Shown here piece after piece: positions 1 through 64,000 of a DNA stretch of 64,000 nucleotides. The DNA lies in NCBI RefSeq assembly GCF_026168105.1, contig NZ_LBMW01000002.1, forward strand, positions 124,001-188,000, in the 5' to 3' direction. The notes beneath the pieces were generated by a model, which was not told the DNA's origin, did no database searches, and worked only from the letters and a program-made list of their open reading frames with translations. The DNA comes from Streptomyces hygroscopicus. Lineage in GTDB: Bacteria > Actinomycetota > Actinomycetes > Streptomycetales > Streptomycetaceae. Numbering within the stretch: the first letter of the stretch is position 1; every line of letters starts with the position of its first letter. The translations under genes were made by a program, and so were the position numbers.

Positions 1-1
1 G

Positions 2-403
2 GCCGGTCCCGAGCACCGCTGGACGCTGGAGCTGCCCGAGGAGCCGGTGACCGTGACCGGCGACGAGCACCGGCTTCACCAGATGCTGGCCAACCTGCTG
101 GCCAACGCGCGTTTGCACACCCCCGTGGGCACCAAGGTGACCATCGCGCTGGAGACCGAGGGCACGACCGCCGTCCTCACGGTGCACGACGACGGCCCGG
201 GTGTCCCCGACGACATCCAGCCCGGTGTCTTCGAACGCTTCACCCGCGCCGACCACCGACGCCGACCGGAGAACCGGGGCGGCGGCGCCGGGCTGGGCCT
301 GGCGATCGTCGCGGCGGTGACGGAGGCGCACGGGGGAACCGTGCGGCTGGCGAGCCGCCCGGGGTCGACGACGTTCACCGTGGATCTACCGGCTGCCGAG
401 TAG
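2..403 (+). CDS. Sensor histidine kinase, C-terminal part (5' end outside window)
   Basis: The visible 133 residues are the ATP-binding domain of a two-component sensor kinase, which would phosphorylate a response regulator. The N box (HQMLANLLANARLHTP), G1 box (DDGPGVP), F box (FERFTRAD) and G2 box (GAGLGLAIV) are all present in the usual order, so this HATPase_c domain looks intact. The sensor, HAMP and phospho-acceptor domains lie upstream of the window, so the signal cannot be inferred. The reading frame is open from base 2 to the TAG at 403. It converges with the L,D-transpeptidase-like gene, only 34 bp away. Confidence 0.9.
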   Translation, partial: AGPEHRWTLELPEEPVTVTGDEHRLHQMLANLLANARLHTPVGTKVTIALETEGTTAVLTVHDDGPGVPDDIQPGVFERFTRADHRRRPENRGGGAGLGLAIVAAVTEAHGGTVRLASRPGSTTFTVDLPAAE

Positions 404-437
404 GTGGCAGGGGGTGTGCCGACCCCGGCCGCACCGC

Positions 438-1142
438 TCAGTAGCGCGTGATCGCCGTAGCCCCGCCGGCCGTCCCGATCGCCATGTGCGGCCTTCGGGC
501 AGGATCCGCCCACGCCAGAACCCGTCGCATCGCATCCACCGGCACCGACACACAACCCGCCGTCGCGCCCTTGCCGTCGACGTGAAGAAAGATCCCGGCG
601 CCGCGCCCCCGTACCGGCTTGTCGTAGTTGAACCCGATGACGAAGGCGTAGGCGTACTGCGGGCTGTACGAGATCAGGTGCTCCGACTCGGAGGCCCGGC
701 AGTCGGCAGCAAGAGGCTCCGTCCACCGGTTGTAGGAGTGTGAGCCGATGTCCTGGCACCACCAGGAGTCCTGGCGCACCCGGCGGTACCGCGCCTTGGT
801 CCCCGTGGGCGCGGCCTTGATGCCGAACGCGTACGGCAGGTCGTACAGACCGGTGGGCGTGGTGCTGGTGCTCTGCTTGCGGGCGGTGCCCTCGGCGAGC
901 CCGTTCGCCCCGAAGCGCGCGGCGGCCGTACCGGACTTCCCCCAGCGTCCGCCCCGGCGGTCCCACCATGTGACCGTCCCGGATGTCGCTCCCGCGCGGG
1001 GCGCCTGCGCGGTGATCAGCTGGGTGCCGCCGCCGGTGTCCGCCATCCGCTCGGGCAGCGTGGCCTCCTCGGCGCTGCCCGGCGCGGCGCCGAGCACGAG
1101 GAGGGACGCGGAGGCGAGGGCGGCGACGACACCGGGGCGCAT
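438..1142 (-). CDS. Secreted L,D-transpeptidase-like (YkuD-type) protein
   Basis: A 234-residue exported protein. Residues 1-24 form a signal peptide (hydrophobic core ALASASLLVLGAAP, cleavage near GSA-EE). The C-terminal half carries FLHVDGKGATAGCVSVP, the His and Gly-Cys motif of YkuD-type catalytic domains, whose cysteine attacks the peptide stem of peptidoglycan or makes related cross-links. Family members act outside the membrane on the cell wall. The gene lies 3 bp downstream of the oxidase-like gene (start 1733) on the same strand, so the two may be co-transcribed. The exact substrate is not shown by the sequence. Confidence 0.75.
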   Translation of the reverse strand: MRPGVVAALASASLLVLGAAPGSAEEATLPERMADTGGGTQLITAQAPRAGATSGTVTWWDRRGGRWGKSGTAAARFGANGLAEGTARKQSTSTTPTGLYDLPYAFGIKAAPTGTKARYRRVRQDSWWCQDIGSHSYNRWTEPLAADCRASESEHLISYSPQYAYAFVIGFNYDKPVRGRGAGIFLHVDGKGATAGCVSVPVDAMRRVLAWADPARRPHMAIGTAGGATAITRY

Positions 1143-1145
1143 GGC

Positions 1146-1733
1146 TCAGAACGTAGAGGGCGGCAGGGGCAACGGCAGCCCCGGCAGGCCGTCCAGGCTG
1201 GTTTCGACGTGGTCTTTCGCCCTGAAGTACGCATCGAGGGAGGTGTCGTCCTCGCGTGCGAACCGCTTGCCGTGCAGATCGCGCTCCTCTTCGTACGCCA
1301 TGAAGGGCACCGCGTATCCGCAGGTGTCACGGATCAGCTCGGCCGTCACGACGATGATCGCCCGCAGGCCGTGCGGCGTCGGGTCGATGCCCGGGAAGTG
1401 GCCGAGGAGGTGCCGGAAGCGCGGGTCGTCGCGGAAGACCGGTTCCCCGCGTCCGTGCACCCGCACGATGTTCGGCGGGCCCTGGAACGCGCACCACATC
1501 AGGGTGATCCGGCCGTTCTCGCGCAGGTGCGCGATCGTCTCGGCGTTGGACCCGGCGAAGTCGAGGTAGGCGACGGTGTGTTCGTCGACCACCGCGAAGG
1601 AGCCCTTGAGCCCCTTGGGGGAGAGGTTGACCGTGCCGGAGGCGGCCAGCGGAGCGGTCGCGGTGAAGAACAGGGGCTGTGCCTCGATGAACGTGCACAG
1701 TCTGCCGTCAATGCGTTCATAGGTCTTTCCCAT
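1146..1733 (-). CDS. Pyridoxamine 5'-phosphate oxidase-family (split-barrel flavin-binding) protein
   Basis: A 195-residue cytoplasmic protein starting MGKTYERIDGRLCTFIEAQP. The segments VNLSPKGLKGSFAVVDEHTVAYLDFAGSN and ITLMWCAFQGPPNIVRVHGRGE (read here in part) match the FMN/F420-binding split-barrel fold of PNPOx-like proteins. These proteins reduce or oxidise small molecules with FMN or F420, and this subgroup is uncharacterised, so a role in vitamin B6 synthesis should not be assumed. The window also has pdxS/pdxT, which make PLP directly without this enzyme. The start at 1733 is the only good one, and the upstream DNA (1734-1872) holds nothing clear. Confidence 0.7.
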   Translation of the reverse strand: MGKTYERIDGRLCTFIEAQPLFFTATAPLAASGTVNLSPKGLKGSFAVVDEHTVAYLDFAGSNAETIAHLRENGRITLMWCAFQGPPNIVRVHGRGEPVFRDDPRFRHLLGHFPGIDPTPHGLRAIIVVTAELIRDTCGYAVPFMAYEEERDLHGKRFAREDDTSLDAYFRAKDHVETSLDGLPGLPLPLPPSTF

Positions 1734-1872
1734 GTCCAGGGATTATCGCCGGAAAGCCTTTCGGCCGTCTAAGGAATTGCGGCGTCGGGATGCGTCGGGG
1801 CCCCGTGGAATCCGTGGCCGCCCCGGCCGACCCGCCGTGCCGCCCCGATCCGCCACGCCGGACCGTCCAGGA

Positions 1873-1911
1873 TTGACGAACCATGCAGACTTCTGCATAC
1901 TCATGCATGTC
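1873..1911 (+). promoter_or_regulatory. argG promoter with overlapping ARG-box-like operators
   Basis: TTGACG (1873-1878) and CATACT (1896-1901) are separated by 17 bp, a good match to a housekeeping promoter. Two overlapping palindromic stretches built from TGCAT/ATGCA half-sites (CATGCAG..CTGCATA, 1882-1899, and TGCATACTCATGCATG, 1894-1909) cover the spacer and the -10. Streptomyces ARG boxes bound by the arginine repressor ArgR have this type of half-site, so arginine repression of argGH is the likely logic. The promoter call is from sequence; ArgR binding is inference. Confidence 0.7.
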
Positions 1912-1937
1912 AGCGAATGCACTGTGAGGAGAAACCC

Positions 1938-3137
1938 GTGACCGAGCGCGTCGTACTCGCCTACTCAGGCGGTCTGGACACCTCCGTCGCCATCGGCTGG
2001 ATCGCCGAGGAGACGGGCGCCGAGGTCATCGCCGTTGCGGTCGACGTCGGCCAGGGCGGCGAGGACCTGGACGTCATCCGCAAGCGCGCGCTCGCCTGCG
2101 GTGCCGTCGAGGCGGAGGTCACCGACGCCAAGGACGAGTTCGCCGACGAGTACTGCCTCCCGGCGATCAAGGCCAACGCCCTCTACATGGACCGCTACCC
2201 GCTGGTCTCCGCCCTCTCCCGGCCGACGATCGTCAAGCACCTCGTCGCCGCGGCCAAGAAGCACGGCGCCACCACGGTCGCCCACGGCTGCACCGGCAAG
2301 GGCAACGACCAGGTCCGCTTCGAGGCCGGCATCGTCGCCCTCGCCCCCGACCTGAAGTGCATCGCCCCGGTCCGCGACTACGCGATGACCCGGGACAAGG
2401 CGATCGCCTTCTGCGAGGAGAAGCAGCTCCCGATCGCCACCACCAAGAAGTCCCCGTACTCGATCGACCAGAACGTCTTCGGGCGCGCGGTGGAGACGGG
2501 CTTCCTGGAGGACATCTGGAACGCCCCGATCGAGGACATCTACGAGTACACCTCCAACCCGGCCGAGTCCCGCGAGGCCGACGAGGTGATCATCACCTTC
2601 AAGGAGGGTGTCCCGGTCGCCATCGACGGCAAGCCCGTCACCGTCCTGCAGGCCATCCAGCAGCTCAACGAGCGCGCGGGCGCCCAGGGCATCGGGCGGA
2701 TCGACATGGTCGAGGACCGGCTGGTCGGCATCAAGTCCCGCGAGGTGTACGAGGCTCCGGGCGCGATCGCCCTGATCACCGCCCACCAGGAACTGGAGAA
2801 CGTCACCGTCGAGCGGGAGCTCGCCCGCTACAAGCGGCAGGTGGAGCAGCGCTGGGGCGAACTGGTCTACGACGGCCAGTGGTTCTCCCCGCTCAAGCGC
2901 GCCCTGGACGGCTTCATCAACGAGGCCAACCAGCGTGTCTCCGGTGACATCCGGATGACCCTGCACGGCGGCCGCGCGGTCGTCACCGGCCGGCGCTCCC
3001 AGGAGTCGCTGTACGACTTCAACCTCGCGACCTACGACACCGGCGACACGTTCGACCAGTCGGCTGCCAGGGGCTTCATCGACATCTACAGTCTGTCGTC
3101 GAAGATCGCCGCGCGACGGGATCTCGCAGGCGCCTGA
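1938..3137 (+). CDS. argG: Argininosuccinate synthase
   Basis: This enzyme joins citrulline and aspartate with ATP to form argininosuccinate, the penultimate step of arginine synthesis, in the cytoplasm. The 399 residues open with the N-type ATP pyrophosphatase loop [12 protein letters not shown]. The conserved [15 protein letters not shown] segment, which contacts citrulline and aspartate, is also present. Length is normal for the family. The GTG at 1938 is chosen because GAGGAG sits 7-12 bp before it; an in-frame ATG at 1917 lies upstream of that ribosome binding site. argH follows 115 bp later in the same direction. From memory, argG is far from argH in S. coelicolor but adjacent in S. clavuligerus. 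Confidence 0.97.
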
Positions 3138-3186
3138 CGCGGACCTCGAGCACCGGCCTCCGGGCACCCCACACGCATCAGCCTGA

Positions 3187-4683
<1,497 letters not shown>

Positions 4684-4735
4684 CGGTACTCGGGGGCCGT
4701 GCCGTCGGCGAAACGGCCGCCCCACGGTTCCCTCG

Positions 4736-4766
4736 GAAGGGCCCGGACATCGCGTCCGGGCCCTTC
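4736..4766 (+). terminator. argGH transcription terminator
   Basis: A perfect 13-bp inverted repeat, GAAGGGCCCGGAC and GTCCGGGCCCTTC with loop ATCGC, begins 52 bp after argH. It has no U-tract, as is usual for Streptomyces terminators. Confidence 0.85.
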
Positions 4767-4820
4767 GTCGTGTCCGGGCCCGCCGGGTAACAGATGGGAT
4801 TCAGCCAGTGTCCGAATCCT

Positions 4821-4850
4821 TGACGTGGCATCTGTGCGGAGGTGACTATT
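4821..4850 (+). promoter_or_regulatory. Candidate promoter of the lipase gene
   Basis: TTGACG (4821-4826) is followed after 18 bp by GACTAT (4845-4850), about 60 bp before the lipase start. It is a reasonable sigma-70 type promoter read from sequence only. Confidence 0.45.
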
Positions 4851-4911
4851 CCGTTTGCTGGTCGGCATTGCCGAACACCGGTCGGCCAGGATTCAGCAGG
4901 AAAGGGACACC

Positions 4912-5736
4912 ATGCGCGCAAGACGAGCCGCCCGCCTTCTCGCCGCCGTCGCAACCGCGGCCCTGTGCGCCTTCGGCCTCACGGCCCCCGCGAGCGCGGA
5001 CACCGCCGACACTCCGCCACCGGGCGCCAACAACTGGTCCTGCAAGCCGGACGCGGCCCACCCACAGCCGGTGGTCCTGGTGAACGGCACCTTCAAGACC
5101 TCGTACGAGAACTGGCTGACCCTCTCGCCCGCGCTGGTGAACGCCGGTTACTGCGTCTTCTCGTTCGGCTACGGCGGCCTGGAGACCGCCCCGATACCGG
5201 ACTCGGCGGCCGAACTGCGCGACTTCGTGGATGCCGTGCTCGGCGCGACCGGCGCCAAGAAGGTCGACATCGTCGGCCACAGTCAGGGCGGCATGATGCC
5301 CCGCTACTACGTCAAGTTCCTCGGCGGCGCGACCAAGGTCGACGACCTCGTCGGTATCGTGCCCTCCAACCACGGCACCACCAACCCCCTCGCCCTCGCG
5401 GCGGGCGCCACCGTCTGCCCCTCCTGCGCCGACCAGACGGCCGGCTCGGACTTCCTGGCCAAGCTCAACTCCGACCCGGAGACCCCGACCGGCCCCGACT
5501 ACACGGCGATCGCCACCCGCAACGACGAGGTCGTGGTCCCGTACACCAGCGCCTTCCTCGACGGCCCGGCCTCCCGTGTGACCAACGTGCTGCTCCAGGA
5601 CCGCTGTCCGCTCGACACCACCGAACACGACCAGGCACCCAAGTCACCGCTGGTCGAACAGTGGGTGCTCAACGCCCTGCAGCGGAACGGACCGGCCGAC
5701 CCGGCCTTCGAGCCGCGCTGCGTCAGCACGGGCTGA
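4912..5736 (+). CDS. Secreted lipase/esterase, alpha/beta-hydrolase (lipase class 2 type)
   Basis: An exported 274-residue hydrolase expected to cleave acylglycerol or other ester substrates outside the cell. Residues 1-29 are a signal peptide (MRARRAARLL, hydrophobic core, ASA-D). The nucleophile elbow GHSQGG places the catalytic serine at residue 124; RNDEVVVPY and TEHDQAPKSP probably supply the acid and histidine. Four or more cysteines in the mature part suggest disulfides, in keeping with secretion. ATG 4912 is chosen for its AAAGGGA ribosome binding site and because it begins the signal peptide. It stands alone between two transcription units. Confidence 0.88.
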   Translation: MRARRAARLLAAVATAALCAFGLTAPASADTADTPPPGANNWSCKPDAAHPQPVVLVNGTFKTSYENWLTLSPALVNAGYCVFSFGYGGLETAPIPDSAAELRDFVDAVLGATGAKKVDIVGHSQGGMMPRYYVKFLGGATKVDDLVGIVPSNHGTTNPLALAAGATVCPSCADQTAGSDFLAKLNSDPETPTGPDYTAIATRNDEVVVPYTSAFLDGPASRVTNVLLQDRCPLDTTEHDQAPKSPLVEQWVLNALQRNGPADPAFEPRCVSTG

Positions 5737-5796
5737 ACCGCAGGGCGCCGGTAGATTGGTGCGGGTTCCGGTCCGCCGATCGTGCAGGGAGTCCGC

Positions 5797-6768
5797 ATGC
5801 CGTTCAGCCGCCTGGCCACCGCGACCACGCCCACCGCACACATCGGACTCGGACTGGCAGCCGTGGGCCGTCCGGGCTACATCAATCTCGGCCGGGAGGA
5901 CGACCTCCCGGCCGAGCGGACCGTGGAGGCCCTGCGCGAGCGCACCCACGAACTCCTGGACGCCGCCCATGCCCAGGGCGTCCGCTACTTCGACGTGGCC
6001 CGCTCGTACGGGCGCTCGGAGGAGTTCCTCGCCGACTGGCTGAACGCGCGCCCGGGCATCGAAGACGTCGTCGTCGGCAGCAAATGGGGCTACACGTACA
6101 CCGCGGGCTGGAGCACCGACGCCGCGCAGCACGAGGTCAAGGACCACGGCGTCGCCACCTATGAGCGGCAGCGCGCCGAGACCGCCGCCCTGCTCGGCGA
6201 CCGGCTCGATCTCTACCAGATCCACTCGGTGACCCCCGACAGCCCGGCCCTCACCGACAAGGAACTCCACGCCAGGCTCGCCGAGGCCGCGGCGGAGGGC
6301 ATCACGATCGGCTTCTCCACCAGCGGCCCGGCCCAGGCCGACGCGATCCGCGCCGCGCTCGCCGTGACGGTCGACGGCGAGCCGCTCTTCCGCACCGTCC
6401 AGTCCACCTACAACCTGCTGGAGACCTCGGCCGCCCCCGCGCTCGCCGAGGCCCACGACGCCGGCCTGACGGTGATCGTCAAGGAGGGCATGGCCAACGG
6501 ACGGCTGGCCGCCCCGCATGCTCCTCAGGTCCTCAGGGCCGTGGCCGCGGAGACGTCCCTCGGCTGTGACGCGGTCGCCCTCGCCGCGATCCTGTGCCGG
6601 CCCTGGGTGGGCGTCGTCCTCTCCGGCGCGGCCACCACCGGCCAGCTCGCCTCGAACCTGCACGCCGCCGCCGTCGACCTGGACGAGGACCAGCTGGCCC
6701 GCCTCGAGGAGCTCGCCGAGGAGCCGAGGACGTACTGGGAACGGCGCGGACAGCTGCCCTGGCACTGA
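5797..6768 (+). CDS. Aldo/keto reductase family oxidoreductase
   Basis: A cytoplasmic NAD(P)H-dependent carbonyl reductase of 323 residues with a TIM-barrel pattern. The catalytic tetrad can be placed as Asp and Tyr in YFDVARSYGRSEE, Lys in VVGSKWGYTY and His in YQIHSVTPDSP. The end of the barrel has VVLSGAATTGQLASNL, where the cofactor phosphate is usually bound. The start at 5797 has CAGGGAG about 6 bp upstream; an in-frame ATG 15 bp earlier (5782) is less likely. The substrate is unknown. It sits 60 bp after the lipase, without a clear terminator between them. Confidence 0.88.
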   Translation: MPFSRLATATTPTAHIGLGLAAVGRPGYINLGREDDLPAERTVEALRERTHELLDAAHAQGVRYFDVARSYGRSEEFLADWLNARPGIEDVVVGSKWGYTYTAGWSTDAAQHEVKDHGVATYERQRAETAALLGDRLDLYQIHSVTPDSPALTDKELHARLAEAAAEGITIGFSTSGPAQADAIRAALAVTVDGEPLFRTVQSTYNLLETSAAPALAEAHDAGLTVIVKEGMANGRLAAPHAPQVLRAVAAETSLGCDAVALAAILCRPWVGVVLSGAATTGQLASNLHAAAVDLDEDQLARLEELAEEPRTYWERRGQLPWH

Positions 6769-6828
6769 GCGCCACTGCTGGATACCAAGAGTAACCGCTC
6801 AACGAGTTTGTGAGACGCGCATGGTTCT

Positions 6829-6861
6829 TGTGAGACATGGATGTCTCACATGGGCTATATT
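6829..6861 (+). promoter_or_regulatory. Operator/promoter of the tetR-MFS operon
   Basis: TGTGAGACAT (6829-6838) and ATGTCTCACA (6841-6850) form a perfect 10-bp palindrome with a 2-bp centre. It overlaps a -35-like GAGACA (6832-6837); after 18 bp comes TATATT (6856-6861). Half-site copies recur at 6809-6816 (TGTGAGAC) and 6862-6868 (TGTCTCA). The -10 ends 6 bp before ATG 6868, so the mRNA is probably leaderless. Autorepression by the TetR protein binding here is inferred from position and symmetry. Confidence 0.75.
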
Positions 6862-6867
6862 TGTCTC

Positions 6868-7419
6868 ATGGCTGTCGATCGTGACCACGTGCTGCGCAGC
6901 GCAGCCGCCCTGCTCACCCGGAAATCCACCGCCACCATGGACGAGGTCGCCAAGGCGGCCGGGATCAGCCGGGCCACGCTGCACCGCCACTTCGCCGGGC
7001 GCGACGCGCTCGTACGCGCGCTGGAGGCACTCGGCATCGAGGAGTGCGAGGCGGCCCTGGACGCCGCCCGGCTCGACGACGACTCGGCTCAGGAGGCCGT
7101 GCGCCGCTTCGTGACGGAGATCGAGTCCGCCGCGGGGCTCCTCGCCTTTCTCTACACGGAGAACCAGCTGTTCGAGGGCGAGGAGCAGAACGCGGGCTGG
7201 GCCCGGATCGACGCCCGGATCGCCGCGCTGTTCCGACGCGGCCAGGCGAGCGGCGAGTTCCGTATCGACCTCACCCCGGCCTGGCTCACCGAGGCGCTCT
7301 ACGGCCTGCTGGCCTCCGGCGCCTGGGCCGTGACGGAGGGGCGCCTCGCCCCCAAGGACTTCACCCACATGATCGTCGAGCTGTTGCTCGGCGGCGCACT
7401 ACGGAGAGAGGAATCATGA
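6868..7419 (+). CDS. TetR/AcrR-family transcriptional regulator
   Basis: A 183-residue repressor with the TetR helix-turn-helix near residues 22-50 (TMDEVAKAAGISRATLHRHF) followed by a helical ligand-binding domain. ATG 6868 is preferred over in-frame ATGs at 6841 and 6850 because those lie inside the operator and upstream of the expected transcript start. Its stop codon overlaps the start of the MFS gene (ATGA), so both are translated from one mRNA. It most likely controls the exporter in response to an exported compound. The ligand cannot be read from the sequence. Confidence 0.93.
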   Translation: MAVDRDHVLRSAAALLTRKSTATMDEVAKAAGISRATLHRHFAGRDALVRALEALGIEECEAALDAARLDDDSAQEAVRRFVTEIESAAGLLAFLYTENQLFEGEEQNAGWARIDARIAALFRRGQASGEFRIDLTPAWLTEALYGLLASGAWAVTEGRLAPKDFTHMIVELLLGGALRREES

Positions 7420-8978
7420 CCAGCACCCTGCAGCACGGGGGTGCCCCCCGCTCGAGCAATGCCGAGAGCCCGGGGGAGATCGCGTCACGGACGGAGAAGC
7501 GTCCGGGCCGTTGGCTCGCGCTCGGCGTCCTCGTGCTCGCCGTGCTGCTGGTGGCCGTGGACGCGACAGTCCTCGGCCTCGCGACCCCCTACATCAGCGA
7601 GGACCTGAGGCCCTCGGGCACCCAGCTGCTGTGGATCGGCGACGTCTACTCGTTCGTCATCGCCGGTCTGCTCGTGTCCATGGGCGGCCTCGGCGACCGC
7701 ATCGGCCGCAAGCGGATCCTGCTCGGCGGCGCCACCGCCTTCGGACTGATATCCGTCCTCAACGCCTATGCGGCGACGCCCGAGACGATGATCCTGGCGC
7801 GTGCGCTGCTCGGTGTCGCGGGCGCGACCCTGATGCCCGCCACCCTCGCCCTGATCCGCAACCTCTTCCTCGACCCGCGCGAGCGCAGCCTCGCCGTCGG
7901 AATCTGGGGCGCCACCGCCTCGGCAGGTACCGCGGTCGGGCCGATCGTCGGCGGCTTCCTGCTCGAGCACTTCTGGTGGGGCTCGGTCTTTCTGATCAAC
8001 CTGCCGGTGATGGTGGTCCTTGTCGTCGTCGGCATCCGGACGCTGCCCGAGTCCCGCAATCCGAACCCCGGCCCCTGGGACCTGATCAGCGTCCTACTGT
8101 CGCTCGTCGGCATGGTCGGCACCGTGTACGCCGTCAAGGAGGCGGCCGCGCACGGGTTCACCTGGCCGGCCGCGGCCACCGGTGTCCTCGGCGCCGCCGC
8201 GCTGCACGGCTTCGTGCGCCGTCAGCTGACGCTGCCGGTACCGCTGCTGGACATGCGGCTGTTCCACCGCCGCGGCTTCAGCGGTGCCGTGCTCGCCGAC
8301 CTGCTGACCGTACTCGGCATGTCCGGACTGGTCTTCTTCCTTTCGCAGTACTTGCAACTGGTGCAGGGCAGGCGGCCGTTCGAGGCGGGTCTCGCCGAAC
8401 TGCCCGCCGCTGTCGGCGCGGTGGTCGCGGGCATGGTCGCGGGCGCGGCGGCGCGGCGCTCCTCGGTGCGGACCGTGGTCTCGGGCGGGCTCGCCGCGGT
8501 GGGCCTGGCGCTGGCGGCCCTCACCGTGCTCGACCGGTCCACCGGCTACCCGCTCATCGGGACCGCGCTGCTCGTCGTGGGCGTCGGCGCGGGACTGTCG
8601 TTCACCGTGACCGCCGATGTGATCCTCTCCAGCGTGCCCAAGGAGCAGGCGGGAGCCGCCTCCGCGGTCTCGGAGACGGCGTACGAACTCGGCGCGGCCC
8701 TCGGCATCGCCCTGCTGGGCTCGATCGTGACCGGCGTCTACCGGGACTTCACGGGCCCCATCGGCACCCCGGCCGTGGCCCGTGAATCACTGGGCGGCGC
8801 GGTCGAGTCGGCCGCCGCCATGCCGACGGCCACCGGCCAGGCCTTGCTGTCCTCGGCCCGCGAGGCCTTCGTCCACGGCCTCACGCTCGCGACAGGAGCC
8901 GGCGCGGCGGTCCTGCTGGCCACGGCTGTGGCGGCCTGGATCCTGCTGCGGGGACAGAGGCTGGAGGGCACTTCGTGA
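7416..8978 (+). CDS. MFS multidrug-type transporter, DHA2 (14-helix) family
   Basis: A 520-residue membrane exporter predicted to expel drugs or other small molecules by proton antiport. After a 30-residue cytoplasmic N-terminus the hydrophobic helices begin (WLALGVLVLAVLLVAVDATV). The motif GGLGDRIGRKR between helices 2 and 3 is MFS motif A, and LGVAGATLMPATLALI resembles the QacA/EmrB type. Length and about 14 hydrophobic segments fit DHA2. It overlaps tetR by 4 nt. Oddity: codons for residues 8-21 are formed by a palindromic repeat element (7437-7478). The C-terminal region has a long periplasmic-looking segment before the last helix. Confidence 0.92.
   Translation: MTSTLQHGGAPRSSNAESPGEIASRTEKRPGRWLALGVLVLAVLLVAVDATVLGLATPYISEDLRPSGTQLLWIGDVYSFVIAGLLVSMGGLGDRIGRKRILLGGATAFGLISVLNAYAATPETMILARALLGVAGATLMPATLALIRNLFLDPRERSLAVGIWGATASAGTAVGPIVGGFLLEHFWWGSVFLINLPVMVVLVVVGIRTLPESRNPNPGPWDLISVLLSLVGMVGTVYAVKEAAAHGFTWPAAATGVLGAAALHGFVRRQLTLPVPLLDMRLFHRRGFSGAVLADLLTVLGMSGLVFFLSQYLQLVQGRRPFEAGLAELPAAVGAVVAGMVAGAAARRSSVRTVVSGGLAAVGLALAALTVLDRSTGYPLIGTALLVVGVGAGLSFTVTADVILSSVPKEQAGAASAVSETAYELGAALGIALLGSIVTGVYRDFTGPIGTPAVARESLGGAVESAAAMPTATGQALLSSAREAFVHGLTLATGAGAAVLLATAVAAWILLRGQRLEGTS
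7437..7478. repeat. Palindromic repeat element inside the MFS reading frame
   Basis: This 42-bp block begins GGGGGTGCCCCCC, has an inner stem CTCG/CGAG and ends CCCGGGGGAG. I recognise the pattern as one common between genes in Streptomyces. Here it lies within the first 63 nt of a coding sequence, is a multiple of three long and is read as Gly-Gly-Ala-Pro-Arg-Ser-Ser-Asn-Ala-Glu-Ser-Pro-Gly-Glu. That it belongs to a dispersed family is from memory, not from a search. Confidence 0.65.
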
Positions 8979-8987
8979 TCCCCTGGG

Positions 8988-9023
8988 CCGCGCCCCGACA
9001 CGGGCGCGGGGAACTGCGCGAGC
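8988..9023. repeat. Terminator-like repeat element after the MFS gene
   Basis: CCGCGCCC (8988-8995) and GGGCGCGG (9002-9009) form a stem with a 6-nt loop, followed by GGAACTGCGCGAG. The GGGCGCGGGGAACTGCGCGA string is very common downstream of Streptomyces genes (from memory). It lies between the convergent MFS and acyltransferase genes and probably ends both transcripts. Confidence 0.6.
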
Positions 9024-9069
9024 AACCACGGACGACCCGCACCGGCAAACCGGCAAACCGCCCAAGGCG

Positions 9070-9759
9070 CTACGCGGCCTTCGCCTTCGTGGCGTACATG
9101 TCCACGTACTCCTGTCCCGACAGCCGCATGACCTCCGTCATCACGGAGTCGGTCACCGCACGCAGCACATACCGGTCGCGGTCCATACCCTCGTACCGGG
9201 AGAACTCCATTGCCTCGCCGAAGCGCACGGTGACCCGCCCCGGACGCGGCATACCGCGACCGCCCGGCTGCAGCTTGTCCGTGCCGATCATCGCGAACGG
9301 CACGACCGGGGCGCCGGTCATCAGGGTCAGGCGGGCGATTCCGGTGCGGCCGCGGTACAGCCGGCCGTCGGGGGAGCGGGTGCCCTCCGGGTAGATGCCG
9401 AAGATCCTGCCCTCCTCCAGCACCCGGCGGCCGGTCATCAGCGCGGCCACTCCGCCGCTCGCGCCGTCCCGGTCCACCGGGATCATGCCGACGCCCGTGA
9501 AGAACCAGGCCATCAGCCGGCCCTTGAGACCCTTGCCGGTGACGTACTCGTCCTTGCCGATGAAGAAGACCTGCCGCTTGGTCACCACCGGCAGCACGAT
9601 CGAGTCGATGAACGTGAGGTGGTTGCCGGCCAGGATGACCGGGCCGTCGGCCGGGATGTGCTCCGCACCCTCCACCCGTGGGCGGAACATCAGGCGCATG
9701 ATCGGTGCGAGCACTGCCTTGATGAGCACGAAGCGGGACAACGGGCCCTCCGATGTCAA
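9070..9759 (-). CDS. 1-acyl-sn-glycerol-3-phosphate acyltransferase (PlsC-like)
   Basis: A 229-residue membrane-associated acyltransferase that would move a fatty acyl group to lysophosphatidic acid or a related lysolipid. Motif I is NHLTFID near residue 46 (the HX4D catalytic pair); motif III is YPEGTRSPDGR near residue 126. PVDRDG and GAPVVPFAMIGTD supply the other conserved blocks. Length is normal for the family. Several PlsC paralogues are usual in Streptomyces, so the exact lipid substrate is open. The gene converges with the MFS gene. Confidence 0.88.
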   Translation of the reverse strand: MTSEGPLSRFVLIKAVLAPIMRLMFRPRVEGAEHIPADGPVILAGNHLTFIDSIVLPVVTKRQVFFIGKDEYVTGKGLKGRLMAWFFTGVGMIPVDRDGASGGVAALMTGRRVLEEGRIFGIYPEGTRSPDGRLYRGRTGIARLTLMTGAPVVPFAMIGTDKLQPGGRGMPRPGRVTVRFGEAMEFSRYEGMDRDRYVLRAVTDSVMTEVMRLSGQEYVDMYATKAKAA

Positions 9760-10107
9760 GGGATGCGGTTATGAGTCTGTGCAGGTGAGGACATTACTCG
9801 TGGCCGGCGGCGGATCGCACATCGGGTCACCGAGTGGATACATGTCATTGACGAGTGTTTACCTGCGGCGGCCCGGTGTTGCCCGGCCGTCATGCGCCGG
9901 CCGGGTGTGACGGACATCGCACCCGACGTATGACGGGCCGTCATTATCCGGGTGTCCCCTACGCCGTCACCCATGCATGCCGCCACGCACCCCGGGCATC
10001 CCTGAGGACCGTCCCCGTCCGCGATGCGTTCCCGTGTACTTCTCCCGGCCGTCACCCGAACGCACCTACGATCGATCCGCACTCGACTGGTGTGGTGGGA
10101 GGAATAC
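9760..10107. other. Intergenic region between divergent acyltransferase and phosphodiesterase genes
   Basis: No convincing gene is seen. One hairpin stands out: CCCGGCCG (9882-9889) pairs with CGGCCGGG (9898-9905) across an 8-nt loop. The two flanking genes diverge, so both promoters should lie here, but I cannot assign clear -35/-10 pairs. Confidence 0.5.
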
Positions 10108-11283
10108 ATGGCGACGCAGGAGTCGTACGAGCAGGGACGAGGGACGGGCCGGCGGGCGCTGCTCGGGGCCGCGGTGCTCGGCGCGGGCGGAGCGGTCCTC
10201 GGACTGCCCGCCGCCGCGACGGCGGACGCGCGGCACGGCGGCGGACTCAAGGGCCTGCCGGTGCCGATGATCATCGGGCATCGCGGGGCCAGCGGCTACC
10301 GGCCGGAGCACACCTTCGGCTCCTATGACCTGGCGCTCGACCTGGGCGCCGACATCGTGGAGGCCGGTGACCTGGTGCCCACCAAGGACGGCCACCTGGT
10401 GTGCCGGCACGAGCCGGAGATCGGCGGGACCACCGATGTCGCCGACCACCCCGAGTTCGCCGGCCGCAAGACCACCAAGGTTCTGGACGGCGTCTCCACC
10501 ACCGGGTGGTTCACCGAGGACTTCACGCTCGCCGAGCTGAAGACCCTGCGGGCGATCGAGCGGATCCCCGCCACCCGCCAGCACAACACGATCTACAACG
10601 GCCGCTGGGAGATCCCCAGCTTCGAAGAGGTGCTCACCTGGCAGGACGAGCAGTCCCGCAAGCGCGGCAAGCAGGTGTGGATCTACCCCGAGACCAAGCA
10701 CCCCACCTACTTCCGCAAGCAGGGCCTCGACATGGAGCAGCTGCTGGCGAAGAGCCTGCGCAGGCACGGCAAGGACAGGAAGAACTCACCGGTCCTCATC
10801 CAGTCCTTCGAGCCGAGCAGCATCCAGCGCCTGAACAAGCTCGTCGGCAACCCGCTCGTGGTGCTGCTGTCCGCAGCGGGCACCCGCCCCTGGGACTTCG
10901 TCGAGACGGGCGACAGGCGCACGGTCGCCGACCTCATCACCCCCAAGGGCCTCAAGGAGATCGCGTCGTACGCGCAGGGCATCGGCCCGACCCTCGACCT
11001 GGTCATCCCCAAGGACGCGAACGGCAACCTCACCAAGCCGTCCACCCTCGTCGCCGACGCACACGCCGCGGGCCTCATCCTCACCCCGTACACCATGCGC
11101 GACGAGAACACCTTCCTGCCCGCAAATTTCCAGAAGGGCAAGGACCCGGCCGCTTACGGGGACGTATTCGGCGCCTTCAAGGCGTACTTCGCGACCGGCA
11201 TCGACGGCGTCTTCACCGACAACGCCGACACCGGGGTGCTGGCCCGCGAGGACTTCCTGCACCATCGCGGGGTCAATATCTGA
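10108..11283 (+). CDS. Tat-exported glycerophosphodiester phosphodiesterase (GlpQ type)
   Basis: This enzyme hydrolyses glycerophosphodiesters, such as deacylated phospholipids, to glycerol-3-phosphate and an alcohol outside the membrane. It has 391 residues. The N-terminus GTGRRALLGAAVLGAGGA followed by AAATADA is a twin-arginine signal. The catalytic core begins MIIGHRGASGYRPEHT; the metal-binding region reads IVEAGDLVPTKDGHLVCRHEP. ATG 10108 follows GGGAGG by 5 bp; upstream in-frame codons would spoil the signal peptide. In Streptomyces such enzymes are often induced by phosphate starvation, but I see no clear PHO box here. Confidence 0.9.
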   Translation: MATQESYEQGRGTGRRALLGAAVLGAGGAVLGLPAAATADARHGGGLKGLPVPMIIGHRGASGYRPEHTFGSYDLALDLGADIVEAGDLVPTKDGHLVCRHEPEIGGTTDVADHPEFAGRKTTKVLDGVSTTGWFTEDFTLAELKTLRAIERIPATRQHNTIYNGRWEIPSFEEVLTWQDEQSRKRGKQVWIYPETKHPTYFRKQGLDMEQLLAKSLRRHGKDRKNSPVLIQSFEPSSIQRLNKLVGNPLVVLLSAAGTRPWDFVETGDRRTVADLITPKGLKEIASYAQGIGPTLDLVIPKDANGNLTKPSTLVADAHAAGLILTPYTMRDENTFLPANFQKGKDPAAYGDVFGAFKAYFATGIDGVFTDNADTGVLAREDFLHHRGVNI

Positions 11284-11358
11284 CGCACCAACACCGATTC
11301 GGGTGACTTTCGGCCTGCCACGGCAACCCCTCGCCGGGGCGGTTACGTCACGCCGCAT

Positions 11359-11865
11359 ATGACCCACGAGATGCTCGCGGCACTGCGTCCCCTGCTCGCC
11401 GCCGAGGCCTCGGCGGAGGCGTATGCGTGCGGGATGGACCAGGGCGACCTGGAACAGGCGGTGTGGCTGCGGCTGCTGGAGCGACTCGAGGTGGACCGGC
11501 CGCTCGTCGACCCGCAGGGGTGGCTGCGCCGGGCCGTCCGCTCGGAGGCGCGCCGCGGCCGCCGTGCCGCTCGCCTCGAGCTGCCGTACCGTGCCGAGCC
11601 CGCCGACGACACGGGGCCCGGTCCCGAGCAGCAGGCACTCACGGCGGCCCGCCGCAGGGCGCTGTACGCGGCCGTGCGCCGCCTTCCCGGCCGTTGTCCC
11701 CGCCTGATGGCGGCGCTGCTGTCCCCGCAGGACCTGACCTATCGGGAAATCGCAGGGGAGTTGGGTATCTCACAGGGGAGTCTCGGCCCGGAACGCTCCA
11801 AATGCCTGGGATGTCTACGGCGATTGCTGGCCGCGGAGGTTGCGGCTCATGAACCGCGGGGATAG
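11359..11865 (+). CDS. Small sigma-70 family (ECF-like) RNA polymerase sigma factor
   Basis: A 168-residue protein. Residues 27-75 resemble region 2 (DLEQAVWLRLLERL, then PQGWLRRAVRSEARRGRRAAR). Residues 97-158 resemble region 4 with a helix-turn-helix, LTYREIAGELGISQGSLGPE. Such factors direct core RNA polymerase to a dedicated promoter set, but the targets are unknown. No anti-sigma gene is adjacent. It follows the phosphodiesterase by 75 bp and precedes the GNAT gene by 45 bp. Confidence 0.8.
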   Translation: MTHEMLAALRPLLAAEASAEAYACGMDQGDLEQAVWLRLLERLEVDRPLVDPQGWLRRAVRSEARRGRRAARLELPYRAEPADDTGPGPEQQALTAARRRALYAAVRRLPGRCPRLMAALLSPQDLTYREIAGELGISQGSLGPERSKCLGCLRRLLAAEVAAHEPRG

Positions 11866-11910
11866 GAGTGAGGGACGATCGGTGATCAGGTGAGCGGGAG
11901 GCATGCGCAC

Positions 11911-12408
11911 ATGGGCATGAGCGTGACCATCTCTGGGGCGACCGAGCAGGACGCCGAGCAGATCTTCAGGCTGCAGTACCTGTGCTTCCAGAGCGAGGCC
12001 GCCCTGTACGGCAACTACCGCATCGACCCGCTCGTGCAGAGCCTCGACTCGGTCCGCGAAGAGGTCGTCTCGGACTGCGTCTTCGTGGCGCGGCTGGGCG
12101 ACGAGGTGGTCGGCTCGGTGCGCGGCAGTGTGACCGAGGACGGTGCGGCGTCCATCGGCAAGCTCTGCGTGCACCCGCGGCTGCAGGGCCACGGCATCGG
12201 TGCCCGGCTGCTGCGCGCGGCGGAGGCGGCGCTGGTGGAGGAGCGCGGCGCGAAGAAGTTCCGTCTGAGCGCGGGTCACCGCAGCGAGGTCAACCTGCGC
12301 CTGTACCGCCGTGTCGGCTACCAGGCGGTCGGCACCTCCCAGGGCGACGACGGCGTCCCGATGGTCGTCCTGGAGAAGCCGGCGGGAGCCTACGCGACGA
12401 CGGCGTGA
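11911..12408 (+). CDS. GNAT-family N-acetyltransferase
   Basis: A 165-residue acetyl-CoA-dependent acetyltransferase. The acetyl-CoA-binding loop is LCVHPRLQGHGIGARLL near residues 88-104, followed by the LRLYRRVGYQAVG segment typical of the domain end. ATG 11911 has GGGAGG 9 bp upstream; ATG 11917 and GTG 11890 are alternatives. The substrate is unknown. A hairpin with a GCAA loop ends the transcript just after the stop. Confidence 0.85.
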   Translation: MGMSVTISGATEQDAEQIFRLQYLCFQSEAALYGNYRIDPLVQSLDSVREEVVSDCVFVARLGDEVVGSVRGSVTEDGAASIGKLCVHPRLQGHGIGARLLRAAEAALVEERGAKKFRLSAGHRSEVNLRLYRRVGYQAVGTSQGDDGVPMVVLEKPAGAYATTA

Positions 12409-12412
12409 GTGC

Positions 12413-12432
12413 CGCGCCCCGCAAGGGGCGCG
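12413..12432. terminator. Terminator between convergent GNAT and membrane-protein genes
   Basis: CGCGCCCC and GGGGCGCG enclose a GCAA tetraloop, giving a compact and very stable hairpin 5 bp after the GNAT stop codon. Confidence 0.75.
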
Positions 12433-12466
12433 CCCGGCCGTGGCGACCCGCAGTCGCGCAACGGGC

Positions 12467-12898
12467 TCAGACCGCGTCTCCCTGTCGCGTGGATCCCTTC
12501 CGCAACCAGTACATGGCCGACAGCGGCAACAGGACCGGGATGAAGATGTACCCCATGCCGTAGTCCGACCACACGGTCGCGTCCGGAAACGCCGACGGCT
12601 CGACCAGCGTCCATGTGCCCACGGTCAGCACTCCCACCAGCTCGGCCGCGCAGCACACCAGTGCCGCTCTGCGCGCCGTCTCGCCACCGCGGACCAGCGA
12701 GTAGGTGATGAAGCCGTAGACGACACCGGCGACGGCGGAAAGGGAGTACGCGAGCGGAGCCTTGTCGAACTGCGTCGAGATCTGTACGACCGAGCGCGAC
12801 ACCGCCCCGACGACCATCACGCCGTACAGCCAGACCAGCAGCATGCCGGGCCCGCTGATGAGCCGTGCCTTCGCCGGCCTCTCCTGCGTGGCCGTCAT
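12467..12898 (-). CDS. Small integral membrane protein, about four helices
   Basis: A 143-residue protein whose hydrophobic stretches (MLLVWLYGVMVVGAVSR, YSLSAVAGVVYGFITYSLV, AALVCCAAELVGVLTVG, YIFIPVLLPLSAMYWL) predict four transmembrane helices. I do not recognise a functional family. It begins 1 bp after the stop of the upstream 119-residue membrane protein, so the two are one operon and may form a complex. Confidence 0.75.
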   Translation of the reverse strand: MTATQERPAKARLISGPGMLLVWLYGVMVVGAVSRSVVQISTQFDKAPLAYSLSAVAGVVYGFITYSLVRGGETARRAALVCCAAELVGVLTVGTWTLVEPSAFPDATVWSDYGMGYIFIPVLLPLSAMYWLRKGSTRQGDAV

Positions 12899-12899
12899 C

Positions 12900-13259
12900 T
12901 CAGCCTCCCCAGATGTCGTAGAGCCGCACCTCGAGCACGGCGAGGACCACGCCGCCGGCCGCGACCGTCACCGAACCCCAGCGCGTGCGCTCCGCCAGCG
13001 ACATGAAACCCACCGCCGGGATGCACGCGAAGGCACCGAGCAGATACGCGACGAAGATGGTCGTGCCCTGGGCCGGCTTCTCGCCCCGCGCCAACTGGAC
13101 GACACCGACGACCAGCTGCACCAAGGCGAGCACAGTCACCACGGCCATGCCGATGAAGTGCCAGTCCTTCGTGGGCTGGTCGCGGTAGGCCGCCCACCCG
13201 CACCAGGCGGCGAGCAGCAGCGCGGCGACACCGGTCGCCAGCGTCAGGGCATCAAGCAT
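12900..13259 (-). CDS. Small integral membrane protein, four helices
   Basis: A 119-residue protein with hydrophobic segments LTLATGVAALLLAAWCGW, WHFIGMAVVTVLALVQLVVG, TIFVAYLLGAFACIPAVGF and GSVTVAAGGVVLAVLEVRL. No catalytic motif or known family is recognised. It is the first gene of a two-gene membrane-protein operon with the 143-residue protein. Confidence 0.75.
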   Translation of the reverse strand: MLDALTLATGVAALLLAAWCGWAAYRDQPTKDWHFIGMAVVTVLALVQLVVGVVQLARGEKPAQGTTIFVAYLLGAFACIPAVGFMSLAERTRWGSVTVAAGGVVLAVLEVRLYDIWGG

Positions 13260-13262
13260 GCC

Positions 13263-13546
13263 GTGACCCTATTACGGACCAAACGCCCCGATGCGCTCGG
13301 CCCCGGGCGGAGCGAGCGGCTGGAGGCCGAGGACGCGCAGGGCGGGGGCGTCGACCCGTGCCGCCGCGTCGTCCGCGAAGACCCCCGCCGGATCCGGCGG
13401 CCGCCCGTGCCGCCGGTGTGGCCGCCGTGGCGTTGGCCACAACCCGTCCGGCCCGCGAAGGAGACGCCGATCTCGCGGTGAAGGACAGCTCGGCCCTGTC
13501 CGCCCTGGTCACGGAGGGAGCCGTGGAGAACTCCGTCTACGGCTGA
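13263..13546 (+). pseudogene. Possible frameshifted small gene
   Basis: The last 50 codons before TGA 13546 (protein ending ALSALVTEGAVENSVYG) look coding-like, with strong G/C at third positions. No start with such codon use lies upstream in that frame. The earlier part looks better in other frames, beginning GTG ACC CTA TTA at 13263. This may be a small gene broken by one or two indels, or chance in GC-rich DNA. I recognise no family. Confidence 0.25.
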
Positions 13547-13619
13547 AGACTGTCCACGCCTGTCCGCTATTCGGACAGGCGTGGCAGGTTCCGGCTCTGT
13601 GTCTGCTTTACTTGATCCC

Positions 13620-13706
13620 ATGACCACGACGAGCAGCCGCACCTTTGCGACCGAGGCGACCATGACGCCCGGTGCTCGTTGTATGTGTCGAATGTGCGCC
13701 TGCTAG
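13620..13706 (+). CDS. Cys/Met-rich leader peptide ahead of metNIQ
   Basis: A 28-codon frame that ends RCMCRMCAC before TAG, giving four Cys and two Met in the last eight residues. TTTACT (13607-13612) ends 7 bp before the ATG, so the transcript probably starts at the A of the ATG and is leaderless. A second in-frame ATG at 13662, with GAGG 5 bp upstream, would give a 14-residue version with the same tail. The tail uses codons rare in Streptomyces (TGT twice, CGA). Leaderless Cys-rich short frames that act as cysteine-responsive attenuators are known in mycobacteria, and a similar role for this one is inferred from position. Confidence 0.6.
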   Translation: MTTTSSRTFATEATMTPGARCMCRMCAC

Positions 13707-13831
13707 AGGGCCCCTGCACCACCCCAGAGCCTCGCGCCCCGAAGCGAGACCGCCCCGGCATGTCCGTACACCTGCCTCGTACGTGACCGCGCCGCCCCCA
13801 CCGCCTGAACGGCATGGGGACCCACCGCGCA

Positions 13832-13888
13832 CACGTTCTCCCCGGTTCGATCGCCATTGCGAGAACCGTGCCGCGTTCCCACGCAATG
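13832..13888 (+). promoter_or_regulatory. Competing RNA stems in the metN leader
   Basis: CACGTTCTC (13832-13840) can pair with GAGAACCGTG (13861-13870, one bulged C), or CGGTTC (13843-13848) with GAACCG (13863-13868). Both exclude pairing of CATTGCG (13855-13861) with CGCAATG (13882-13888). Interleaved alternatives of this kind are typical of attenuators. A separate small hairpin CTCGC/GCGAG lies at 13731-13748. The 235-nt leader between the peptide and metN has no other gene. Pairing was found by eye and not folded computationally. Confidence 0.45.
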
Positions 13889-13941
13889 CACCCGTGCCCG
13901 GCGCACATCCACGCCCTGCACTCGACAGTGACGGAATCCCA

Positions 13942-14976
13942 GTGATCACCACATCGGGCCTGACCAAGGTCTACCGCTCGCGCGGCCGCGAGGTGACCGC
14001 CCTCGACGGCGTCGACCTGCACGTACGCGAGGGGGAGGTGTTCGGCGTCATCGGCCAGTCCGGCGCCGGCAAGTCCTCGCTCATCCGCTGCGTCAACCTC
14101 CTGGAGCGCCCCACCTCCGGCACGGTCACCGTGGCCGGCCGGGACCTCACCGCGCTCACCGGCCGCGGACCACGCGCCGGAAAGGAGCTCCGGCAGGCGC
14201 GCAGCCGGATCGGCATGGTCTTCCAGCACTTCAACCTGCTGTCCTCGCGCACCGTCCAGGACAATGTCGAGCTACCGCTGGAGATCCTCGGCAGGTCTGG
14301 GAAGGAACGTTCCTGCCGGGCCCTGGAACTGCTCGACCTCGTCGGCCTCGCCGACAAGGCGGGGGCCTACCCGGCCCAGCTCTCCGGTGGCCAGAAGCAG
14401 CGCGTCGGCATTGCCCGCGCCCTCGCCGGCGACCCCAAGGTGCTGCTCTCCGACGAGGCGACCAGCGCCCTCGACCCGGAGACCACCCGCTCCATCCTCC
14501 AGCTGCTGCGCGACCTCAACCGGCAGCTGGGCCTCACCGTCCTGCTCATCACGCATGAGATGGACGTCGTCAAGAGCGTCTGCGACTCCGCCGCCCTCAT
14601 GGAGAAGGGCCGCATCGTCGAGTCCGGCACGGTCAGCGAACTGCTGGCGACCCCCGGGTCCGAACTCGCCGCCGCGCTCTTCCCGGTCAGCGGCGACGCC
14701 TCCGGTGACGACCGCACCGTCGTCGACGTCACCTTCCACGGCGAGGCGGCCACCCAGACCGTCGTCTCGCAGCTCTCGCGCACCTACAACATCGACATCT
14801 CGATCCTCGGCGCCGCGATGGACACCGTAGGCGGCAGGCAGGTCGGCCGGATGCGCATCGAACTGCCCGGCCCCTACGAGGAGAACGTCGTGCCGATCGG
14901 CTTCCTGCGCGAGCAGGGCCTGCAGATCGACGTCCTGGGCCCCGAGCCCGCGCTGGTTCAGGGAGGTGCCAAGTGA
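13942..14976 (+). CDS. metN: Methionine ABC transporter ATP-binding protein
   Basis: The ATPase of a D/L-methionine importer, located at the cytoplasmic face. The 344 residues contain Walker A (GQSGAGKSS), the ABC signature LSGGQKQRVGIARAL, Walker B (VLLSDEAT) and the H-loop (LLITHEMD). Residues about 265-340 form the NIL domain (VVDVTFHGEAATQTVVSQLS), the methionine-sensing regulatory domain of MetN. GTG 13942 begins the standard MITTSGLTKVY start; no strong ribosome binding site is seen before it. Its stop overlaps the metI start. Confidence 0.93.
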   Translation: MITTSGLTKVYRSRGREVTALDGVDLHVREGEVFGVIGQSGAGKSSLIRCVNLLERPTSGTVTVAGRDLTALTGRGPRAGKELRQARSRIGMVFQHFNLLSSRTVQDNVELPLEILGRSGKERSCRALELLDLVGLADKAGAYPAQLSGGQKQRVGIARALAGDPKVLLSDEATSALDPETTRSILQLLRDLNRQLGLTVLLITHEMDVVKSVCDSAALMEKGRIVESGTVSELLATPGSELAAALFPVSGDASGDDRTVVDVTFHGEAATQTVVSQLSRTYNIDISILGAAMDTVGGRQVGRMRIELPGPYEENVVPIGFLREQGLQIDVLGPEPALVQGGAK

Positions 14977-15788
14977 CCTGGACGGATTGGCCGGCGATGC
15001 AGCCGCTGCTGTCCGAGGCCTGTTGGGACACCCTCTACATGGTCGGCTGGTCCACCCTGATCGCGGTCGTCGGCGGGCTCCCGCTCGGCGTTCTCCTCGT
15101 GCTGACCGACCGCGGCGGACTCCTCCAGAGCGTCGTCGCCAACAAGGTCATCGGGCAGGTCGTGAACGTCGCCCGCTCGATGCCCTTCATCATCCTGATG
15201 GTCGCGCTGATGAGCTTCACGCGCACCGTCACGGGGACGACGATCGGCCGCGAGGCCGCGATCGTGCCCCTGGCCATCGGCGCGATCCCGTTCTTCGCTC
15301 GGCTCGTCGAGACGGCCGTTCGTGAAGTCGACGGCGGGCTCGTCGAGGCCGTCCAGGCGATGGGCGGCAACACCTGGACGGTCGTGCGCAAGGTCCTCGT
15401 ACCGGAGGCCCTGCCCTCCCTGATCTCCTCCGCCACCACCACGGTCGTCGCCCTCATCGGCTACTCCGCGATGGCCGGCACGGTCGGCGCCGGCGGGCTC
15501 GGTGACATCGCCATCCGCTACGGCTACCAGCGCTTCGAGACCCAGTTGATGTGGATCACCGTCGGCATCCTCGCCGTCGTCATCTCGCTGATCCAGTTCG
15601 CCGGTGACTACGCGGCCCGCGCACTGCACCGCCGCGGCGGGGGCTCGGGTGCGGCGCCCCGGCTCCGGTTGCTGAGGGACCGGACGCTCGCGGCCGAGAC
15701 CGCTACGGCCGGGACCGTCGCGGCCGAGACCGCTACGGCCGGGACCGTCGCGGACGAGACCGCCGCCGACGTGAGCAAGGTCGCCTGA
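14973..15788 (+). CDS. metI: Methionine ABC transporter permease
   Basis: The inner-membrane channel subunit (271 residues), with about five transmembrane helices. The EAA loop that docks on MetN is EAVQAMGGNTWTVVRKVLVPEAL, read here in part, near residues 125-145. The start overlaps metN by 4 nt (GTGA), a sign of translational coupling. Oddity: the last 40 residues form an extra cytoplasmic tail containing a tandem AAETATAGTV repeat. This tail is absent from the compact MetI fold of about 220 residues. Confidence 0.92.
   Translation: MTWTDWPAMQPLLSEACWDTLYMVGWSTLIAVVGGLPLGVLLVLTDRGGLLQSVVANKVIGQVVNVARSMPFIILMVALMSFTRTVTGTTIGREAAIVPLAIGAIPFFARLVETAVREVDGGLVEAVQAMGGNTWTVVRKVLVPEALPSLISSATTTVVALIGYSAMAGTVGAGGLGDIAIRYGYQRFETQLMWITVGILAVVISLIQFAGDYAARALHRRGGGSGAAPRLRLLRDRTLAAETATAGTVAAETATAGTVADETAADVSKVA
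15691..15750. repeat. Perfect 30-bp tandem repeat in the 3' end of metI
   Basis: Positions 15691-15720 and 15721-15750 are identical, and 15751-15763 begins a third, diverged copy. Each unit encodes ten residues of the Ala/Thr-rich C-terminal tail. Because the unit is a multiple of three, copy-number change by slippage would keep the frame. Confidence 0.9.
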
Positions 15789-15919
15789 ACCCGGTCGCCC
15801 CACCCAGAACTCCACGGCCGCACATCCACCACCCGACCATCACCCCTCCCCGACGGCGCTTCGCGCCGCCGCCCCTTGATTCAAGGGGCCGCACCACCCC
15901 TCCAGGAAAGGCACTTTTC

Positions 15920-16753
15920 GTGCGTAACACCGCCAAGATCACCACCGTCGTTCTCGCCGCCGGAGCCCTCACCTTCGGGCTCACCGCCTGCGGCTCCGGC
16001 AAGAGCTCCTCCGCCGCCTCCGACACCAGCGGCCCGCTGATCGTCGCCGCGAGCCCCACCCCGCACGCCGAGATCCTCGACTACATCAGGGACAACCTCG
16101 CGAAGAAGGCGGGCCTGGACCTCCAGGTCAAGGAGTTCACCGACTACGTCACGCCGAACACGGCGACCGAGGACGGGTCCGTCGGTGCCAACTACTTCCA
16201 GAACCAGCCCTACCTCGACGACTTCAACAAGAAGAACGGCACCCACATCGTGCCCGTCGTCACGGTGCACCTGGAGCCGCTCGGTCTCTACTCCCACAAG
16301 GTCAAGAAGGCCGACGAGCTGAAGAGCGGCGCGACCATCGCCGTCCCGAACGACACGGTCAACGAGGCGCGGGCGCTCAAGCTGCTCGCCGCCAACGGGC
16401 TCATCACGCTCAAGAGCGGCGTGGGCAGCGAGGCGACCCCCCAGGACATCGCCAAGAACCCGAAGAACCTGAAGTTCAAGGAGCTTGAGGCGGCACAGAC
16501 CCCGCGCTCCCTGGACGACGTGGACGCCGCGGTGATCAACGGCAACTACGCCATCTCCTCGGGCCTCAGCCCCGCCAGGCAGGCCATCGTCCTGGAGTCC
16601 GCGAAGAACAACCCGTACGGCAACTTCCTCGCGGTGAAGAAGGGCAACGAGAAGGACCCGCGCGTTCAGAAGCTCGCGAAGCTCCTCACCTCTCCCGAGG
16701 TGAAGAAGTTCATCGAGGACAAGTACCAGGGCTCGGTCATCGCGTCCTTCTGA
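15920..16753 (+). CDS. metQ: Methionine-binding lipoprotein of the ABC importer (NLPA family)
   Basis: The extracytoplasmic solute-binding protein (277 residues) that delivers methionine to MetNI. Residues 1-25 are a lipoprotein signal ending in the lipobox LTAC, so the mature protein is anchored by its lipidated cysteine. The NLPA fold is evident from LIVAASPTPHAEIL, the conserved ANYFQNQPYLDDFN and the C-terminal KFIEDKYQGSVIASF. GTG 15920 follows AGGAAAGG. It lies 131 bp after metI, with no terminator between, and a strong terminator follows. Confidence 0.93.
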   Translation: MRNTAKITTVVLAAGALTFGLTACGSGKSSSAASDTSGPLIVAASPTPHAEILDYIRDNLAKKAGLDLQVKEFTDYVTPNTATEDGSVGANYFQNQPYLDDFNKKNGTHIVPVVTVHLEPLGLYSHKVKKADELKSGATIAVPNDTVNEARALKLLAANGLITLKSGVGSEATPQDIAKNPKNLKFKELEAAQTPRSLDDVDAAVINGNYAISSGLSPARQAIVLESAKNNPYGNFLAVKKGNEKDPRVQKLAKLLTSPEVKKFIEDKYQGSVIASF

Positions 16754-16783
16754 GCCGTCCCACGGAAACCGCGTACCGATACG

Positions 16784-16820
16784 CACGGGGTCCGCTCCCT
16801 CACCGGGAGTGGACCCCGTG
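16784..16820 (+). terminator. Terminator of the metNIQ operon
   Basis: CACGGGGTCCGCTCCC (16784-16799) pairs with GGGAGTGGACCCCGTG (16805-16820), a 16-bp stem with a single G-T pair and a 5-nt loop, 31 bp after metQ. Confidence 0.88.
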
Positions 16821-16899
16821 GTGCGGCTCGGTGCTTCCATGTTGCATGCTGGGCAGCTCAGCAGGTACTGACGGTTTCCGAAGGTTACGGAGCGGCGCA

Positions 16900-17538
16900 A
16901 TGACGAGCACCTTCCCCAACGTCTCCATCAGCACGGAGCGGTTGGTACTGCGCCCTCTCGAGGACGACGACGTTCCGGCGCTGGCCGAGATGATGAACGA
17001 CGAACTGGTCGGCGCCTGGACCGACGTGCCCCAGCCGTTCACCGAGGCGGCGGCCCGCATCTGGATCACCGAGCACGCCCCCGCGGAACGCGCCGCGGGC
17101 CGCGGCCTCGACCTCGCGGTCACCGAGTTCCTCACCCAGCGGCTGGTGGGTGTCGTCCAGCTCGGCAGGACCAACTGGCACGTCCGGTCCACCGAACTGT
17201 CGTATGTCATCGCCCCCTGGGCCCGCGGCGAGGGGTATGCCTCCGAGGCGGCGCTCGCCATCGCCCAATGGCTTCTCGGCGACCAGAAGTTCGAGCGGAT
17301 CGAACTGCGCACGGCGGCCGACAACACCGCCTCCCAGCAGGTCGCCCAGAAGATCGGCTGCATCAGCGAGGGCGTGCTGCGCAACGCCTGCATAGCGCAC
17401 GTCCGTACCGAGGACGGCATCTGGACCGACGTACGGACCGATTTCATCGTGTGGAGCCTGCTGCCGGAGGACCTCGACGGGGTCGGCGAGGGGTTGGCCG
17501 ACACCGGTGGTTTCACGTCGTTCTCCAACTGGAACTGA
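16900..17538 (+). CDS. GNAT-family N-acetyltransferase (RimJ/RimL-like)
   Basis: A 212-residue acetyltransferase. ISTERLVLRPLEDDDVPAL at the N-terminus and YVIAPWARGEGYASEAA, the acetyl-CoA loop, fit the RimJ/RimL subgroup that acetylates protein N-termini or small molecules. ERIELRTAADNTASQQVAQK is the usual late motif. ATG 16900 is favoured, with ACGGAG 7 bp upstream. The role is not inferable from its neighbours; cobL follows 127 bp later. Confidence 0.83.
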   Translation: MTSTFPNVSISTERLVLRPLEDDDVPALAEMMNDELVGAWTDVPQPFTEAAARIWITEHAPAERAAGRGLDLAVTEFLTQRLVGVVQLGRTNWHVRSTELSYVIAPWARGEGYASEAALAIAQWLLGDQKFERIELRTAADNTASQQVAQKIGCISEGVLRNACIAHVRTEDGIWTDVRTDFIVWSLLPEDLDGVGEGLADTGGFTSFSNWN

Positions 17539-17665
17539 TGGCCGGGAGCCGTTCCCGCGGGCCGGACACCGCACCGCCGAACACGGCCGAACCAGGTACC
17601 CTCACGGAGCCCGCCGTACGGGCTGTCCCTGACGACCTGCGCAAACCCCCTGGAGACTGACGACG

Positions 17666-18874
17666 ATGGCCGACCGGGTCACGGTGATCGGCTGGGACGG
17701 CTCGCCGCTGACCGCCGCGGCGCGCTCGGCCCTCGGGGCCGCCACGCTCGTCGCAGGCGCGGCCCACCATCTCGCGCTCCCCGATGTGCCGAGGACGGCC
17801 GAACGCATCCGTCTCGGCAGCGTCGAGCTCGCCGCCCGCCGTATCGCCGCCCACCGCGGCACCGCCGTCGTGCTCGCCGACGGCGACCCGGGCTTCTTCG
17901 GCGTCGTACGCACCCTGCGCGTCCCCGAGTTCGGTCTGGAGGTCGAGGTCGTGCCGGCCGTGTCCTCGGTGGCCGCCGCCTTTGCTCGGGCCGGGATGCC
18001 CTGGGATGACGCACAGGTGGTCGTCGCACACCGCCGCACCCTGCGACGCGCCGTGAATGTATGCCGCGCCCACACCAAGGTCGCGGTGCTCACCTCACCG
18101 GGTGCCGGGCCCGCCGAACTCGGGCTGCTCCTGGACGGGATCCACCGCACCTTCGTCATCTGCGAGGAACTGGGCACCGAACGCGAACAGGTCACCGTCG
18201 TCACCTCCGACAAGGCCGCCGACCACACCTGGCGCGATCCCAACGTCGTCATCGTCATCGGCGGCCCCGTCACCGCGGCCGGCGGCGGCTGGATCGCCGG
18301 TCGCGACCCGGGCGCGGGGCCGCGCGGCTGGGCGCTGCCCGCGGAGGCGTACGGCGGCCTGCTCGGCGAAGGTGAAACGGATCTGCTGCGCGCCGCCCAA
18401 CTCGCCCGCCTGGGCCCGAGGGTGGGCGACCTGGTGTGGGACATCGGCGCGGGCAGCGGTGCCTTCGCCGTGGAGGCCGCCCGCTGCGGGGCCGCCGTCA
18501 TCGCCGTCGACCGGGACAGGGACGCCTGCGGCCGCACGGCGGCCGCCGCCCGCCACTTCGGAGTGCAGCTCCAGGTGGTGCACGGCGCCGCTCCGCACAT
18601 CCTGGAGAACCTGCCCGAACCGGACGTCGTTCGGGTCGGCGGCGGGGGAGCCGCGGTCGTCTCGGCCGTCGCCGACCGCCGCCCGCAGTGCATCGTCGCG
18701 CACGCCGCGACCCGGGACGCGGCCGAACTCGTCGGCCGGGACCTGTCCGAACACGGCTACGACGTCGAGTGCGCCCTGCTGCAGTCCGTGGAACTCGACA
18801 CGCGGGCCTGGACGGAGAAGGAACGGAGTGTCGCGTTCCTGCTCAGCGGCCGATTGACCGACCGCTGCCCGTGA
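17666..18874 (+). CDS. cobL: Precorrin-6Y C5,15-methyltransferase (decarboxylating)
   Basis: A bifunctional enzyme of cobalamin synthesis that methylates C5 and C15 of the corrin ring and removes the acetate side-chain carboxyl at C12. The 402 residues join an N-terminal tetrapyrrole methylase domain (about 1-200; VTVIGWDGSPLTAAA, LADGDPGFFGV) to a C-terminal Rossmann SAM-methyltransferase (about 230-400; VWDIGAGSGAFAVEAAR). The same two-domain layout is known as CobL or CbiET. ATG 17666 is clear. It is followed by the BluB-CobT fusion, consistent with a B12 gene group; no cobalamin riboswitch is visible in the upstream 127 bp. Confidence 0.92.
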   Translation: MADRVTVIGWDGSPLTAAARSALGAATLVAGAAHHLALPDVPRTAERIRLGSVELAARRIAAHRGTAVVLADGDPGFFGVVRTLRVPEFGLEVEVVPAVSSVAAAFARAGMPWDDAQVVVAHRRTLRRAVNVCRAHTKVAVLTSPGAGPAELGLLLDGIHRTFVICEELGTEREQVTVVTSDKAADHTWRDPNVVIVIGGPVTAAGGGWIAGRDPGAGPRGWALPAEAYGGLLGEGETDLLRAAQLARLGPRVGDLVWDIGAGSGAFAVEAARCGAAVIAVDRDRDACGRTAAAARHFGVQLQVVHGAAPHILENLPEPDVVRVGGGGAAVVSAVADRRPQCIVAHAATRDAAELVGRDLSEHGYDVECALLQSVELDTRAWTEKERSVAFLLSGRLTDRCP

Positions 18875-19217
18875 TCCGGTTGTCGTACCGGCGCGGTAGG
18901 CTGGCCGATCGTTGTACTCCACTCGGGTGATCCGGCACTTCGTCAGTCAATGTCCGGAAACCACGCCCCTTTTGGGGCGAGTGTGGTACGGCAGAACCGG
19001 AGGACGCGCAACGTGGCGCAGTCCACAGCGGACCGCCGCGGATCAAGCTGTCGCGACGGTGGGACGACCGCGACAATGCCCTTCAATGGCTTTGTCGCTT
19101 TGTTGGCGGGTCGTTCGTGCCGCTGGGCACGCACGCTCGTTCTTCACTGCGGGCGGTCGGCGCGACGTTCCGGGCGAGCTGGTCGTAGAAGCACTAACCG
19201 ATGGGCGAGGGGTACGC
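18875..19217. other. Region between cobL and the bluB-cobT fusion
   Basis: No gene is recognised in these 343 bp. A stable hairpin CGCCCC-TTTT-GGGGCG (18964-18979), flanked by CCAC and GTGG, may terminate cobL. A -10-like TAGGCT lies at 18897-18902 with no good -35. I looked for the B12-box and the conserved core of a cobalamin riboswitch and saw neither. An open frame continues upstream of the chosen start of the next gene, but its codon use does not look coding. Confidence 0.5.
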
Positions 19218-22200
19218 ATGACCGACACCGGCCAGGTCCCGGGCGAGGGGCTGCCGGAGAACGCAGGCACGGTGGAGCAGCCGGGCGTCCTCACGCCGGG
19301 CGCGTACACCTACCTCGACCCCTCCGACACCCCCGCCGAGGACGACGACCTGCTCCTGATGCCCGGCCAGCAGGGCGCGTGGGGCAACGAGATGCCGCAG
19401 CCCGGCCCGGCCCCGGCGCAATTCGCCCACGAGCCGGGCCCGCACGAGGCGGCCGGCCGGGACAGCGGTTCGATCGACCTCGGCGGGGTCCGTACGCCGT
19501 CCCAGGCGTCCGCGCCGCAGCGCCGCCCGCTGCACCTCGGCCCGCCGACTCCGGACGCGTCGTCCAGCCCGGTTCGTTCGCTCGCCGACCGCGGGCCCGC
19601 GGACGTCCCGATGCGTGCCTCCGGGCCGCCGACGGCCGGACCCGAGTACCTCGACGTGCCGCAGCTCGGGGAGAACTCCCCGCAGGGCGCGGTGCCGTGG
19701 GGTGCTCCGCCGCAGGCGCAGCCCGTTCCGCCGGCCGGCTTCGAGGGGATGGCCGCAGAAACGGTCGCTCCGGCGCCTATGCCCGAGCCGGTGCCGGCTC
19801 CGGCCGTCGAGGCGGAGCCCGGGGCACCGGTGGGTTCCGGGCCGCTGCCGGGACACGCTGCCCCGGCCGGGTCCGAGGCGCTCGAGGCCTCCGCGCCGCC
19901 GGCCGACGCCGAGCTGCCGCAGGTGCCGGGCGTGACGCAGGACGCCCAGGGCGGGTCGGTGTCCCAGGCGGCCACGCCGCACGTTGCCGACGCCACACAT
20001 GGCGTGCCGGCGCCCGACGGTGCCTTCGGCCTGCACGGAGGCGTGCCGGGTGCCGAGCCCGGGCACGCGCCGCAGGACGCGTCGGCCCCGTCCCTCCACC
20101 AGATCCCCGAAGCGGCGGCCCTGTCGCCGACGCCGGACGTATCAGGGACCCTCGACGCCGTACCGACGGCGGAGGCAGTGCCGCACGCCCTGTCGCCGGA
20201 CGCCACGGCCTTCGCGCCCCAGCCGGACGCCCGGCAGCAGGCGGACGACACGGCACACGCGGGCGCGGCCGTGCCCGCGGCCGACGCAGGCGTACCCGGG
20301 CAGACCGCCGGCGCCGACGTCCCCGCGTACCCCGGCGCCATTCCGCCGCCCGCGCAGGCTCCCGAGCCCGTCCCTCCCGCTCCGGCCGAGCAGGCTCAGG
20401 ACCCCGCCGAGGGCATGACGCCCGTGCCCGGTGGGCAGGCGCCCGAGCCGGGGCCCGTCGCACCGGTCGTCCACGTCGCGGACACCGAGGGTCAGGTCCC
20501 GGACGCCGCGGCCCAGTTGGCGGAGCCCGCGGCCACCGAGGTGGAGCGGCCCGCCGTGGCCGAGGCCGCCCGGACCGTGCCCTCGGCTGTCACCGCCCAG
20601 GGCGTGGTACTCCAGGCGACGGCCGAGCAGGGTCCGGGCGAGCAGCCCGCGCACGCCGAGCCGGCCGCCGTGCCCGCTGCCTCCGCCCAGTCCCCCCAGG
20701 ACCCCTCGCTGGGCCAGTTCCTGCCCGTCGAGGGCGCCGTGCCGCACGCGTCGCACCTGTCCCCCACCCCGCCGCACGCCCTGAGCGTGCCGCCGCTGCC
20801 CGCCCAGGAGCAGCAGTTTGCCGAGGAGCCTGCTCCGGCCGCCGCCGAGCAGGAGGAGCCGGTGACCGACCGGCCGGCGGCGGAGGAGCCCGTCGTCATC
20901 GTTCCCGCCCCGCGCGAGGGCGAGGCACCCGCCCCGGAGCCGCTTGCCGCGGACCCGGAGTCCGTAGTCGCACAGCAGGCGGACGACCTGGACACCAGGG
21001 CCGCCGACCAGGAAGAGAGCACGGCCGAAGTGGCAGACGTACGAGAGTCCACCGGCCCGGCGGCCCCCGGATACGACGACGCCGAACGCGAGGCGGTGCT
21101 GCGCGTGATGCGCGAGCGCCGCGACATCCGCAACGGCTTCCGCGGCGACCCGATCCCGCACGACGTGCTGCTGCGCGTCCTGGAGGCCGCCCACACGGCG
21201 CCCTCCGTCGGCCACTCCCAGCCCTGGGACTTCGTGGTCATCCGCTCGGCCGAGACCCGCCGCACGATGCACGAACTGGCCCAGCGCCAGCGCGAGGCCT
21301 ACGCGAAGTCGCTGCCCAAGGGCCGCGCGAAGCAGTTCAAGGAACTGAAGATCGAGGCCATCCTCGACACCCCGGTGAACATCGTGGTCACCGCGGACCC
21401 GACCCGGGGCGGCCGCCACACCCTCGGCCGCCACACCCAGCCGCAGATGGCTCCGTACTCCTCCGCCCTCGCCGTCGAGAACCTGTGGCTCGCGGCCCGC
21501 GCCGAGGGCCTCGGCGTCGGCTGGGTCAGCTTCTTCGACGAGCGCGAGATGGTCCGCGCGCTCGGCCTGCCCGAGCACTTGGAGGTCGTGGCCTATCTGT
21601 GTGTGGGTTACGTCGACGAGTTCCCGGAGGAGCCCGAGCTGATGCAGGCGGGCTGGTCGAAGCGGCGCCCCCTGTCCTGGGTCGTGCACGAGGAGACGTA
21701 CGGCCGTCGCGCGCTGCCCGGCGAGGAGCCGCACGACCTGCTCGCCGAAACCGTGGCGGGCATCCGCCCGCTGGACGCCAAGGCGCTCGGCGAGGCCTGG
21801 GAGCGGCAGAAGCGCATGACCAAGCCCGCGGGCGCGCTCGGCATGCTGGAGATCATCTCCGCGCAGCTGTCCGGCCTGTCCCGGCAGTGCCCTCCGCCGA
21901 TCCCCGAGCCCGCGGCCGTCGCGATCTTCGCGGGCGACCACGGTGTGCACGCCCAGGGCGTCACCCCCTGGCCCCAGGAGGTGACGGGCCAGATGGTCGC
22001 CAACTTCCTCGGCGGCGGCGCGGTCTGCAACGCCTTCGCCAACCAGGTCGGCGCCGAGGTGTGTGTCGTCGATGTGGGAGTGGCGGCGGATCTGCCCGCC
22101 ACTCCGGGCCTTCTGCCGCGCAAGGTCCGCGCGGGCACCGCGGACATGACCACCGGCCCCGCGCTCACCCGCGAGGAGGTCAAGCAGGCGATCGAGGTGG

Positions 22201-22787
22201 GCATCGAGACGGCCCGCGACCTCGTGGCGGCGGGCAACAGAGCACTGCTCACGGGTGAGATGGGCATCGCGAACACGACCGCCTCGGCCGCCCTGATCTC
22301 GGTCTTCACGGACACCGACCCCTCCGAGGTGACGGGCCGTGGGACGGGTATCAACGACGAGACGCTGGCCCGTAAGACGGAGGTCGTCCGCCGGGCCATC
22401 GAGCTCCACCAGCCGGACCCGGCCGACCCGATCGGCGTGCTGGCCGCGTTCGGCGGTCTGGAGCACGCGGCGATGGTGGGCCTCCTGCTCGGCGGCGCCT
22501 CCCTGCGCACTCCGGTGATCCTGGACGGTGTCAGCGCCGGCGCCGCCGCCCTGGTGGCGCGCGCACTCGCTCCCGAGGTCCTCGCGGCGTGCATCGCCGG
22601 TCACCGCAGCGCGGAGCCCGGCCATGTGGCCGCCCTCAACAAGCTGGGGCTGCGTCCCCTGGTCGATCTGGACCTGCGTCTGGGCGAGGGCACCGGTGCG
22701 CTGCTCGCCCTGCCGCTCGTCCAGAGTGCGGCCAGGGCGATGCACGAGGTGGCGACGTTCGACTCGGCCGGGGTGACGGAGAAGTAG
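19218..22787 (+). CDS. cobT: BluB-CobT fusion: 5,6-dimethylbenzimidazole synthase and NaMN:DMB phosphoribosyltransferase
   Basis: A 1,189-residue protein that appears to make and activate the lower ligand of vitamin B12. Residues about 1-620 are Pro/Ala/Glu-rich, low-complexity and probably disordered. Residues about 621-835 are a nitroreductase-fold BluB domain (RRDIRNGFRGDPIP, TAPSVGHSQPWDF, GVGWVSFFDE), which converts FMNH2 and O2 to dimethylbenzimidazole. Residues about 840-1185 are CobT (KPAGALGMLE, FAGDHGVHAQGV, GEMGIANTTASAAL, GRGTGINDETL), which makes alpha-ribazole phosphate. ATG 19218 follows CGAGGGG. The fusion channels product to the next enzyme; the function of the long N-terminal part is unknown. 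Confidence 0.88.
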   Translation: MTDTGQVPGEGLPENAGTVEQPGVLTPGAYTYLDPSDTPAEDDDLLLMPGQQGAWGNEMPQPGPAPAQFAHEPGPHEAAGRDSGSIDLGGVRTPSQASAPQRRPLHLGPPTPDASSSPVRSLADRGPADVPMRASGPPTAGPEYLDVPQLGENSPQGAVPWGAPPQAQPVPPAGFEGMAAETVAPAPMPEPVPAPAVEAEPGAPVGSGPLPGHAAPAGSEALEASAPPADAELPQVPGVTQDAQGGSVSQAATPHVADATHGVPAPDGAFGLHGGVPGAEPGHAPQDASAPSLHQIPEAAALSPTPDVSGTLDAVPTAEAVPHALSPDATAFAPQPDARQQADDTAHAGAAVPAADAGVPGQTAGADVPAYPGAIPPPAQAPEPVPPAPAEQAQDPAEGMTPVPGGQAPEPGPVAPVVHVADTEGQVPDAAAQLAEPAATEVERPAVAEAARTVPSAVTAQGVVLQATAEQGPGEQPAHAEPAAVPAASAQSPQDPSLGQFLPVEGAVPHASHLSPTPPHALSVPPLPAQEQQFAEEPAPAAAEQEEPVTDRPAAEEPVVIVPAPREGEAPAPEPLAADPESVVAQQADDLDTRAADQEESTAEVADVRESTGPAAPGYDDAEREAVLRVMRERRDIRNGFRGDPIPHDVLLRVLEAAHTAPSVGHSQPWDFVVIRSAETRRTMHELAQRQREAYAKSLPKGRAKQFKELKIEAILDTPVNIVVTADPTRGGRHTLGRHTQPQMAPYSSALAVENLWLAARAEGLGVGWVSFFDEREMVRALGLPEHLEVVAYLCVGYVDEFPEEPELMQAGWSKRRPLSWVVHEETYGRRALPGEEPHDLLAETVAGIRPLDAKALGEAWERQKRMTKPAGALGMLEIISAQLSGLSRQCPPPIPEPAAVAIFAGDHGVHAQGVTPWPQEVTGQMVANFLGGGAVCNAFANQVGAEVCVVDVGVAADLPATPGLLPRKVRAGTADMTTGPALTREEVKQAIEVGIETARDLVAAGNRALLTGEMGIANTTASAALISVFTDTDPSEVTGRGTGINDETLARKTEVVRRAIELHQPDPADPIGVLAAFGGLEHAAMVGLLLGGASLRTPVILDGVSAGAAALVARALAPEVLAACIAGHRSAEPGHVAALNKLGLRPLVDLDLRLGEGTGALLALPLVQSAARAMHEVATFDSAGVTEK

Positions 22788-23024
22788 GGCGGTGCCCGGG
22801 GCCGCGGCCCCGGCGACGCGTCACCGTGCGGCGGTCTCGGGCATCCGTTCCCCGGGCGGAACGGGTGGGCGCGAACGCCCGGGGCCCAGCAGCCGGCGAC
22901 GGTGCCCAGCTCATGGGGGTACCTGACCCGTCAGCTCACCCGCACCGTAAAATCCGCATGTCAGGGCCACTGCAGAGCCGCAGAGGCATCGTTCCGCACA
23001 GCCTGGACGAGGAGCCGCATCTCC

Positions 23025-24257
23025 ATGGCCGAACACCCGCCCTACCCCGTAGGCCTCCGTCTCTCCGGCCGTCGCGTCGTGGTCCTCGGCGGAGGCCAGG
23101 TCGCCCAGCGCCGCCTCCCGGCCCTCATCGCGGCGGGCGCCGACGTCCTCCTCGTATCGCCGGAGGCCACCCCGTCGGTCGAGGCGATGGCGGACTCGGG
23201 TGAGATCAGCTGGCTGAAGCGCCGCTACGAGCCCGGGGACCTGGAGAACGCCTGGTACGCCCTCATCGCCACCAGCGATCCCGAGGCCAACCGCCGGGCG
23301 TCCGCGGAGGCCGAGGCACACCGGGTGTGGTGCGTCCGCTCCGACGACGCCGACGCGGCCACCGCCTGGACCCCCGCGACGGGCCACAGCGAGGGCGTCA
23401 CGGTCGCCGTCCTGACCACCGCCGCGAAGGGCCGGGACCCCCGTCACACCGCCGCCATCCGGGACGCCGTGGTCGAGGGTCTGCGCGACGGCACGCTCGT
23501 CGCACCGCACCACCGCACCCGCACCCCCGGCGTCGCACTGGTCGGCGGCGGCCCCGGCGACCCGGACCTGATCACCGTCCGCGGGCGGCGACTGCTCGCC
23601 GAGGCGGACGTGGTCATCGCGGACCGCCTCGGCCCGCGCGACCTGCTCGCCGAACTCCCGCCGCACGTCGAGGTGATCGACGCGGCGAAAATCCCGTACG
23701 GCCGCTTCATGGCCCAGGAGGCCATCAACAACGCCCTGATCGAACACGCCAGGCAGGGCAAGTCGGTCGTCCGGCTCAAGGGCGGCGACCCGTTCGTCTT
23801 CGGCCGTGGCATGGAGGAGGTCCAGGCGCTTGCCGAGGCGGGCATCCCCTGCACGGTGGTCCCGGGCATCTCCAGCTCGATCTCGGTGCCCGGCGCAGCC
23901 GGCATCCCCGTCACCCACCGCGGTGTCGCACATGAGTTCACGGTGGTCAGCGGCCATGTCGCCCCTGACGACGAGCGTTCGCTGGTCGACTGGCCGTCCC
24001 TGGCCGGGCTCACCGGCACGCTGGTGATCCTCATGGGCGTCGACAAGATCGGGAAGATCGCCGAGACGCTCGTCGCCCACGGCAAGGCTCCCGAAACCCC
24101 GGTCGCCCTGGTCCAGGAGGGCACCACGGCCGCTCAGCGGCGGGTCGACGCCACCCTCGCGACCGTCGCCGAAACCGTACGGGCCGAGGGCGTGAAGCCC
24201 CCGGCGGTCATTGTCATCGGCGAGGTCGTGAAGGCCGGACCGCGACCGGTCGAGTAA
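23025..24257 (+). CDS. cysG: Siroheme synthase: precorrin-2 dehydrogenase/ferrochelatase plus uroporphyrinogen-III methyltransferase
   Basis: A 410-residue bifunctional protein at the branch to siroheme and B12. Residues about 8-150 are the NAD-binding precorrin-2 dehydrogenase domain (RRVVVLGGGQVAQRRL). Residues about 165-400 are the SAM-dependent methylase that turns uroporphyrinogen III into precorrin-2 (LVGGGPGDPDLITVRG, KGGDPFVFGRG, VPGISSSISVPG). The central dimerisation helices of E. coli CysG are shortened here. ATG 23025 follows GAGGAG by about 11 bp. It lies 237 bp after the BluB-CobT gene. Confidence 0.92.
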   Translation: MAEHPPYPVGLRLSGRRVVVLGGGQVAQRRLPALIAAGADVLLVSPEATPSVEAMADSGEISWLKRRYEPGDLENAWYALIATSDPEANRRASAEAEAHRVWCVRSDDADAATAWTPATGHSEGVTVAVLTTAAKGRDPRHTAAIRDAVVEGLRDGTLVAPHHRTRTPGVALVGGGPGDPDLITVRGRRLLAEADVVIADRLGPRDLLAELPPHVEVIDAAKIPYGRFMAQEAINNALIEHARQGKSVVRLKGGDPFVFGRGMEEVQALAEAGIPCTVVPGISSSISVPGAAGIPVTHRGVAHEFTVVSGHVAPDDERSLVDWPSLAGLTGTLVILMGVDKIGKIAETLVAHGKAPETPVALVQEGTTAAQRRVDATLATVAETVRAEGVKPPAVIVIGEVVKAGPRPVE

Positions 24258-24321
24258 CCCGGGGTAACCCGTCCAGTTCCAGCCGTTGGCACCGCTCCCA
24301 GGACAAGGCAGTATCACCCCT

Positions 24322-25143
24322 GTGGCCGATCTCATCACCGTTGAGGACCCCGACGACCCGCGCCTGCGCGACTACACGGGCCTGACCGACGTGGAGCTGC
24401 GCCGCAAGCGCGAACCCGCCGAGGGCCTGTTCATCGCCGAGGGCGAGAAGGTCATCAGACGGGCCAAGGGGGCCGGCTACGAGATGCGCTCCATGCTGCT
24501 GTCCGCCAAGTGGGTCGACGTCATGCGGGACGTCATCGACGAACTCCCGGCCCCGGTCTACGCGGTCAGCCCGGAGCTGGCCGAGCAGGTCACCGGTTAC
24601 CACGTGCACCGTGGCGCGCTCGCCTCCATGCAGCGCAAACCGCTGCCGACGGCGGATGAACTCCTGGCGGCCGCCCGAAGGGTCGTGGTCATGGAGTCCG
24701 TGAACGACCACACCAACATCGGCGCGATATTCCGGTCGGCCGCCGCCCTCGGCATGGACGCCGTCCTGCTCTCGCCCGACTGCGCCGACCCCCTTTACCG
24801 GCGCAGTGTGAAGGTCTCGATGGGCGCGGTCTTCTCGGTGCCGTACGCCCGCCTCGACACCTGGCCCAAGGGCCTGGAGTCGGTCCGCGAGGCGGGCTTC
24901 ACGCTCCTCGCGCTCACTCCCGACGAGAAGGCCAAGACCCTCGACGAGACGGCACCGCACCTGATGGAGCGCGTCGCGCTGATGCTGGGCGCGGAGGGCG
25001 ACGGCCTGTCCACCCAGGCACTGGTCGCCGCCGACGAATGGGTCCGCATCCCCATGGCCCACGGCGTCGACTCCCTCAATGTGGGCGCCGCGGCAGCCGT
25101 CGCCTTCTATGCGGTGGCCACCGGCCGCCCCCCGTCCCCATAG
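24322..25143 (+). CDS. SpoU/TrmH-family RNA 2'-O-methyltransferase
   Basis: A 273-residue SAM-dependent methyltransferase of the knotted SPOUT fold, acting on tRNA or rRNA ribose. Motif 1 is ESVNDHTNIGAIFRSA, motif 2 is LMLGAEGDGLS and motif 3 is DSLNVGAAAAVAFY. An N-terminal substrate-binding region (RRKREPAEGLFIAEGEKV) precedes the catalytic domain. GTG 24322 is the likely start, though the ribosome binding site is weak. The exact target nucleotide cannot be assigned. It follows cysG by 64 bp. Confidence 0.9.
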   Translation: MADLITVEDPDDPRLRDYTGLTDVELRRKREPAEGLFIAEGEKVIRRAKGAGYEMRSMLLSAKWVDVMRDVIDELPAPVYAVSPELAEQVTGYHVHRGALASMQRKPLPTADELLAAARRVVVMESVNDHTNIGAIFRSAAALGMDAVLLSPDCADPLYRRSVKVSMGAVFSVPYARLDTWPKGLESVREAGFTLLALTPDEKAKTLDETAPHLMERVALMLGAEGDGLSTQALVAADEWVRIPMAHGVDSLNVGAAAAVAFYAVATGRPPSP

Positions 25144-25155
25144 GCCCTGTTCCCC

Positions 25156-25335
25156 ATGGCCCCTGTGGACCGGCGCGAGGAGATCGTCGCGGTGTCGCGG
25201 CGCCCCGGCCGGATGCTCCTCATCCAACGGGGTCCCGCGGCGCATCGCTCGGTTCCTCACGCCCAGTTCGTCGCGATGGATCCGGGCTTCGACTGCGACC
25301 CCGAGCTCTTCGAGCGGATCCTGCCACGGCTGTGA
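25156..25335 (+). CDS. Small hypothetical protein, 59 residues
   Basis: An ATG-started frame beginning 12 bp after the methyltransferase stop, with strong G/C third-position use. The product has a basic N-terminal half (MAPVDRREEIVAVSRRPGR) and an acidic C-terminal half (DPGFDCDPELFERILPRL). No family is recognised. It may be real and coupled to the upstream gene, or a remnant of a larger protein. Confidence 0.45.
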   Translation: MAPVDRREEIVAVSRRPGRMLLIQRGPAAHRSVPHAQFVAMDPGFDCDPELFERILPRL

Positions 25336-25371
25336 CGCCCGCGGAGCCCGGCCGGGCCGGGTACTCGGGGA

Positions 25372-26679
<1,308 letters not shown>

Positions 26680-27173
26680 CCCCGCTGCCCGGTCCGTTTG
26701 ACGAGCCACAGCTTACGTTTCCACGGCCGGGTGCGCGCAGAGGCCGCGCCCTCTCGCCCCCATCGATTGTCTGTGCAGGGCAGGAAACTTGAGAGGTGGT
26801 CAGGGGAGGTGCGAGCCCTGTGGTGATGTGCCGCCGGTGATCCCAACCACCCATCGGCCAAGGGTGGTTGAAGGGGCTGGAGGGGATCGCGTGAAGGGGT
26901 GCGTGGACTCCGGCGACACGACAAGCACCCACGGGGCGCCGGCGGGCAGGGCGGGCCGACGCTCGGGGACGGCGGTGGGCGGGGACGCCCTGGAAGTGAG
27001 GGAAGTCACCCGTGGGGGTCCCGGATGGGGCACACGGGGCGTTCCCCTCCGGGAAGACCCTGAGACCTGGGACCGCGTCTCCACCCAGGGGAGTACACCG
27101 CAGGTCATCGCTCATCCTTCGGGAGGCCAGGCAATCGATACGAGGGCATGACGACCCCAGCCCGCCCGGCGCC
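26680..27173. other. Non-coding stretch between divergent kinase and small membrane-protein genes
   Basis: About 490 bp with no recognisable gene. A frame running to 27151 exists on the plus strand, but its product matches nothing I know and it lacks a ribosome binding site. CAACCACCC (26844-26852) and GGGTGGTTG (26862-26870) make a perfect 9-bp stem with a 9-nt loop about 165 bp upstream of the kinase start. It could be an operator or part of the kinase leader. Confidence 0.4.
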
Positions 27174-27233
27174 TAGATTTGAGGTCAAGCGGCGGGTGCA
27201 GCACTCGTCCCCCGAGGTCAGGTACCCGCCGCT
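27174..27233 (+). promoter_or_regulatory. Promoter -10 and structured 5' leader of the 69-residue protein
   Basis: TAGATT (27174-27179) is a likely -10, with a weak ATGACG at 27148. The leader then folds: AGCGGCGGGT (27188-27197) pairs perfectly with ACCCGCCGCT (27224-27233), enclosing an inner CTCG/CGAG stem (27204-27216). The ribosome binding site GGAGAGGG follows about 25 nt later. Such a long stem in a leader may control translation or be a small RNA in its own right. Confidence 0.5.
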
Positions 27234-27269
27234 GCCAACGACAACAGCACTACGGTCAGGAGAGGGACC

Positions 27270-27479
27270 TTGACCCCGACGGCACCGCGGGCACTGGTCC
27301 GCACGCAGGGACGCAGTGCGCACGGCGCCGCGTTCCGCACCCGCCGCCCGGGCCGTCGCCACCCGCTGGTGGCGACCGCGATGGTCCTCCCCCTGGCGGC
27401 CCTGCTCGCGTACGCCTTCGGCGGCTGGGATGCAGTGGTCACACAAGCGTCGTCCGTGGGCGTGATGCTGGGGCGCTGA
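27270..27479 (+). CDS. Small single-pass membrane protein, 69 residues
   Basis: It starts at TTG 27270, 5 bp after GGAGAGGG. The basic N-terminal half (RTQGRSAHGAAFRTRRPGRR) is followed by one hydrophobic helix (VATAMVLPLAALLAYAFGGW) and a short tail. No family function is known to me; I recall small membrane proteins of this size at this place in other Streptomyces. A strong terminator ends the gene, so it is its own transcription unit. Confidence 0.65.
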   Translation: MTPTAPRALVRTQGRSAHGAAFRTRRPGRRHPLVATAMVLPLAALLAYAFGGWDAVVTQASSVGVMLGR

Positions 27480-27566
27480 GCGGCGCCCCGGGCCCGGAAG
27501 AGCGGTCCGGGCGGGGACATCAACCCATGAAACCCCGTGGGGACGGGGGTGCGGCGGACGGCACAC

Positions 27567-27598
27567 ACGCCCGCGCAGCTGGGGAGCTGCGCGGGCGT
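27567..27598. terminator. Strong terminator after the 69-residue protein gene
   Basis: ACGCCCGCGCAGCT and AGCTGCGCGGGCGT form a perfect 14-bp stem closed by GGGG, followed by TGCGTTTGTG. A weaker GC-rich hairpin directly after the stop codon (27484-27520) precedes it. Confidence 0.88.
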
Positions 27599-27733
27599 TG
27601 CGTTTGTGCGCACGGCTGGGAGCGGTACTGCCGACCGTGAGGCAAGCGTGGCGGTCATGTTCGCGGGCACCCGTCGCGCCCGGCCGCACGACCACGTACG
27701 CTCCCCGACACGCCGTACGACCCGAGGGAGCCC

Positions 27734-28657
27734 GTGAACGCCCTGCTGCCCGCACTCCATGCGAGGGCACGCGCCGCGGTGCACAGGACCACCCGCACGC
27801 ACTGCCGCTGCCCGGCCCCCGACACGGTCCTCGCCGACCGCGAGGACGCCACCGTCGTCCGGCACGGAGACACCGTCGCCAAGGCCCACGCCGCCGCTGC
27901 CGACCCCGCCCGCCTCTCCCTCCGCCTCACGGCCGCCGCCCGGCTCCCGGGCATCCTTCTCGCCCCCCTCCGCCCGGCCCCCGTCGACCTCCACGGACGC
28001 CCGGTGACGTTCTGGCCGTACGGCACCCCCGTGGACCCGGACACCCCCGAGGCCGCGCCGTGGGAGGCGGCCGCGTCCCTCCTCGCCCGGCTGCACCGGT
28101 TTCCCGTTCCCGCCGGCCTGCCGCCCATGGGCGGCCCCGCCAAGGCGGCCCGCGCGATCCGGCGTCTGCGTGCCGTCGGCCCCCGTCCCGCCGCCGAGCC
28201 GGTCCTCCGCGCCTGGGCCGCGCTTCCGCCCTGGGCCCGCGCCGAGAGTCCCGTACCGTCCGCGCGGACCCTCTGCCACGGCGACCTGCACCTCGGGCAG
28301 CTCGTACGCCACCCCGTGGACACCGGCCCCTGGCTCCTCATCGACGTCGACGACCTCGGAGTGGGCGGCCCGGCCTGGGATCTGGCCCGTCCGGCCGCCT
28401 GGTACGCCTGCGGTCTGCTCCCGCCCGACGTATGGGCCCGCTTCCTGTCCGCATACCGGCAGGAGGGCGGCCCGGCCGTCCCCGCCTCCGGCGACCCGTG
28501 GAGCGCCCTGGACGTCCCGGCCCGTGCCCTCACCGTGCAGACGGCGGCCCTGGCGATCGCCAAATCCGTCGCCGCGAAACGCCCCTTGGACGAGGTGGAG
28601 CGGGCGGTGGTCGACGCCTGTGCCCGAATGAGCACCATTTCGCCTGAGTTGTCGTAA
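27734..28657 (+). CDS. Aminoglycoside phosphotransferase-family (APH) kinase
   Basis: A 307-residue small-molecule kinase of the APH/choline-kinase fold. The catalytic loop LCHGDLHLGQL (HGDxHxxQ) and the metal-binding LIDVDDLGVGGPAWDLARP stand near residues 180-215. The N-terminal lobe is short, with the ATP-binding lysine probably in DTVAKAHAAA. A resistance role cannot be assumed, since this family also phosphorylates sugars and metabolites. GTG 27734 is preceded by GAGGGAGC. Confidence 0.8.
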   Translation: MNALLPALHARARAAVHRTTRTHCRCPAPDTVLADREDATVVRHGDTVAKAHAAAADPARLSLRLTAAARLPGILLAPLRPAPVDLHGRPVTFWPYGTPVDPDTPEAAPWEAAASLLARLHRFPVPAGLPPMGGPAKAARAIRRLRAVGPRPAAEPVLRAWAALPPWARAESPVPSARTLCHGDLHLGQLVRHPVDTGPWLLIDVDDLGVGGPAWDLARPAAWYACGLLPPDVWARFLSAYRQEGGPAVPASGDPWSALDVPARALTVQTAALAIAKSVAAKRPLDEVERAVVDACARMSTISPELS

Positions 28658-28746
28658 GGACGTGCGACGTGGGCTGCAACCGGCCAGGACCGGAACGAGT
28701 CCCTACCTGGCGAAGCACCACCGACCGGCGAGGAGTTGAGCCGACC

Positions 28747-29034
28747 ATGCAGTGTCCGAAGTGTCATGCGCCGATGTACACGTACAACCGCAACGGCGTC
28801 CAGATCGAGCAGTGCAGCGGCTGTCGCGGCATCTTCCTGGACTACGGCGAGCTGGAGGCCCTGACCCGTCTGGAGGCCCAGTGGGCGCAGCCGGCCCCGC
28901 CGCCCCCGCCGGCCCCGGGGGGATACCCCGCCGTGCCCGCCTGGGGCGCCCCGCACGGCGGCCACCACGGAGGCCACGGTCACTACGGCCACCACGGGCA
29001 CAAGAGCTTCGGCCACATGCTGTTCTCCAGCTGA
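28747..29034 (+). CDS. Zinc-ribbon (TFIIB-type) protein with His/Gly-rich tail
   Basis: A 95-residue protein. Residues 1-37 form a zf-TFIIB ribbon with four cysteines (CPKCHAPM and CSGCRGIFLD). After a Pro-rich linker, the tail is rich in His and Gly (GGHHGGHGHYGHHGH), likely to bind metal ions. The function is unknown; this domain is widespread in actinobacteria as a stand-alone protein. ATG 28747 begins the ribbon; GAGGAG lies 12 bp upstream. Confidence 0.8.
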   Translation: MQCPKCHAPMYTYNRNGVQIEQCSGCRGIFLDYGELEALTRLEAQWAQPAPPPPPAPGGYPAVPAWGAPHGGHHGGHGHYGHHGHKSFGHMLFSS

Positions 29035-29043
29035 GGCCACGAG

Positions 29044-29073
29044 GAAGCCCCCGGCCGCGGGGCCGGGGGCTTC
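29044..29073. terminator. Bidirectional terminator between zinc-ribbon gene and tRNA operon
   Basis: GAAGCCCCCGGCC and GGCCGGGGGCTTC form a perfect 13-bp stem with loop GCGG, lying between the converging zinc-ribbon gene and the last tRNA-Val. Confidence 0.88.
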
Positions 29074-29079
29074 GGTGCG

Positions 29080-29151
29080 TGGACGATACTGGGATTGAAC
29101 CAGTGACCTCTTCCGTGTCAGGGAAGCGCTCTCCCGCTGAGCTAATCGTCC
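29080..29151 (-). tRNA. tRNA-Val (GAC)
   Basis: A 72-nt cloverleaf on the minus strand with acceptor GGACGAT/ATCGTCC, anticodon loop CTGACAC (anticodon GAC) and T-arm GGTTCAATC. CCA is not encoded. It is the promoter-distal member of the five-tRNA operon. Confidence 0.93.
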
Positions 29152-29194
29152 TCGGGATCATGGCCATGCCCTGCGGACGGCCATGAGTACTGCG

Positions 29195-29266
29195 TGCGCG
29201 ATACTGGGATTGAACCAGTGACCTCTTCCGTGTCAGGGAAGCGCTCTCCCGCTGAGCTAATCGCGC
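29195..29266 (-). tRNA. tRNA-Val (GAC), variant acceptor stem
   Basis: The D, anticodon and T arms match the flanking tRNA-Val(GAC) genes, but the acceptor is GCGCGAT/ATCGCGC instead of GGACGAT/ATCGTCC. Both strands of the stem changed together, so pairing is kept and the gene should be functional. Confidence 0.93.
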
Positions 29267-29320
29267 GGGGATCCTCGGGGATCATACAGACCCTTGCGGG
29301 CCGACGTCCTTGCGGACCAG

Positions 29321-29392
29321 TGGACGATACTGGGATTGAACCAGTGACCTCTTCCGTGTCAGGGAAGCGCTCTCCCGCTGAGCTAATCGTCC
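29321..29392 (-). tRNA. tRNA-Val (GAC)
   Basis: Identical over its 72 nt to the copy at 29080-29151. It is separated from tRNA-Cys by 1 bp when the CCA of tRNA-Cys is counted. Confidence 0.93.
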
Positions 29393-29393
29393 T

Positions 29394-29467
29394 TGGAGGT
29401 GGAGACGGGATTTGAACCCGTGTAGACGGCTTTGCAGGCCGTTGCCTCGCCTCTCGGCCACTCCACC
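29394..29467 (-). tRNA. tRNA-Cys (GCA)
   Basis: Acceptor GGTGGAG/CTCCACC, anticodon GCA in loop CTGCAAA, T-arm GGGTTCAAATCCC. The 3' CCA is encoded (29394-29396), unlike in the neighbouring tRNA-Val genes. Confidence 0.93.
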
Positions 29468-29504
29468 AGGAGTGCAGGGGGTCACGAAGATCCCCTGGTT
29501 TTCG

Positions 29505-29577
29505 AGCGGACGACGAGGCTCGAACTCGCGACCTCAACCTTGGCAAGGTTGCGCTCTACCAACTGAGCTACGTCCGC
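29505..29577 (-). tRNA. tRNA-Gly (GCC)
   Basis: Acceptor GCGGACG/CGTCCGC, anticodon GCC in loop TTGCCAA, T-arm GAGTTCGAGCC. It is the first gene after the tRNA promoter. Confidence 0.93.
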
Positions 29578-29618
29578 TTGTCGTTTCGGTCCGCTCCCGC
29601 GGCCCGGCGACGTGTTGA

Positions 29619-29646
29619 ACTCTAGCGGATTCCCGGGCCAGTACAA
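29619..29646 (-). promoter_or_regulatory. Promoter of the tRNA operon
   Basis: On the minus strand TTGTAC (29646-29641) and TAGAGT (29624-29619) are 16 bp apart, about 40 bp before tRNA-Gly. The match is good for a vegetative promoter. Confidence 0.65.
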
Positions 29647-29740
29647 AAACGCGTTTGCGCAGCGTGCTGCCCTGCGCCTGGTCAGGGACATGGCCAGGGC
29701 ACCAAGGGGACATGCTCGGGCCACCCGCGGGACACCGCCA

Positions 29741-29746
29741 TAGACT
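29741..29746 (+). promoter_or_regulatory. -10 element of pabB; probable leaderless transcript
   Basis: TAGACT ends 7 bp before GTG 29754, and no ribosome binding site precedes that codon. The transcript therefore probably begins at or next to the start codon. No clear -35 is seen. Confidence 0.45.
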
Positions 29747-29753
29747 CGACTGC

Positions 29754-30797
29754 GTGCTCGACCTGCCTCCTCTTGCCCGCTTCGGCGACCGCGTCGCCAC
29801 CGGTCTCCTCGATGTCACCAGCGACCCCGCGGCCCTGGACTCCACCGGCTTCTGGGCGGTGTGCGCGGACTACGAGGGACGTCTGACCTGTGCCCGGTTC
29901 GCGGACGTACGCGAAGAGCCGGTGCCCGCCCCCGTGCCGGGGGGCTGGCGGGGGCCGGCGACCGGTGACTGGACGTCCTCGCTCGACCGCGCCGCGTACA
30001 CGGCGGGGGTGCGGAGCATACGCGAGCGCATCGCGACCGGCGAGGTCTACCAGGCCAACCTCTGCCGTGTGCTCTCCGCGCCGATCGAGCCCGACGCCGA
30101 CGTGGACGCGCTGACCTCCGTGCTGGCATGCGGCAACCCGGCGCCCTACGCAGGAACGATCCGTCTGCCGGATCACGGCGTGGAGATCGCCACCGCGTCT
30201 CCCGAGCTGTTCCTGCGCCGCGACGGACGGGTCGTCGAATCCGGTCCGATCAAGGGCACCGGCCGCACCGAGGCGGACCTCCTGGCGAAGGACTACGCCG
30301 AGAACGTGATGATCGTGGACCTGGTCCGCAACGACCTCGGGCGCGTCTGCGTCACCGGCAGCGTCACCGTCCCCGACCTGTGCGCCGTCGAGAAGCACCC
30401 CGGCCTGGTCCACCTCGTGTCCACGGTCCGCGGCGAACTGCGCGCGGACGCCGGCTGGCCGCAGCTGCTGGCCGCCACATTCCCGGCCGGCTCGATCACC
30501 GGCGCCCCCAAGTCCAGCGCCCTGCGGATCATCGACGCACTGGAGACCGCGCCGCGCGGGCCCTACTGCGGGGGCATCGGATGGGTCGACGCGGACCGGG
30601 GGGCGGGACAGCTGGCCGTCGGCATTCGCACCTTCTGGATCGACCGGGCCGAGGGCGTGCTGCGCTTCGGCACCGGCGCGGGGATCACCTGGGGCTCCGA
30701 TCCCGAGGGGGAGTGGCACGAGACCGAGCTGAAGGCCGCGCGGCTGCTCGCGGTAGCGTCGGGAGAGTACGAGGCGAGTGGAAGGACCCTTACGTGA
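29754..30797 (+). CDS. pabB: Aminodeoxychorismate synthase component I (chorismate-binding)
   Basis: This enzyme converts chorismate and ammonia to 4-amino-4-deoxychorismate, the precursor of p-aminobenzoate and folate. The 347 residues have the chorismate-binding motifs RERIATGEVYQANLCR, ESGPIKGTGR, LVRNDLGRVC, FPAGSITGAPKSSAL and the Mg-site GEWHETELKAARLL. The N-terminal domain is short compared with TrpE. GTG 29754 is chosen from the -10 position; upstream codons in the same frame lie before the promoter. It overlaps pabC by 4 nt. The glutamine amidotransferase partner is not in the window. Confidence 0.87.
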   Translation: MLDLPPLARFGDRVATGLLDVTSDPAALDSTGFWAVCADYEGRLTCARFADVREEPVPAPVPGGWRGPATGDWTSSLDRAAYTAGVRSIRERIATGEVYQANLCRVLSAPIEPDADVDALTSVLACGNPAPYAGTIRLPDHGVEIATASPELFLRRDGRVVESGPIKGTGRTEADLLAKDYAENVMIVDLVRNDLGRVCVTGSVTVPDLCAVEKHPGLVHLVSTVRGELRADAGWPQLLAATFPAGSITGAPKSSALRIIDALETAPRGPYCGGIGWVDADRGAGQLAVGIRTFWIDRAEGVLRFGTGAGITWGSDPEGEWHETELKAARLLAVASGEYEASGRTLT

Positions 30798-31615
30798 AGA
30801 TCTGGCTCGACGGCGGGCTGCAGGACGCCGAGTCCGCCCGCGTCTCCGTCTTCGACCACGGACTGACCGTCGGCGACGGCGTCTTCGAGACCGTCAAGGC
30901 CGTGGACGGGCGACCCTTCGCGCTGACCCGCCACCTCGACCGGCTCACCCGCTCCGCGCGTGGCCTGGGTCTGCCCGACCCCGACCACGACGAGGTCCGC
31001 CGCGCATGCGCCGCGGTACTGGAGGCCAATCCGATGCCGCTCGGCCGCCTGCGCATCACGTACACCGGCGGTCACGGCCCGCTCGGCTCCGACCGTGGCG
31101 AGCACGGCCCGACCCTCGTGGTCGCCCTCGGCGGGACCAGCCGGCGCCCCGACTCCACCGCCGTGATCACCGTGCCGTGGACCCGCAACGAACGCGGCGC
31201 GCTGACCGGACTCAAGACCACGTCGTACGCCGAGAACGTCGTCGCCCTCGCCCGTGCCTCCCAACAGGGCGCGTCCGAGGCGCTGTTCGCCAACACGGTG
31301 GGACAGCTCTGCGAGGGCACGGGGTCGAACGTCTTCGTCGTCCTCGACGGCGAGATCCATACCCCGCCGCTCGCCTCCGGCTGTCTGGCGGGCATTACGC
31401 GCGCGCTCACCATCGAGTGGACCGGGGCGAAGGAGACCGACCTTCCGTGGGACGTCCTGGAGCACGCGGACGAGGTGTTCCTCACGTCCACCCTGCGGGA
31501 CGTGCAGGCCGTCCACCGGATCGACGACCGCGAAATGCCGGGCGCGCCGGGCCCGGTGACCGCCAAGGCCATGCGGATCTTCGACGAGCGGTCCGGGAAC
31601 GACCTCGAGCCGTGA
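30794..31615 (+). CDS. pabC: Aminotransferase class IV, probable 4-amino-4-deoxychorismate lyase
   Basis: A PLP enzyme of 273 residues that releases pyruvate from aminodeoxychorismate to give p-aminobenzoate. VFDHGLTVGDGVFETV is the start of the fold-type IV domain; the PLP lysine is probably the one in GLKTTSYAENV; CEGTGSNVFVV and ASGCLAGITRAL bind the cofactor phosphate. A D-amino-acid or branched-chain aminotransferase would look similar, but the GTGA overlap with pabB favours the folate role. Confidence 0.87.
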   Translation: MKIWLDGGLQDAESARVSVFDHGLTVGDGVFETVKAVDGRPFALTRHLDRLTRSARGLGLPDPDHDEVRRACAAVLEANPMPLGRLRITYTGGHGPLGSDRGEHGPTLVVALGGTSRRPDSTAVITVPWTRNERGALTGLKTTSYAENVVALARASQQGASEALFANTVGQLCEGTGSNVFVVLDGEIHTPPLASGCLAGITRALTIEWTGAKETDLPWDVLEHADEVFLTSTLRDVQAVHRIDDREMPGAPGPVTAKAMRIFDERSGNDLEP

Positions 31616-31669
31616 AAAGCCGCGGAAATTCGGCTGACCCGGGTCTTCGCGACGGGTAGAACACCCCTG

Positions 31670-32494
31670 ATGACCACGACCCTGCGGCCGACCGAGCCGC
31701 TCCAGCGCGCGGCCGACGGGACGCGTTCACGCCGCTACCAGGTGTGCGTGAACAGCCGTCCCGTCGGTGCGATACACCTCGGCACCTCTCCCTCCTTCGG
31801 TGACTCGGTGGCCCGGATCCTGGATCTGCGCATCGAGGAGCCGGACAGGCGGCGCGGCCGGGGCACGGTGGCGGCGCTCGCCGCCGAGGAGGTGGCGCGC
31901 GGCTGGGGGTGCCGGCAGATCGAGACGATCGTCCCCGCCGGCGCCGAGGCCGGACTGCGGCTAACGGAAGCGCTCGGCTACGTCCTGCGCAACCGGGGCA
32001 TGGAGAAGAAGCTCGGTGACACCCCGCCCGAACTGCCCGTCGGCAGCAGCGGACGGCCCATGACCGAGGCGGAGTTCGACGCGTGGCAGGCGTACGAGTT
32101 CGAGCACTACGCGCGCACGTGGATCGAGCGGGGCGTGCCGGAGGCCGAGGCGTACGCCAAGGCACGGCGCGATCACGACCAGCTCCTGCCGCAGGGGGCG
32201 GCCACCGAGAACATGCTGTTCAGCGTCCTGGAACAGGAAGGGACACGCGTGGGCACCCTCTGGGTGGCGCTGCGTGAGGAGAAGGCCTTCGTCTTCGACG
32301 TCGAGGCCGACGCGGACCACCGAGGCCGGGGTCACGGCCGGGCGCTCATGCTGCTGGCGGAGATCCAGGCGACCGCCGCCGGCCGACGTGTCCTCGGCCT
32401 GAACGTGTTCGCGGGGAACACCCCGGCCGAGCGGCTCTACGAGTCCATGGGCTACGAGACGACGCAGTACGCCCTGTACAAACCGCTGGTGTGA
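31670..32494 (+). CDS. GNAT-family acetyltransferase with two GNAT-like domains
   Basis: A 274-residue protein. The N-terminal half has a partial acetyltransferase domain (LRIEEPDRRRGRGTVAALAA). The C-terminal half has a complete one (VEADADHRGRGHGRALMLLA, then GLNVFAGNTPAERLYESMGYE). Tandem GNAT proteins are common in Streptomyces; usually one half is catalytic. The substrate is unknown. It lies 54 bp after pabC and converges with the DsbA-like gene. Confidence 0.83.
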   Translation: MTTTLRPTEPLQRAADGTRSRRYQVCVNSRPVGAIHLGTSPSFGDSVARILDLRIEEPDRRRGRGTVAALAAEEVARGWGCRQIETIVPAGAEAGLRLTEALGYVLRNRGMEKKLGDTPPELPVGSSGRPMTEAEFDAWQAYEFEHYARTWIERGVPEAEAYAKARRDHDQLLPQGAATENMLFSVLEQEGTRVGTLWVALREEKAFVFDVEADADHRGRGHGRALMLLAEIQATAAGRRVLGLNVFAGNTPAERLYESMGYETTQYALYKPLV

Positions 32495-32539
32495 CGGCCG
32501 GGCACCGCGAGGAACGGCCTGGCCCGGGACATCGACGCG

Positions 32540-33064
32540 TCAGGCCTCCCGCTCGGCCAGCAGGCGGTCCGCGATCTCCTCGATACGCCCGCGCAGCCCC
32601 TCCTGGCTCTTGCCGCCGTCGAGGCGTTCCCCGCCGATGACATACGTAGGAGTGCCGGTCACGCCGATCGCCTTGCCCTCGGCCTGGTCGGCGTCGACGA
32701 TCAGGATGTGACGGCCGTCGATCAGCGCCGTGTCGAACTCCTCTGCGTCCAGCCCCAGTTGAGCGGCCACCTCGATCAGGAGCTCCTCACCCCTGCGGTC
32801 CAGTTCCTCGACCCTGCCGAGCACGGCCTCCGCGTACGGCCAGCCCTGACCCTGTTCCAGCGCCTCCTCGGCGGCCTGCGCGGCGGCGAACGCATGCTTG
32901 TGCTTCTCCAGCGGGAAGTGCCGCAGCCGCAGCTCCAGCCGGTCGCCGTAGCGAGCGCGCAACGCACGCAGGTCGTCGAGGGCGGTGCGGCAGTCGGGGC
33001 ACTGGAGTTCGCACCAGACGTCCAGGACGGGGGCGGCGGTCCGTGTCGGGGAGGAGTCACTCAT
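32540..33064 (-). CDS. DsbA-family thioredoxin-fold protein
   Basis: A 174-residue protein. The N-terminal strand leads into WCELQCPDCRTALDDL, a CPDC redox centre near residue 20, followed by the helical insert and the cis-Pro segment GVTGTPTYVIGGERL. It would act as an oxidoreductase or isomerase on thiols. No signal peptide or lipobox is present, so it is probably cytoplasmic, in the manner of FrnE-like members. ATG 33064 is chosen; the upstream 12 codons lack a ribosome binding site. Confidence 0.85.
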   Translation of the reverse strand: MSDSSPTRTAAPVLDVWCELQCPDCRTALDDLRALRARYGDRLELRLRHFPLEKHKHAFAAAQAAEEALEQGQGWPYAEAVLGRVEELDRRGEELLIEVAAQLGLDAEEFDTALIDGRHILIVDADQAEGKAIGVTGTPTYVIGGERLDGGKSQEGLRGRIEEIADRLLAEREA

Positions 33065-33311
33065 GGTCACCAGTCTCCCAGCACCGGGGAGCGCGCCCAA
33101 CCGGGACCCCCGACGGCTCGGGGCGGAGGTGTGAGCGGGACCTGTGCGGTCACAGGTGGAGACGAGACCGCACCCTGAGGAGGAGCAGACCCCGAGCCGG
33201 ACCCGGAGATGTCCCTGAGGTGCGGTCGGAGCGTGGCATGCCGGGCAGGGGGCGGTGCAGGATGGAAAGGACGAACCGACCCGCCCGACCGATCACCGCC
33301 TGGAGGACCGG

Positions 33312-33764
33312 ATGATTGCCGAGACAGTCTGTTCCGCCGCCTCCGTGGCGGGCCTGGGCATCGCAGCGGTCACCGCCTACCGCAAGCGTTTCCTCGCGGC
33401 GGCCCGTATCGCCGCGTACGCGCTCGTGCCGATCGGCCTGGTGATGACGGGAGCCGTGGGTTGGCTGGCCCACACGGCGTTCAGCCCCACGGCATGGGCG
33501 GGCTTCGGCGTGCTCGCCGTCGCCTGGCTGCTGTTCACGTCCACCCGCACCGTGGAACGCCGGGGCGGTCGGAACCGCAAGGAGCGCAGGGCGGCGCGGG
33601 CCGCGCAGCGCGAGGTGGTGGCTCCCTCGTCCTCCGCTTCCAGCACGCCGGCGCTGGGCACCGGCGGCCGTCCCGCGGCCCCGCCCGCGTCCGCGCCCCG
33701 GGCGGCCGACTCCAAGGACGACTTCAGCGACATCGAGGCCATCCTCAAGAAGCACGGCATATGA
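33312..33764 (+). CDS. Small membrane protein with two helices and cytoplasmic tail
   Basis: A 150-residue protein starting MIAETVCSAASVAG after GGAGG. Two hydrophobic helices (YALVPIGLVMTGAVGWLAH and WAGFGVLAVAWLLFTS, about residues 35-75) are followed by a basic stretch (GGRNRKERRAARAAQRE), a Ser/Pro/Ala-rich linker and the acidic end KDDFSDIEAILKKHGI. The layout suggests a cytoplasmic binding tail. The family is unknown to me; it is near ssgB. Confidence 0.72.
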   Translation: MIAETVCSAASVAGLGIAAVTAYRKRFLAAARIAAYALVPIGLVMTGAVGWLAHTAFSPTAWAGFGVLAVAWLLFTSTRTVERRGGRNRKERRAARAAQREVVAPSSSASSTPALGTGGRPAAPPASAPRAADSKDDFSDIEAILKKHGI

Positions 33765-33929
33765 CCGATTGAAACGACACAGCGATCGGTGGCTCACCGT
33801 GCCGGATGATCACGGGCGCTCACGGAGAGATCATCTTCGTTCGCGACGTCGCGGATATTGGCGAACTCCCCGTCATTCCGGGCGTGTTGATCGCATTGCC
33901 GCTGTCACCTGCGTCATCATCGCCGCGAG

Positions 33930-34082
33930 ATGCTGGACAGAACCCAGAGCGACACCGTTGCTCCTCCCGAGGAGCGCCGGGGTTGTCTCTTCGCGCTTTC
34001 CCAGCCACCGCTGATGATCTTCCTTGCGGTGATCGGCTGTCTGCTGCTCATGGCATCACTGCACGACCTGCTGCTGCTCTGA
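33930..34082 (+). CDS. Small membrane protein, 50 residues
   Basis: ATG 33930 to TGA 34082 encodes a charged N-terminus (MLDRTQSDTVAPPEERRG), then a single hydrophobic helix (PPLMIFLAVIGCLLLMASL) and HDLLLL. The frame is short but protein-like and is followed 9 bp later by a hairpin terminator. No ribosome binding site is obvious (CGCCGCGAG precedes it). Upstream, 33765-33929 shows only a GATGATC/GATCATC inverted repeat (33805-33835). Confidence 0.6.
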   Translation: MLDRTQSDTVAPPEERRGCLFALSQPPLMIFLAVIGCLLLMASLHDLLLL

Positions 34083-34091
34083 GCCGTATGC

Positions 34092-34122
34092 GGAGCCCCT
34101 GGCGTCACCCGTCGAGGGCTCC
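34092..34122 (+). terminator. Hairpin after the 50-residue membrane protein
   Basis: GGAGCCC (34092-34098) and GGGCTCC (34116-34122) form a 7-bp stem 9 bp after the stop. The remaining DNA to 34332 holds only a 14-bp direct repeat, CCGGCCGCACCCGG, at 34274 and 34295. Confidence 0.5.
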
Positions 34123-34332
34123 GTCGGCCGGCACCGCGGATCGCGGAGGGGAGCGGGATCGCGGAGAGGGCGGCGACGGTCCAGGCGCTCGGTCATCTCG
34201 GTCACGGAGAGTAAGAAGGGTGCTCTCGCCCGGTCAGCGTCCGGTGACACGGAGTGCGAGTGAAGCCCCCATGCCGGCCGCACCCGGTCCACTTCCGGCC
34301 GCACCCGGGTCCATGCCGGAGCCGTGCACCGC

Positions 34333-34890
34333 TCAGCCCGCCGCTTCCTTCCGGCGGGCTCGGTACGCGGCCACGTGCAGACGGTTTCCGCAGGTCCTGC
34401 TGTCGCAGTAGCGGCGCGACCGGTTGCGGGAGAGGTCGACGAAGGCGCGTCGGCAGTCGGGCGCCTCGCAGCGGCGGAGCCGCTCCTGCTCCCCGGCGAC
34501 CACGAAGAAAGCCAGCGCCATCCCGCAGTCGGCGGCGATGTGATCGGCGAGGGAGGCGCCGGGTGCGAAGTAGTGCACATGCCAGTCGTAGCCGTCGTGG
34601 TCGGTCAGCCGGGGCGTCGTCCCTGCCGCGGCGACCAGCTCGTTGATCAGCCCGGCGGTGGTCCGGGCGTCCGTCTCGGCGAAGACCGCGGCAAACCGTC
34701 CGCGGATCTTGCGCACCGCCGAGAGGTCGAGGTCCGACAGGGTGCCGACATCACTCAGGGCGAACTTGTGGGCGAATGCATCGAGGGCTCCGACATCCGG
34801 GAGCCCGTCCGTCTCGTCGCCCTCGGGCGCGGTGTTCACCAGGTCGACCACGAGATCGAGCGCGCACCGGGTGTCGTGGGTGATCAGCAC
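34333..34890 (-). CDS. CGNR zinc-finger (ABATE-domain) putative regulator
   Basis: A 185-residue protein. The N-terminal two thirds match the stress-associated ABATE region (LDLVVDLVNTAP). The C-terminus is a CGNR zinc finger, with RRCEAPDCRRAFVDLSRN followed by YCDSRTCGNRLHVAAYR, a putative DNA-binding fold. GTG 34890 follows GGGAG by 6 bp. Targets are unknown. It lies downstream of ssgB on the same strand but is separated from it by a terminator. Confidence 0.85.
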   Translation of the reverse strand: MLITHDTRCALDLVVDLVNTAPEGDETDGLPDVGALDAFAHKFALSDVGTLSDLDLSAVRKIRGRFAAVFAETDARTTAGLINELVAAAGTTPRLTDHDGYDWHVHYFAPGASLADHIAADCGMALAFFVVAGEQERLRRCEAPDCRRAFVDLSRNRSRRYCDSRTCGNRLHVAAYRARRKEAAG

Positions 34891-35074
34891 GTGTGCTCCC
34901 TGGACTGGGGGGTCGGGCGGGCGCCCGCCGACGCTGGCCGAGCCTAGCGGCTCCGCCGCCGCTATCGGGCCGCCGCAGATCAAGCCGGGGCGCCTCGTGG
35001 CGACCGCAACGACTCCGTGACCCCGGGGCCACCCTTCGGTCACGGACCCGACCCGTAATGTCACCCTCCGCATG

Positions 35075-35122
35075 CACCCGGGCGCCGCCTCCGCGAGGGC
35101 TCGCGGCGACGGCGCCCGGGTG
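35075..35122 (-). terminator. Terminator of ssgB
   Basis: CACCCGGGCGCCG (35075-35087) and CGGCGCCCGGGTG (35110-35122) form a perfect 13-bp stem; the 22-nt loop holds a second small hairpin. It lies about 75 bp after the ssgB stop. The rest of 34891-35194 shows no gene. Confidence 0.78.
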
Positions 35123-35194
35123 TGCCGTATGCGGTTGTCCTGGCCCGGGCCATCTCCCCGAGTGGATGGCGACGGGCGGCTTGAGGATCGTGGA

Positions 35195-35608
35195 CTAACT
35201 CTCGGCCAGGATGTGGGAGAGCTCCGTGTCCAGATCGAAATGGCGATGCTCCGTGCCCGGCGGCACGGCAGCGTCCGTCCGCTTCAGGAACGACTCCAGG
35301 GCCCGCGCCGGGGCCTCGAGCAGGGCCTCGCCCTCCGGAGAGCTCAGGGCGATGCATACGACGCCCTGACCGTGGCTGCGGGACGGCCAGACGCGGACGT
35401 CACCGGTCCCTGTGGGCCGATGGAGGCCCTCAGCGAGGAGGTCGCGGGCGAACACCCACTCGACGGTCTCCTCGGCTCCGGTGTGGAAGGTGGCGTGCAC
35501 GGCGTAGGGATCGGCCGTGTCATACCGCAGTCCCGCGGGTACAGGCAGTGAGGACTCGCTCGACACAACGAGGCGCAGGTGCAGCTCGCAGCTGACCGTG
35601 GTGTTCAT
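35195..35608 (-). CDS. ssgB: Sporulation and cell-division protein SsgB (SALP family)
   Basis: SsgB is the archetypal SsgA-like protein; it marks future septum sites and recruits FtsZ at the start of sporulation-specific division in Streptomyces. The 137-residue product begins MNTTVSCELHLRLVVSSESS and contains LPVPAGLRYDTADPYAVHAT and EWVFARDLLAEGL, all close to the known SsgB. ATG 35608 gives the standard length. Its presence identifies the organism as a sporulating, mycelial actinomycete. Confidence 0.95.
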   Translation of the reverse strand: MNTTVSCELHLRLVVSSESSLPVPAGLRYDTADPYAVHATFHTGAEETVEWVFARDLLAEGLHRPTGTGDVRVWPSRSHGQGVVCIALSSPEGEALLEAPARALESFLKRTDAAVPPGTEHRHFDLDTELSHILAES

Positions 35609-35669
35609 AAGCGCCAGGGCCTTTCGCTCAGTGTGCGCTCGGGGATTCGCACGTCGGCGAAATCGACAT

Positions 35670-35693
35670 GCCACCTACGGTGCCGTTGTAAAC
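35670..35693 (-). promoter_or_regulatory. Candidate stress-sigma promoter of ssgB
   Basis: On the minus strand GTTT (35693-35690), a 14-bp spacer and GGTGGC (35675-35670) loosely fit the GTTT/GGGTAT pattern of SigB/SigH-type factors. In S. coelicolor ssgB is known to depend on SigH. The -10 match here is imperfect. Confidence 0.3.
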
Positions 35694-35835
35694 CCCTCTG
35701 AGTGTTTTGCCTGTCTTTACGTAGCTCATCCGGCCGAGACATCGTTCGCGAGGTACGGCCATTCCGGTGACTGGTTTCTCTCCGGTAGGGTTTCCCCGTA
35801 CGAATACGGGGAGTGACGAACAGGGCGAGATCGTC

Positions 35836-36238
35836 GTGACCGACGGGGAATCCAAGGCCGAGCGGGCGCTCGGTTCCAGGGCGCCGGAATTCATCAAGGC
35901 GCGACGGGCGCTGCATGTCGGTTGGCAGGCCGGTGTTTTCCTGGTCGGCCTCGCCGTGGTCGGCGCGGGCGTGATCATGCTTCCGCTGCCCGGTCCGGGC
36001 TGGCTGGTGATCTTCGCCGGAATGGCGGTCTGGGCGACCGAGTTCGTCTGGGCCCGGTTGGTGCTCCGCTGGACGAGGCGCAAGGTCACGGACGCCGCCC
36101 CGGCGCGCGCTCGAGCCCAGGGTGCGCCGCCGCAACATCGTTCTGACGACGGTCGGTGTGACGATCGTGGCCGCTCTCCTGGGCCTCTACGTCTGGCAGT
36201 TCGGCCTCGCGATGCCCTGGAGGATCAAGGACGAGTGA
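35836..36238 (+). pseudogene. Frameshifted TIGR02611-like PGPGW membrane protein
   Basis: The N-terminal part, from GTG 35836, reads through the first hydrophobic pair with MLPLPGPGWLVIFAGMAVWA, the hallmark of this small membrane family, to RRKVTDAA. From there the frame leaves the family and runs to 36276. The expected C-terminus (ALEPRVRRRNIVL, then LLGLYVWQFGLAMPWRIKDE and stop at 36238) is found intact in the next frame. Removing one C from the CCCC run at 36098-36101 restores a continuous protein of 133 residues. Either the gene is recently broken or this is a sequencing error. Confidence 0.85.
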
Positions 36239-36292
36239 TCCACTGCGTGGTCGGGGGCACCCCTGACATGGGGTAATGTTCTTCCTGTGCCC

Positions 36293-36364
36293 GGGCGATT
36301 AGCTCAGCGGGAGAGCGCTTCGTTCACACCGAAGAGGTCACTGGTTCGATCCCAGTATCGCCCA
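36293..36364 (+). tRNA. tRNA-Val (CAC)
   Basis: Acceptor GGGCGAT/ATCGCCC, anticodon loop TTCACAC (anticodon CAC), T-arm GGTTCGATCCC. A -10-like TAATGT lies at 36274-36279. It differs from the second copy at 40094 at two positions. Confidence 0.93.
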
Positions 36365-36370
36365 CAGGGT

Positions 36371-36416
36371 CGAGGGCGGCGTGTACTCGCGGACAACGCG
36401 GGTCGTGCCGCCCTCG
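36371..36416 (+). terminator. Terminator after tRNA-Val (CAC)
   Basis: CGAGGGCGGC (36371-36380) and GCCGCCCTCG (36407-36416) form a perfect 10-bp stem, followed by TTGCGTT. From 36417 to 36718 I see no gene or other structure. Confidence 0.65.
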
Positions 36417-36718
36417 TTGCGTTCCCACCCCTTGGCCGCCCGGCGGCCCGGTCCGCGAGGGTGCCGATGAATGCCATCACTCGCCGCGGATGCCTGCGCG
36501 CCGTCCCTGTGACGGGAGTTGTCCGGGGTGGGCTGGGCCAGTGTCCGATGGCTTCCCGTGGAGTTCTTCGGAACTCCCGTCGGCTTCCCGGTGGCCCGAT
36601 GAGCCCCTAGTGCGCGGCTCAACTCCCCGTGCCTGCGCGGGCTCGGGGTGTCAGGGCCCTCCTGGGTGCCCCGGCGGGCGGCAGGCGACGAGGACTTCCC
36701 TGTGGGTGCGAGTCTCTT

Positions 36719-37000
36719 GAAACGATTCATGATGTACCGGCAGATGTACCCGAAGATCAAGTCAAGACTGACTTCCGGGATTCCGCGGTCTTTTGGGAGA
36801 AGTACCCGCCCCGGGTGGCGCGCGGAAATCCCCCGGACGTATTCCGGAACGCCGTGGGATTTCTGCGGAAGTACGACAAGAGAGGTGTTCTGCTCGATCT
36901 CAAGTCCCGGATGGACGCCGGGAATTTGTGGACGGTCAGCTTCCGGAAGGGCGTCGCCAAGGTCGGAGAGGCCCACGGAAAGCTGCTCGGCATTCCTGCC
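36719..37000 (+). pseudogene. Fragment of an ABC-transporter solute-binding protein
   Basis: One frame reads VKTDFRDSAVFWEKYPPRV, then PPDVFRNAVGFLRKYDKRG, LLDLKSRMDAGNL and AKVGEAHGKLLGIP. This is the interior of a sugar-type extracellular binding protein (family 1), but the signal peptide, N-terminal lobe and last two thirds are missing. The G+C content here is visibly lower than in the surroundings. No start codon or ribosome binding site fits. It is a remnant of a lost or transferred uptake operon, lying between two tRNA-Val genes. Confidence 0.6.
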
Positions 37001-37031
37001 GTTGCCGTGGCCGGGATGCCGCAACCCTCGC

Positions 37032-39503
37032 TCAGCGCATCCGCCCCAGTGCCTCCCGCACCCGCTTGGCGTCGCGGATCCGCTGCTCATACGTCGCCCC
37101 GAGCGCGAGGAGCAGCAGTCCGGCGAGCGCGAGAGGCACCCAGCGGGGGAGTACACCGGTCAACTGCACCAGATACGGGGCGAGTTCATGCAGCGCGTCC
37201 AGTACGAGCACGCTCCCGCCGAGGACCAGCGGCGCCTGCAGTCGATGGCGAGCGCCCAGCAGCGTCAGGGCGAGGGCCGCGGTGCCGAGCAGCAGCGGGC
37301 GCCGCCAGTCAGCGTCGTCCCACGCCGTGAGCAGGCTTGGTACAAGTGTCACCGAGAGGCCCGGACCATACGCCGTCCAGGACGAGGCCAGAGGGTCCCG
37401 GCGCTGCCGGACGATCCCCACGACCAGCGCCGGGACGGTCACCGGCAGGGTGTACGCCTCCGGGGCGCCCACGGCCCAGGAGCCGAGCCGCACCCAGGCG
37501 GCCAGTACGAACAGGGCGGCGGCCAGGTAACCGGCCGGACGGCGGTCCGTGCGCAGGGCGGTCCCGGCCGCGATCACGCCGCACAGGGCCAGTACGAGCG
37601 CCAGCACGGGTCCGTCGGTGACGGCGAGCCCGATGGCCACCAGCCCCGCGGCGGCTCCGACAGCCTCGACCGGACTCCCGGTCCGCGGGACACGCGCGGC
37701 GAGCAGAGCCGCGACGGCCGGGACGACCACGACCAGCAGGGCGGCGTGCGGCGCCCGCCAGTCCGCCGCGGCACCCACCGCGCAGGCCAGACCGGTCGCG
37801 CCGGCCAGGGATGCACACACCGAGACCGCGGTCAGTCGCCGGTGCGCGGCGGCGGTCGCGAAGAGTGCGGTCAGCGCGGCGAGGACGACCAGGGTCGCGG
37901 TCCGGGAGGCGAGCGACAGCGCGGCGATGCCGAGTGCCGTGAGAAGCGATAGGAGAAGGGCGGTCAGGGACGTCGGCGCCCGACGCGCGTACGCCGCCAC
38001 GGCCAGCCCCGCCACCAGTGTCAGCCCCTGCGCGAACAGCCCGGCGGCGTAGGGGAGTTGCAGTGCCGCCGGAAGGACGAGCGCGGTGGCCCAGGCCAGG
38101 GCAACAGCACCGGTCGCGGCCTGGGCACGCCAGGCCGTGGTGGCACGGGCCGCCAGGGCGAGCATCACGGCGACCACCGCGAGTACCGCTGTTCTCGCCG
38201 TCGCGTCCGGCGGCCAGGGCGCCCACAGCGCGGCGCGCAGATCCGACGGAGCGCCGGCCCAGATGTGCGCCGCCCGGCCGACCGGCCCCAGCAGCGCGAC
38301 GACGACCACCGGCAGTGCCCACACCACCGCCAGGGCCTGCACACAGCCCGAGGCCCAGGCGAAGCCGCGCCGCATGTGCCCCGGGAGCGCAGAGCGTACG
38401 GCCGGCAGCAGTGCGACTCCGCACACCAGGTAGCCGGGCACCGCCCACACGTGGGGCAGTGCCGCGCGCGGGACACCGCCGAAGCCCGCGACCAGCAGCA
38501 GCCCGCCGGTCACCGTGGCGCCGGTGGCCAGGCCCGGCCCCGGGGCTCGCCACGCGACGCCCAGTGCGATCGCCGCCGCGAGGGCGAGGAGCGCCGCCGC
38601 ACGGGCGGCGGCGCTCGGGCCCGTGGCCGTCAGGGACAGCCAGCAGGCCGCCAGGACGCCCCAGGTCCCCATTCCGCACGCACCGGCCGCCGCGACGACC
38701 CGTATGGACCGCAGAGGCACCCGGAGCGCGAGGACGGTGTCGCCCGCGGCCGTCACCAGGAGCGTGGCCGCCGTGGCGGCAGGCCCCGCATCCACCGCGA
38801 TCACCCACAGCAGCAGCGGGAGTTGGGCGGCCACGGTCGCCATGGGCAGCGGCATGCGGAGCGCAGGAAGCCGGAGCCCCGCCGGATCGTGAAGGCCCTC
38901 GGGCCGGGACTCCGCCGTCGTACCGCGGCCCGCGCCGGCGGCGGCCGGGCCGGGCAGCGCGCCGAAGCCAAGGCCGTACACCGTCCACGCCCCGGCCAGG
39001 ACCCCGGACGCGACCGCCGCGTACCCCGCGCCGTCCGACACCGTGAAAGCGACCTCGTGCAGCGCGTAGGCGTCGAGCACCGTCAGTGCCAGACCGAGTC
39101 CCGCCACCGCCTCGGCGGTCGAGCGGAGACCGCGCCTCACGAGCGCCCAGGGCACGCCGAGTGCCGCAGCGGTCACCGCGCCGAGCACGAGCGACCGCCC
39201 GGCGATCCCCAGGAGCCCCCAGCTGACCAGGGTGAACACGAGCGCGGCCACGGTCAGGAGGACGCCGCCGAGTACGAGGAGCACATTCTGCACGCCGGAC
39301 GCCGTGGTCTCGGGGCGCCTCGGCGCGTGGGGGGCCGTGGTCTCCGGCCGCGGTGGCACCGCAGGAGCGGGCGGAAAGGCGGGCCGGAGGAGCCCGACGA
39401 GTACGGCACGACGCGCCAGCAAATGGGCCCGGCGGACATCGAGTTGCCGTAGCTCGGCGTCGAGGATCCGCAACTCCTCCGCCGGGGGCGGTATGTGGGT
39501 CAT
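37032..39503 (-). CDS. Large multi-pass integral membrane protein (SCO7613 C-terminal-domain type)
   Basis: An 823-residue protein with a short coiled N-terminus (EELRILDAELRQLDVRRAHL), a Pro-rich linker and then more than twenty hydrophobic segments rich in Ala, Val and Leu. No transport or catalytic motif is visible. I associate the pattern with actinobacterial membrane proteins annotated after SCO7613; the name is from memory. ATG 39503 begins MTHIPPPAEELRIL. It stands alone, with its 3' end next to the solute-binding remnant. Confidence 0.7.
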   Translation of the reverse strand: MTHIPPPAEELRILDAELRQLDVRRAHLLARRAVLVGLLRPAFPPAPAVPPRPETTAPHAPRRPETTASGVQNVLLVLGGVLLTVAALVFTLVSWGLLGIAGRSLVLGAVTAAALGVPWALVRRGLRSTAEAVAGLGLALTVLDAYALHEVAFTVSDGAGYAAVASGVLAGAWTVYGLGFGALPGPAAAGAGRGTTAESRPEGLHDPAGLRLPALRMPLPMATVAAQLPLLLWVIAVDAGPAATAATLLVTAAGDTVLALRVPLRSIRVVAAAGACGMGTWGVLAACWLSLTATGPSAAARAAALLALAAAIALGVAWRAPGPGLATGATVTGGLLLVAGFGGVPRAALPHVWAVPGYLVCGVALLPAVRSALPGHMRRGFAWASGCVQALAVVWALPVVVVALLGPVGRAAHIWAGAPSDLRAALWAPWPPDATARTAVLAVVAVMLALAARATTAWRAQAATGAVALAWATALVLPAALQLPYAAGLFAQGLTLVAGLAVAAYARRAPTSLTALLLSLLTALGIAALSLASRTATLVVLAALTALFATAAAHRRLTAVSVCASLAGATGLACAVGAAADWRAPHAALLVVVVPAVAALLAARVPRTGSPVEAVGAAAGLVAIGLAVTDGPVLALVLALCGVIAAGTALRTDRRPAGYLAAALFVLAAWVRLGSWAVGAPEAYTLPVTVPALVVGIVRQRRDPLASSWTAYGPGLSVTLVPSLLTAWDDADWRRPLLLGTAALALTLLGARHRLQAPLVLGGSVLVLDALHELAPYLVQLTGVLPRWVPLALAGLLLLALGATYEQRIRDAKRVREALGRMR

Positions 39504-39607
39504 ACCAGGGAGTGTGGCGCGCGTCACGTGATTTTGCATGGGTGCGCGTACTCAGATCCGTACCCGGGTACCGCGCCACGACGGCTCCGCACGGGCAGAC
39601 TCGGCCC

Positions 39608-40054
39608 ATGGACTGGTACCACTACCGCTTCCGCAGCGTGTGGGCGCTGCCCGTGCCGCCGGGCCGCGCGTACGCCGCGCTGGAACAGGCCGAGGGCTAT
39701 CCCCGCTGGTGGCCGCAGGTGCGGGCGGTGAACCGGTTCGACGACAGCCACGCCCTGATCACCGTCCGGTCCCTGCTGCCGTACGCCATCACCTTCACCG
39801 CACGCCAGGTGCGCCGCGATCCCGTCGCCGGTGTGCTGGAGATCGCGATGTCCGGTGACATCGACGGCTGGGCCCGCTGGACGGTCGTCGCGGCCGGTTC
39901 CGGTTCCGTCGCCCGCTACGACCAGGTCGTCGACGTGAACAAGGCGCTGCTCAGGCGGTTCGCCGTGGTGGGACGGCCCGTCTTCCGCGCCAACCACCGG
40001 CTGATGATGCGGGCCGGACGGCGGGGGCTCGTGGCGCACCTCGAAGCGGTTTGA
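39608..40054 (+). CDS. SRPBCC-fold (polyketide cyclase/START-like) protein
   Basis: A 148-residue protein. The opening YRFRSVWALPVPPGRAYAAL followed by YPRWWPQVRAV is typical of the helix-grip SRPBCC fold, which binds hydrophobic ligands. The rest (YAITFTARQVRRDPVAGVL, VVDVNKALLRRFAVV) fits. The ligand is unknown. The stop codon overlaps the -35 region of the following tRNA-Val promoter. Confidence 0.78.
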   Translation: MDWYHYRFRSVWALPVPPGRAYAALEQAEGYPRWWPQVRAVNRFDDSHALITVRSLLPYAITFTARQVRRDPVAGVLEIAMSGDIDGWARWTVVAAGSGSVARYDQVVDVNKALLRRFAVVGRPVFRANHRLMMRAGRRGLVAHLEAV

Positions 40055-40080
40055 AGGAAACCCGCCGGGACCTGTATTGT
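40051..40080 (+). promoter_or_regulatory. Promoter of the second tRNA-Val (CAC)
   Basis: TTGAAG (40051-40056) and TATTGT (40075-40080) are 18 bp apart, 13 bp before the tRNA. The -35 overlaps the stop codon of the SRPBCC gene. Confidence 0.55.
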
Positions 40081-40093
40081 TCACTGCGTTCCC

Positions 40094-40165
40094 GGGCGAT
40101 TAGCTCAGTGGGAGAGCGCTTCGTTCACACCGAAGAGGTCACTGGTTCGAACCCAGTATCGCCCA
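40094..40165 (+). tRNA. tRNA-Val (CAC), second copy
   Basis: A 72-nt tRNA with anticodon CAC, identical to 36293-36364 except for C to T in the D-loop and T to A in the T-arm (GGTTCGAACCC). Confidence 0.93.
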
Positions 40166-40175
40166 CCCGGAGAGG

Positions 40176-40200
40176 GCCGGTCCGTCATCGACGGGCCGGC
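40176..40200 (+). terminator. Terminator after tRNA-Val
   Basis: GCCGGTCCGTC and GACGGGCCGGC form an 11-bp stem (one G-T pair) with loop ATC, followed by TTTCG. It also lies just beyond the 3' end of the converging exonuclease gene. Confidence 0.75.
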
Positions 40201-40210
40201 TTTCGCATGC

Positions 40211-40942
40211 TCAGGCCGCCGCCGGGAGCTCCGGGCGCAGGGGCCAGTCCGGATTCACCGTCTCCTCCGTGCCGCTGCGCGCGAACCACGCCTGCAGCCC
40301 GCGCGCCTGCGCCGCGTGCCACCCCGTCTGCAGGGTGTGCAGCTCCGCCGGTGACAGCCGCTCCAGACGGCCCGCGAAGCGGCGCCCCACCGCCCGTACG
40401 ACCTCCAACGCGGCCAGCGCGTCCGCCGCCGCGTCGTGCGCGCCCTCCAGCACGACTTCGTAGTGCGCACACAGGTCGGTGAGCGTCCGGCGGCCCTTTC
40501 GGTAGCGGTCCAGGTGCTTGTCCAGGACCCGGGGGTCGAGCACGCACAGCGGCGCCGACGTGAACCAGCGGTCGAGCGAGGAGCCGCGGTGGCGGCGCAA
40601 CTCCCGGTCCAGGAGCGTCAGATCGAACGGCGCGTTCATCACCACCAGCGGCCGGCCCATCGCGGCCTGCTCGCCCAGCGCCCTGGCCATCTCCTCCATC
40701 ACCGGCGACGGCCAGCGGCCGTTGCGCTGCAGATACTCCTGTGTCAGCCCGTGCACCGCCGTCGCCTCCGCCGGCACCGGCACCCCCGGGTTCACCAGCC
40801 AGCGGCTCACCCGCGGCCGGGTGCCCGGGGCGTCCTGGACGGCGACGGCGGCCGACACGATCCGGTCGGTCTCGACGTCCACGCCCGTGGTCTCCGTGTC
40901 GAAGGCGGCCAGAGGCCCCTCGTACCAGCACGTCATGCGCAC
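40211..40942 (-). CDS. DnaQ-like 3'-5' exonuclease (DEDD family)
   Basis: A 243-residue exonuclease. Exo I is AFDTETTGVD near residue 13; Exo II includes VVMNAPFDLTLLDREL near residue 100; Exo III is EGAHDAAADALAAL near residue 168, with His-x4-Asp as in DEDDh enzymes. It would remove nucleotides from 3' ends of DNA or RNA. The start is ambiguous: AAGGAG stands 4 bp before GTG 40942 and 10 bp before ATG 40936. It diverges from the DUF4365 gene with about 160 bp between them. Confidence 0.87.
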   Translation of the reverse strand: MRMTCWYEGPLAAFDTETTGVDVETDRIVSAAVAVQDAPGTRPRVSRWLVNPGVPVPAEATAVHGLTQEYLQRNGRWPSPVMEEMARALGEQAAMGRPLVVMNAPFDLTLLDRELRRHRGSSLDRWFTSAPLCVLDPRVLDKHLDRYRKGRRTLTDLCAHYEVVLEGAHDAAADALAALEVVRAVGRRFAGRLERLSPAELHTLQTGWHAAQARGLQAWFARSGTEETVNPDWPLRPELPAAA

Positions 40943-41104
40943 CCAACTCCTTGATCACGCTCGGCAGTTGACATACCGTCCGCTGCCCGATTCGGTGATA
41001 CCCGGGCTGTTTGCGCCGTACGCCGGAAGGACACAACAGGAGTACGGGTCTTTGCAGTTCAGGGGCCCGTCGCGGGGATACATCCGGTGGGAAGGCTGTT
41101 GGCC

Positions 41105-41728
41105 ATGGCGATAGCGCAGCCCGAGCGGGGCGGGCTGCTTCCGGAGCGGACGGCGCCCCAGCGCGGCACACTCGCCACCACCGCCTGCATGGAGACCCTG
41201 CAGGTGGGCTATCTGCACGCGGTCGCCGCGGCGGCCGGCTGTTCGCTGTCACAGCCCTTTCCGGACAACGGCATCGACTGGCACGTCAGCCACAGCGCAC
41301 CCGGCCACACCGTCGACGACGAGGTCACCATCAAGGTGCAGCTGAAGTGCACGTACCAGATCGCGCCCAACGTGCCCTCCCTTCCCCCGTCACACCCCTC
41401 GACGGAGGGTGCTGCGCCCCCGCCTCCCCGATTGGGCCGCTCCTTCTCCTTCACGCTCGACAACGAGCACCTGGCGAAGCTCGCCCGCACCCCGGTCTCG
41501 GTGCACAAGATCCTCGTCGTGATGATCGTCCCCCGCTCCCAGGAGCAGTGGCTGCGGGCCGGTCACGATCGCCTCGACCTGCGGCACTGCTGCTACTGGA
41601 TCAACCTCGCCGGACATCCGATCACGGGCCGGCACCGCACCACCGTGCGCATCCCGACCGCGCGCATCTTCGACGACCGTGCGCTCTGCGAGATCATGAC
41701 CCGGGTCGGAACGGGAGGCAGACCATGA
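41105..41728 (+). CDS. DUF4365 protein, nuclease-like fold
   Basis: A 207-residue protein of the DUF4365 family. NGIDWHVSHS followed by TIKVQLKCTYQ has the Asp and (Q/E)-x-Lys arrangement of PD-(D/E)XK nuclease-like folds, with Gln in place of the second acidic residue as in Mrr-type enzymes. The middle has a Pro-rich loop, and LSVxH-like VSVHKILVVMIVP forms the next core strand. ATG 41105 follows GGGAAGG by 9 bp. Its stop overlaps the start of the 409-residue gene (ATGA). A nuclease role is inferred, not shown. Confidence 0.75.
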   Translation: MAIAQPERGGLLPERTAPQRGTLATTACMETLQVGYLHAVAAAAGCSLSQPFPDNGIDWHVSHSAPGHTVDDEVTIKVQLKCTYQIAPNVPSLPPSHPSTEGAAPPPPRLGRSFSFTLDNEHLAKLARTPVSVHKILVVMIVPRSQEQWLRAGHDRLDLRHCCYWINLAGHPITGRHRTTVRIPTARIFDDRALCEIMTRVGTGGRP

Positions 41729-42954
41729 CACACCGTCCCCTCGACGAGCCCGCCCGCATCGTCCGGCCGCACCCGGTGGAGCCGCCGCTCTGGAATCAGC
41801 CGCCCGACCCCGCCCAGGTCGACCCGGCCGTACTCAGCGCCCTTCTGCACCGCCACGGCTGGCAGCGCCGCGGCGGCGCCCCCGGACGCTACGGCCGGTG
41901 GACCTCGCCGGGCCCCGGCGGCAGCGGGACGAGCCTGCTGGTGCCGGAGAGCCGGGCCTTCCCCGACAGTGAGGACCTGCTCGGTGAGGCCCTCATGGCA
42001 CTGTCCCGCAGCGGCTCGCCCTCCGCCCACGACGTGCTGGTCGCACTCGCCGTGCCCAGCGACGAGATCCGCTGGTGGCGGGACGTGCCCACGGGCCCCG
42101 TCGACGCAGCCTCCTGGGCCGTCGAGGACCAGCTGCGCACCGCCGCACGCCAGATGCTGCTGGCGGGGGCGCTCGCCACCCGCGCCCGTGCCGGCTACTA
42201 CGGGGCCCGGCACCGGGGGCCCGCCGCAGCGTCCCTGGAGAACGTCCTGGTCGGGGCGGCCCCCGGCGGCCGGAGGCTCACTGCCTTCCTGCCCGTCTCC
42301 ACGGGCCGGCCGCTCGCCGTGCGACTGCACCAGGCGCTGTATGCGGCCCGGGAGGCCGTCGACTACCAGCGGGCCACCGGCGGTATGGATGCCTTCGACG
42401 CGGCCGTCGAGGCGGGCGTGAGCCACGAGCTGACCGAGGCGCTGGTCGCCCTGGTGCGAGGCTCGGAGGGCGCCCGGATCGCCGTCGAATGGGCGCCCGG
42501 GGCCGCTGTGCCCGAGGGCTGTGCGACACAGTCCGAGCCGGTCGAGTTCTCACCGGGCGACCTGCCCGTGCTGCGCGAGGCCGGGGCCCGCTATCTGCGC
42601 GCGGAGCCGTCCGTACCGGTGCGGATCACCGGGGCCGTCGTCCGTCTGCGCAGGTCCGGGCCGCGCGGCGAGGGCACCGTGCGGCTGCGGGTCATCGCCG
42701 GGGCCGAGGTCCCTCACGTACGGATGACGCTGGACGAGGAGTCGTACCGGATCGCGGGCCACGCGCATCTGGTCGGGCTCCCGGTGCGGGTGCACGGACG
42801 GCTGGAGAGCCGGGGCGGGTTCCGGCGGCTCGTGGCCGCGTCCGGGGTGGCGCCGGTGCAGGTCGACGAGGCCGAGCGGGACCGGCTCATGAAGTCGCTC
42901 CAGGAGACCGCGGAGATCACGGCGTTCTTCGAGGAGGCCTGCGGAGGGGAGTGA
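41725..42954 (+). CDS. Unrecognised 409-residue protein coupled to DUF4365
   Basis: The start overlaps the DUF4365 stop by 4 nt, so the two are translated from one message. The product is soluble, with a Pro/Gly-rich N-terminal 80 residues, a helical middle ([20 protein letters not shown]) and a C-terminal region rich in beta strands ([49 protein letters not shown]) that could be an OB-like or other beta-barrel fold. No catalytic motif is seen. I do not recognise the family. Close coupling suggests that it works with the DUF4365 protein. Confidence 0.7.
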
Positions 42955-43054
42955 CGGTTACCGTTTCGCGGCGGGGGGCTGCGGGTCGGTACGATCCCAG
43001 TCATGCGCGCGCTCCAGGTATGGCGCCGCATCCATCAGCAGTCAGGAGAGACCG

Positions 43055-45031
43055 GTGTCAGACGTCCGTGTGATCATCCAACGCGATTCCGAGCGGGAAG
43101 AGCGCGTGGTGACGACGGGCACAACGGCCGCCGACCTCTTCGCCGGCGAGCGCTCGATCGTCGCCGCGCGCGTGGGCGGTGAGCTGAAGGACCTCGCGTA
43201 CGAGGTGAAGGACGGCGAGACCGTCGAGGGCGTCGAGATCTCCTCCGAGGACGGCCTGAACATCCTGCGCCACTCCACCGCGCATGTGATGGCCCAGGCC
43301 GTGCAGGAGCTCTTCCCCGAGGCCAAGCTGGGCATCGGCCCGCCGGTCCGGGACGGCTTCTACTACGACTTCGACGTCGAGAAGCCGTTCACGCCCGAGG
43401 ACCTCAAGGCCGTCGAGAAGAAGATGCAGGAGATCCAGAAGCGCGGCCAGCGCTTCTCGCGCCGTGTGGTCACCGACGAGGCCGCCCGTGAGGAACTGTC
43501 GGACGAGCCGTACAAGCTGGAGCTGATCGGCCTCAAGGGCTCGGCGTCCAGCGAGGACGGCGCGGACGTCGAGGTCGGCGCGGGCGAGCTGACCATCTAC
43601 GACAACCTCGATGCGAAGACCGGCGAGCTGTGCTGGAAGGACCTCTGCCGCGGTCCCCACCTGCCCTCCACCCGCAACATCCCGGCGTTCAAGCTGATGC
43701 GCAACGCCGCCGCGTACTGGCGCGGCAGCGAGAAGAACCCGATGCTCCAGCGCATCTACGGCACCGCCTGGCCGTCCAAGGACGAGCTGAAGGCGCACCT
43801 CGACTTCCTCGCCGAGGCCGAGAAGCGCGACCACCGCAAGCTGGGCGCCGAGCTGGACCTGTTCTCGATCCCGGAACAGATCGGCTCCGGTCTCGCCGTC
43901 TTCCACCCCAAGGGCGGCATCGTCCGCCGGGTGATGGAGGACTACTCGCGGCGCCGCCACGAGGAGGAGGGCTACGAGTTCGTCTACAGCCCGCACGCCA
44001 CCAAGGGGAAGCTCTTCGAGACCTCGGGCCACCTGGACTGGTACGCCGACGGCATGTACCCGCCCATGCAGCTCGACGAGGGCGTGGACTACTACCTCAA
44101 GCCCATGAACTGCCCGATGCACAACCTGATCTTCGACGCGCGTGGCCGCTCGTACCGTGAACTGCCGCTGCGCCTTTTCGAGTTCGGGACCGTGTACCGG
44201 TACGAGAAGTCGGGCGTCGTGCACGGACTGACCCGTGCCCGCGGCTTCACCCAGGACGACGCGCACATCTACTGCACGCGCGAGCAGATGGCCGACGAGC
44301 TCGACCGCACGCTCACCTTCGTGCTGAACCTGCTGCGCGACTACGGCCTCACGGACTTCTACCTGGAGCTGTCCACCAAGGACCCGGAGAAGTTCGTCGG
44401 CTCCGACGAGGTCTGGGAGGAAGCCACCGAGACCCTGCGCCAGGTGGCCGAGAAGCAGGGCCTGCCGCTCGTCCCCGACCCGGGCGGCGCGGCCTTCTAC
44501 GGCCCGAAGATCTCGGTGCAGGCGAAGGACGCGATCGGCCGCACCTGGCAGATGTCCACGGTGCAGCTGGACTTCAACCTGCCGGAGCGCTTCGACCTCG
44601 AGTACACGGGTCCGGACGGATCCAAGCAGCGTCCGGTCATGATCCACCGTGCCCTCTTCGGCTCGATCGAGCGGTTCTTCGCGGTGCTCCTGGAGCACTA
44701 CGCGGGCGCGTTCCCGGCGTGGCTGGCGCCGGTGCAGGCGATCGGCATCCCGATCGGCGACGCGCACGTGGAGTACCTGGAGAAGTTCGCCGCGGCGGCC
44801 CGGAAGAAGGGGCTGCGCGTCGAGGTGGACTCCTCCTCCGACCGGATGCAGAAGAAGATCCGCAACGCCCAGAAGCAGAAGGTGCCCTTCATGGTCATCG
44901 CGGGCGACGAGGACATGTCCAACGGATCGGTGTCGTTCCGCTACCGGGACGGCTCGCAGGAGAACGGCATCCCGTTCGACGAGGCCATCGCGAAGATCGC
45001 GAAGGTGGTCGAGGAGCGGGCGCAGGTCTGA
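43055..45031 (+). CDS. thrS: Threonyl-tRNA synthetase
   Basis: Charges tRNA-Thr with threonine. The 658 residues have the N-terminal TGS domain, the editing domain ([19 protein letters not shown]), and the class II core with [13 protein letters not shown] (zinc cysteine), the motif 2 region [15 protein letters not shown] and motif 3 [15 protein letters not shown], then the anticodon-binding domain. GTG 43055 follows CAGGAGA. The 100-bp leader has a -10-like TACGAT (42990-42995) but is too short for a T-box. It is the first gene of the conserved actinobacterial block that runs to the window end. Confidence 0.97.
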
Positions 45032-45045
45032 CCCGTCGTGCGTGC

Positions 45046-45085
45046 CGGAGGGCCCCCGGGAGTTCACCTCCCCGGGGGCCCTCCG
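45046..45085. terminator. Bidirectional terminator between thrS and the potassium channel gene
   Basis: CGGAGGGCCCCCGGG (45046-45060) and CCCGGGGGCCCTCCG (45071-45085) make a perfect 15-bp stem with a 10-nt loop. The right arm lies inside the last codons of the converging channel gene, so the C-terminal GGGPPGR is encoded by the terminator. Confidence 0.88.
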
Positions 45086-45726
45086 CCGTCGTCCCGCACC
45101 GTGAACCGCTGCATCAGCCACGACGAGAAGGACCCCGTCACCGCGCCCAGCAGACCGAGGCCGCAGCCCATCAGCACCACCGCGACCAGCCGACCCGGCA
45201 GCGTCACCGGCACGACATCGCCGTAGCCCACCGTCGCCAGGGTGGAGGCCGCCCACCACAGCGCGTCACCGAACGTGCGGATCGTCGCGTCCGGGTCGGT
45301 GTGCTCGTACTCGTACACCGCGAGCGCGGCGGAGAAGCCGAGCAGCACGGCCGACAGACCCGCGTAGAGCATCACCCGCGCCTGCAGGGAGAGCCGGGGC
45401 GTCCCCCGGCGGTGCTCCTGGAGGGCGTCGTAGACCCGTGCGATGCGCACCGGCCGCAGCAGAGGCAGCAGCACGACCAGTGAGTCCAGCCAGTGCCGCT
45501 GGACGAAGCGCACACCTTCACCGCTCAGATGCCAGCGCACCGAGTAGTCGACGATGAACAGCGCCCAGGTTCCGTACGTCACCGCCAGGCACATGTCGCG
45601 AACCGGACCGGGCAGCCCCTCGCCCAGGACCCGTGCCGCGTACGAGCCGAGGAAGAGCAGGGAGGCCGCGCCGAGCGGGATCCCCGCCCGCCGCTCCCAG
45701 CGGGCCGTACGGCTGTCGTCGTCCAT
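45064..45726 (-). CDS. Voltage-gated-like potassium channel protein (two-pore-helix family)
   Basis: A 220-residue membrane protein with about six hydrophobic segments. The pore loop and selectivity filter read WWAASTLATVGYGDVVPVT, the K+ channel signature. An S4-like segment with spaced arginines (LLRPVRIARVYDALQEHRR) precedes it, so it may sense voltage. It would conduct K+ across the plasma membrane. ATG 45726 begins MDDDSRTARWERR; the longer frame to 45807 is less likely because it overlaps the HIT promoter. Confidence 0.85.
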   Translation of the reverse strand: MDDDSRTARWERRAGIPLGAASLLFLGSYAARVLGEGLPGPVRDMCLAVTYGTWALFIVDYSVRWHLSGEGVRFVQRHWLDSLVVLLPLLRPVRIARVYDALQEHRRGTPRLSLQARVMLYAGLSAVLLGFSAALAVYEYEHTDPDATIRTFGDALWWAASTLATVGYGDVVPVTLPGRLVAVVLMGCGLGLLGAVTGSFSSWLMQRFTVRDDGGGPPGR

Positions 45727-45805
45727 CGGCCCAGCTTGGCCCGCGACCGTTTTGCCCGAGCCCCGCCGACACGCCGCGAACGAGCGAAGCCATATGCTGC
45801 ACTGC

Positions 45806-46360
45806 ATGACGAGTGAGCCGGAACAGCAGATCGGAGTGGGGACCCAGGACGCGTTCCAGCGTCTGTGGACGCCTCACCGGATGGCGTACATCCAGGGCGA
45901 GAACAAGCCGACCGGCCCCGGGGCCGGCGACGGCTGCCCGTTCTGCTCGATCCCGGCCAAGTCCGACGAGGACGGGCTGATCGTCAGGCGCGGTGAGCAG
46001 GTGTACGTGGTTCTCAACCTGTACCCGTACAACGGCGGCCATCTGATGGTCGTGCCCTACCGCCACGTCGCCGACTACACGGATCTGACCGAGCCGGAGA
46101 CCGCGGAACTCGCCGAGCTCACCAAGCAGGCGATGACCGCTCTGCGCACGGCCTCCGGGGCGCACGGCTTCAACATCGGCATGAACCAGGGGACGGTCGC
46201 CGGCGCGGGCATCGCCGCCCATCTGCACCAGCACGTCGTCCCGCGCTGGGGCGGCGACACCAACTTCATGCCGGTGATCGGCCATACGAGGGTCCTGCCG
46301 CAACTGCTGGCCGACACCAGGAAGATGCTGGCGGAGGCCTGGCCGACGACGTCCGGCTAG
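45806..46360 (+). CDS. HIT-family nucleotide hydrolase/phosphorylase (Ap4A phosphorylase-like)
   Basis: A 184-residue nucleotide-binding protein. The histidine triad is IAAHLHQHVVPRW, and CPFCSIPAKSDEDG near the N-terminus supplies cysteines. The mycobacterial orthologue beside thrS is known as an Ap4A phosphorylase, so clearance of diadenosine tetraphosphate formed by aminoacyl-tRNA synthetases is a plausible role. TATGCT (45793-45798) ends 7 bp before ATG 45806 with no ribosome binding site, pointing to a leaderless mRNA. A GGACGGG/CCCGTCC hairpin (46399-46416) follows. Confidence 0.87.
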   Translation: MTSEPEQQIGVGTQDAFQRLWTPHRMAYIQGENKPTGPGAGDGCPFCSIPAKSDEDGLIVRRGEQVYVVLNLYPYNGGHLMVVPYRHVADYTDLTEPETAELAELTKQAMTALRTASGAHGFNIGMNQGTVAGAGIAAHLHQHVVPRWGGDTNFMPVIGHTRVLPQLLADTRKMLAEAWPTTSG

Positions 46361-46448
46361 CCTCGGGCAGGCGTGCCTCCCGGGACGGCGGCCCCCGGGG
46401 ACGGGCGGCCCCGTCCGGCGGGGCGGACCCGGCTCACCGCCCAAGGGA

Positions 46449-48107
46449 CTAGGCGTCGTAGACGTCGGCCTTCCGCGGCGACACGTCCTGCACCTGCGTG
46501 CTGAGGAACGACGACCGCGTGCCGAACTTCTCCGTGTCCACGCCGTTCTCCTCCAGCACCCGGATCGCCGCCGCGTGCACCACCCGCAGCACGGGCGTGG
46601 CCGCGCGCAGCGCGTCGTCCGCCATGAACCGGTGCCGCCACGGCTGGTCCGCCCAGGCGTGGCGCAGACCGAACGGCTCGGGCAGCGTCAGCGAGCCGCC
46701 GAGCCAGTTCAGCAGCGGCGGATACCAGGTGAGCGGGGCGCGCACGGCGAGCCGCACCACCTCGTCCGTGTCGACCAGCGGGAGCTTCACCTCTCGGGTC
46801 TCCCAGAATTTGACCTGCTTCTGCACGGTCTTGGTCGGCGCCGCCGGCTTGGTTGTGAACAGCGCGTTCACGGGGCCCAGGGCATGCCCGGTGACCTCGA
46901 TGCGCAGCGTCTCGTGCAGGACCGTCACCGTGATCAGCATGGTGATGATCAGCTGGCCGTCCCAGAGCGTCCACTGGACCCCCAGGTAGTGCCGCTCACC
47001 GCTGCCGAACTGCTGCTTGTTGCAGATGTCCTGGATGGCGTGGGTCTTGATCTGGTACGCGTCCACGTCCGTGCCCTCGGGACGGGACACCTCCTTCGCG
47101 TTCTCCCCGATCGGGTTGACGACCCAGTGCCGGATCGACGGGGTGGTGAAACCTCCGGTGTTCAGCGGCCCCCGCTCCAGCATGCGCAGCTGGTCGTGGA
47201 TGGCCCTGATCACGTCCCAGCTGCGGAAGGGATGGATCTCCTTGTCCGGATCGCGCGGCACCAGGTCCTCGGCGAGCTGCCAGCTGCCCCAGCGCGTGCC
47301 CATGCCGAGGATGCCCTTGGGCCCGGCGTAGAAGACGGAGTTGGACTGCTGCTCGGCGCTCAGCCGGACCAGCGCCTGGCGCAGCAGTTCGGCGGCGCTC
47401 TCCCCGGGGCTGCCGGGCACCGCCTCCGGGATCTTCGCGCCGAGTCCGCCGCCGGAGAGCAGGCTGTCCCAGCGCTCCCGCAGGTCGCGCGCCGTACGCT
47501 CGCAGATCTGCTTCGCCCAGAACCAGCCGACGACCGGCAGCACGACCGCCGCGCGTGCGTACCACGCCCAGAAGCCGCCGAACGGAATGCGGATCAGGAA
47601 GATCACCGCGAGGACGCCCACCGCGGCCAGCAGCGTGGTGCCGAGAGCGGAACCGCGCTTGGCGTCCCGCCGGGTGATGGTGGCCCGGATCGTGAAGACC
47701 AGCAGCCACACCAGGAGCCCCGGAAGGAAGAGCACCCCGCACAGCACCGTCACCGCCGACAGCCAGTTGTCGCGCTCCCGGCGGATGCGGTGCGCGGCCA
47801 GGCAGTGCTCCACGACCACCTGCGGCTCGGTGCCGAAGGACTGGATGAGCGGCTTGCGGCCGGCTCCCAGCATCCGGTCCCGCACCGCCAGCGAGAAGGC
47901 CTCCCCGAGGTTGGGCCGGAAGATCCTCGCCCAGGAGCGGCCGGGGGTGACGGCCGACTGGTGCCATTCGTTGTCGGCGTCGAGGATCGTCTCGACCTTC
48001 GCGTCGCGGTAGGCCGCCGAGGCCAGCGCGAAGGTCGCCGCCGTCTGGCCCGCGGAGCCCGACAGGGGCACCTGGGCCCCGGGGCTGAAATCGAATCCGT
48101 CCGTCAC
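46449..48107 (-). CDS. Large membrane-associated protein of unknown function
   Basis: A protein of about 552 residues. The N-terminal 100 residues are soluble, followed by two hydrophobic pairs (VTVLCGVLFLPGLLVWLLVF; GTTLLAAVGVLAVIFLIRI; AAVVLPVVGWFWA) and a long soluble region with another helix (LIITMLITVTVLHETL). No catalytic motif is recognised. The start is uncertain: GTG 48107 has GGGGG 5 bp upstream, while ATG 48119 and 48185 are also in frame. It lies downstream of the EF-G-like gene, behind a strong terminator. Confidence 0.7.
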   Translation of the reverse strand: MTDGFDFSPGAQVPLSGSAGQTAATFALASAAYRDAKVETILDADNEWHQSAVTPGRSWARIFRPNLGEAFSLAVRDRMLGAGRKPLIQSFGTEPQVVVEHCLAAHRIRRERDNWLSAVTVLCGVLFLPGLLVWLLVFTIRATITRRDAKRGSALGTTLLAAVGVLAVIFLIRIPFGGFWAWYARAAVVLPVVGWFWAKQICERTARDLRERWDSLLSGGGLGAKIPEAVPGSPGESAAELLRQALVRLSAEQQSNSVFYAGPKGILGMGTRWGSWQLAEDLVPRDPDKEIHPFRSWDVIRAIHDQLRMLERGPLNTGGFTTPSIRHWVVNPIGENAKEVSRPEGTDVDAYQIKTHAIQDICNKQQFGSGERHYLGVQWTLWDGQLIITMLITVTVLHETLRIEVTGHALGPVNALFTTKPAAPTKTVQKQVKFWETREVKLPLVDTDEVVRLAVRAPLTWYPPLLNWLGGSLTLPEPFGLRHAWADQPWRHRFMADDALRAATPVLRVVHAAAIRVLEENGVDTEKFGTRSSFLSTQVQDVSPRKADVYDA

Positions 48108-48243
48108 TGCCGCCCCCATCGCCGCCGAACCCGCTCCTGCGGCCTTCCCGACTTCCTTGCCCCGCACACCTGTTGAACAGGTCATCGTGCTGGTCGCGTC
48201 TCAACTTGATCAGGTCATCAGCGTATCCGCAGGCGCCGGCATT

Positions 48244-48276
48244 CGTCGGTGGACGGCCGGAAGCCGTCCACCGACG
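48244..48276 (-). terminator. Terminator of the EF-G-like gene
   Basis: CGTCGGTGGACGGC (48244-48257) and GCCGTCCACCGACG (48263-48276) form a perfect 14-bp stem with loop CGGAA, 26 bp after the stop codon of the minus-strand EF-G-like gene. Confidence 0.88.
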
Positions 48277-48301
48277 GGAGGGAAAGGGAACACAGGTCCA
48301 A

Positions 48302-50500
48302 CTACGAGGCCTCACGCTCCTGTTCGCGGACCTTCACGGCGAGCTGCGGTGGCATCGGCTCGTGCCGGGCGTAGGAGCGGCTGAAGCGCGCGGTGCCGTG
48401 CGAGAGGGAGCGCAGGTCGACCGCGTACCGGCCGATCTCGATCTCCGGCACCTCGGCCCGTACGAGGGTGCGGCCGCCGCTCGTCTGCTCGGTGCCCAGC
48501 ACCCGGCCGCGCCGCCCGGACAGGTCGCTCATCACGGCGCCGACGTACTCGTCGCCGACCAGCACCGTCACCTCGGCGACCGGTTCCAGGAGGTGGATCG
48601 TGGCATCGGCCGCAGCCTCGCGCAGGGCCAGCGCGCCCGCCGTCTGGAAGGCGGCGTCGGAGGAGTCCACGGAGTGCGCCTTGCCGTCGAGGAGCGTGAT
48701 GCGGATGTCGACGAGGGGGTGGCCGGCGGCCACGCCCTTGGCGGCCTGGGCCCGGACGCCCTTCTCGACGGACGGGATGAACTGCCGGGGCACGGCCCCG
48801 CCGACCACCTTGTCCACGAACTCGATGCCGGAGCCGCCGGACAGCGGTTCGACCTCGATCTCGCAGATCGCGTACTGCCCGTGGCCGCCGGACTGCTTCA
48901 CATGGCGGCCGCGCCCGGCAGACCTGCCCGCGAAAGTCTCCCGCAGGGAGACCTTGTGCGGGACCACATCGACCTGGACGCCGTACCGGCTGCGCAGCCG
49001 CTCGAGGACGACGTCCGCGTGGGCCTCGCCCAGACACCACAGCACCACCTGGTGGGTGTCCTGGTTCTGTTCGAGCCGCATGGTCGGATCCTCGGCGACC
49101 AGCCGTGCCAGCCCCTGGCTGAGCTTGTCCTCGTCCGCCTTGCTGTGCGCCTGGATGGCGAGCGGCAGCAGCGGGTCGGGCATCTCCCAGGGTTCCAGCA
49201 GCAGCGGGTCGTCCTTGGCCGACAGGGTGTCGCCGGTCTCGGCCCGGTTCAGCTTCGCCACGCATGCCAGATCGCCGGCGATGCAATGGGTGAGGGGACG
49301 CTGCTGTTTGCCGAACGGCGCGGACAGGGCGCCGATGCGCTCGTCGACGTCGTGGTCCTCGTGGCCGCGGTCGGCGAGCCCGTGCCCGGACACATGGACC
49401 GTCTCGTCGGGGCGCAGAGTGCCCGAGAACACGCGGACCAGCGAGACACGCCCCACGTACGGGTCGGACGACGTCTTCACGACCTCCGCCGCGAGTGGCC
49501 CGTCCGGGTCGCAGAGCTTGAGGTCGCGCGGCTTGCCGTCCGGTGTGGTGACCGTCGGTGCCTCCCGCTCCAGCGGAGTCGGGAAGCCGCCCGTGACCAG
49601 CTCGAGCAGCTCGACCGTGCCGAGGCCCTGCCGGGCGCCGTCGGAGGCGGGCGCGGCGGCCAGGACCGGGAAGAACCTGCCGCGGGCGACGGCCCGCTCC
49701 AGGTCCTGCACCAGCGTGCCGAAGTCGATCTCCTCGCCGCCCAGATAGCGGTCCATGAGGGTCTCGTCCTCGCTCTCCGCGATGATCCCCTCGATGAGCC
49801 GGTTGCGGGCCTCCTCCATCAGCGGCAGCTGGTCGGGCCCCGGCTCGGACTCCTTGCGCTCGCCGGTCGAGTAGTCGAACAGCTTCTGCGACAGCAGGCC
49901 GGTCAGCCCGGTCACGGGCGCGTGCCCGTCCGGCCCCTGTGGGCCGTGCAGCGGCAGGTACAGCGGCAGTACGGCATCGGGGTCGTCCGCCCCGAACGCC
50001 TCCGCACAGACCCGGGTCATCTCCTCGAAGTCGGCCCTTGCGGCCTCCAGGTGCGTGATCACGATGGCGCGCGGCATACCGACCGCCGCGCACTCCTCCC
50101 AGACCATGCGGGTCGAGCCGTCCACCCCGTCCGAGGCGGAGACGACGAAAAGGGCCGCGTCCGCGGCGCGCAGACCGGCCCTGAGTTCCCCGACGAAGTC
50201 GGCGTATCCAGGAGTGTCCAGCAAGTTGATCTTGATCCCGTCCCAATCGACGGGGACCAGGGAGAGCTGCACCGAGCGCTGCTGCCGGTGCTCGATCTCG
50301 TCGTAGTCGGAGATGGTGCCGCCGTCCTCCACACGGCCCGCCCGGTTCACCGCTCCCGCCGTCAGCGCGAGAGCCTCCACCAGAGTCGTCTTTCCCGATC
50401 CGCTGTGGCCGACCAGCACCACATTCCGTACGGACGCGGGGCGGTCGGCCGCCGTTGCCCTGCCGGCGGCTCCGGTGTGTGTATTCGCCTTGTCGCCCAT
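48302..50500 (-). CDS. Elongation factor G-like GTPase (EF-G2 type)
   Basis: A 732-residue translational GTPase paralogue with all five EF-G domains. G1 is GHSGSGKTTL, G3 is LLDTPGYADF, and the C-terminal domain IV-V region is complete (FSRSYARHEPMP near the end). The G4 motif, NKxD in canonical EF-G, reads ITHLEAARAD here. Switch I is also divergent. Actinobacteria carry such second EF-Gs, whose exact role is unclear; the main fusA lies elsewhere with the ribosomal genes. ATG 50500 follows GGGAGG; ATG 50545 is less likely. Confidence 0.88.
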   Translation of the reverse strand: MGDKANTHTGAAGRATAADRPASVRNVVLVGHSGSGKTTLVEALALTAGAVNRAGRVEDGGTISDYDEIEHRQQRSVQLSLVPVDWDGIKINLLDTPGYADFVGELRAGLRAADAALFVVSASDGVDGSTRMVWEECAAVGMPRAIVITHLEAARADFEEMTRVCAEAFGADDPDAVLPLYLPLHGPQGPDGHAPVTGLTGLLSQKLFDYSTGERKESEPGPDQLPLMEEARNRLIEGIIAESEDETLMDRYLGGEEIDFGTLVQDLERAVARGRFFPVLAAAPASDGARQGLGTVELLELVTGGFPTPLEREAPTVTTPDGKPRDLKLCDPDGPLAAEVVKTSSDPYVGRVSLVRVFSGTLRPDETVHVSGHGLADRGHEDHDVDERIGALSAPFGKQQRPLTHCIAGDLACVAKLNRAETGDTLSAKDDPLLLEPWEMPDPLLPLAIQAHSKADEDKLSQGLARLVAEDPTMRLEQNQDTHQVVLWCLGEAHADVVLERLRSRYGVQVDVVPHKVSLRETFAGRSAGRGRHVKQSGGHGQYAICEIEVEPLSGGSGIEFVDKVVGGAVPRQFIPSVEKGVRAQAAKGVAAGHPLVDIRITLLDGKAHSVDSSDAAFQTAGALALREAAADATIHLLEPVAEVTVLVGDEYVGAVMSDLSGRRGRVLGTEQTSGGRTLVRAEVPEIEIGRYAVDLRSLSHGTARFSRSYARHEPMPPQLAVKVREQEREAS

Positions 50501-50805
50501 GGCCTTGCCTCCCGTGCACGGTGAGGTCACTGTGGGCGGGGACATGCGGACCCGCGTGCGGTGGCGGCTCCGATGGCGCCCGCGGTGTCTTCGAGCTTCG
50601 CACTCGCGTCACGGTGCGTCCATACGAAGGACGCGATCCCGCCACCCGTGCGTGCCGCGTCGGCCCGCGATCGCGCCGTGGCCCCCGCCGTCAGGACGTG
50701 ACACGGGGTGCGGGTGCCCGGCCGTCGCGCACCCGCGCGCGTGGCTACGATGGGCCAGCCGGTGGCCAGCAGGGGCCGCGCGGCGCACCGACCGTCGGGA
50801 AGGCC
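50501..50805. other. Divergent promoter region between the EF-G-like gene and pgsA
   Basis: These 305 bp must hold both promoters. A -10-like TACGAT lies at 50746-50751, 54 bp before pgsA, without a clear -35. No gene or strong hairpin is seen. Confidence 0.4.
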
Positions 50806-51492
50806 ATGCTGAACAAGTACGCGCGTGCATTCTTCACGCGTGTCCTCACACCGTTCGCCGCGTTTCTGATCCGGAGGGGCGTCAGCCCCGACGCGGTCAC
50901 GCTCCTCGGTACCGCCGGAGTGGTCGCGGGCGCGTTGGTCTTCTACCCCCGGGGCGAGTTCTTCTGGGGAACGGTCGTCATCACCCTGTTCGTCTTCTCG
51001 GACCTCGTCGACGGCAACATGGCCCGCCAGCTCGGCCGCTCCAGCCGCTGGGGAGCCTTCCTGGACTCCACGCTCGACCGGGTCGCCGACGGTGCCATCT
51101 TCGGAGGGTTCGCCCTCTGGTACGCGGGCAAGGGCCACGACGACGTCCTGTGCGCGGTCTCGATCTTCTGCCTGGCCAGCGGCCAGGTCGTGTCGTACAC
51201 CAAGGCCCGGGGCGAGTCGATCGGCCTGCCCGTCGCGGTCAACGGGCTCGTGGAGCGCGCCGAACGCCTGGTGATCTCGCTGGTCGCGGCCGGTCTCGCG
51301 GGCCTGCACAGGTTCGGTGTGCCCGGCATCCAGGTCCTGTTGCCGATCGCGCTGTGGATCGTCGCCGTCGGCAGCCTGGTCACGCTGATCCAGCGGGTGG
51401 TCACGGTGCGCCGGGAAGCCGCCGAGGCGGACGCCGCCGCGGCCGACGAGAAGAGCGAGAATGCCTCGCACGGGAGCGAGGCGGCCACGTGA
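50806..51492 (+). CDS. pgsA: CDP-alcohol phosphatidyltransferase, phosphatidylinositol(-phosphate) synthase
   Basis: An integral membrane enzyme (228 residues) that joins CDP-diacylglycerol to inositol-1-phosphate, giving the lipid on which mannosides are built. The family motif DG(x)2AR(x)8G(x)3D(x)3D is complete in VDGNMARQLGRSSRWG and AFLDSTLDRVAD. About six helices are present, with a charged Ala-rich tail. The PI role is assigned from the following acyltransferase and pimA genes, matching the mycobacterial order. The acyltransferase ATG lies 52 bp after the stop. Confidence 0.88.
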   Translation: MLNKYARAFFTRVLTPFAAFLIRRGVSPDAVTLLGTAGVVAGALVFYPRGEFFWGTVVITLFVFSDLVDGNMARQLGRSSRWGAFLDSTLDRVADGAIFGGFALWYAGKGHDDVLCAVSIFCLASGQVVSYTKARGESIGLPVAVNGLVERAERLVISLVAAGLAGLHRFGVPGIQVLLPIALWIVAVGSLVTLIQRVVTVRREAAEADAAAADEKSENASHGSEAAT

Positions 51493-51503
51493 ACGACGGG
51501 CGG

Positions 51504-51536
51504 GACCGAGAGCAGGACCGAGAGCAGGACGGAGAG
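51504..51536. repeat. 12-bp tandem repeat between pgsA and the acyltransferase gene
   Basis: GACCGAGAGCAG occurs twice in tandem (51504-51515, 51516-51527), followed by a partial copy GACGGAGAG. The third copy supplies the GGAGAGG that acts as ribosome binding site for ATG 51545. Confidence 0.75.
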
Positions 51537-51544
51537 GCGGCCTC

Positions 51545-52468
51545 ATGACCAGCCTCCAGGAGCGGTTGACGGACGGGCTCTACGGCCTCGGCTGGAGCAC
51601 GGTCAAGAAGCTGCCCGAACCTGTGGCCACCGCGCTGGGCCGGTCCATCGCCGACCTTGTCTGGAAGCAGCGAGGCGCGGGCGTGCGACGGCTCGAGAGC
51701 AACTACGCGCGCGTGGTGCCCGACGCGAGTCCCGAGCGGCTCGCCGAACTCAGCCGGGCGGGCATGCGCTCGTACCTGCGCTACTGGATGGAGTCCTTCC
51801 GGCTCCCGGCGTGGAGCGAGGAGCGCGTCAAGGGCGGTTTCGAACCCAAGGATCTGCACCACCTCACCGACGGACTGGCTTCCGGCAGGGGCGTCGTCCT
51901 TGCGCTGCCGCACCTGGCCAATTGGGATCTGGCGGGCGCCTGGGTCACCACCAAACTGGAGACGCCGTTCACGACGGTCGCCGAGCGGCTCAAGCCCGAG
52001 ACGCTGTACGACCGGTTCGTCGCCTACCGTGAGGGCCTCGGCATGGAGGTGCTGCCGCACAGCGGCGGCTCCGCGTTCGGCACCCTGGCCCGGCGGCTGC
52101 GCGACGGGGGGCTGGTCTGCCTGGTCGCCGACCGTGACCTGTCCGACTCCGGCATCGAGGTCACCTTCTTCGGTGAGACGGCCCGGATGCCCGCGGGGCC
52201 CGCGCTGCTCGCCCAGCAGACCGGCGCGCTGCTGCTGCCGGTGACGCTCTGGTACGACGACTCGCCCGTCATGCAGGGGCGCGTTCACCCTCCGATCGGG
52301 GTGCCGGAGGAAGGCAGCCGGGCCGAGAAGGCGTCCGTGATGACCCAGGCGGTGGCCGACGCCTTCGCCACGGGGATCGCCGAGCATCCGGAGGACTGGC
52401 ACATGCTGCAGCGCTTGTGGCTCGCCGACCTCGACCCCGGCAAGGACCCGCGGAAGGGCACGCCGTGA
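51545..52468 (+). CDS. Phosphatidylinositol mannoside acyltransferase (PatA-like)
   Basis: A 307-residue membrane-associated acyltransferase of the LpxL/HtrB superfamily. HLANWD near residue 122 is the HX4D catalytic motif; VCLVADRDLSDSG and FFGETARMPAGPALLA follow in the usual order. By homology and position it should put a fatty acyl chain on a mannose of PIM. It overlaps pimA by 4 nt, so the two are coupled. The mycobacterial orthologue is called PatA. Confidence 0.86.
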   Translation: MTSLQERLTDGLYGLGWSTVKKLPEPVATALGRSIADLVWKQRGAGVRRLESNYARVVPDASPERLAELSRAGMRSYLRYWMESFRLPAWSEERVKGGFEPKDLHHLTDGLASGRGVVLALPHLANWDLAGAWVTTKLETPFTTVAERLKPETLYDRFVAYREGLGMEVLPHSGGSAFGTLARRLRDGGLVCLVADRDLSDSGIEVTFFGETARMPAGPALLAQQTGALLLPVTLWYDDSPVMQGRVHPPIGVPEEGSRAEKASVMTQAVADAFATGIAEHPEDWHMLQRLWLADLDPGKDPRKGTP

Positions 52469-53625
52469 GGATCGGCATCGTCTGCCCGTACTCCTGGGAC
52501 GTTCCGGGCGGCGTCCAGTTCCACATCCGGGATCTCGCCGAGTACTTCATCCGGCTCGGGCACGAGGTCTCCGTCCTGGCCCCCGCGGACGACGACACAC
52601 CCCTGCCGCCGTACGTCGTCTCGGCGGGCCGCGCGGTCCCGGTGCCGTACAACGGCTCGGTGGCCCGCCTGAACTTCGGCTTCCTCAGTGCCGCGCGGGT
52701 CCGGCGGTGGCTGCACGACGGCGAGTTCGACGTGATCCACATCCACGAGCCGACCTCGCCGTCGCTGGGCCTGCTGGCCTGCTGGGCGGCGCAGGGCCCG
52801 ATCGTGGCGACCTTCCACACGTCGAACCCGCGCTCCCGGGCGATGGTCGCCGCGTACGCCATCCTCCAGGCCGCCCTCGAGAAGATCAGCGCGCGCATCG
52901 CGGTGAGCGAGTACGCGCGGCGCACCCTGGTCGAACACCTCGGCGGCGACGCGGTGGTGATCCCGAACGGCGTGGACGTCGACTTCTTCGCGAAGGCCGA
53001 GCCCAAGGCCGAGTGGCAGGGGAACACGATCGGCTTCATGGGGCGCATCGACGAACCGCGCAAGGGCCTTCCGGTCCTCATGAAGGCCCTGCCGAAGATC
53101 CTGGCCGCCCGCCCGGAGACCAGGCTGCTGGTGGCCGGCCGGGGCGACGAGAAGGAGGCGGTGGAGACGCTCCCCTCTCGGCTGCGCTCGCGCGTGGAGT
53201 TCCTCGGGATGATCAGCGACGAGGACAAGGCCCGCTTCCTGCGCAGCGTGGATCTGTACGTGGCTCCCAACACCGGGGGCGAGAGCTTCGGGATCATTCT
53301 GGTGGAGGCCATGTCCGCGGGCGCCCCCGTGCTCGCCTCCGACCTGGACGCCTTCGCCCAGGTCCTCGACCGGGGGGCGGCCGGCGAGCTGTTCGCCAAC
53401 GAGGACGCCGACGCACTCGCCGATGCGGCGGTGCGGCTGCTGGGGGACCCCGAGCGGCGCGCACAACTGCGGGAGCGCGGCAGCACCCACGTACGGCGCT
53501 TCGACTGGTCGACGGTCGGGGCGGACATCCTGTCGGTCTACGAGACGGTGACGGACGGGACGGCGGCGGTGGCCGCGGACGAACGGACGGGCCTGCGCGC
53601 CCGCCTCGGCCTGGCCCGGGACTGA
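52465..53625 (+). CDS. pimA: Phosphatidylinositol alpha-mannosyltransferase, GT4 family
   Basis: Transfers mannose from GDP-mannose to phosphatidylinositol at the cytoplasmic membrane face, the first step of PIM synthesis. The 386 residues open MRIGIVCPYSWDVPGGVQFH, the acceptor-binding start of PimA. VIHIHEPTSPSLG, GRIDEPRKGLPVL and the nucleotide-sugar loop GGESFGIILVEAMSAGAP are characteristic of GT4/PimA. GTG 52465 overlaps the acyltransferase stop. Confidence 0.9.
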   Translation: MRIGIVCPYSWDVPGGVQFHIRDLAEYFIRLGHEVSVLAPADDDTPLPPYVVSAGRAVPVPYNGSVARLNFGFLSAARVRRWLHDGEFDVIHIHEPTSPSLGLLACWAAQGPIVATFHTSNPRSRAMVAAYAILQAALEKISARIAVSEYARRTLVEHLGGDAVVIPNGVDVDFFAKAEPKAEWQGNTIGFMGRIDEPRKGLPVLMKALPKILAARPETRLLVAGRGDEKEAVETLPSRLRSRVEFLGMISDEDKARFLRSVDLYVAPNTGGESFGIILVEAMSAGAPVLASDLDAFAQVLDRGAAGELFANEDADALADAAVRLLGDPERRAQLRERGSTHVRRFDWSTVGADILSVYETVTDGTAAVAADERTGLRARLGLARD

Positions 53626-53779
53626 CCCGTTCCGACCACCGCGCGCCGGTACGGCCGACCACGGGGCCGGGCGGGTCGGAGTGCCGTGATCGGGGGCGCG
53701 GCCTGGTGGGCGGGGCTGGGGCCGACTGCCGGCAGCAGTTGGCCGCCGGGCCCGGCTGGACGCCACGGTCCGGCGGCCG

Positions 53780-53823
53780 CCGCGGCGCCCCGAAGCTCCA
53801 GCCGCGGCGTCCCGAAGCTCCAG
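53780..53823. repeat. 22-bp tandem direct repeat upstream of the LemA-like gene
   Basis: Positions 53780-53801 and 53802-53823 are the same except for one C/T difference at the ninth base. Each contains CCCGAAGCTCCAG. The second copy ends 20 bp before the -10-like TAGCCT (53844-53849), so the pair could be an operator in the -35 region. Confidence 0.7.
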
Positions 53824-53857
53824 GTGAGGGGAGCGCGGACAGGTAGCCTTGCCGCCC

Positions 53858-54403
53858 GTGACCGCAACCCTCATCTGGATCCTCGTCGCCCTCGTGGTGA
53901 TCGGCCTCTACCTGAGCTGGACCGCGGGGCGCCTCGACCGGCTGCACTCCCGCATCGACGCGGCGCGCGCCGCACTCGACGCGCAGTTGTTGCGCCGCGC
54001 CTCGGTCGCCCAGGAGCTGGCGACCGCCGGCGTGCTCGACCCGGCCGCGTCGATCGTCCTCTACGAGGCCGCCCATGCGGCCCGGCAGGCGGAGGAGGAG
54101 CAGCGTGAGGTCGCCGAGAGCGAGCTGAGCCAGGCGCTGCGGGCCGTCTTCGGCGAGGCGCAGCAGGTGGAGGCGGTCCGGGAGGCACCGGGCGGGGAAG
54201 CGGCGGCCCGGGAGCTGACCGAGGCGGTGCGGAGGGTGCCGATGGCGCGGCGGTTCCACAACGACGCCGTGCGGGCGGTCCGGGCGCTGCGGCGTCACCG
54301 TAAGGTGCGCTGGTTCCGCCTCGCCGGCCACGCCCCGTTCCCGATGGCCTTCGAGATGGACGACGAGCCGCCGCCGGCGCTGACGGACCGTTCGACGGTG
54401 TGA
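53858..54403 (+). CDS. LemA-like membrane-anchored helical protein
   Basis: A 181-residue protein with an N-terminal helix (TLIWILVALVVIGLYLSWT) and then long amphipathic, Ala/Glu/Arg-rich helices (RIDAARAALDAQLLRRASVAQ). This recalls the LemA architecture, but the match is loose. The mycobacterial gene at the same place joins a similar N-terminus to a NUDIX domain, which is absent here. TAGCCT ends 8 bp before GTG 53858, without a ribosome binding site, suggesting a leaderless transcript. The function is unknown. Confidence 0.65.
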   Translation: MTATLIWILVALVVIGLYLSWTAGRLDRLHSRIDAARAALDAQLLRRASVAQELATAGVLDPAASIVLYEAAHAARQAEEEQREVAESELSQALRAVFGEAQQVEAVREAPGGEAAARELTEAVRRVPMARRFHNDAVRAVRALRRHRKVRWFRLAGHAPFPMAFEMDDEPPPALTDRSTV

Positions 54404-54571
54404 GAGCGGGTCCGGGCCGGCGCGGGTGACGTCCCGGCGCGACCCCGGCACGTACCCCCGGTGGTCCGCAAAACGATCCACCGCCTCCTCATTGGCCCTT
54501 GCTGTGGCCTGGTCCCCTCCCGTTTCCTCGGTCGAGCAGAATTCCCTCTTTTCCAGAGTGAGGTCGAACCC

Positions 54572-55483
54572 GTGTCCAGCACGCTCTCCACCCCCCAGAC
54601 CCCCGAGACCGGCACCGCCCGCGTCAAGCGCGGCATGGCCGAGCAGCTCAAGGGCGGCGTGATCATGGACGTCGTCACGCCGGAGCAGGCGAAGATCGCC
54701 GAGGACGCGGGCGCCGTTGCCGTCATGGCTCTGGAGCGGGTCCCGGCCGACATCCGCAAGGACGGCGGGGTTGCTCGGATGTCCGACCCGGACATGGTCG
54801 AGGGCATCATCAACGCCGTCTCGATCCCGGTCATGGCCAAGTCCCGCATCGGTCACTTCGTCGAGGCCCAGGTCCTGCAGTCCCTCGGCGTCGACTACAT
54901 CGACGAGTCCGAGGTCCTCACCCCGGCCGACGAGGTCAACCACTCCGACAAGTGGGCCTTCACCACGCCGTTCGTCTGCGGCGCGACCAACCTCGGCGAG
55001 GCCCTGCGCCGCATCGCCGAGGGTGCCGCCATGATCCGCTCCAAGGGCGAGGCCGGCACCGGCAACGTCGTCGAGGCGGTCCGTCACCTGCGCCAGATCA
55101 AGGGCGACATCGCCCGTCTGCGCGGCCTCGACAACCACGAGCTGTACGCCGCCGCCAAGGAGCTGCGCGCCCCCTACGAGCTGGTCAAGGAGGTCGCCGA
55201 GCTGGGCAAGCTCCCGGTCGTGCTGTTCTCCGCCGGTGGCGTCGCCACCCCGGCCGACGCGGCTCTGATGCGCCAGCTCGGCGCCGAGGGCGTCTTCGTC
55301 GGCTCCGGCATCTTCAAGTCCGGGGACCCGGCCAAGCGCGCCGCCGCCATCGTGAAGGCCACCACCTTCTACGACGACCCCAAGATCATCGCGGACGCGT
55401 CCCGCAACCTCGGCGAGGCCATGGTCGGCATCAACTGCGACACCCTCCCCGAGGCCCAGCGCTACGCCAACCGCGGCTGGTAA
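54572..55483 (+). CDS. pdxS: Pyridoxal 5'-phosphate synthase, PdxS subunit
   Basis: The PLP-forming lyase that condenses ribose 5-phosphate, glyceraldehyde 3-phosphate and ammonia. The 303 residues are highly conserved: [37 protein letters not shown] (substrate-binding lysine), [20 protein letters not shown] and the phosphate loop [17 protein letters not shown] 54572 follows GAGTGAGG by 8 bp. pdxT, supplying ammonia, begins 32 bp later. The upstream 54404-54571 has no recognised operator. Confidence 0.97.
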
Positions 55484-55515
55484 GTCACCGGTCACCGCTC
55501 GAGGACATCACTTAC

Positions 55516-56124
55516 ATGACTGACGCACCCGTCATAGGCGTCCTGGCCCTCCAGGGCGACGTACGGGAGCACCTCATCGCCCTGGCCGCGGCCGACGCCG
55601 TGGCCAGGCCGGTGCGGCGCCCCGAAGAGCTCGCCGAGGTCGACGGCCTCGTCATCCCCGGCGGCGAGTCCACCACCATCTCCAAGCTGGCCGTCCTGTT
55701 CGGAGTGATGGAACCCCTCCGCGCGCGCGTGCGCGGCGGCATGCCCGTCTACGGCACCTGCGCGGGCATGATCATGCTCGCCGACAAGATCCTCGACCCG
55801 CGCTCGGGCCAGGAGACCATCGGCGGGATCGACATGATCGTGCGCCGCAACGCCTTCGGACGTCAGAACGAGTCCTTCGAGGCGGCGGTCGACGTCAGCG
55901 GAGTCGAGGGCGATCCTGTAGAGGGCGTCTTCATCCGCGCCCCCTGGGTGGAGTCCGTCGGGGCCGAGGCCGAGGTGCTCGCCGAGTACGACGGTCACAT
56001 CGTCGCCGTACGCCAGGGCAACGCGCTGGCCACGTCGTTCCACCCGGAACTGACCGGAGACCACCGTGTGCACGCCCTGTTCGTCGACATGGTGCGCGCC
56101 GAACGGACGGCGGAGTCCTTGTAG
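55516..56124 (+). CDS. pdxT: Pyridoxal 5'-phosphate synthase, glutaminase subunit
   Basis: Releases ammonia from glutamine and feeds it to PdxS through the 12+12 complex. The 202 residues start [26 protein letters not shown] and the nucleophile [10 protein letters not shown] (Cys near residue 83) are present, and TSFHPEL holds the catalytic histidine and glutamate. ATG 55516 is clear. It belongs with pdxS in one operon that may extend into yebC. Confidence 0.96.
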
Positions 56125-56173
56125 GATCTCTGGCGTTCGTTGCAGAGATGGGTTACGCGAAGGAGACAGGCAG

Positions 56174-56926
56174 ATGTCCGGCCACTCTAAATGGGCCACG
56201 ACGAAGCACAAGAAGGCCGTGATCGACGCCAAGCGCGGCAAGCTCTTCGCGAAGCTGATCAAGAACGTCGAGGTCGCGGCCCGCATGGGCGGCGCCGACG
56301 TGGACGGTAACCCGACGCTGTACGACGCCGTGCAGAAGGCGAAGAAGCAGTCGGTTCCGAACAAGAACATCGACTCGGCGATCAAGCGTGGTGCGGGCCT
56401 CGAGGCCGGCGGCGCCGACTACGAGACGATCATGTACGAGGGCTACGGACCGAACGGTGTCGCGGTGCTCATCGAGTGCCTCACCGACAACCGCAACCGC
56501 GCCGCCTCCGACGTCCGCGTCGCCATGACGCGCAACGGCGGCTCCATGGCCGACCCGGGCTCCGTCTCGTACATGTTCAGCCGCAAGGGCGTCGTGATCG
56601 TGCCCAAGGGCGGGCTGACCGAGGACGACGTCCTGGGTGCCGTGCTCGATGCGGGCGCCGAGGAGGTCAACGACCTCGGCGAGTCCTTCGAGGTGATCAG
56701 CGAGGCCACCGACCTGGTCGCGGTCCGCACCGCCCTCCAGGAGACCGGGATCGACTACGACTCCGCGGAGGCCAACTTCGTGCCGTCCGTCCAGGTCGAG
56801 CTGGACGAGGAGGGCGCCAAGAAGATCTTCAAGCTGATCGACGCGCTCGAGGACAGCGACGACGTGCAGAACGTCTTCGCCAACTTCGATGTGAGCGACG
56901 AAGTCATGGAGAAGGTCGAGGCCTGA
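56174..56926 (+). CDS. YebC/PmpR-family regulator
   Basis: A 250-residue protein of the TACO1/YebC family. [15 protein letters not shown] at the start, [20 protein letters not shown] and [18 protein letters not shown] are nearly invariant family blocks. Members were annotated as DNA-binding regulators; recent work links some to translation of proline-rich stretches, which are abundant in this genome. ATG 56174 follows AAGGAGACAGG. It lies 49 bp after pdxT and precedes the ruv genes as in many actinobacteria. Confidence 0.95.
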
Positions 56927-56974
56927 GCGCCGAGCGCCGGACACCTGGTCCGGCGCCGGCCGCCGGACATGCGA

Positions 56975-57005
56975 ATGGCCCGCCGAAGTCTCTTCGGCGG
57001 GCCAT
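56975..57005. terminator. Bidirectional terminator between yebC and a secreted-protein gene
   Basis: ATGGCCCGCCGAAG (56975-56988) and CTTCGGCGGGCCAT (56992-57005) form a perfect 14-bp stem with a 3-nt loop, between converging genes. Confidence 0.88.
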
Positions 57006-57054
57006 CGCTATGCGTTACCGGCGCCTCGAGGGGCGGCCGACGCGCGGTGTTCGA

Positions 57055-57357
57055 TCAGCCGTCGATGCTCTTCACCGTGCCGGTGTGCTTCAGGTGACCC
57101 TTGCCGTCGGCGGGGACGGTGGCCGCGCGCATGTCCTCGAACTGGCCGTCCTTCCACCAGATGTTGATGGTCGACGTGGTGTTGCAGGTGTTGTGGAAGT
57201 AGACGGTCGTGGTCGAAATGCCGTCGGCCCACGACCAGTTGAAGCACCCGCTGTGGCCGGTGTGCTTGGAGTCGGCCGCGGCCTGCGCAGGAGTCGCGAT
57301 GGCCATGCCGGCCAGCAGAACGGACGCGGTCACAGCAGCCTTGGCTATGGAGCGCAT
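57055..57357 (-). CDS. Small secreted protein, 100 residues
   Basis: Residues 1-27 form a signal peptide (SIAKAAVTASVLLAGMAIA, TPAQA-A). The mature domain of about 73 residues has two cysteines (GHSGCFNWSWADG and FHNTCNTTSTIN) that could form one disulfide, and many aromatic, Thr and Asn residues. No family is recognised. It is inserted between yebC and ruvC on the opposite strand, with its own promoter (57447-57474), so it is not part of the conserved block. Confidence 0.72.
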   Translation of the reverse strand: MRSIAKAAVTASVLLAGMAIATPAQAAADSKHTGHSGCFNWSWADGISTTTVYFHNTCNTTSTINIWWKDGQFEDMRAATVPADGKGHLKHTGTVKSIDG

Positions 57358-57446
57358 GGATTCCCCGATTCTTGTCCGATGTGGTCGATGCGAACGTCAG
57401 TTCGCTTGAGCGCGCACAGTGGTCCTCTGTTCGCGCCGCACCGGAA

Positions 57447-57474
57447 GTTATAAGTGATCAAGGATGTGAAGCAA
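57447..57474 (-). promoter_or_regulatory. Promoter of the small secreted-protein gene
   Basis: On the minus strand TTGCTT (57474-57469) and TATAAC (57452-57447) are 16 bp apart, in an unusually AT-rich stretch about 90 bp before the start codon. Confidence 0.6.
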
Positions 57475-57537
57475 CGATGAATGGCCGTTGCCGACCTGCT
57501 TTCTGATGACTTGTCGGGCAAAGTGGGCCACTCCAGC

Positions 57538-57567
57538 ATGATCCTTTACTTCTCCTTTAAGGATCAT
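57538..57567. promoter_or_regulatory. AT-rich inverted repeat between the secreted-protein gene and ruvC
   Basis: ATGATCCTT (57538-57546) and AAGGATCAT (57559-57567) form a perfect 9-bp inverted repeat with a 12-bp centre. It could be an operator for the divergent genes. The rest of 57358-57719 holds a -10-like TAGCCT (57661-57666) for ruvC and no gene. Confidence 0.4.
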
Positions 57568-57719
57568 GAGGGAGCCGGGCGGCGTGCACGTCGGTCCTTC
57601 GGCCGGTGCTCCGGAGCCCTTCCGGGGACGGGGGGGCGACGCGTTGTCGGTGGCGGCGGATAGCCTGACGCAGCAGGACGGACAGGCCACGGACAGAGGC
57701 GGGGAGGCGAAGGAGCGAG

Positions 57720-58250
57720 GTGCGTGTACTCGGTGTGGATCCCGGACTGACCCGATGCGGCGTCGCAGTCGTCGAGGGCGTCCCGGGGCGGCAGTTGACG
57801 ATGCGCGGTGTCGGTGTCGTCCGCACCCCCGTCGACGCGGACCTGGGCCACCGCCTCGTCGCCATCGAACAGGGCATCGAGCAGTGGCTGGACGAGCACC
57901 GGCCCGACGTCGTCGCCGTGGAGCGTGTGTTCAGCCAGCACAACGTGCGTACGGTGATGGGCACGGCCCAGGCCAGCGCCATCGCCATGCTCTGCGCCGC
58001 CCGCCGCGGCATCCCCGTCGCCCTGCACACCCCCAGCGAGGTCAAGGCCGCGGTCACCGGCAGCGGACGGGCGGACAAGGCTCAGGTCGGCGCCATGGTC
58101 ACCCGGCTGCTGCGGCTGGACGCCCCGCCCAGGCCCGCCGACGCCGCCGACGCCCTCGCCCTCGCCATCTGCCACATCTGGCGCGCGCCCGCCCAGAACC
58201 GACTCCAGCAGGCCGTCGCCCTGCATGCATCGAAAGGCCGTACCGCATGA
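57720..58250 (+). CDS. ruvC: Holliday-junction resolvase RuvC
   Basis: The endonuclease that cuts Holliday junctions symmetrically during recombination repair. The 176 residues begin [14 protein letters not shown], with the first catalytic aspartate; [17 protein letters not shown] carries the glutamate; [15 protein letters not shown] carries the last aspartates. GTG 57720 follows AAGGAG. The stop overlaps ruvA. Confidence 0.96.
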
Positions 58251-58852
58251 TCGCCTTCGTCAGCGGCCCGGTCGCCGCCCTCGCCCCCGACTCCGCGGTG
58301 GTCGAGGTGGGCGGCGTCGGCATCGCCGTCCAGTGCGCGCCGAACACCCTCTCCGGACTCCGGATCGGACAGCAGGCCAAGCTCGCCACGTCCCTGGTGG
58401 TGCGGGAGGACTCGCTGACGCTGTACGGCTTCGCGGACGACGACGAGCGCCAGGTCTTCGAGCTGTTGCAGACCGCGAGCGGCGTCGGCCCCCGCCTGGC
58501 CCAGTCGATGCTGGCCGTCCACAGCCCCGACGCCCTGCGCCGTGCCGTGGCGACCGGTGACGAGAAGGCGCTCGTGGCCGTCCCCGGTATCGGCAAGAAG
58601 GGCGCCCAGAAGCTGCTGCTGGAGCTGAAGGACCGTCTGGGCGAGCCGATCGGCTCGCCCACGGTCGGCGCACCGGTCACCTCCGGCTGGCGCGACCAGT
58701 TGCACGCCGCGCTGATCGGCCTCGGGTACGCCACCCGCGAGGCGGACGACGCCGTCACCGCCGTCGCCCCGCAGGCCGAGGCCACCGGGGGCACGCCCCA
58801 GGTGGGCGTCCTGCTCAAGGCGGCCCTGCAGACCCTGAACAGGGCGCGCTGA
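58247..58852 (+). CDS. ruvA: Holliday-junction branch-migration protein RuvA
   Basis: The junction-binding subunit that loads RuvB. The 201 residues have the N-terminal OB domain ([20 protein letters not shown]), two helix-hairpin-helix motifs ([17 protein letters not shown] and [19 protein letters not shown]) and the C-terminal RuvB-contacting domain ([16 protein letters not shown]). ATG 58247 overlaps the ruvC stop by 4 nt. Confidence 0.96.
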
Positions 58853-58956
58853 GCGAGGGCGGCCCCGACCCTGCGACCGCCACGGCCTGACGCAGCCCGG
58901 CAAGGGCATCCCACGCCCGTACGATTCCACCCGACCGCGACCCCGAGGCACACGCA

Positions 58957-60051
58957 ATGAACTGGGACGACACGACCGACACCCCCGCCCCCGAGCGGTT
59001 CGTCGGCCCCGAGGCGGAGCGGCTGGTGGGCTCCGCCGCCGACGGTGAGGACCAGGCCGTCGAGGCTGCCCTGCGCCCCAAGGACCTGGACGAGTTCATC
59101 GGCCAGGAGAGGGTCCGCGAGCAGCTCGACCTCGTCCTGCGAGCGGCCCGCGCACGGGGTGCCACCGCCGACCATGTCCTCCTGTCCGGCGCCCCCGGTC
59201 TGGGCAAGACGACACTTTCGATGATCATCGCGGCCGAGATGGGCGCCCCCATCCGTATCACCAGCGGACCCGCCATCCAGCACGCCGGCGACCTCGCCGC
59301 GATCCTCTCCTCCCTCCAGGAGGGAGAGGTCCTGTTCCTCGACGAGATCCACCGCATGTCCCGGCCCGCCGAGGAGATGCTCTACATGGCCATGGAGGAC
59401 TTCCGGGTCGATGTGATCGTCGGCAAGGGCCCCGGTGCCACCGCCATCCCGCTCGAGCTGCCGCCGTTCACCCTGGTGGGAGCCACCACGCGCGCGGGCC
59501 TGCTGCCGCCCCCGCTGCGCGACCGCTTCGGCTTCACCGCGCACATGGAGTTCTACGAGCCCGCCGAGCTGGAGCGCGTCATCCACCGGTCGGCGCACCT
59601 CCTCGACGTGGAGATCGACCCCGAAGGCGCCGCCGAGATCGCCGGACGGTCCCGCGGCACGCCCCGTATCGCCAACCGTCTGCTGCGCCGCGTCCGGGAC
59701 TATGCGCAGGTCAAGGCGGACGGCGTCATCACCCGGGAGATCGCCGCGGCCGCGCTCAGTGTCTACGAGGTCGACGCCCGCGGCCTCGACCGCCTGGACC
59801 GGGCCGTCCTTCAGGCCCTGCTCAAGCTGTTCGGCGGCGGGCCCGTCGGGCTGTCCACTCTCGCGGTCGCGGTGGGGGAGGAGCGTGAGACCGTGGAGGA
59901 GGTCGCCGAGCCGTTCCTGGTCAGGGAAGGTCTGCTCGCCCGGACTCCGCGCGGGCGTGTGGCCACCCCTGCCGCCTGGGCGCACCTCGGTCTGACCGCA
60001 CCGCGCGGGGCGACCGGGGGGAACGGACAACAGGACCTGTTCGGGGCCTGA
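58957..60051 (+). CDS. ruvB: Holliday-junction branch-migration ATPase RuvB
   Basis: The AAA+ motor that drives branch migration with RuvA. The 364 residues carry Walker A ([11 protein letters not shown]), Walker B (VLFLDEIHR), sensor 1 ([11 protein letters not shown]) and sensor 2 ([13 protein letters not shown]). The winged-helix C-terminal domain follows. It starts 104 bp after ruvA; ATG 58957 has GAGGCACACGCA before it, a weak ribosome binding site. Confidence 0.97.
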
Positions 60052-60214
60052 CGGCGCGGTACTCGCCTCAGCAGGAACTCGGGTGCCATGCTGAGCGTTG
60101 TTCCATGTGCGCGGACTCGCTTAGACTCCGCCGATGCCGCCCTTGCGGGCGGTGCCCACCACCCCCATCCACCAGGCCGCAGATCCAGCGGTCGTGCGAA
60201 GGAAACTCCGTCCC

Positions 60215-60733
60215 GTGAATACCTTGACCCTTCTCCCGTTCATCGTGCTCATCGCGGCCATGTTCCTGATGACCCGCTCTGCGAAGAAGAAGCAGCAGCA
60301 GGCCGCTCACATGCGCAACGAGATGCAGCCCGGCAGCGGCGTCCGCACGATCGGGGGCATGTACGCAACGGTCAAGGAGGTCCACGAGGACACGGTCCTC
60401 CTTGACGCGGGCCCGGGCGTGGAGCTGCTCTTCGCCAAGAACGCGATCGGCGCCGTCCTCTCCGACGACGAGTACAACCGCATCGTCCACGGCATCGAGC
60501 ACGACCTGAAGGGTGACGGCACCGTCGTGCCGGACGACGCCTCCTCGCTCACCGAGAGTGACGAGCTCGCCGCCGACGCCTCTTCCGACGCCTCCGAAGG
60601 CAAGGCGATCGACCTCGGCAAGAAGGACGCGGACGACGTGGTCGACGCGAAGGCCGACGAGGCCGACGAGGCCGACGCGAAGGCCGAGGAAGCAGAGCCG
60701 AAGAAGACCGACGGCGGGTCCGACGCGAAGTAG
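60215..60733 (+). CDS. yajC: Preprotein translocase subunit YajC
   Basis: A 172-residue single-pass membrane protein that associates with SecDF. NTLTLLPFIVLIAAMFLMTRS is the membrane helix at the very N-terminus; VRTIGGMYATVKEVHEDTV is the conserved cytoplasmic domain. The C-terminal 60 residues are a long Asp/Glu/Ala/Lys-rich tail (DADDVVDAKADEADEADAKA), longer than in E. coli. GTG 60215 follows AAGGAAA. An in-frame ATG at 60134 lies 7 bp after a -10-like TAGACT and would add 27 residues. Confidence 0.9.
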   Translation: MNTLTLLPFIVLIAAMFLMTRSAKKKQQQAAHMRNEMQPGSGVRTIGGMYATVKEVHEDTVLLDAGPGVELLFAKNAIGAVLSDDEYNRIVHGIEHDLKGDGTVVPDDASSLTESDELAADASSDASEGKAIDLGKKDADDVVDAKADEADEADAKAEEAEPKKTDGGSDAK

Positions 60734-60880
60734 TCACGCCCCGGGAGTGCGGCGCGGATCACGACCACCCGCGTCACCTGCCTCCCGGGACGTGCGTTTC
60801 GCGCACGGAATCCCGACACCATGTCATGGCCGTCCGCGCGCCCGTCCGGCGCCGGGCGGCCCGAGAGGGAGTACGAGAAG

Positions 60881-62695
60881 GTGGCAGCACCTAAGAAGGG
60901 CCGGAGCGCGGGCGCCCAGAGCAGGCCGGGGCGCTCGCTGGCCCTCATCCTGATCGCCATCGCGGCGCTCACCGGGGGAATGTTCGCCTCCGGGCATACC
61001 ACTCCGCGTCTCGGCATCGACCTCGCCGGTGGCACGAGCATCACACTGACGGCGGTCAACGAGCCCGGTCAGCCCAACGCGATCAACAAGACCAACATGG
61101 ACACCGCGGTCGAGATCATGAACCGCCGTGTCAACGGTCTGGGCGTTTCCGAGACGGAGGTGCAGACCCAGGGCGATCGCAACATCATCGTCAACATCCC
61201 CCGGGGCACGAACTCCAAGGAGGCCCGGGCACAGGTCGGCACCACCGCCAAGCTCTACTTCCGCCCGGTCATCCAGCGGGACGTCTCCGGTACCGGCGCC
61301 TCGACCACCCCGAGCGCCAGCCCGAGCACCGGCTCCGGCGCGGGCAGCGGCGCCTCGCCGAGCCCGTCGAGCTCCGCCAAGGCGAACGGCAAGCAGAAGG
61401 CGACGTCCGGATCGGCCAGCCCGACGGCGTCGGCCACGTCACAGGGCCGTGCCGTCACCGACGCGCTGAAGGCCGGCTCCCCCTCTCCGTCGGCGGCCGG
61501 CTCCGCATCGGCCAAGACCTCCGCCAAGCCCTCGGCGAAGGCTCCCGGCGGCGCCTCGCCGTCCGCAAGCGGTGCCCCCGCCGACGCCGCAGGCAAGCTC
61601 CAGGCCCAGTACGCCGCGCTCGACTGCAGCAAGCCCGAGCAGCGCGCCACGGCCGGCAAGGGCGCCAAGCCCGGCGAGCCCACCGTCGCCTGTGGCAAGG
61701 ACGGCAAGGTGTGGACCAAGTTCCTGCTCGGCCCGGTCGCGGTCGACGGCACGGAGGTCAACAAGGCCCAGGCCGCCTACGACACCCAGAGCGCCGCCGG
61801 CTGGCAGGTCCAGATGACCTTCAACTCCAGCGGCACCAAGAAGTTCGCCGACATCACCAGCCAGCTGGCCCGGAAGACGACCCCGCAGAACGAGTTCGCG
61901 ATCGTCCTCGACGACGAGGTCGTCTCCCACCCGTACGTCCAGACGCCCATCACCGGCGGCAACGCGGAGATCTCCGGCAGCTTCAGCCAGCAGGACGCCC
62001 AGAGCCTCGCCAACATGCTGTCGTACGGTGCGCTGCCGCTCACGTTCAAGGAGTCGAGCGTCACCACGGTGACCGCCGCGCTCGGCGGTGAGCAGCTGCA
62101 GGCCGGTCTGGTCGCCGGCGCCATCGGCCTGGCCCTGGTCGTGATCTACCTGGTCGTCTACTACCGCGGCCTGTCCGTGATCGCCGTCGCGTCCCTCATG
62201 GTCTCCGCGAGCCTCACCTACGTGATCATGGCGTTGCTCGGCCCGACGATCCACTTCGCGTTGAACCTGCCCGCAGTGTGCGGTGCCATCGTCGCGATCG
62301 GTATCACGGCGGACTCGTTCATCGTCTACTTCGAACGTGTCCGCGACGAGATCCGGGAAGGCCGCTCCCTGCGCCCCGCCGTCGAGCGGGCCTGGCCCCG
62401 CGCCCGGCGCACCATCCTGGTCTCCGACTTCGTGTCCTTCCTCGCCGCCGCGGTGCTCTTCATCGTCACCGTCGGCAAGGTCCAGGGCTTCGCGTTCACG
62501 CTCGGTCTGACCACCCTGCTCGACGTGGTGGTGGTGTTCCTCTTCACCAAGCCGCTGCTGACGCTCCTGGCCCGACGGAAGTTCTACGCGAGCGGTCACA
62601 GGTGGTCGGGCCTCGATCCGAAGCGACTGGGTGCCAAGCCCCCGCTGCGGCGCACCCGCCGTCCCTCCGCCCCCGTCGAGACGAAGGAGGCGTGA
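60881..62695 (+). CDS. secD: Protein translocase subunit SecD
   Basis: A 604-residue membrane subunit that uses the proton gradient to aid Sec export. One N-terminal helix, GIDLAGGTSITL, and the external P1 domain are followed by five helices from about residue 405 (GLVAGAIGLALVVIYLVVYY, IVAIGITADSFIVYFERVRD). The P1 domain is split by a 110-residue Ser/Ala/Pro/Thr/Lys-rich low-complexity insert (about residues 142-250). GTG 60881 follows GAGAGGGAGTACGAGAAG. It is 1 bp apart from secF. Confidence 0.94.
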   Translation: MAAPKKGRSAGAQSRPGRSLALILIAIAALTGGMFASGHTTPRLGIDLAGGTSITLTAVNEPGQPNAINKTNMDTAVEIMNRRVNGLGVSETEVQTQGDRNIIVNIPRGTNSKEARAQVGTTAKLYFRPVIQRDVSGTGASTTPSASPSTGSGAGSGASPSPSSSAKANGKQKATSGSASPTASATSQGRAVTDALKAGSPSPSAAGSASAKTSAKPSAKAPGGASPSASGAPADAAGKLQAQYAALDCSKPEQRATAGKGAKPGEPTVACGKDGKVWTKFLLGPVAVDGTEVNKAQAAYDTQSAAGWQVQMTFNSSGTKKFADITSQLARKTTPQNEFAIVLDDEVVSHPYVQTPITGGNAEISGSFSQQDAQSLANMLSYGALPLTFKESSVTTVTAALGGEQLQAGLVAGAIGLALVVIYLVVYYRGLSVIAVASLMVSASLTYVIMALLGPTIHFALNLPAVCGAIVAIGITADSFIVYFERVRDEIREGRSLRPAVERAWPRARRTILVSDFVSFLAAAVLFIVTVGKVQGFAFTLGLTTLLDVVVVFLFTKPLLTLLARRKFYASGHRWSGLDPKRLGAKPPLRRTRRPSAPVETKEA

Positions 62696-62696
62696 G

Positions 62697-63812
62697 ATGT
62701 CGAAGCTCGGCAACATCGGCGCCCGACTGCACCGTGGCGAGGTCGGTTACGACTTCGTCGGCAACCGCAAGATCTGGTACGGCATCTCCATCCTGATCAC
62801 CATCACGGCCATCCTCGGCCTGGCGGTGCGGGGCCTGAACATGGGCATCGAGTTCCAGGGCGGAGCGGTCCTCACCACCCCGAAGACAAGCGTCTCGGTG
62901 GCCCAGGCCGAGACCTACGCCCAGGACGCCTCCGGTCACACCGCCGTGGTGCAGAAGCTCGGCACGGGCGGCCTGCGCATCCAGATCGCCGGGGTCGACA
63001 CCGGCAAGTCCGACCAGGTCAAGGACACGCTGGCCAAGGACCTGAACGTCGGTTCCGACAAGATCAACGCCGACCTGGTCGGCCCCAGCTGGGGCCAGCA
63101 GATCGCCGACAAGGCCTGGGAGGGCCTGGCGATCTTCATGGTGCTGGTCGTGATCTACCTGGCGATCGCCTTCGAGTGGCGCATGGCCGTGGCCGCGCTC
63201 GTCGCCCTGGTCCACGACATCACCATCACCACCGGTATCTACGCGCTCGTCGGCTTCGAGGTCACGCCCGGCACCGTGATCGGTCTGCTGACGATCCTCG
63301 GTTACTCGCTCTACGACACGGTCGTCGTCTTCGACAGCCTCAAGGAGCAGACGAAGGACCTCACCAAGCAGACCCGCTGGACCTACAGCGATGTGGCCAA
63401 CCGCTCGATCAACAGCACCCTGGTGCGTTCCATCAACACCACGGTGGTCGCGCTGCTGCCGGTGGCGGGCCTGCTGTTCATCGGCGGCGGCGTCCTCGGC
63501 GCCGGCATGCTCAACGACATCTCGCTGTCGCTGTTCGTCGGCCTCGCGGCCGGTGCGTACTCCTCGATCTTCATCGCCACGCCGCTCGTCGCCGACCTCA
63601 AGGAGCGCGAGCCTCAGATGAAGGCCCTGAGGAAGCGCGTCCTCGCCAAGCGGGCACAGGCCGCCGCCGGGGAAGAGCTCGTCGCGGCGCGCGCCGACGA
63701 CGGATCGGGCGCCGGTGATCCGGAGGATGCCGCGCCCGCGGTCGTCGGCCAGCGCAGCCAGCCCGCGTCCCGCGGACGGGGCCGGGGCCGACCCTCCGGG
63801 AAGCGCCGATGA
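62697..63812 (+). CDS. secF: Protein translocase subunit SecF
   Basis: The partner of SecD, with 371 residues and six helices. The family motif NMGIEFQGGAVLTT, the helix pair TILGYSLYDTVVVFDSLKEQ and NRSINSTLVRSINTTVVALL are conserved. A basic, Gly/Arg/Ala-rich C-terminal tail of about 60 residues (ending RGRGRGRPSGKRR) is cytoplasmic. Its stop codon overlaps the apt start (ATGA). Confidence 0.95.
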   Translation: MSKLGNIGARLHRGEVGYDFVGNRKIWYGISILITITAILGLAVRGLNMGIEFQGGAVLTTPKTSVSVAQAETYAQDASGHTAVVQKLGTGGLRIQIAGVDTGKSDQVKDTLAKDLNVGSDKINADLVGPSWGQQIADKAWEGLAIFMVLVVIYLAIAFEWRMAVAALVALVHDITITTGIYALVGFEVTPGTVIGLLTILGYSLYDTVVVFDSLKEQTKDLTKQTRWTYSDVANRSINSTLVRSINTTVVALLPVAGLLFIGGGVLGAGMLNDISLSLFVGLAAGAYSSIFIATPLVADLKEREPQMKALRKRVLAKRAQAAAGEELVAARADDGSGAGDPEDAAPAVVGQRSQPASRGRGRGRPSGKRR

Positions 63813-64000
63813 CGGACATAGAGGCGCCGACGACCGAGATCAGGGAGCTTCTGCTCAGCCGCATCCGTGACGTCCCCGACCACCCCGAGCCGGGTGTGAT
63901 GTTCAAGGACATCACCCCGCTGCTCGCGGACCCGGCGGCGTTCACCGCGTTGACCGACGCTCTGGCGGAGCTGACCGTGCGCCACGGAGCGACGAAGATC
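63809..64000 (+). CDS. apt: Adenine phosphoribosyltransferase, N-terminal part (3' end outside window)
   Basis: Salvages adenine to AMP with PRPP. Only the first 64 residues are present: LLLSRIRDVPDHPEPGVMFK and DITPLLADPAAF are characteristic of Apt; the PRPP loop lies beyond the window. ATG 63809 overlaps the secF stop by 4 nt. In many actinobacteria relA follows next. Confidence 0.9.
   Translation, partial: MTDIEAPTTEIRELLLSRIRDVPDHPEPGVMFKDITPLLADPAAFTALTDALAELTVRHGATKI

Follow-up and report, generated by a model that had tools for sequence, protein, structure and literature searches.

The metNIQ genes of Streptomyces hygroscopicus raise the question of whether the short Cys- and Met-rich frame that precedes them is a genuine leader and, if so, what its translation might report to the importer genes downstream. 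We addressed this question in a 64,000-nt stretch of the genome (the window), in which a TTTACT hexamer and an ATG at 13620 are followed by metN, metI and metQ:

13554..13584, no strand assigned: palindrome 5´ of the promoter, core TGTCCGCTATTCGGACA at 13561-13577; likely protein operator
13607..13612, + strand: predicted -10, TTTACT
13620..13706, + strand: predicted leaderless uORF, homologue of S. lividans metL; 28 codons plus TAG at 13704-13706, peptide MTTTSSRTFATEATMTPGARCMCRMCAC
13680..13703, + strand: Cys/Met tail of the uORF, TGT ATG TGT CGA ATG TGC GCC TGC
13933..13935, + strand: weak ribosome-binding GGA of metN, assigned by eye
13942..14976, + strand: metN, GTG start
14973..15788, + strand: metI
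15920..16753, + strand: metQ

The best NCBIfam match of the metN product is TIGR02314 (ABC_MetN) at 378.2 bits, below the cut-off of 499.7, and its Pfam NIL domain scores above cut-off. The metI product passes NF008049 (MetI; 217.0 bits, cut-off 212), and the metQ product matches PF03180 (NlpA lipoprotein) above cut-off at 324 bits, with the NCBIfam MetQ models ranking best yet below their cut-offs. The palindrome, TGTCC-N7-GGACA in the window, lies at about -59 to -43 relative to the uORF ATG. Among the 139 Streptomyces upstream regions described below, TGTCC-N5..9-GGACA was present within 130 nt 5´ of the uORF in 82 and a relaxed form in 131, compared with 0/139 in a control stretch (the first 130 nt of metN), and 79 of the 82 strict palindromes begin 57-60 nt before the uORF ATG. 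The palindrome, fixed in place, is likely an operator at an activator-like position, so metNIQ may additionally be controlled by a DNA-binding regulator. Further along the window, two genes after metQ, 17666-18874 gives a match above cut-off to precorrin-6Y methyltransferase CbiE plus a CbiT part, and a minus-strand tRNA cluster, Val-Val-Val-Cys-Gly, lies at 29079-29577; the tRNA-Cys (GCA) of this cluster would decode TGC as well as TGT, the two Cys codons of the tail.

The sequence-only reading of this DNA had pointed to the ATG at 13620, 7 nt after TTTACT, and to a 28-codon frame ending in RCMCRMCAC with TGT and CGA as rare codons, all of which are present: in eight CDS of the window, only 4 of the 24 Cys codons are TGT, and of 176 Arg codons 9 are CGA. 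Six of the final eight uORF codons are Cys or Met, for which the binomial chance is 3.8e-9 at one given place, uncorrected for how many short frames there are, taking as background the Cys (1.05%) and Met (1.23%) content of the 2280 residues in the same eight CDS. No two Cys codons are adjacent in the window's tail, and 235 nt separate the uORF stop from the metN start (GTG, 13942). When the S. hygroscopicus genome was searched with the uORF peptide, a second good match was not seen. For S. lividans TK24, the homologous peptide metL (SLIV_29928; MSTTSDRTPATEATTTPGARCMCRRMCAF) is described as leaderless by RNA-seq and as a putative attenuator (PMC8079986), and the transcript start reported there at the homologous ATG agrees with the leaderless type of frame proposed for the window.

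A MetN search of 150 Streptomyces genomes gave a match in 143, the window's own included. We took 140 of the other 142 loci, excluding G074 and G106 for matches that were partial or at a contig edge; L159 (356 nt) and L170 (133 nt) were too short to reach the leader, leaving 138 loci that with the window make 139 rows. All 139 upstream regions carry a TTTACT-type hexamer, 6 nt (68 regions) or 7 nt (71 regions) before an ATG that opens a frame of 28-37 codons, and the frames encode 102 distinct peptides. Indels in the uORF come only in threes; 82 frames stop at TGA and 57 at TAG. The spacer to metN is 146-255 nt long, with lengths distributed over all three residue classes modulo 3 (51/38/50). 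From residue 19 on, each tail holds 3-8 Cys and Met residues (3 in 6 frames, 4 in 53, 5 in 58 and at least 6 in 22), made up of 1-5 Cys and 0-4 Met; at least two Cys are found in 137 and at least one Met in 138, and the L156 tail has four Cys and no Met. The frame and its Cys/Met tail are thus kept as other residues change, and the outcome that the sequence-only reading had named as a refutation did not occur: no frame is broken in these close relatives, and every tail retains at least one Cys.

The content of the tail is constant across the 139 frames and the exact positions of its Cys and Met residues shift, with longer uORFs carrying codon insertions placed between the tail Cys and Met codons. 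Cys and Met stand side by side (CM or MC) in 136/139, and RM precedes C, R or H in 138/139. Arg replaces Cys26 in 30 and Cys21 in 10 of the 110 frames of 28 residues. CGAATG is present in 137/139, and this combination of the rare Arg codon CGA with a following Met codon possibly has a codon-level role. Among the 110 frames with 28 codons, variability at codon positions 1, 2 and 3 was 0.115, 0.144 and 0.086, about three rows being displaced by internal indels; the third position is the least variable, which argues that much of the uORF conservation reflects the RNA and not the peptide. A search with the peptide only gave E <=1e-5 in 35 of 37 Streptomyces genomes and nothing better than 0.06 outside the genus; the two misses are G008, whose contig is truncated, and G022, which also lacks a MetN match. 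Thirteen more divergent Streptomyces all have the leader (12 by pattern and L178, with TTCACT, by eye), as do 69 of 70 named Streptomyces loci by a looser scan in which peptides were not viewed singly, and the 70th, L263, has the leader with an altered -10; the 139-row, 13-genome and 70-locus sets may overlap in species. The uORF at 13620-13706 is real and old.

We used RNAalifold on 81 dereplicated leaders, counting pairing over the 139-row alignment, which gave the following conserved elements:

13626..13634, + strand: P1 5´ arm, ACGACGAGC, in the uORF head
13674..13682, + strand: P1 3´ arm, GCTCGTTGT, reaching the first Cys codon of the tail
13638..13649, + strand: P1a hairpin
13650..13673, + strand: P1b hairpin
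13731..13748, + strand: P3 hairpin, CTCGC..GCGAG
13894..13921, + strand: P4 hairpin, adjoining the metN ribosome site

In this fold the head of the uORF pairs with its own tail (P1, 95.7% of cells paired) and encloses P1a and P1b (99.6% of cells paired in P1b); downstream, GCGCCCCGAAGCG of P3 is found in 128/139. Double changes were observed in 8 cells of P1a and in 5 cells each of P1b and P4, numbers reached by 0 of 500 shuffles, and in 2 cells of P1 and 1 cell of P3, numbers reached by 85 and 177 of 500 shuffles and hence unsupported, the shuffles taking no account of relatedness. Covariation thus falls outside the stems that had been quoted as a switch, 13832-13840/13861-13870 competing with 13855-13861/13882-13888: both are present in the window, are paired in 607/997 (61%) and 262/757 (35%) of cells and are not conserved, and we rejected them as a conserved switch given this poor pairing across the 139 rows. 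A TTCTC..GAGAA hairpin occurs in 23 of the 139 spacers. Minimum-energy folding gives the same head-to-tail structure for uORFs of Actinacidiphila, Kitasatospora and a second family of the order, with mixed dinucleotide-shuffle z-scores for eight folded uORFs of -2.0 (window), -0.7, 0.4, -2.0, -1.0, -1.9, -1.8 and -0.2.

The tail was also predicted to pair with sequence at the metN ribosome site (P2):

13686..13691, + strand: P2 5´ strand, TGTCGA (Cys23-Arg24), RNAalifold pair probability 0.42-0.83
13922..13927, + strand: P2 3´ strand, TCGACA, at -20 to -15 of metN, RNAalifold

Both TGTCGA and TCGACA are present in 104 of the 139 leaders, the tail strand only in 11, the ribosome-site strand only in 16 and neither in 8. 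The metN ribosome-site window was predicted to pair with the tail at a mean of -24.0 kcal/mol, compared with -16.5 kcal/mol elsewhere in the leader, and was the single best tail partner in 66/139. Real tails outpaired synonymously recoded tails in 115/139 (mean z -0.97), and the expected number of tail-site pairs was 5.9 vs 2.3 with shuffled sites over the 139 leaders and 7.5 vs 3.0 in a shortened model. P2 showed double changes in 0 cells of the 139-row alignment, that is, no covariation, and ribosome sites swapped between species paired equally well (-31.9 vs -32.0 kcal/mol). A ribosome mask placed on the tail in partition-function calculations moved the mean unpaired probability of the metN site from 0.41 to 0.43 over the 139 leaders and closed the site in the window (0.40 to 0.30); a mask at codon 6 opened the site as much as the tail mask did. 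Among 81 leaders folded in the shortened model, the metN site opened in 35 and closed in 10 when the ribosome was stalled at the last Cys/Met codon, and opened in 25 and closed in 23 when it was stalled at the first. Additionally, the ribosome site was not the best tail partner in duplex tests of the second family, Kitasatospora and Actinacidiphila. As to a translation attenuator of the ermC kind, in which codons of the leader would contact the downstream gene's ribosome site either directly or via a switch, these observations point both ways, and P2 is a lead rather than a result.

Outside Streptomyces, GTCTG-TTTACT precedes frames with the tail RMCRMCHMCRMCA in Actinacidiphila (1/1) and the tails RMCGRRMCRR and RMCRRMRRMCCR in Kitasatospora (2/2). 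In the second family of the order, all seven metN loci have TATAGT, 7 nt and an ATG, with tails like MMCGCMPSCRMCSC, and CGAATG is found in all seven frames. These diverged homologues retain the Cys/Met tail, with the remainder of the peptide altered. CGAATG (window 13689-13694) is shared by all ten diverged frames (L171-L177, L242, L270 and L275), where P2 is absent. Further families were sampled through 20 metN loci (L191-L210): in one family, a Cys/Met-rich short frame without a recognisable -10 was present in 3/13 loci, and the remaining seven showed no convincing frame (L206 extends over only 253 nt). An 11-residue candidate in L207 was discounted, as were longer in-frame candidates ending GGCCLMPV in Nocardiopsis (L268). 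Scans before metN of Brenneria, Winslowiella, Dickeya and a Frigoribacterium MAG found no leader frame, a 23-residue candidate in Brenneria being without Cys at its end. Judged by sequence, the leader signal fades beyond Streptomycetaceae-like genomes. We also noted by eye, in the interval between the first frame and metN of L191, L192, L195 and L202, all from one of these other families, a second short frame ending HLPF-x-PGTR, for example RRLSHLPFHPGTR.

Two Flavobacterium metN loci were met by chance, and around one of these a search of 61 Flavobacterium genomes matched MetN at E 1e-100 in 10 (loci examined: L285, L288 and L293-L300). A Met/Cys frame such as MRKNDQNMKNYYNSSMMCCTIVMQFIELASI precedes metN in 8 of the 10 loci, the two most divergent being without one; all eight frames contain MM, as MMCC in five and as MMCR, MMYC and MMCY in one each. 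A terminator-like hairpin 5´ of metN was detected by scan in L285 (expected 0.1) and by eye in the others. The pattern ATGATGTGYTGY gave eight matches in three genomes and 0 in the backward control; three are metN leaders, three look unrelated, and two are L306 (1474-1620) and L307 (1477-1557), where the leader frames MKNSTVNKMMMCCKMPMCIQSCCCQK and MKTIAKRNMMCCKMMQMCIPHCCCQK are followed by a terminator (by scan in L306). The gene downstream of a small frame in L306 passes the O-acetylhomoserine/serine sulfhydrylase model. Separately, a further L306 frame, MNLTAKNMCCMMSEQSAE at 1320, precedes these elements with a T-tailed hairpin of its own by eye, called on the minus strand by the scan. Mixed Met/Cys frames before sulfur genes of the unrelated Flavobacterium, an independent use of such codons, are the best outside support for a dual reading of Cys and Met.

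On balance we favor, with some confidence, the reading that the uORF is a leaderless attenuator on which a ribosome short of charged Cys-tRNA or Met-tRNA would stall in the Cys/Met tail and so raise metNIQ expression. In sulfur-replete cells, the ribosome would finish the uORF and depart, and the free tail would then pair just 5´ of the metN ribosome site through P2, holding metN down. Stalling at any codon from Cys21 to Cys26 would place the ribosome over the 5´ strand of P2, so that P4 would form alone and metN would be translated, and Cys and Met shortage would act alike because all tail codons fit one ribosome footprint. The hold through P2 and its release by stalling are what we infer here, next to the frame, tail, covarying fold and metN-side elements that were observed. 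We lean slightly toward doubt on the broader proposition that the alternating Cys/Met footprint is an OR gate for Cys-tRNA/Met-tRNA hunger, a recipe that would have arisen independently in Flavobacterium with an intrinsic terminator, before metN and before a homocysteine-synthesis gene. The output step in Streptomyces could be translation initiation or Rho acting in the spacer:

13707..13941, + strand: C-rich, G-poor spacer to metN, possible Rho loading region (mean over the 139 leaders, C 0.449 and G 0.286)

This spacer is central to an account in which Rho loads once the uORF ribosome has left and ends transcription before metN, with a stall blocking the loading through the fold or through coupling. 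Spacer C-G averages 0.163 and is at least 0.088 in each of the 139 leaders, compared with 0.025 in the uORF, 0.023 upstream and 0.046 in early metN, and the spacer mean is attained by 1.3% of the 200-nt tiles cut from both strands of the window and by none of its 17 upstream regions called mechanically, that of metQ coming nearest at 0.14. A simple intrinsic terminator before metN was rejected, since a scan of 13560-13990, which spans the uORF-metN interval, found 0. Given a C-rich, G-poor spacer and no terminator, Rho stays a live alternative, and a role for Rho in mycobacterial cys leaders is proposed by Seliverstov et al. (PMC1262725). Base composition by itself is weak evidence, however, and the conserved block beside the metN ribosome site is left unexplained; we consider a Rho-based account unlikely. 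Somewhat unlikely as well is a tail that senses Met only, as implied by Droste et al., or Cys only, with the other kind of codon incidental. The near-invariance of Met25 (RM[CRH] in 138/139), beside Cys26 and Cys21 that vary, and a methionine importer as the downstream product fit a single sensor for Met, but at least one Cys in 139/139 tails and at least two in 137 do not, nor do the four Cys and zero Met of the L156 tail or the renewed mixing of both codon kinds in the second family and in Flavobacterium.

The conservation within the frame could also be read without attenuation by codon supply. If the peptide itself stalled the ribosome, possibly sensing a sulfur metabolite, the conservation of ATEA..TPGAR and of the RM residues in most Streptomyces would be expected; these residues coincide with paired bases, however, co-changing pairs change residues, and Kitasatospora and the second family have a wholly different N-terminal part. 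Base pairing thus largely accounts for what is conserved in the body of the peptide, which counts against nascent-peptide arrest and makes it very unlikely in our estimate. A structured metabolite-binding RNA in which the frame is incidental would in turn account for stems within the frame that covary and for third codon positions being the least variable. Yet the frame is open in 139/139 with indels in threes, the loops of the type expected in an aptamer are the variable part (codons 6, 8, 9, 14 and 15), and no Rfam model matched at E <=5 save a chance 13-bit match on the opposite strand, on which basis a riboswitch or leader known to Rfam was rejected; we regard a riboswitch as most improbable.

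The sequence-only reading had held that a combined Cys and Met sensor on a methionine importer would be new. The leader itself is not, having been published as metL (PMC8079986); in the portion of that paper at hand, Droste et al. (2021) call metL, in one strain, methionine-dependent and rich in Met and Thr, and Cys is not part of the description. The S. lividans leader is the same locus, with a homologous peptide 5´ of metNIQ and no clear terminator (PMC8079986), and in comparison with metL as described in those passages, the Cys content, breadth, fold and metN-site pairing come from the present analysis. In the open-licence literature we found no Cys/Met leader of Streptomyces beyond PMC8079986 and no Met/Cys leader in Bacteroidota; for F. 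psychrophilum, the text available to us mentions leader-peptide attenuation before amino-acid operons in general terms (PMC9723704). Seliverstov et al. (2005) report that no regulatory RNA structure is conserved ahead of actinobacterial methionine operons (PMC1262725).

The nearest relatives in design are the polycysteine uORFs of mycobacteria (Canestrari et al., 2020, as relayed in passages of PMC9031893, PMC13236596 and PMC9094748), which likewise are leaderless short frames with terminal Cys codons and sulfur genes downstream and reportedly have no terminator, attenuation being proposed at translation. Similarly, the candidate cys leaders of Mycobacterium, Propionibacterium acnes and Bifidobacterium longum have Cys runs near the stop and no terminator in the account given in PMC1262725. 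Unlike the mycobacterial polycysteine run, the Streptomyces tail alternates Cys with Met and Arg, and the gene downstream is a methionine importer. Like classical attenuators (trp, ilv and leu), the Streptomyces leader has a peptide rich in regulatory codons; unlike them, it has no intrinsic terminator from the uORF to metN. Leader peptides are usually taken to report one amino acid. Dual sensing, if true, would suit a metabolism where methionine and cysteine each feed the other, the leader would offer a simple means of asking how a ribosome stalled on leaderless mRNA can act on a gene ~240 nt further downstream when no intrinsic terminator is involved, and the mixed Met/Cys recipe in a distant phylum would suggest a general solution. 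Set beside these systems, the metNIQ leader is a known, little-studied one; new are its breadth, the Cys half of its code, the covariation in its fold, the C-rich composition of the spacer, the palindrome resembling an operator and the parallel in Flavobacterium.
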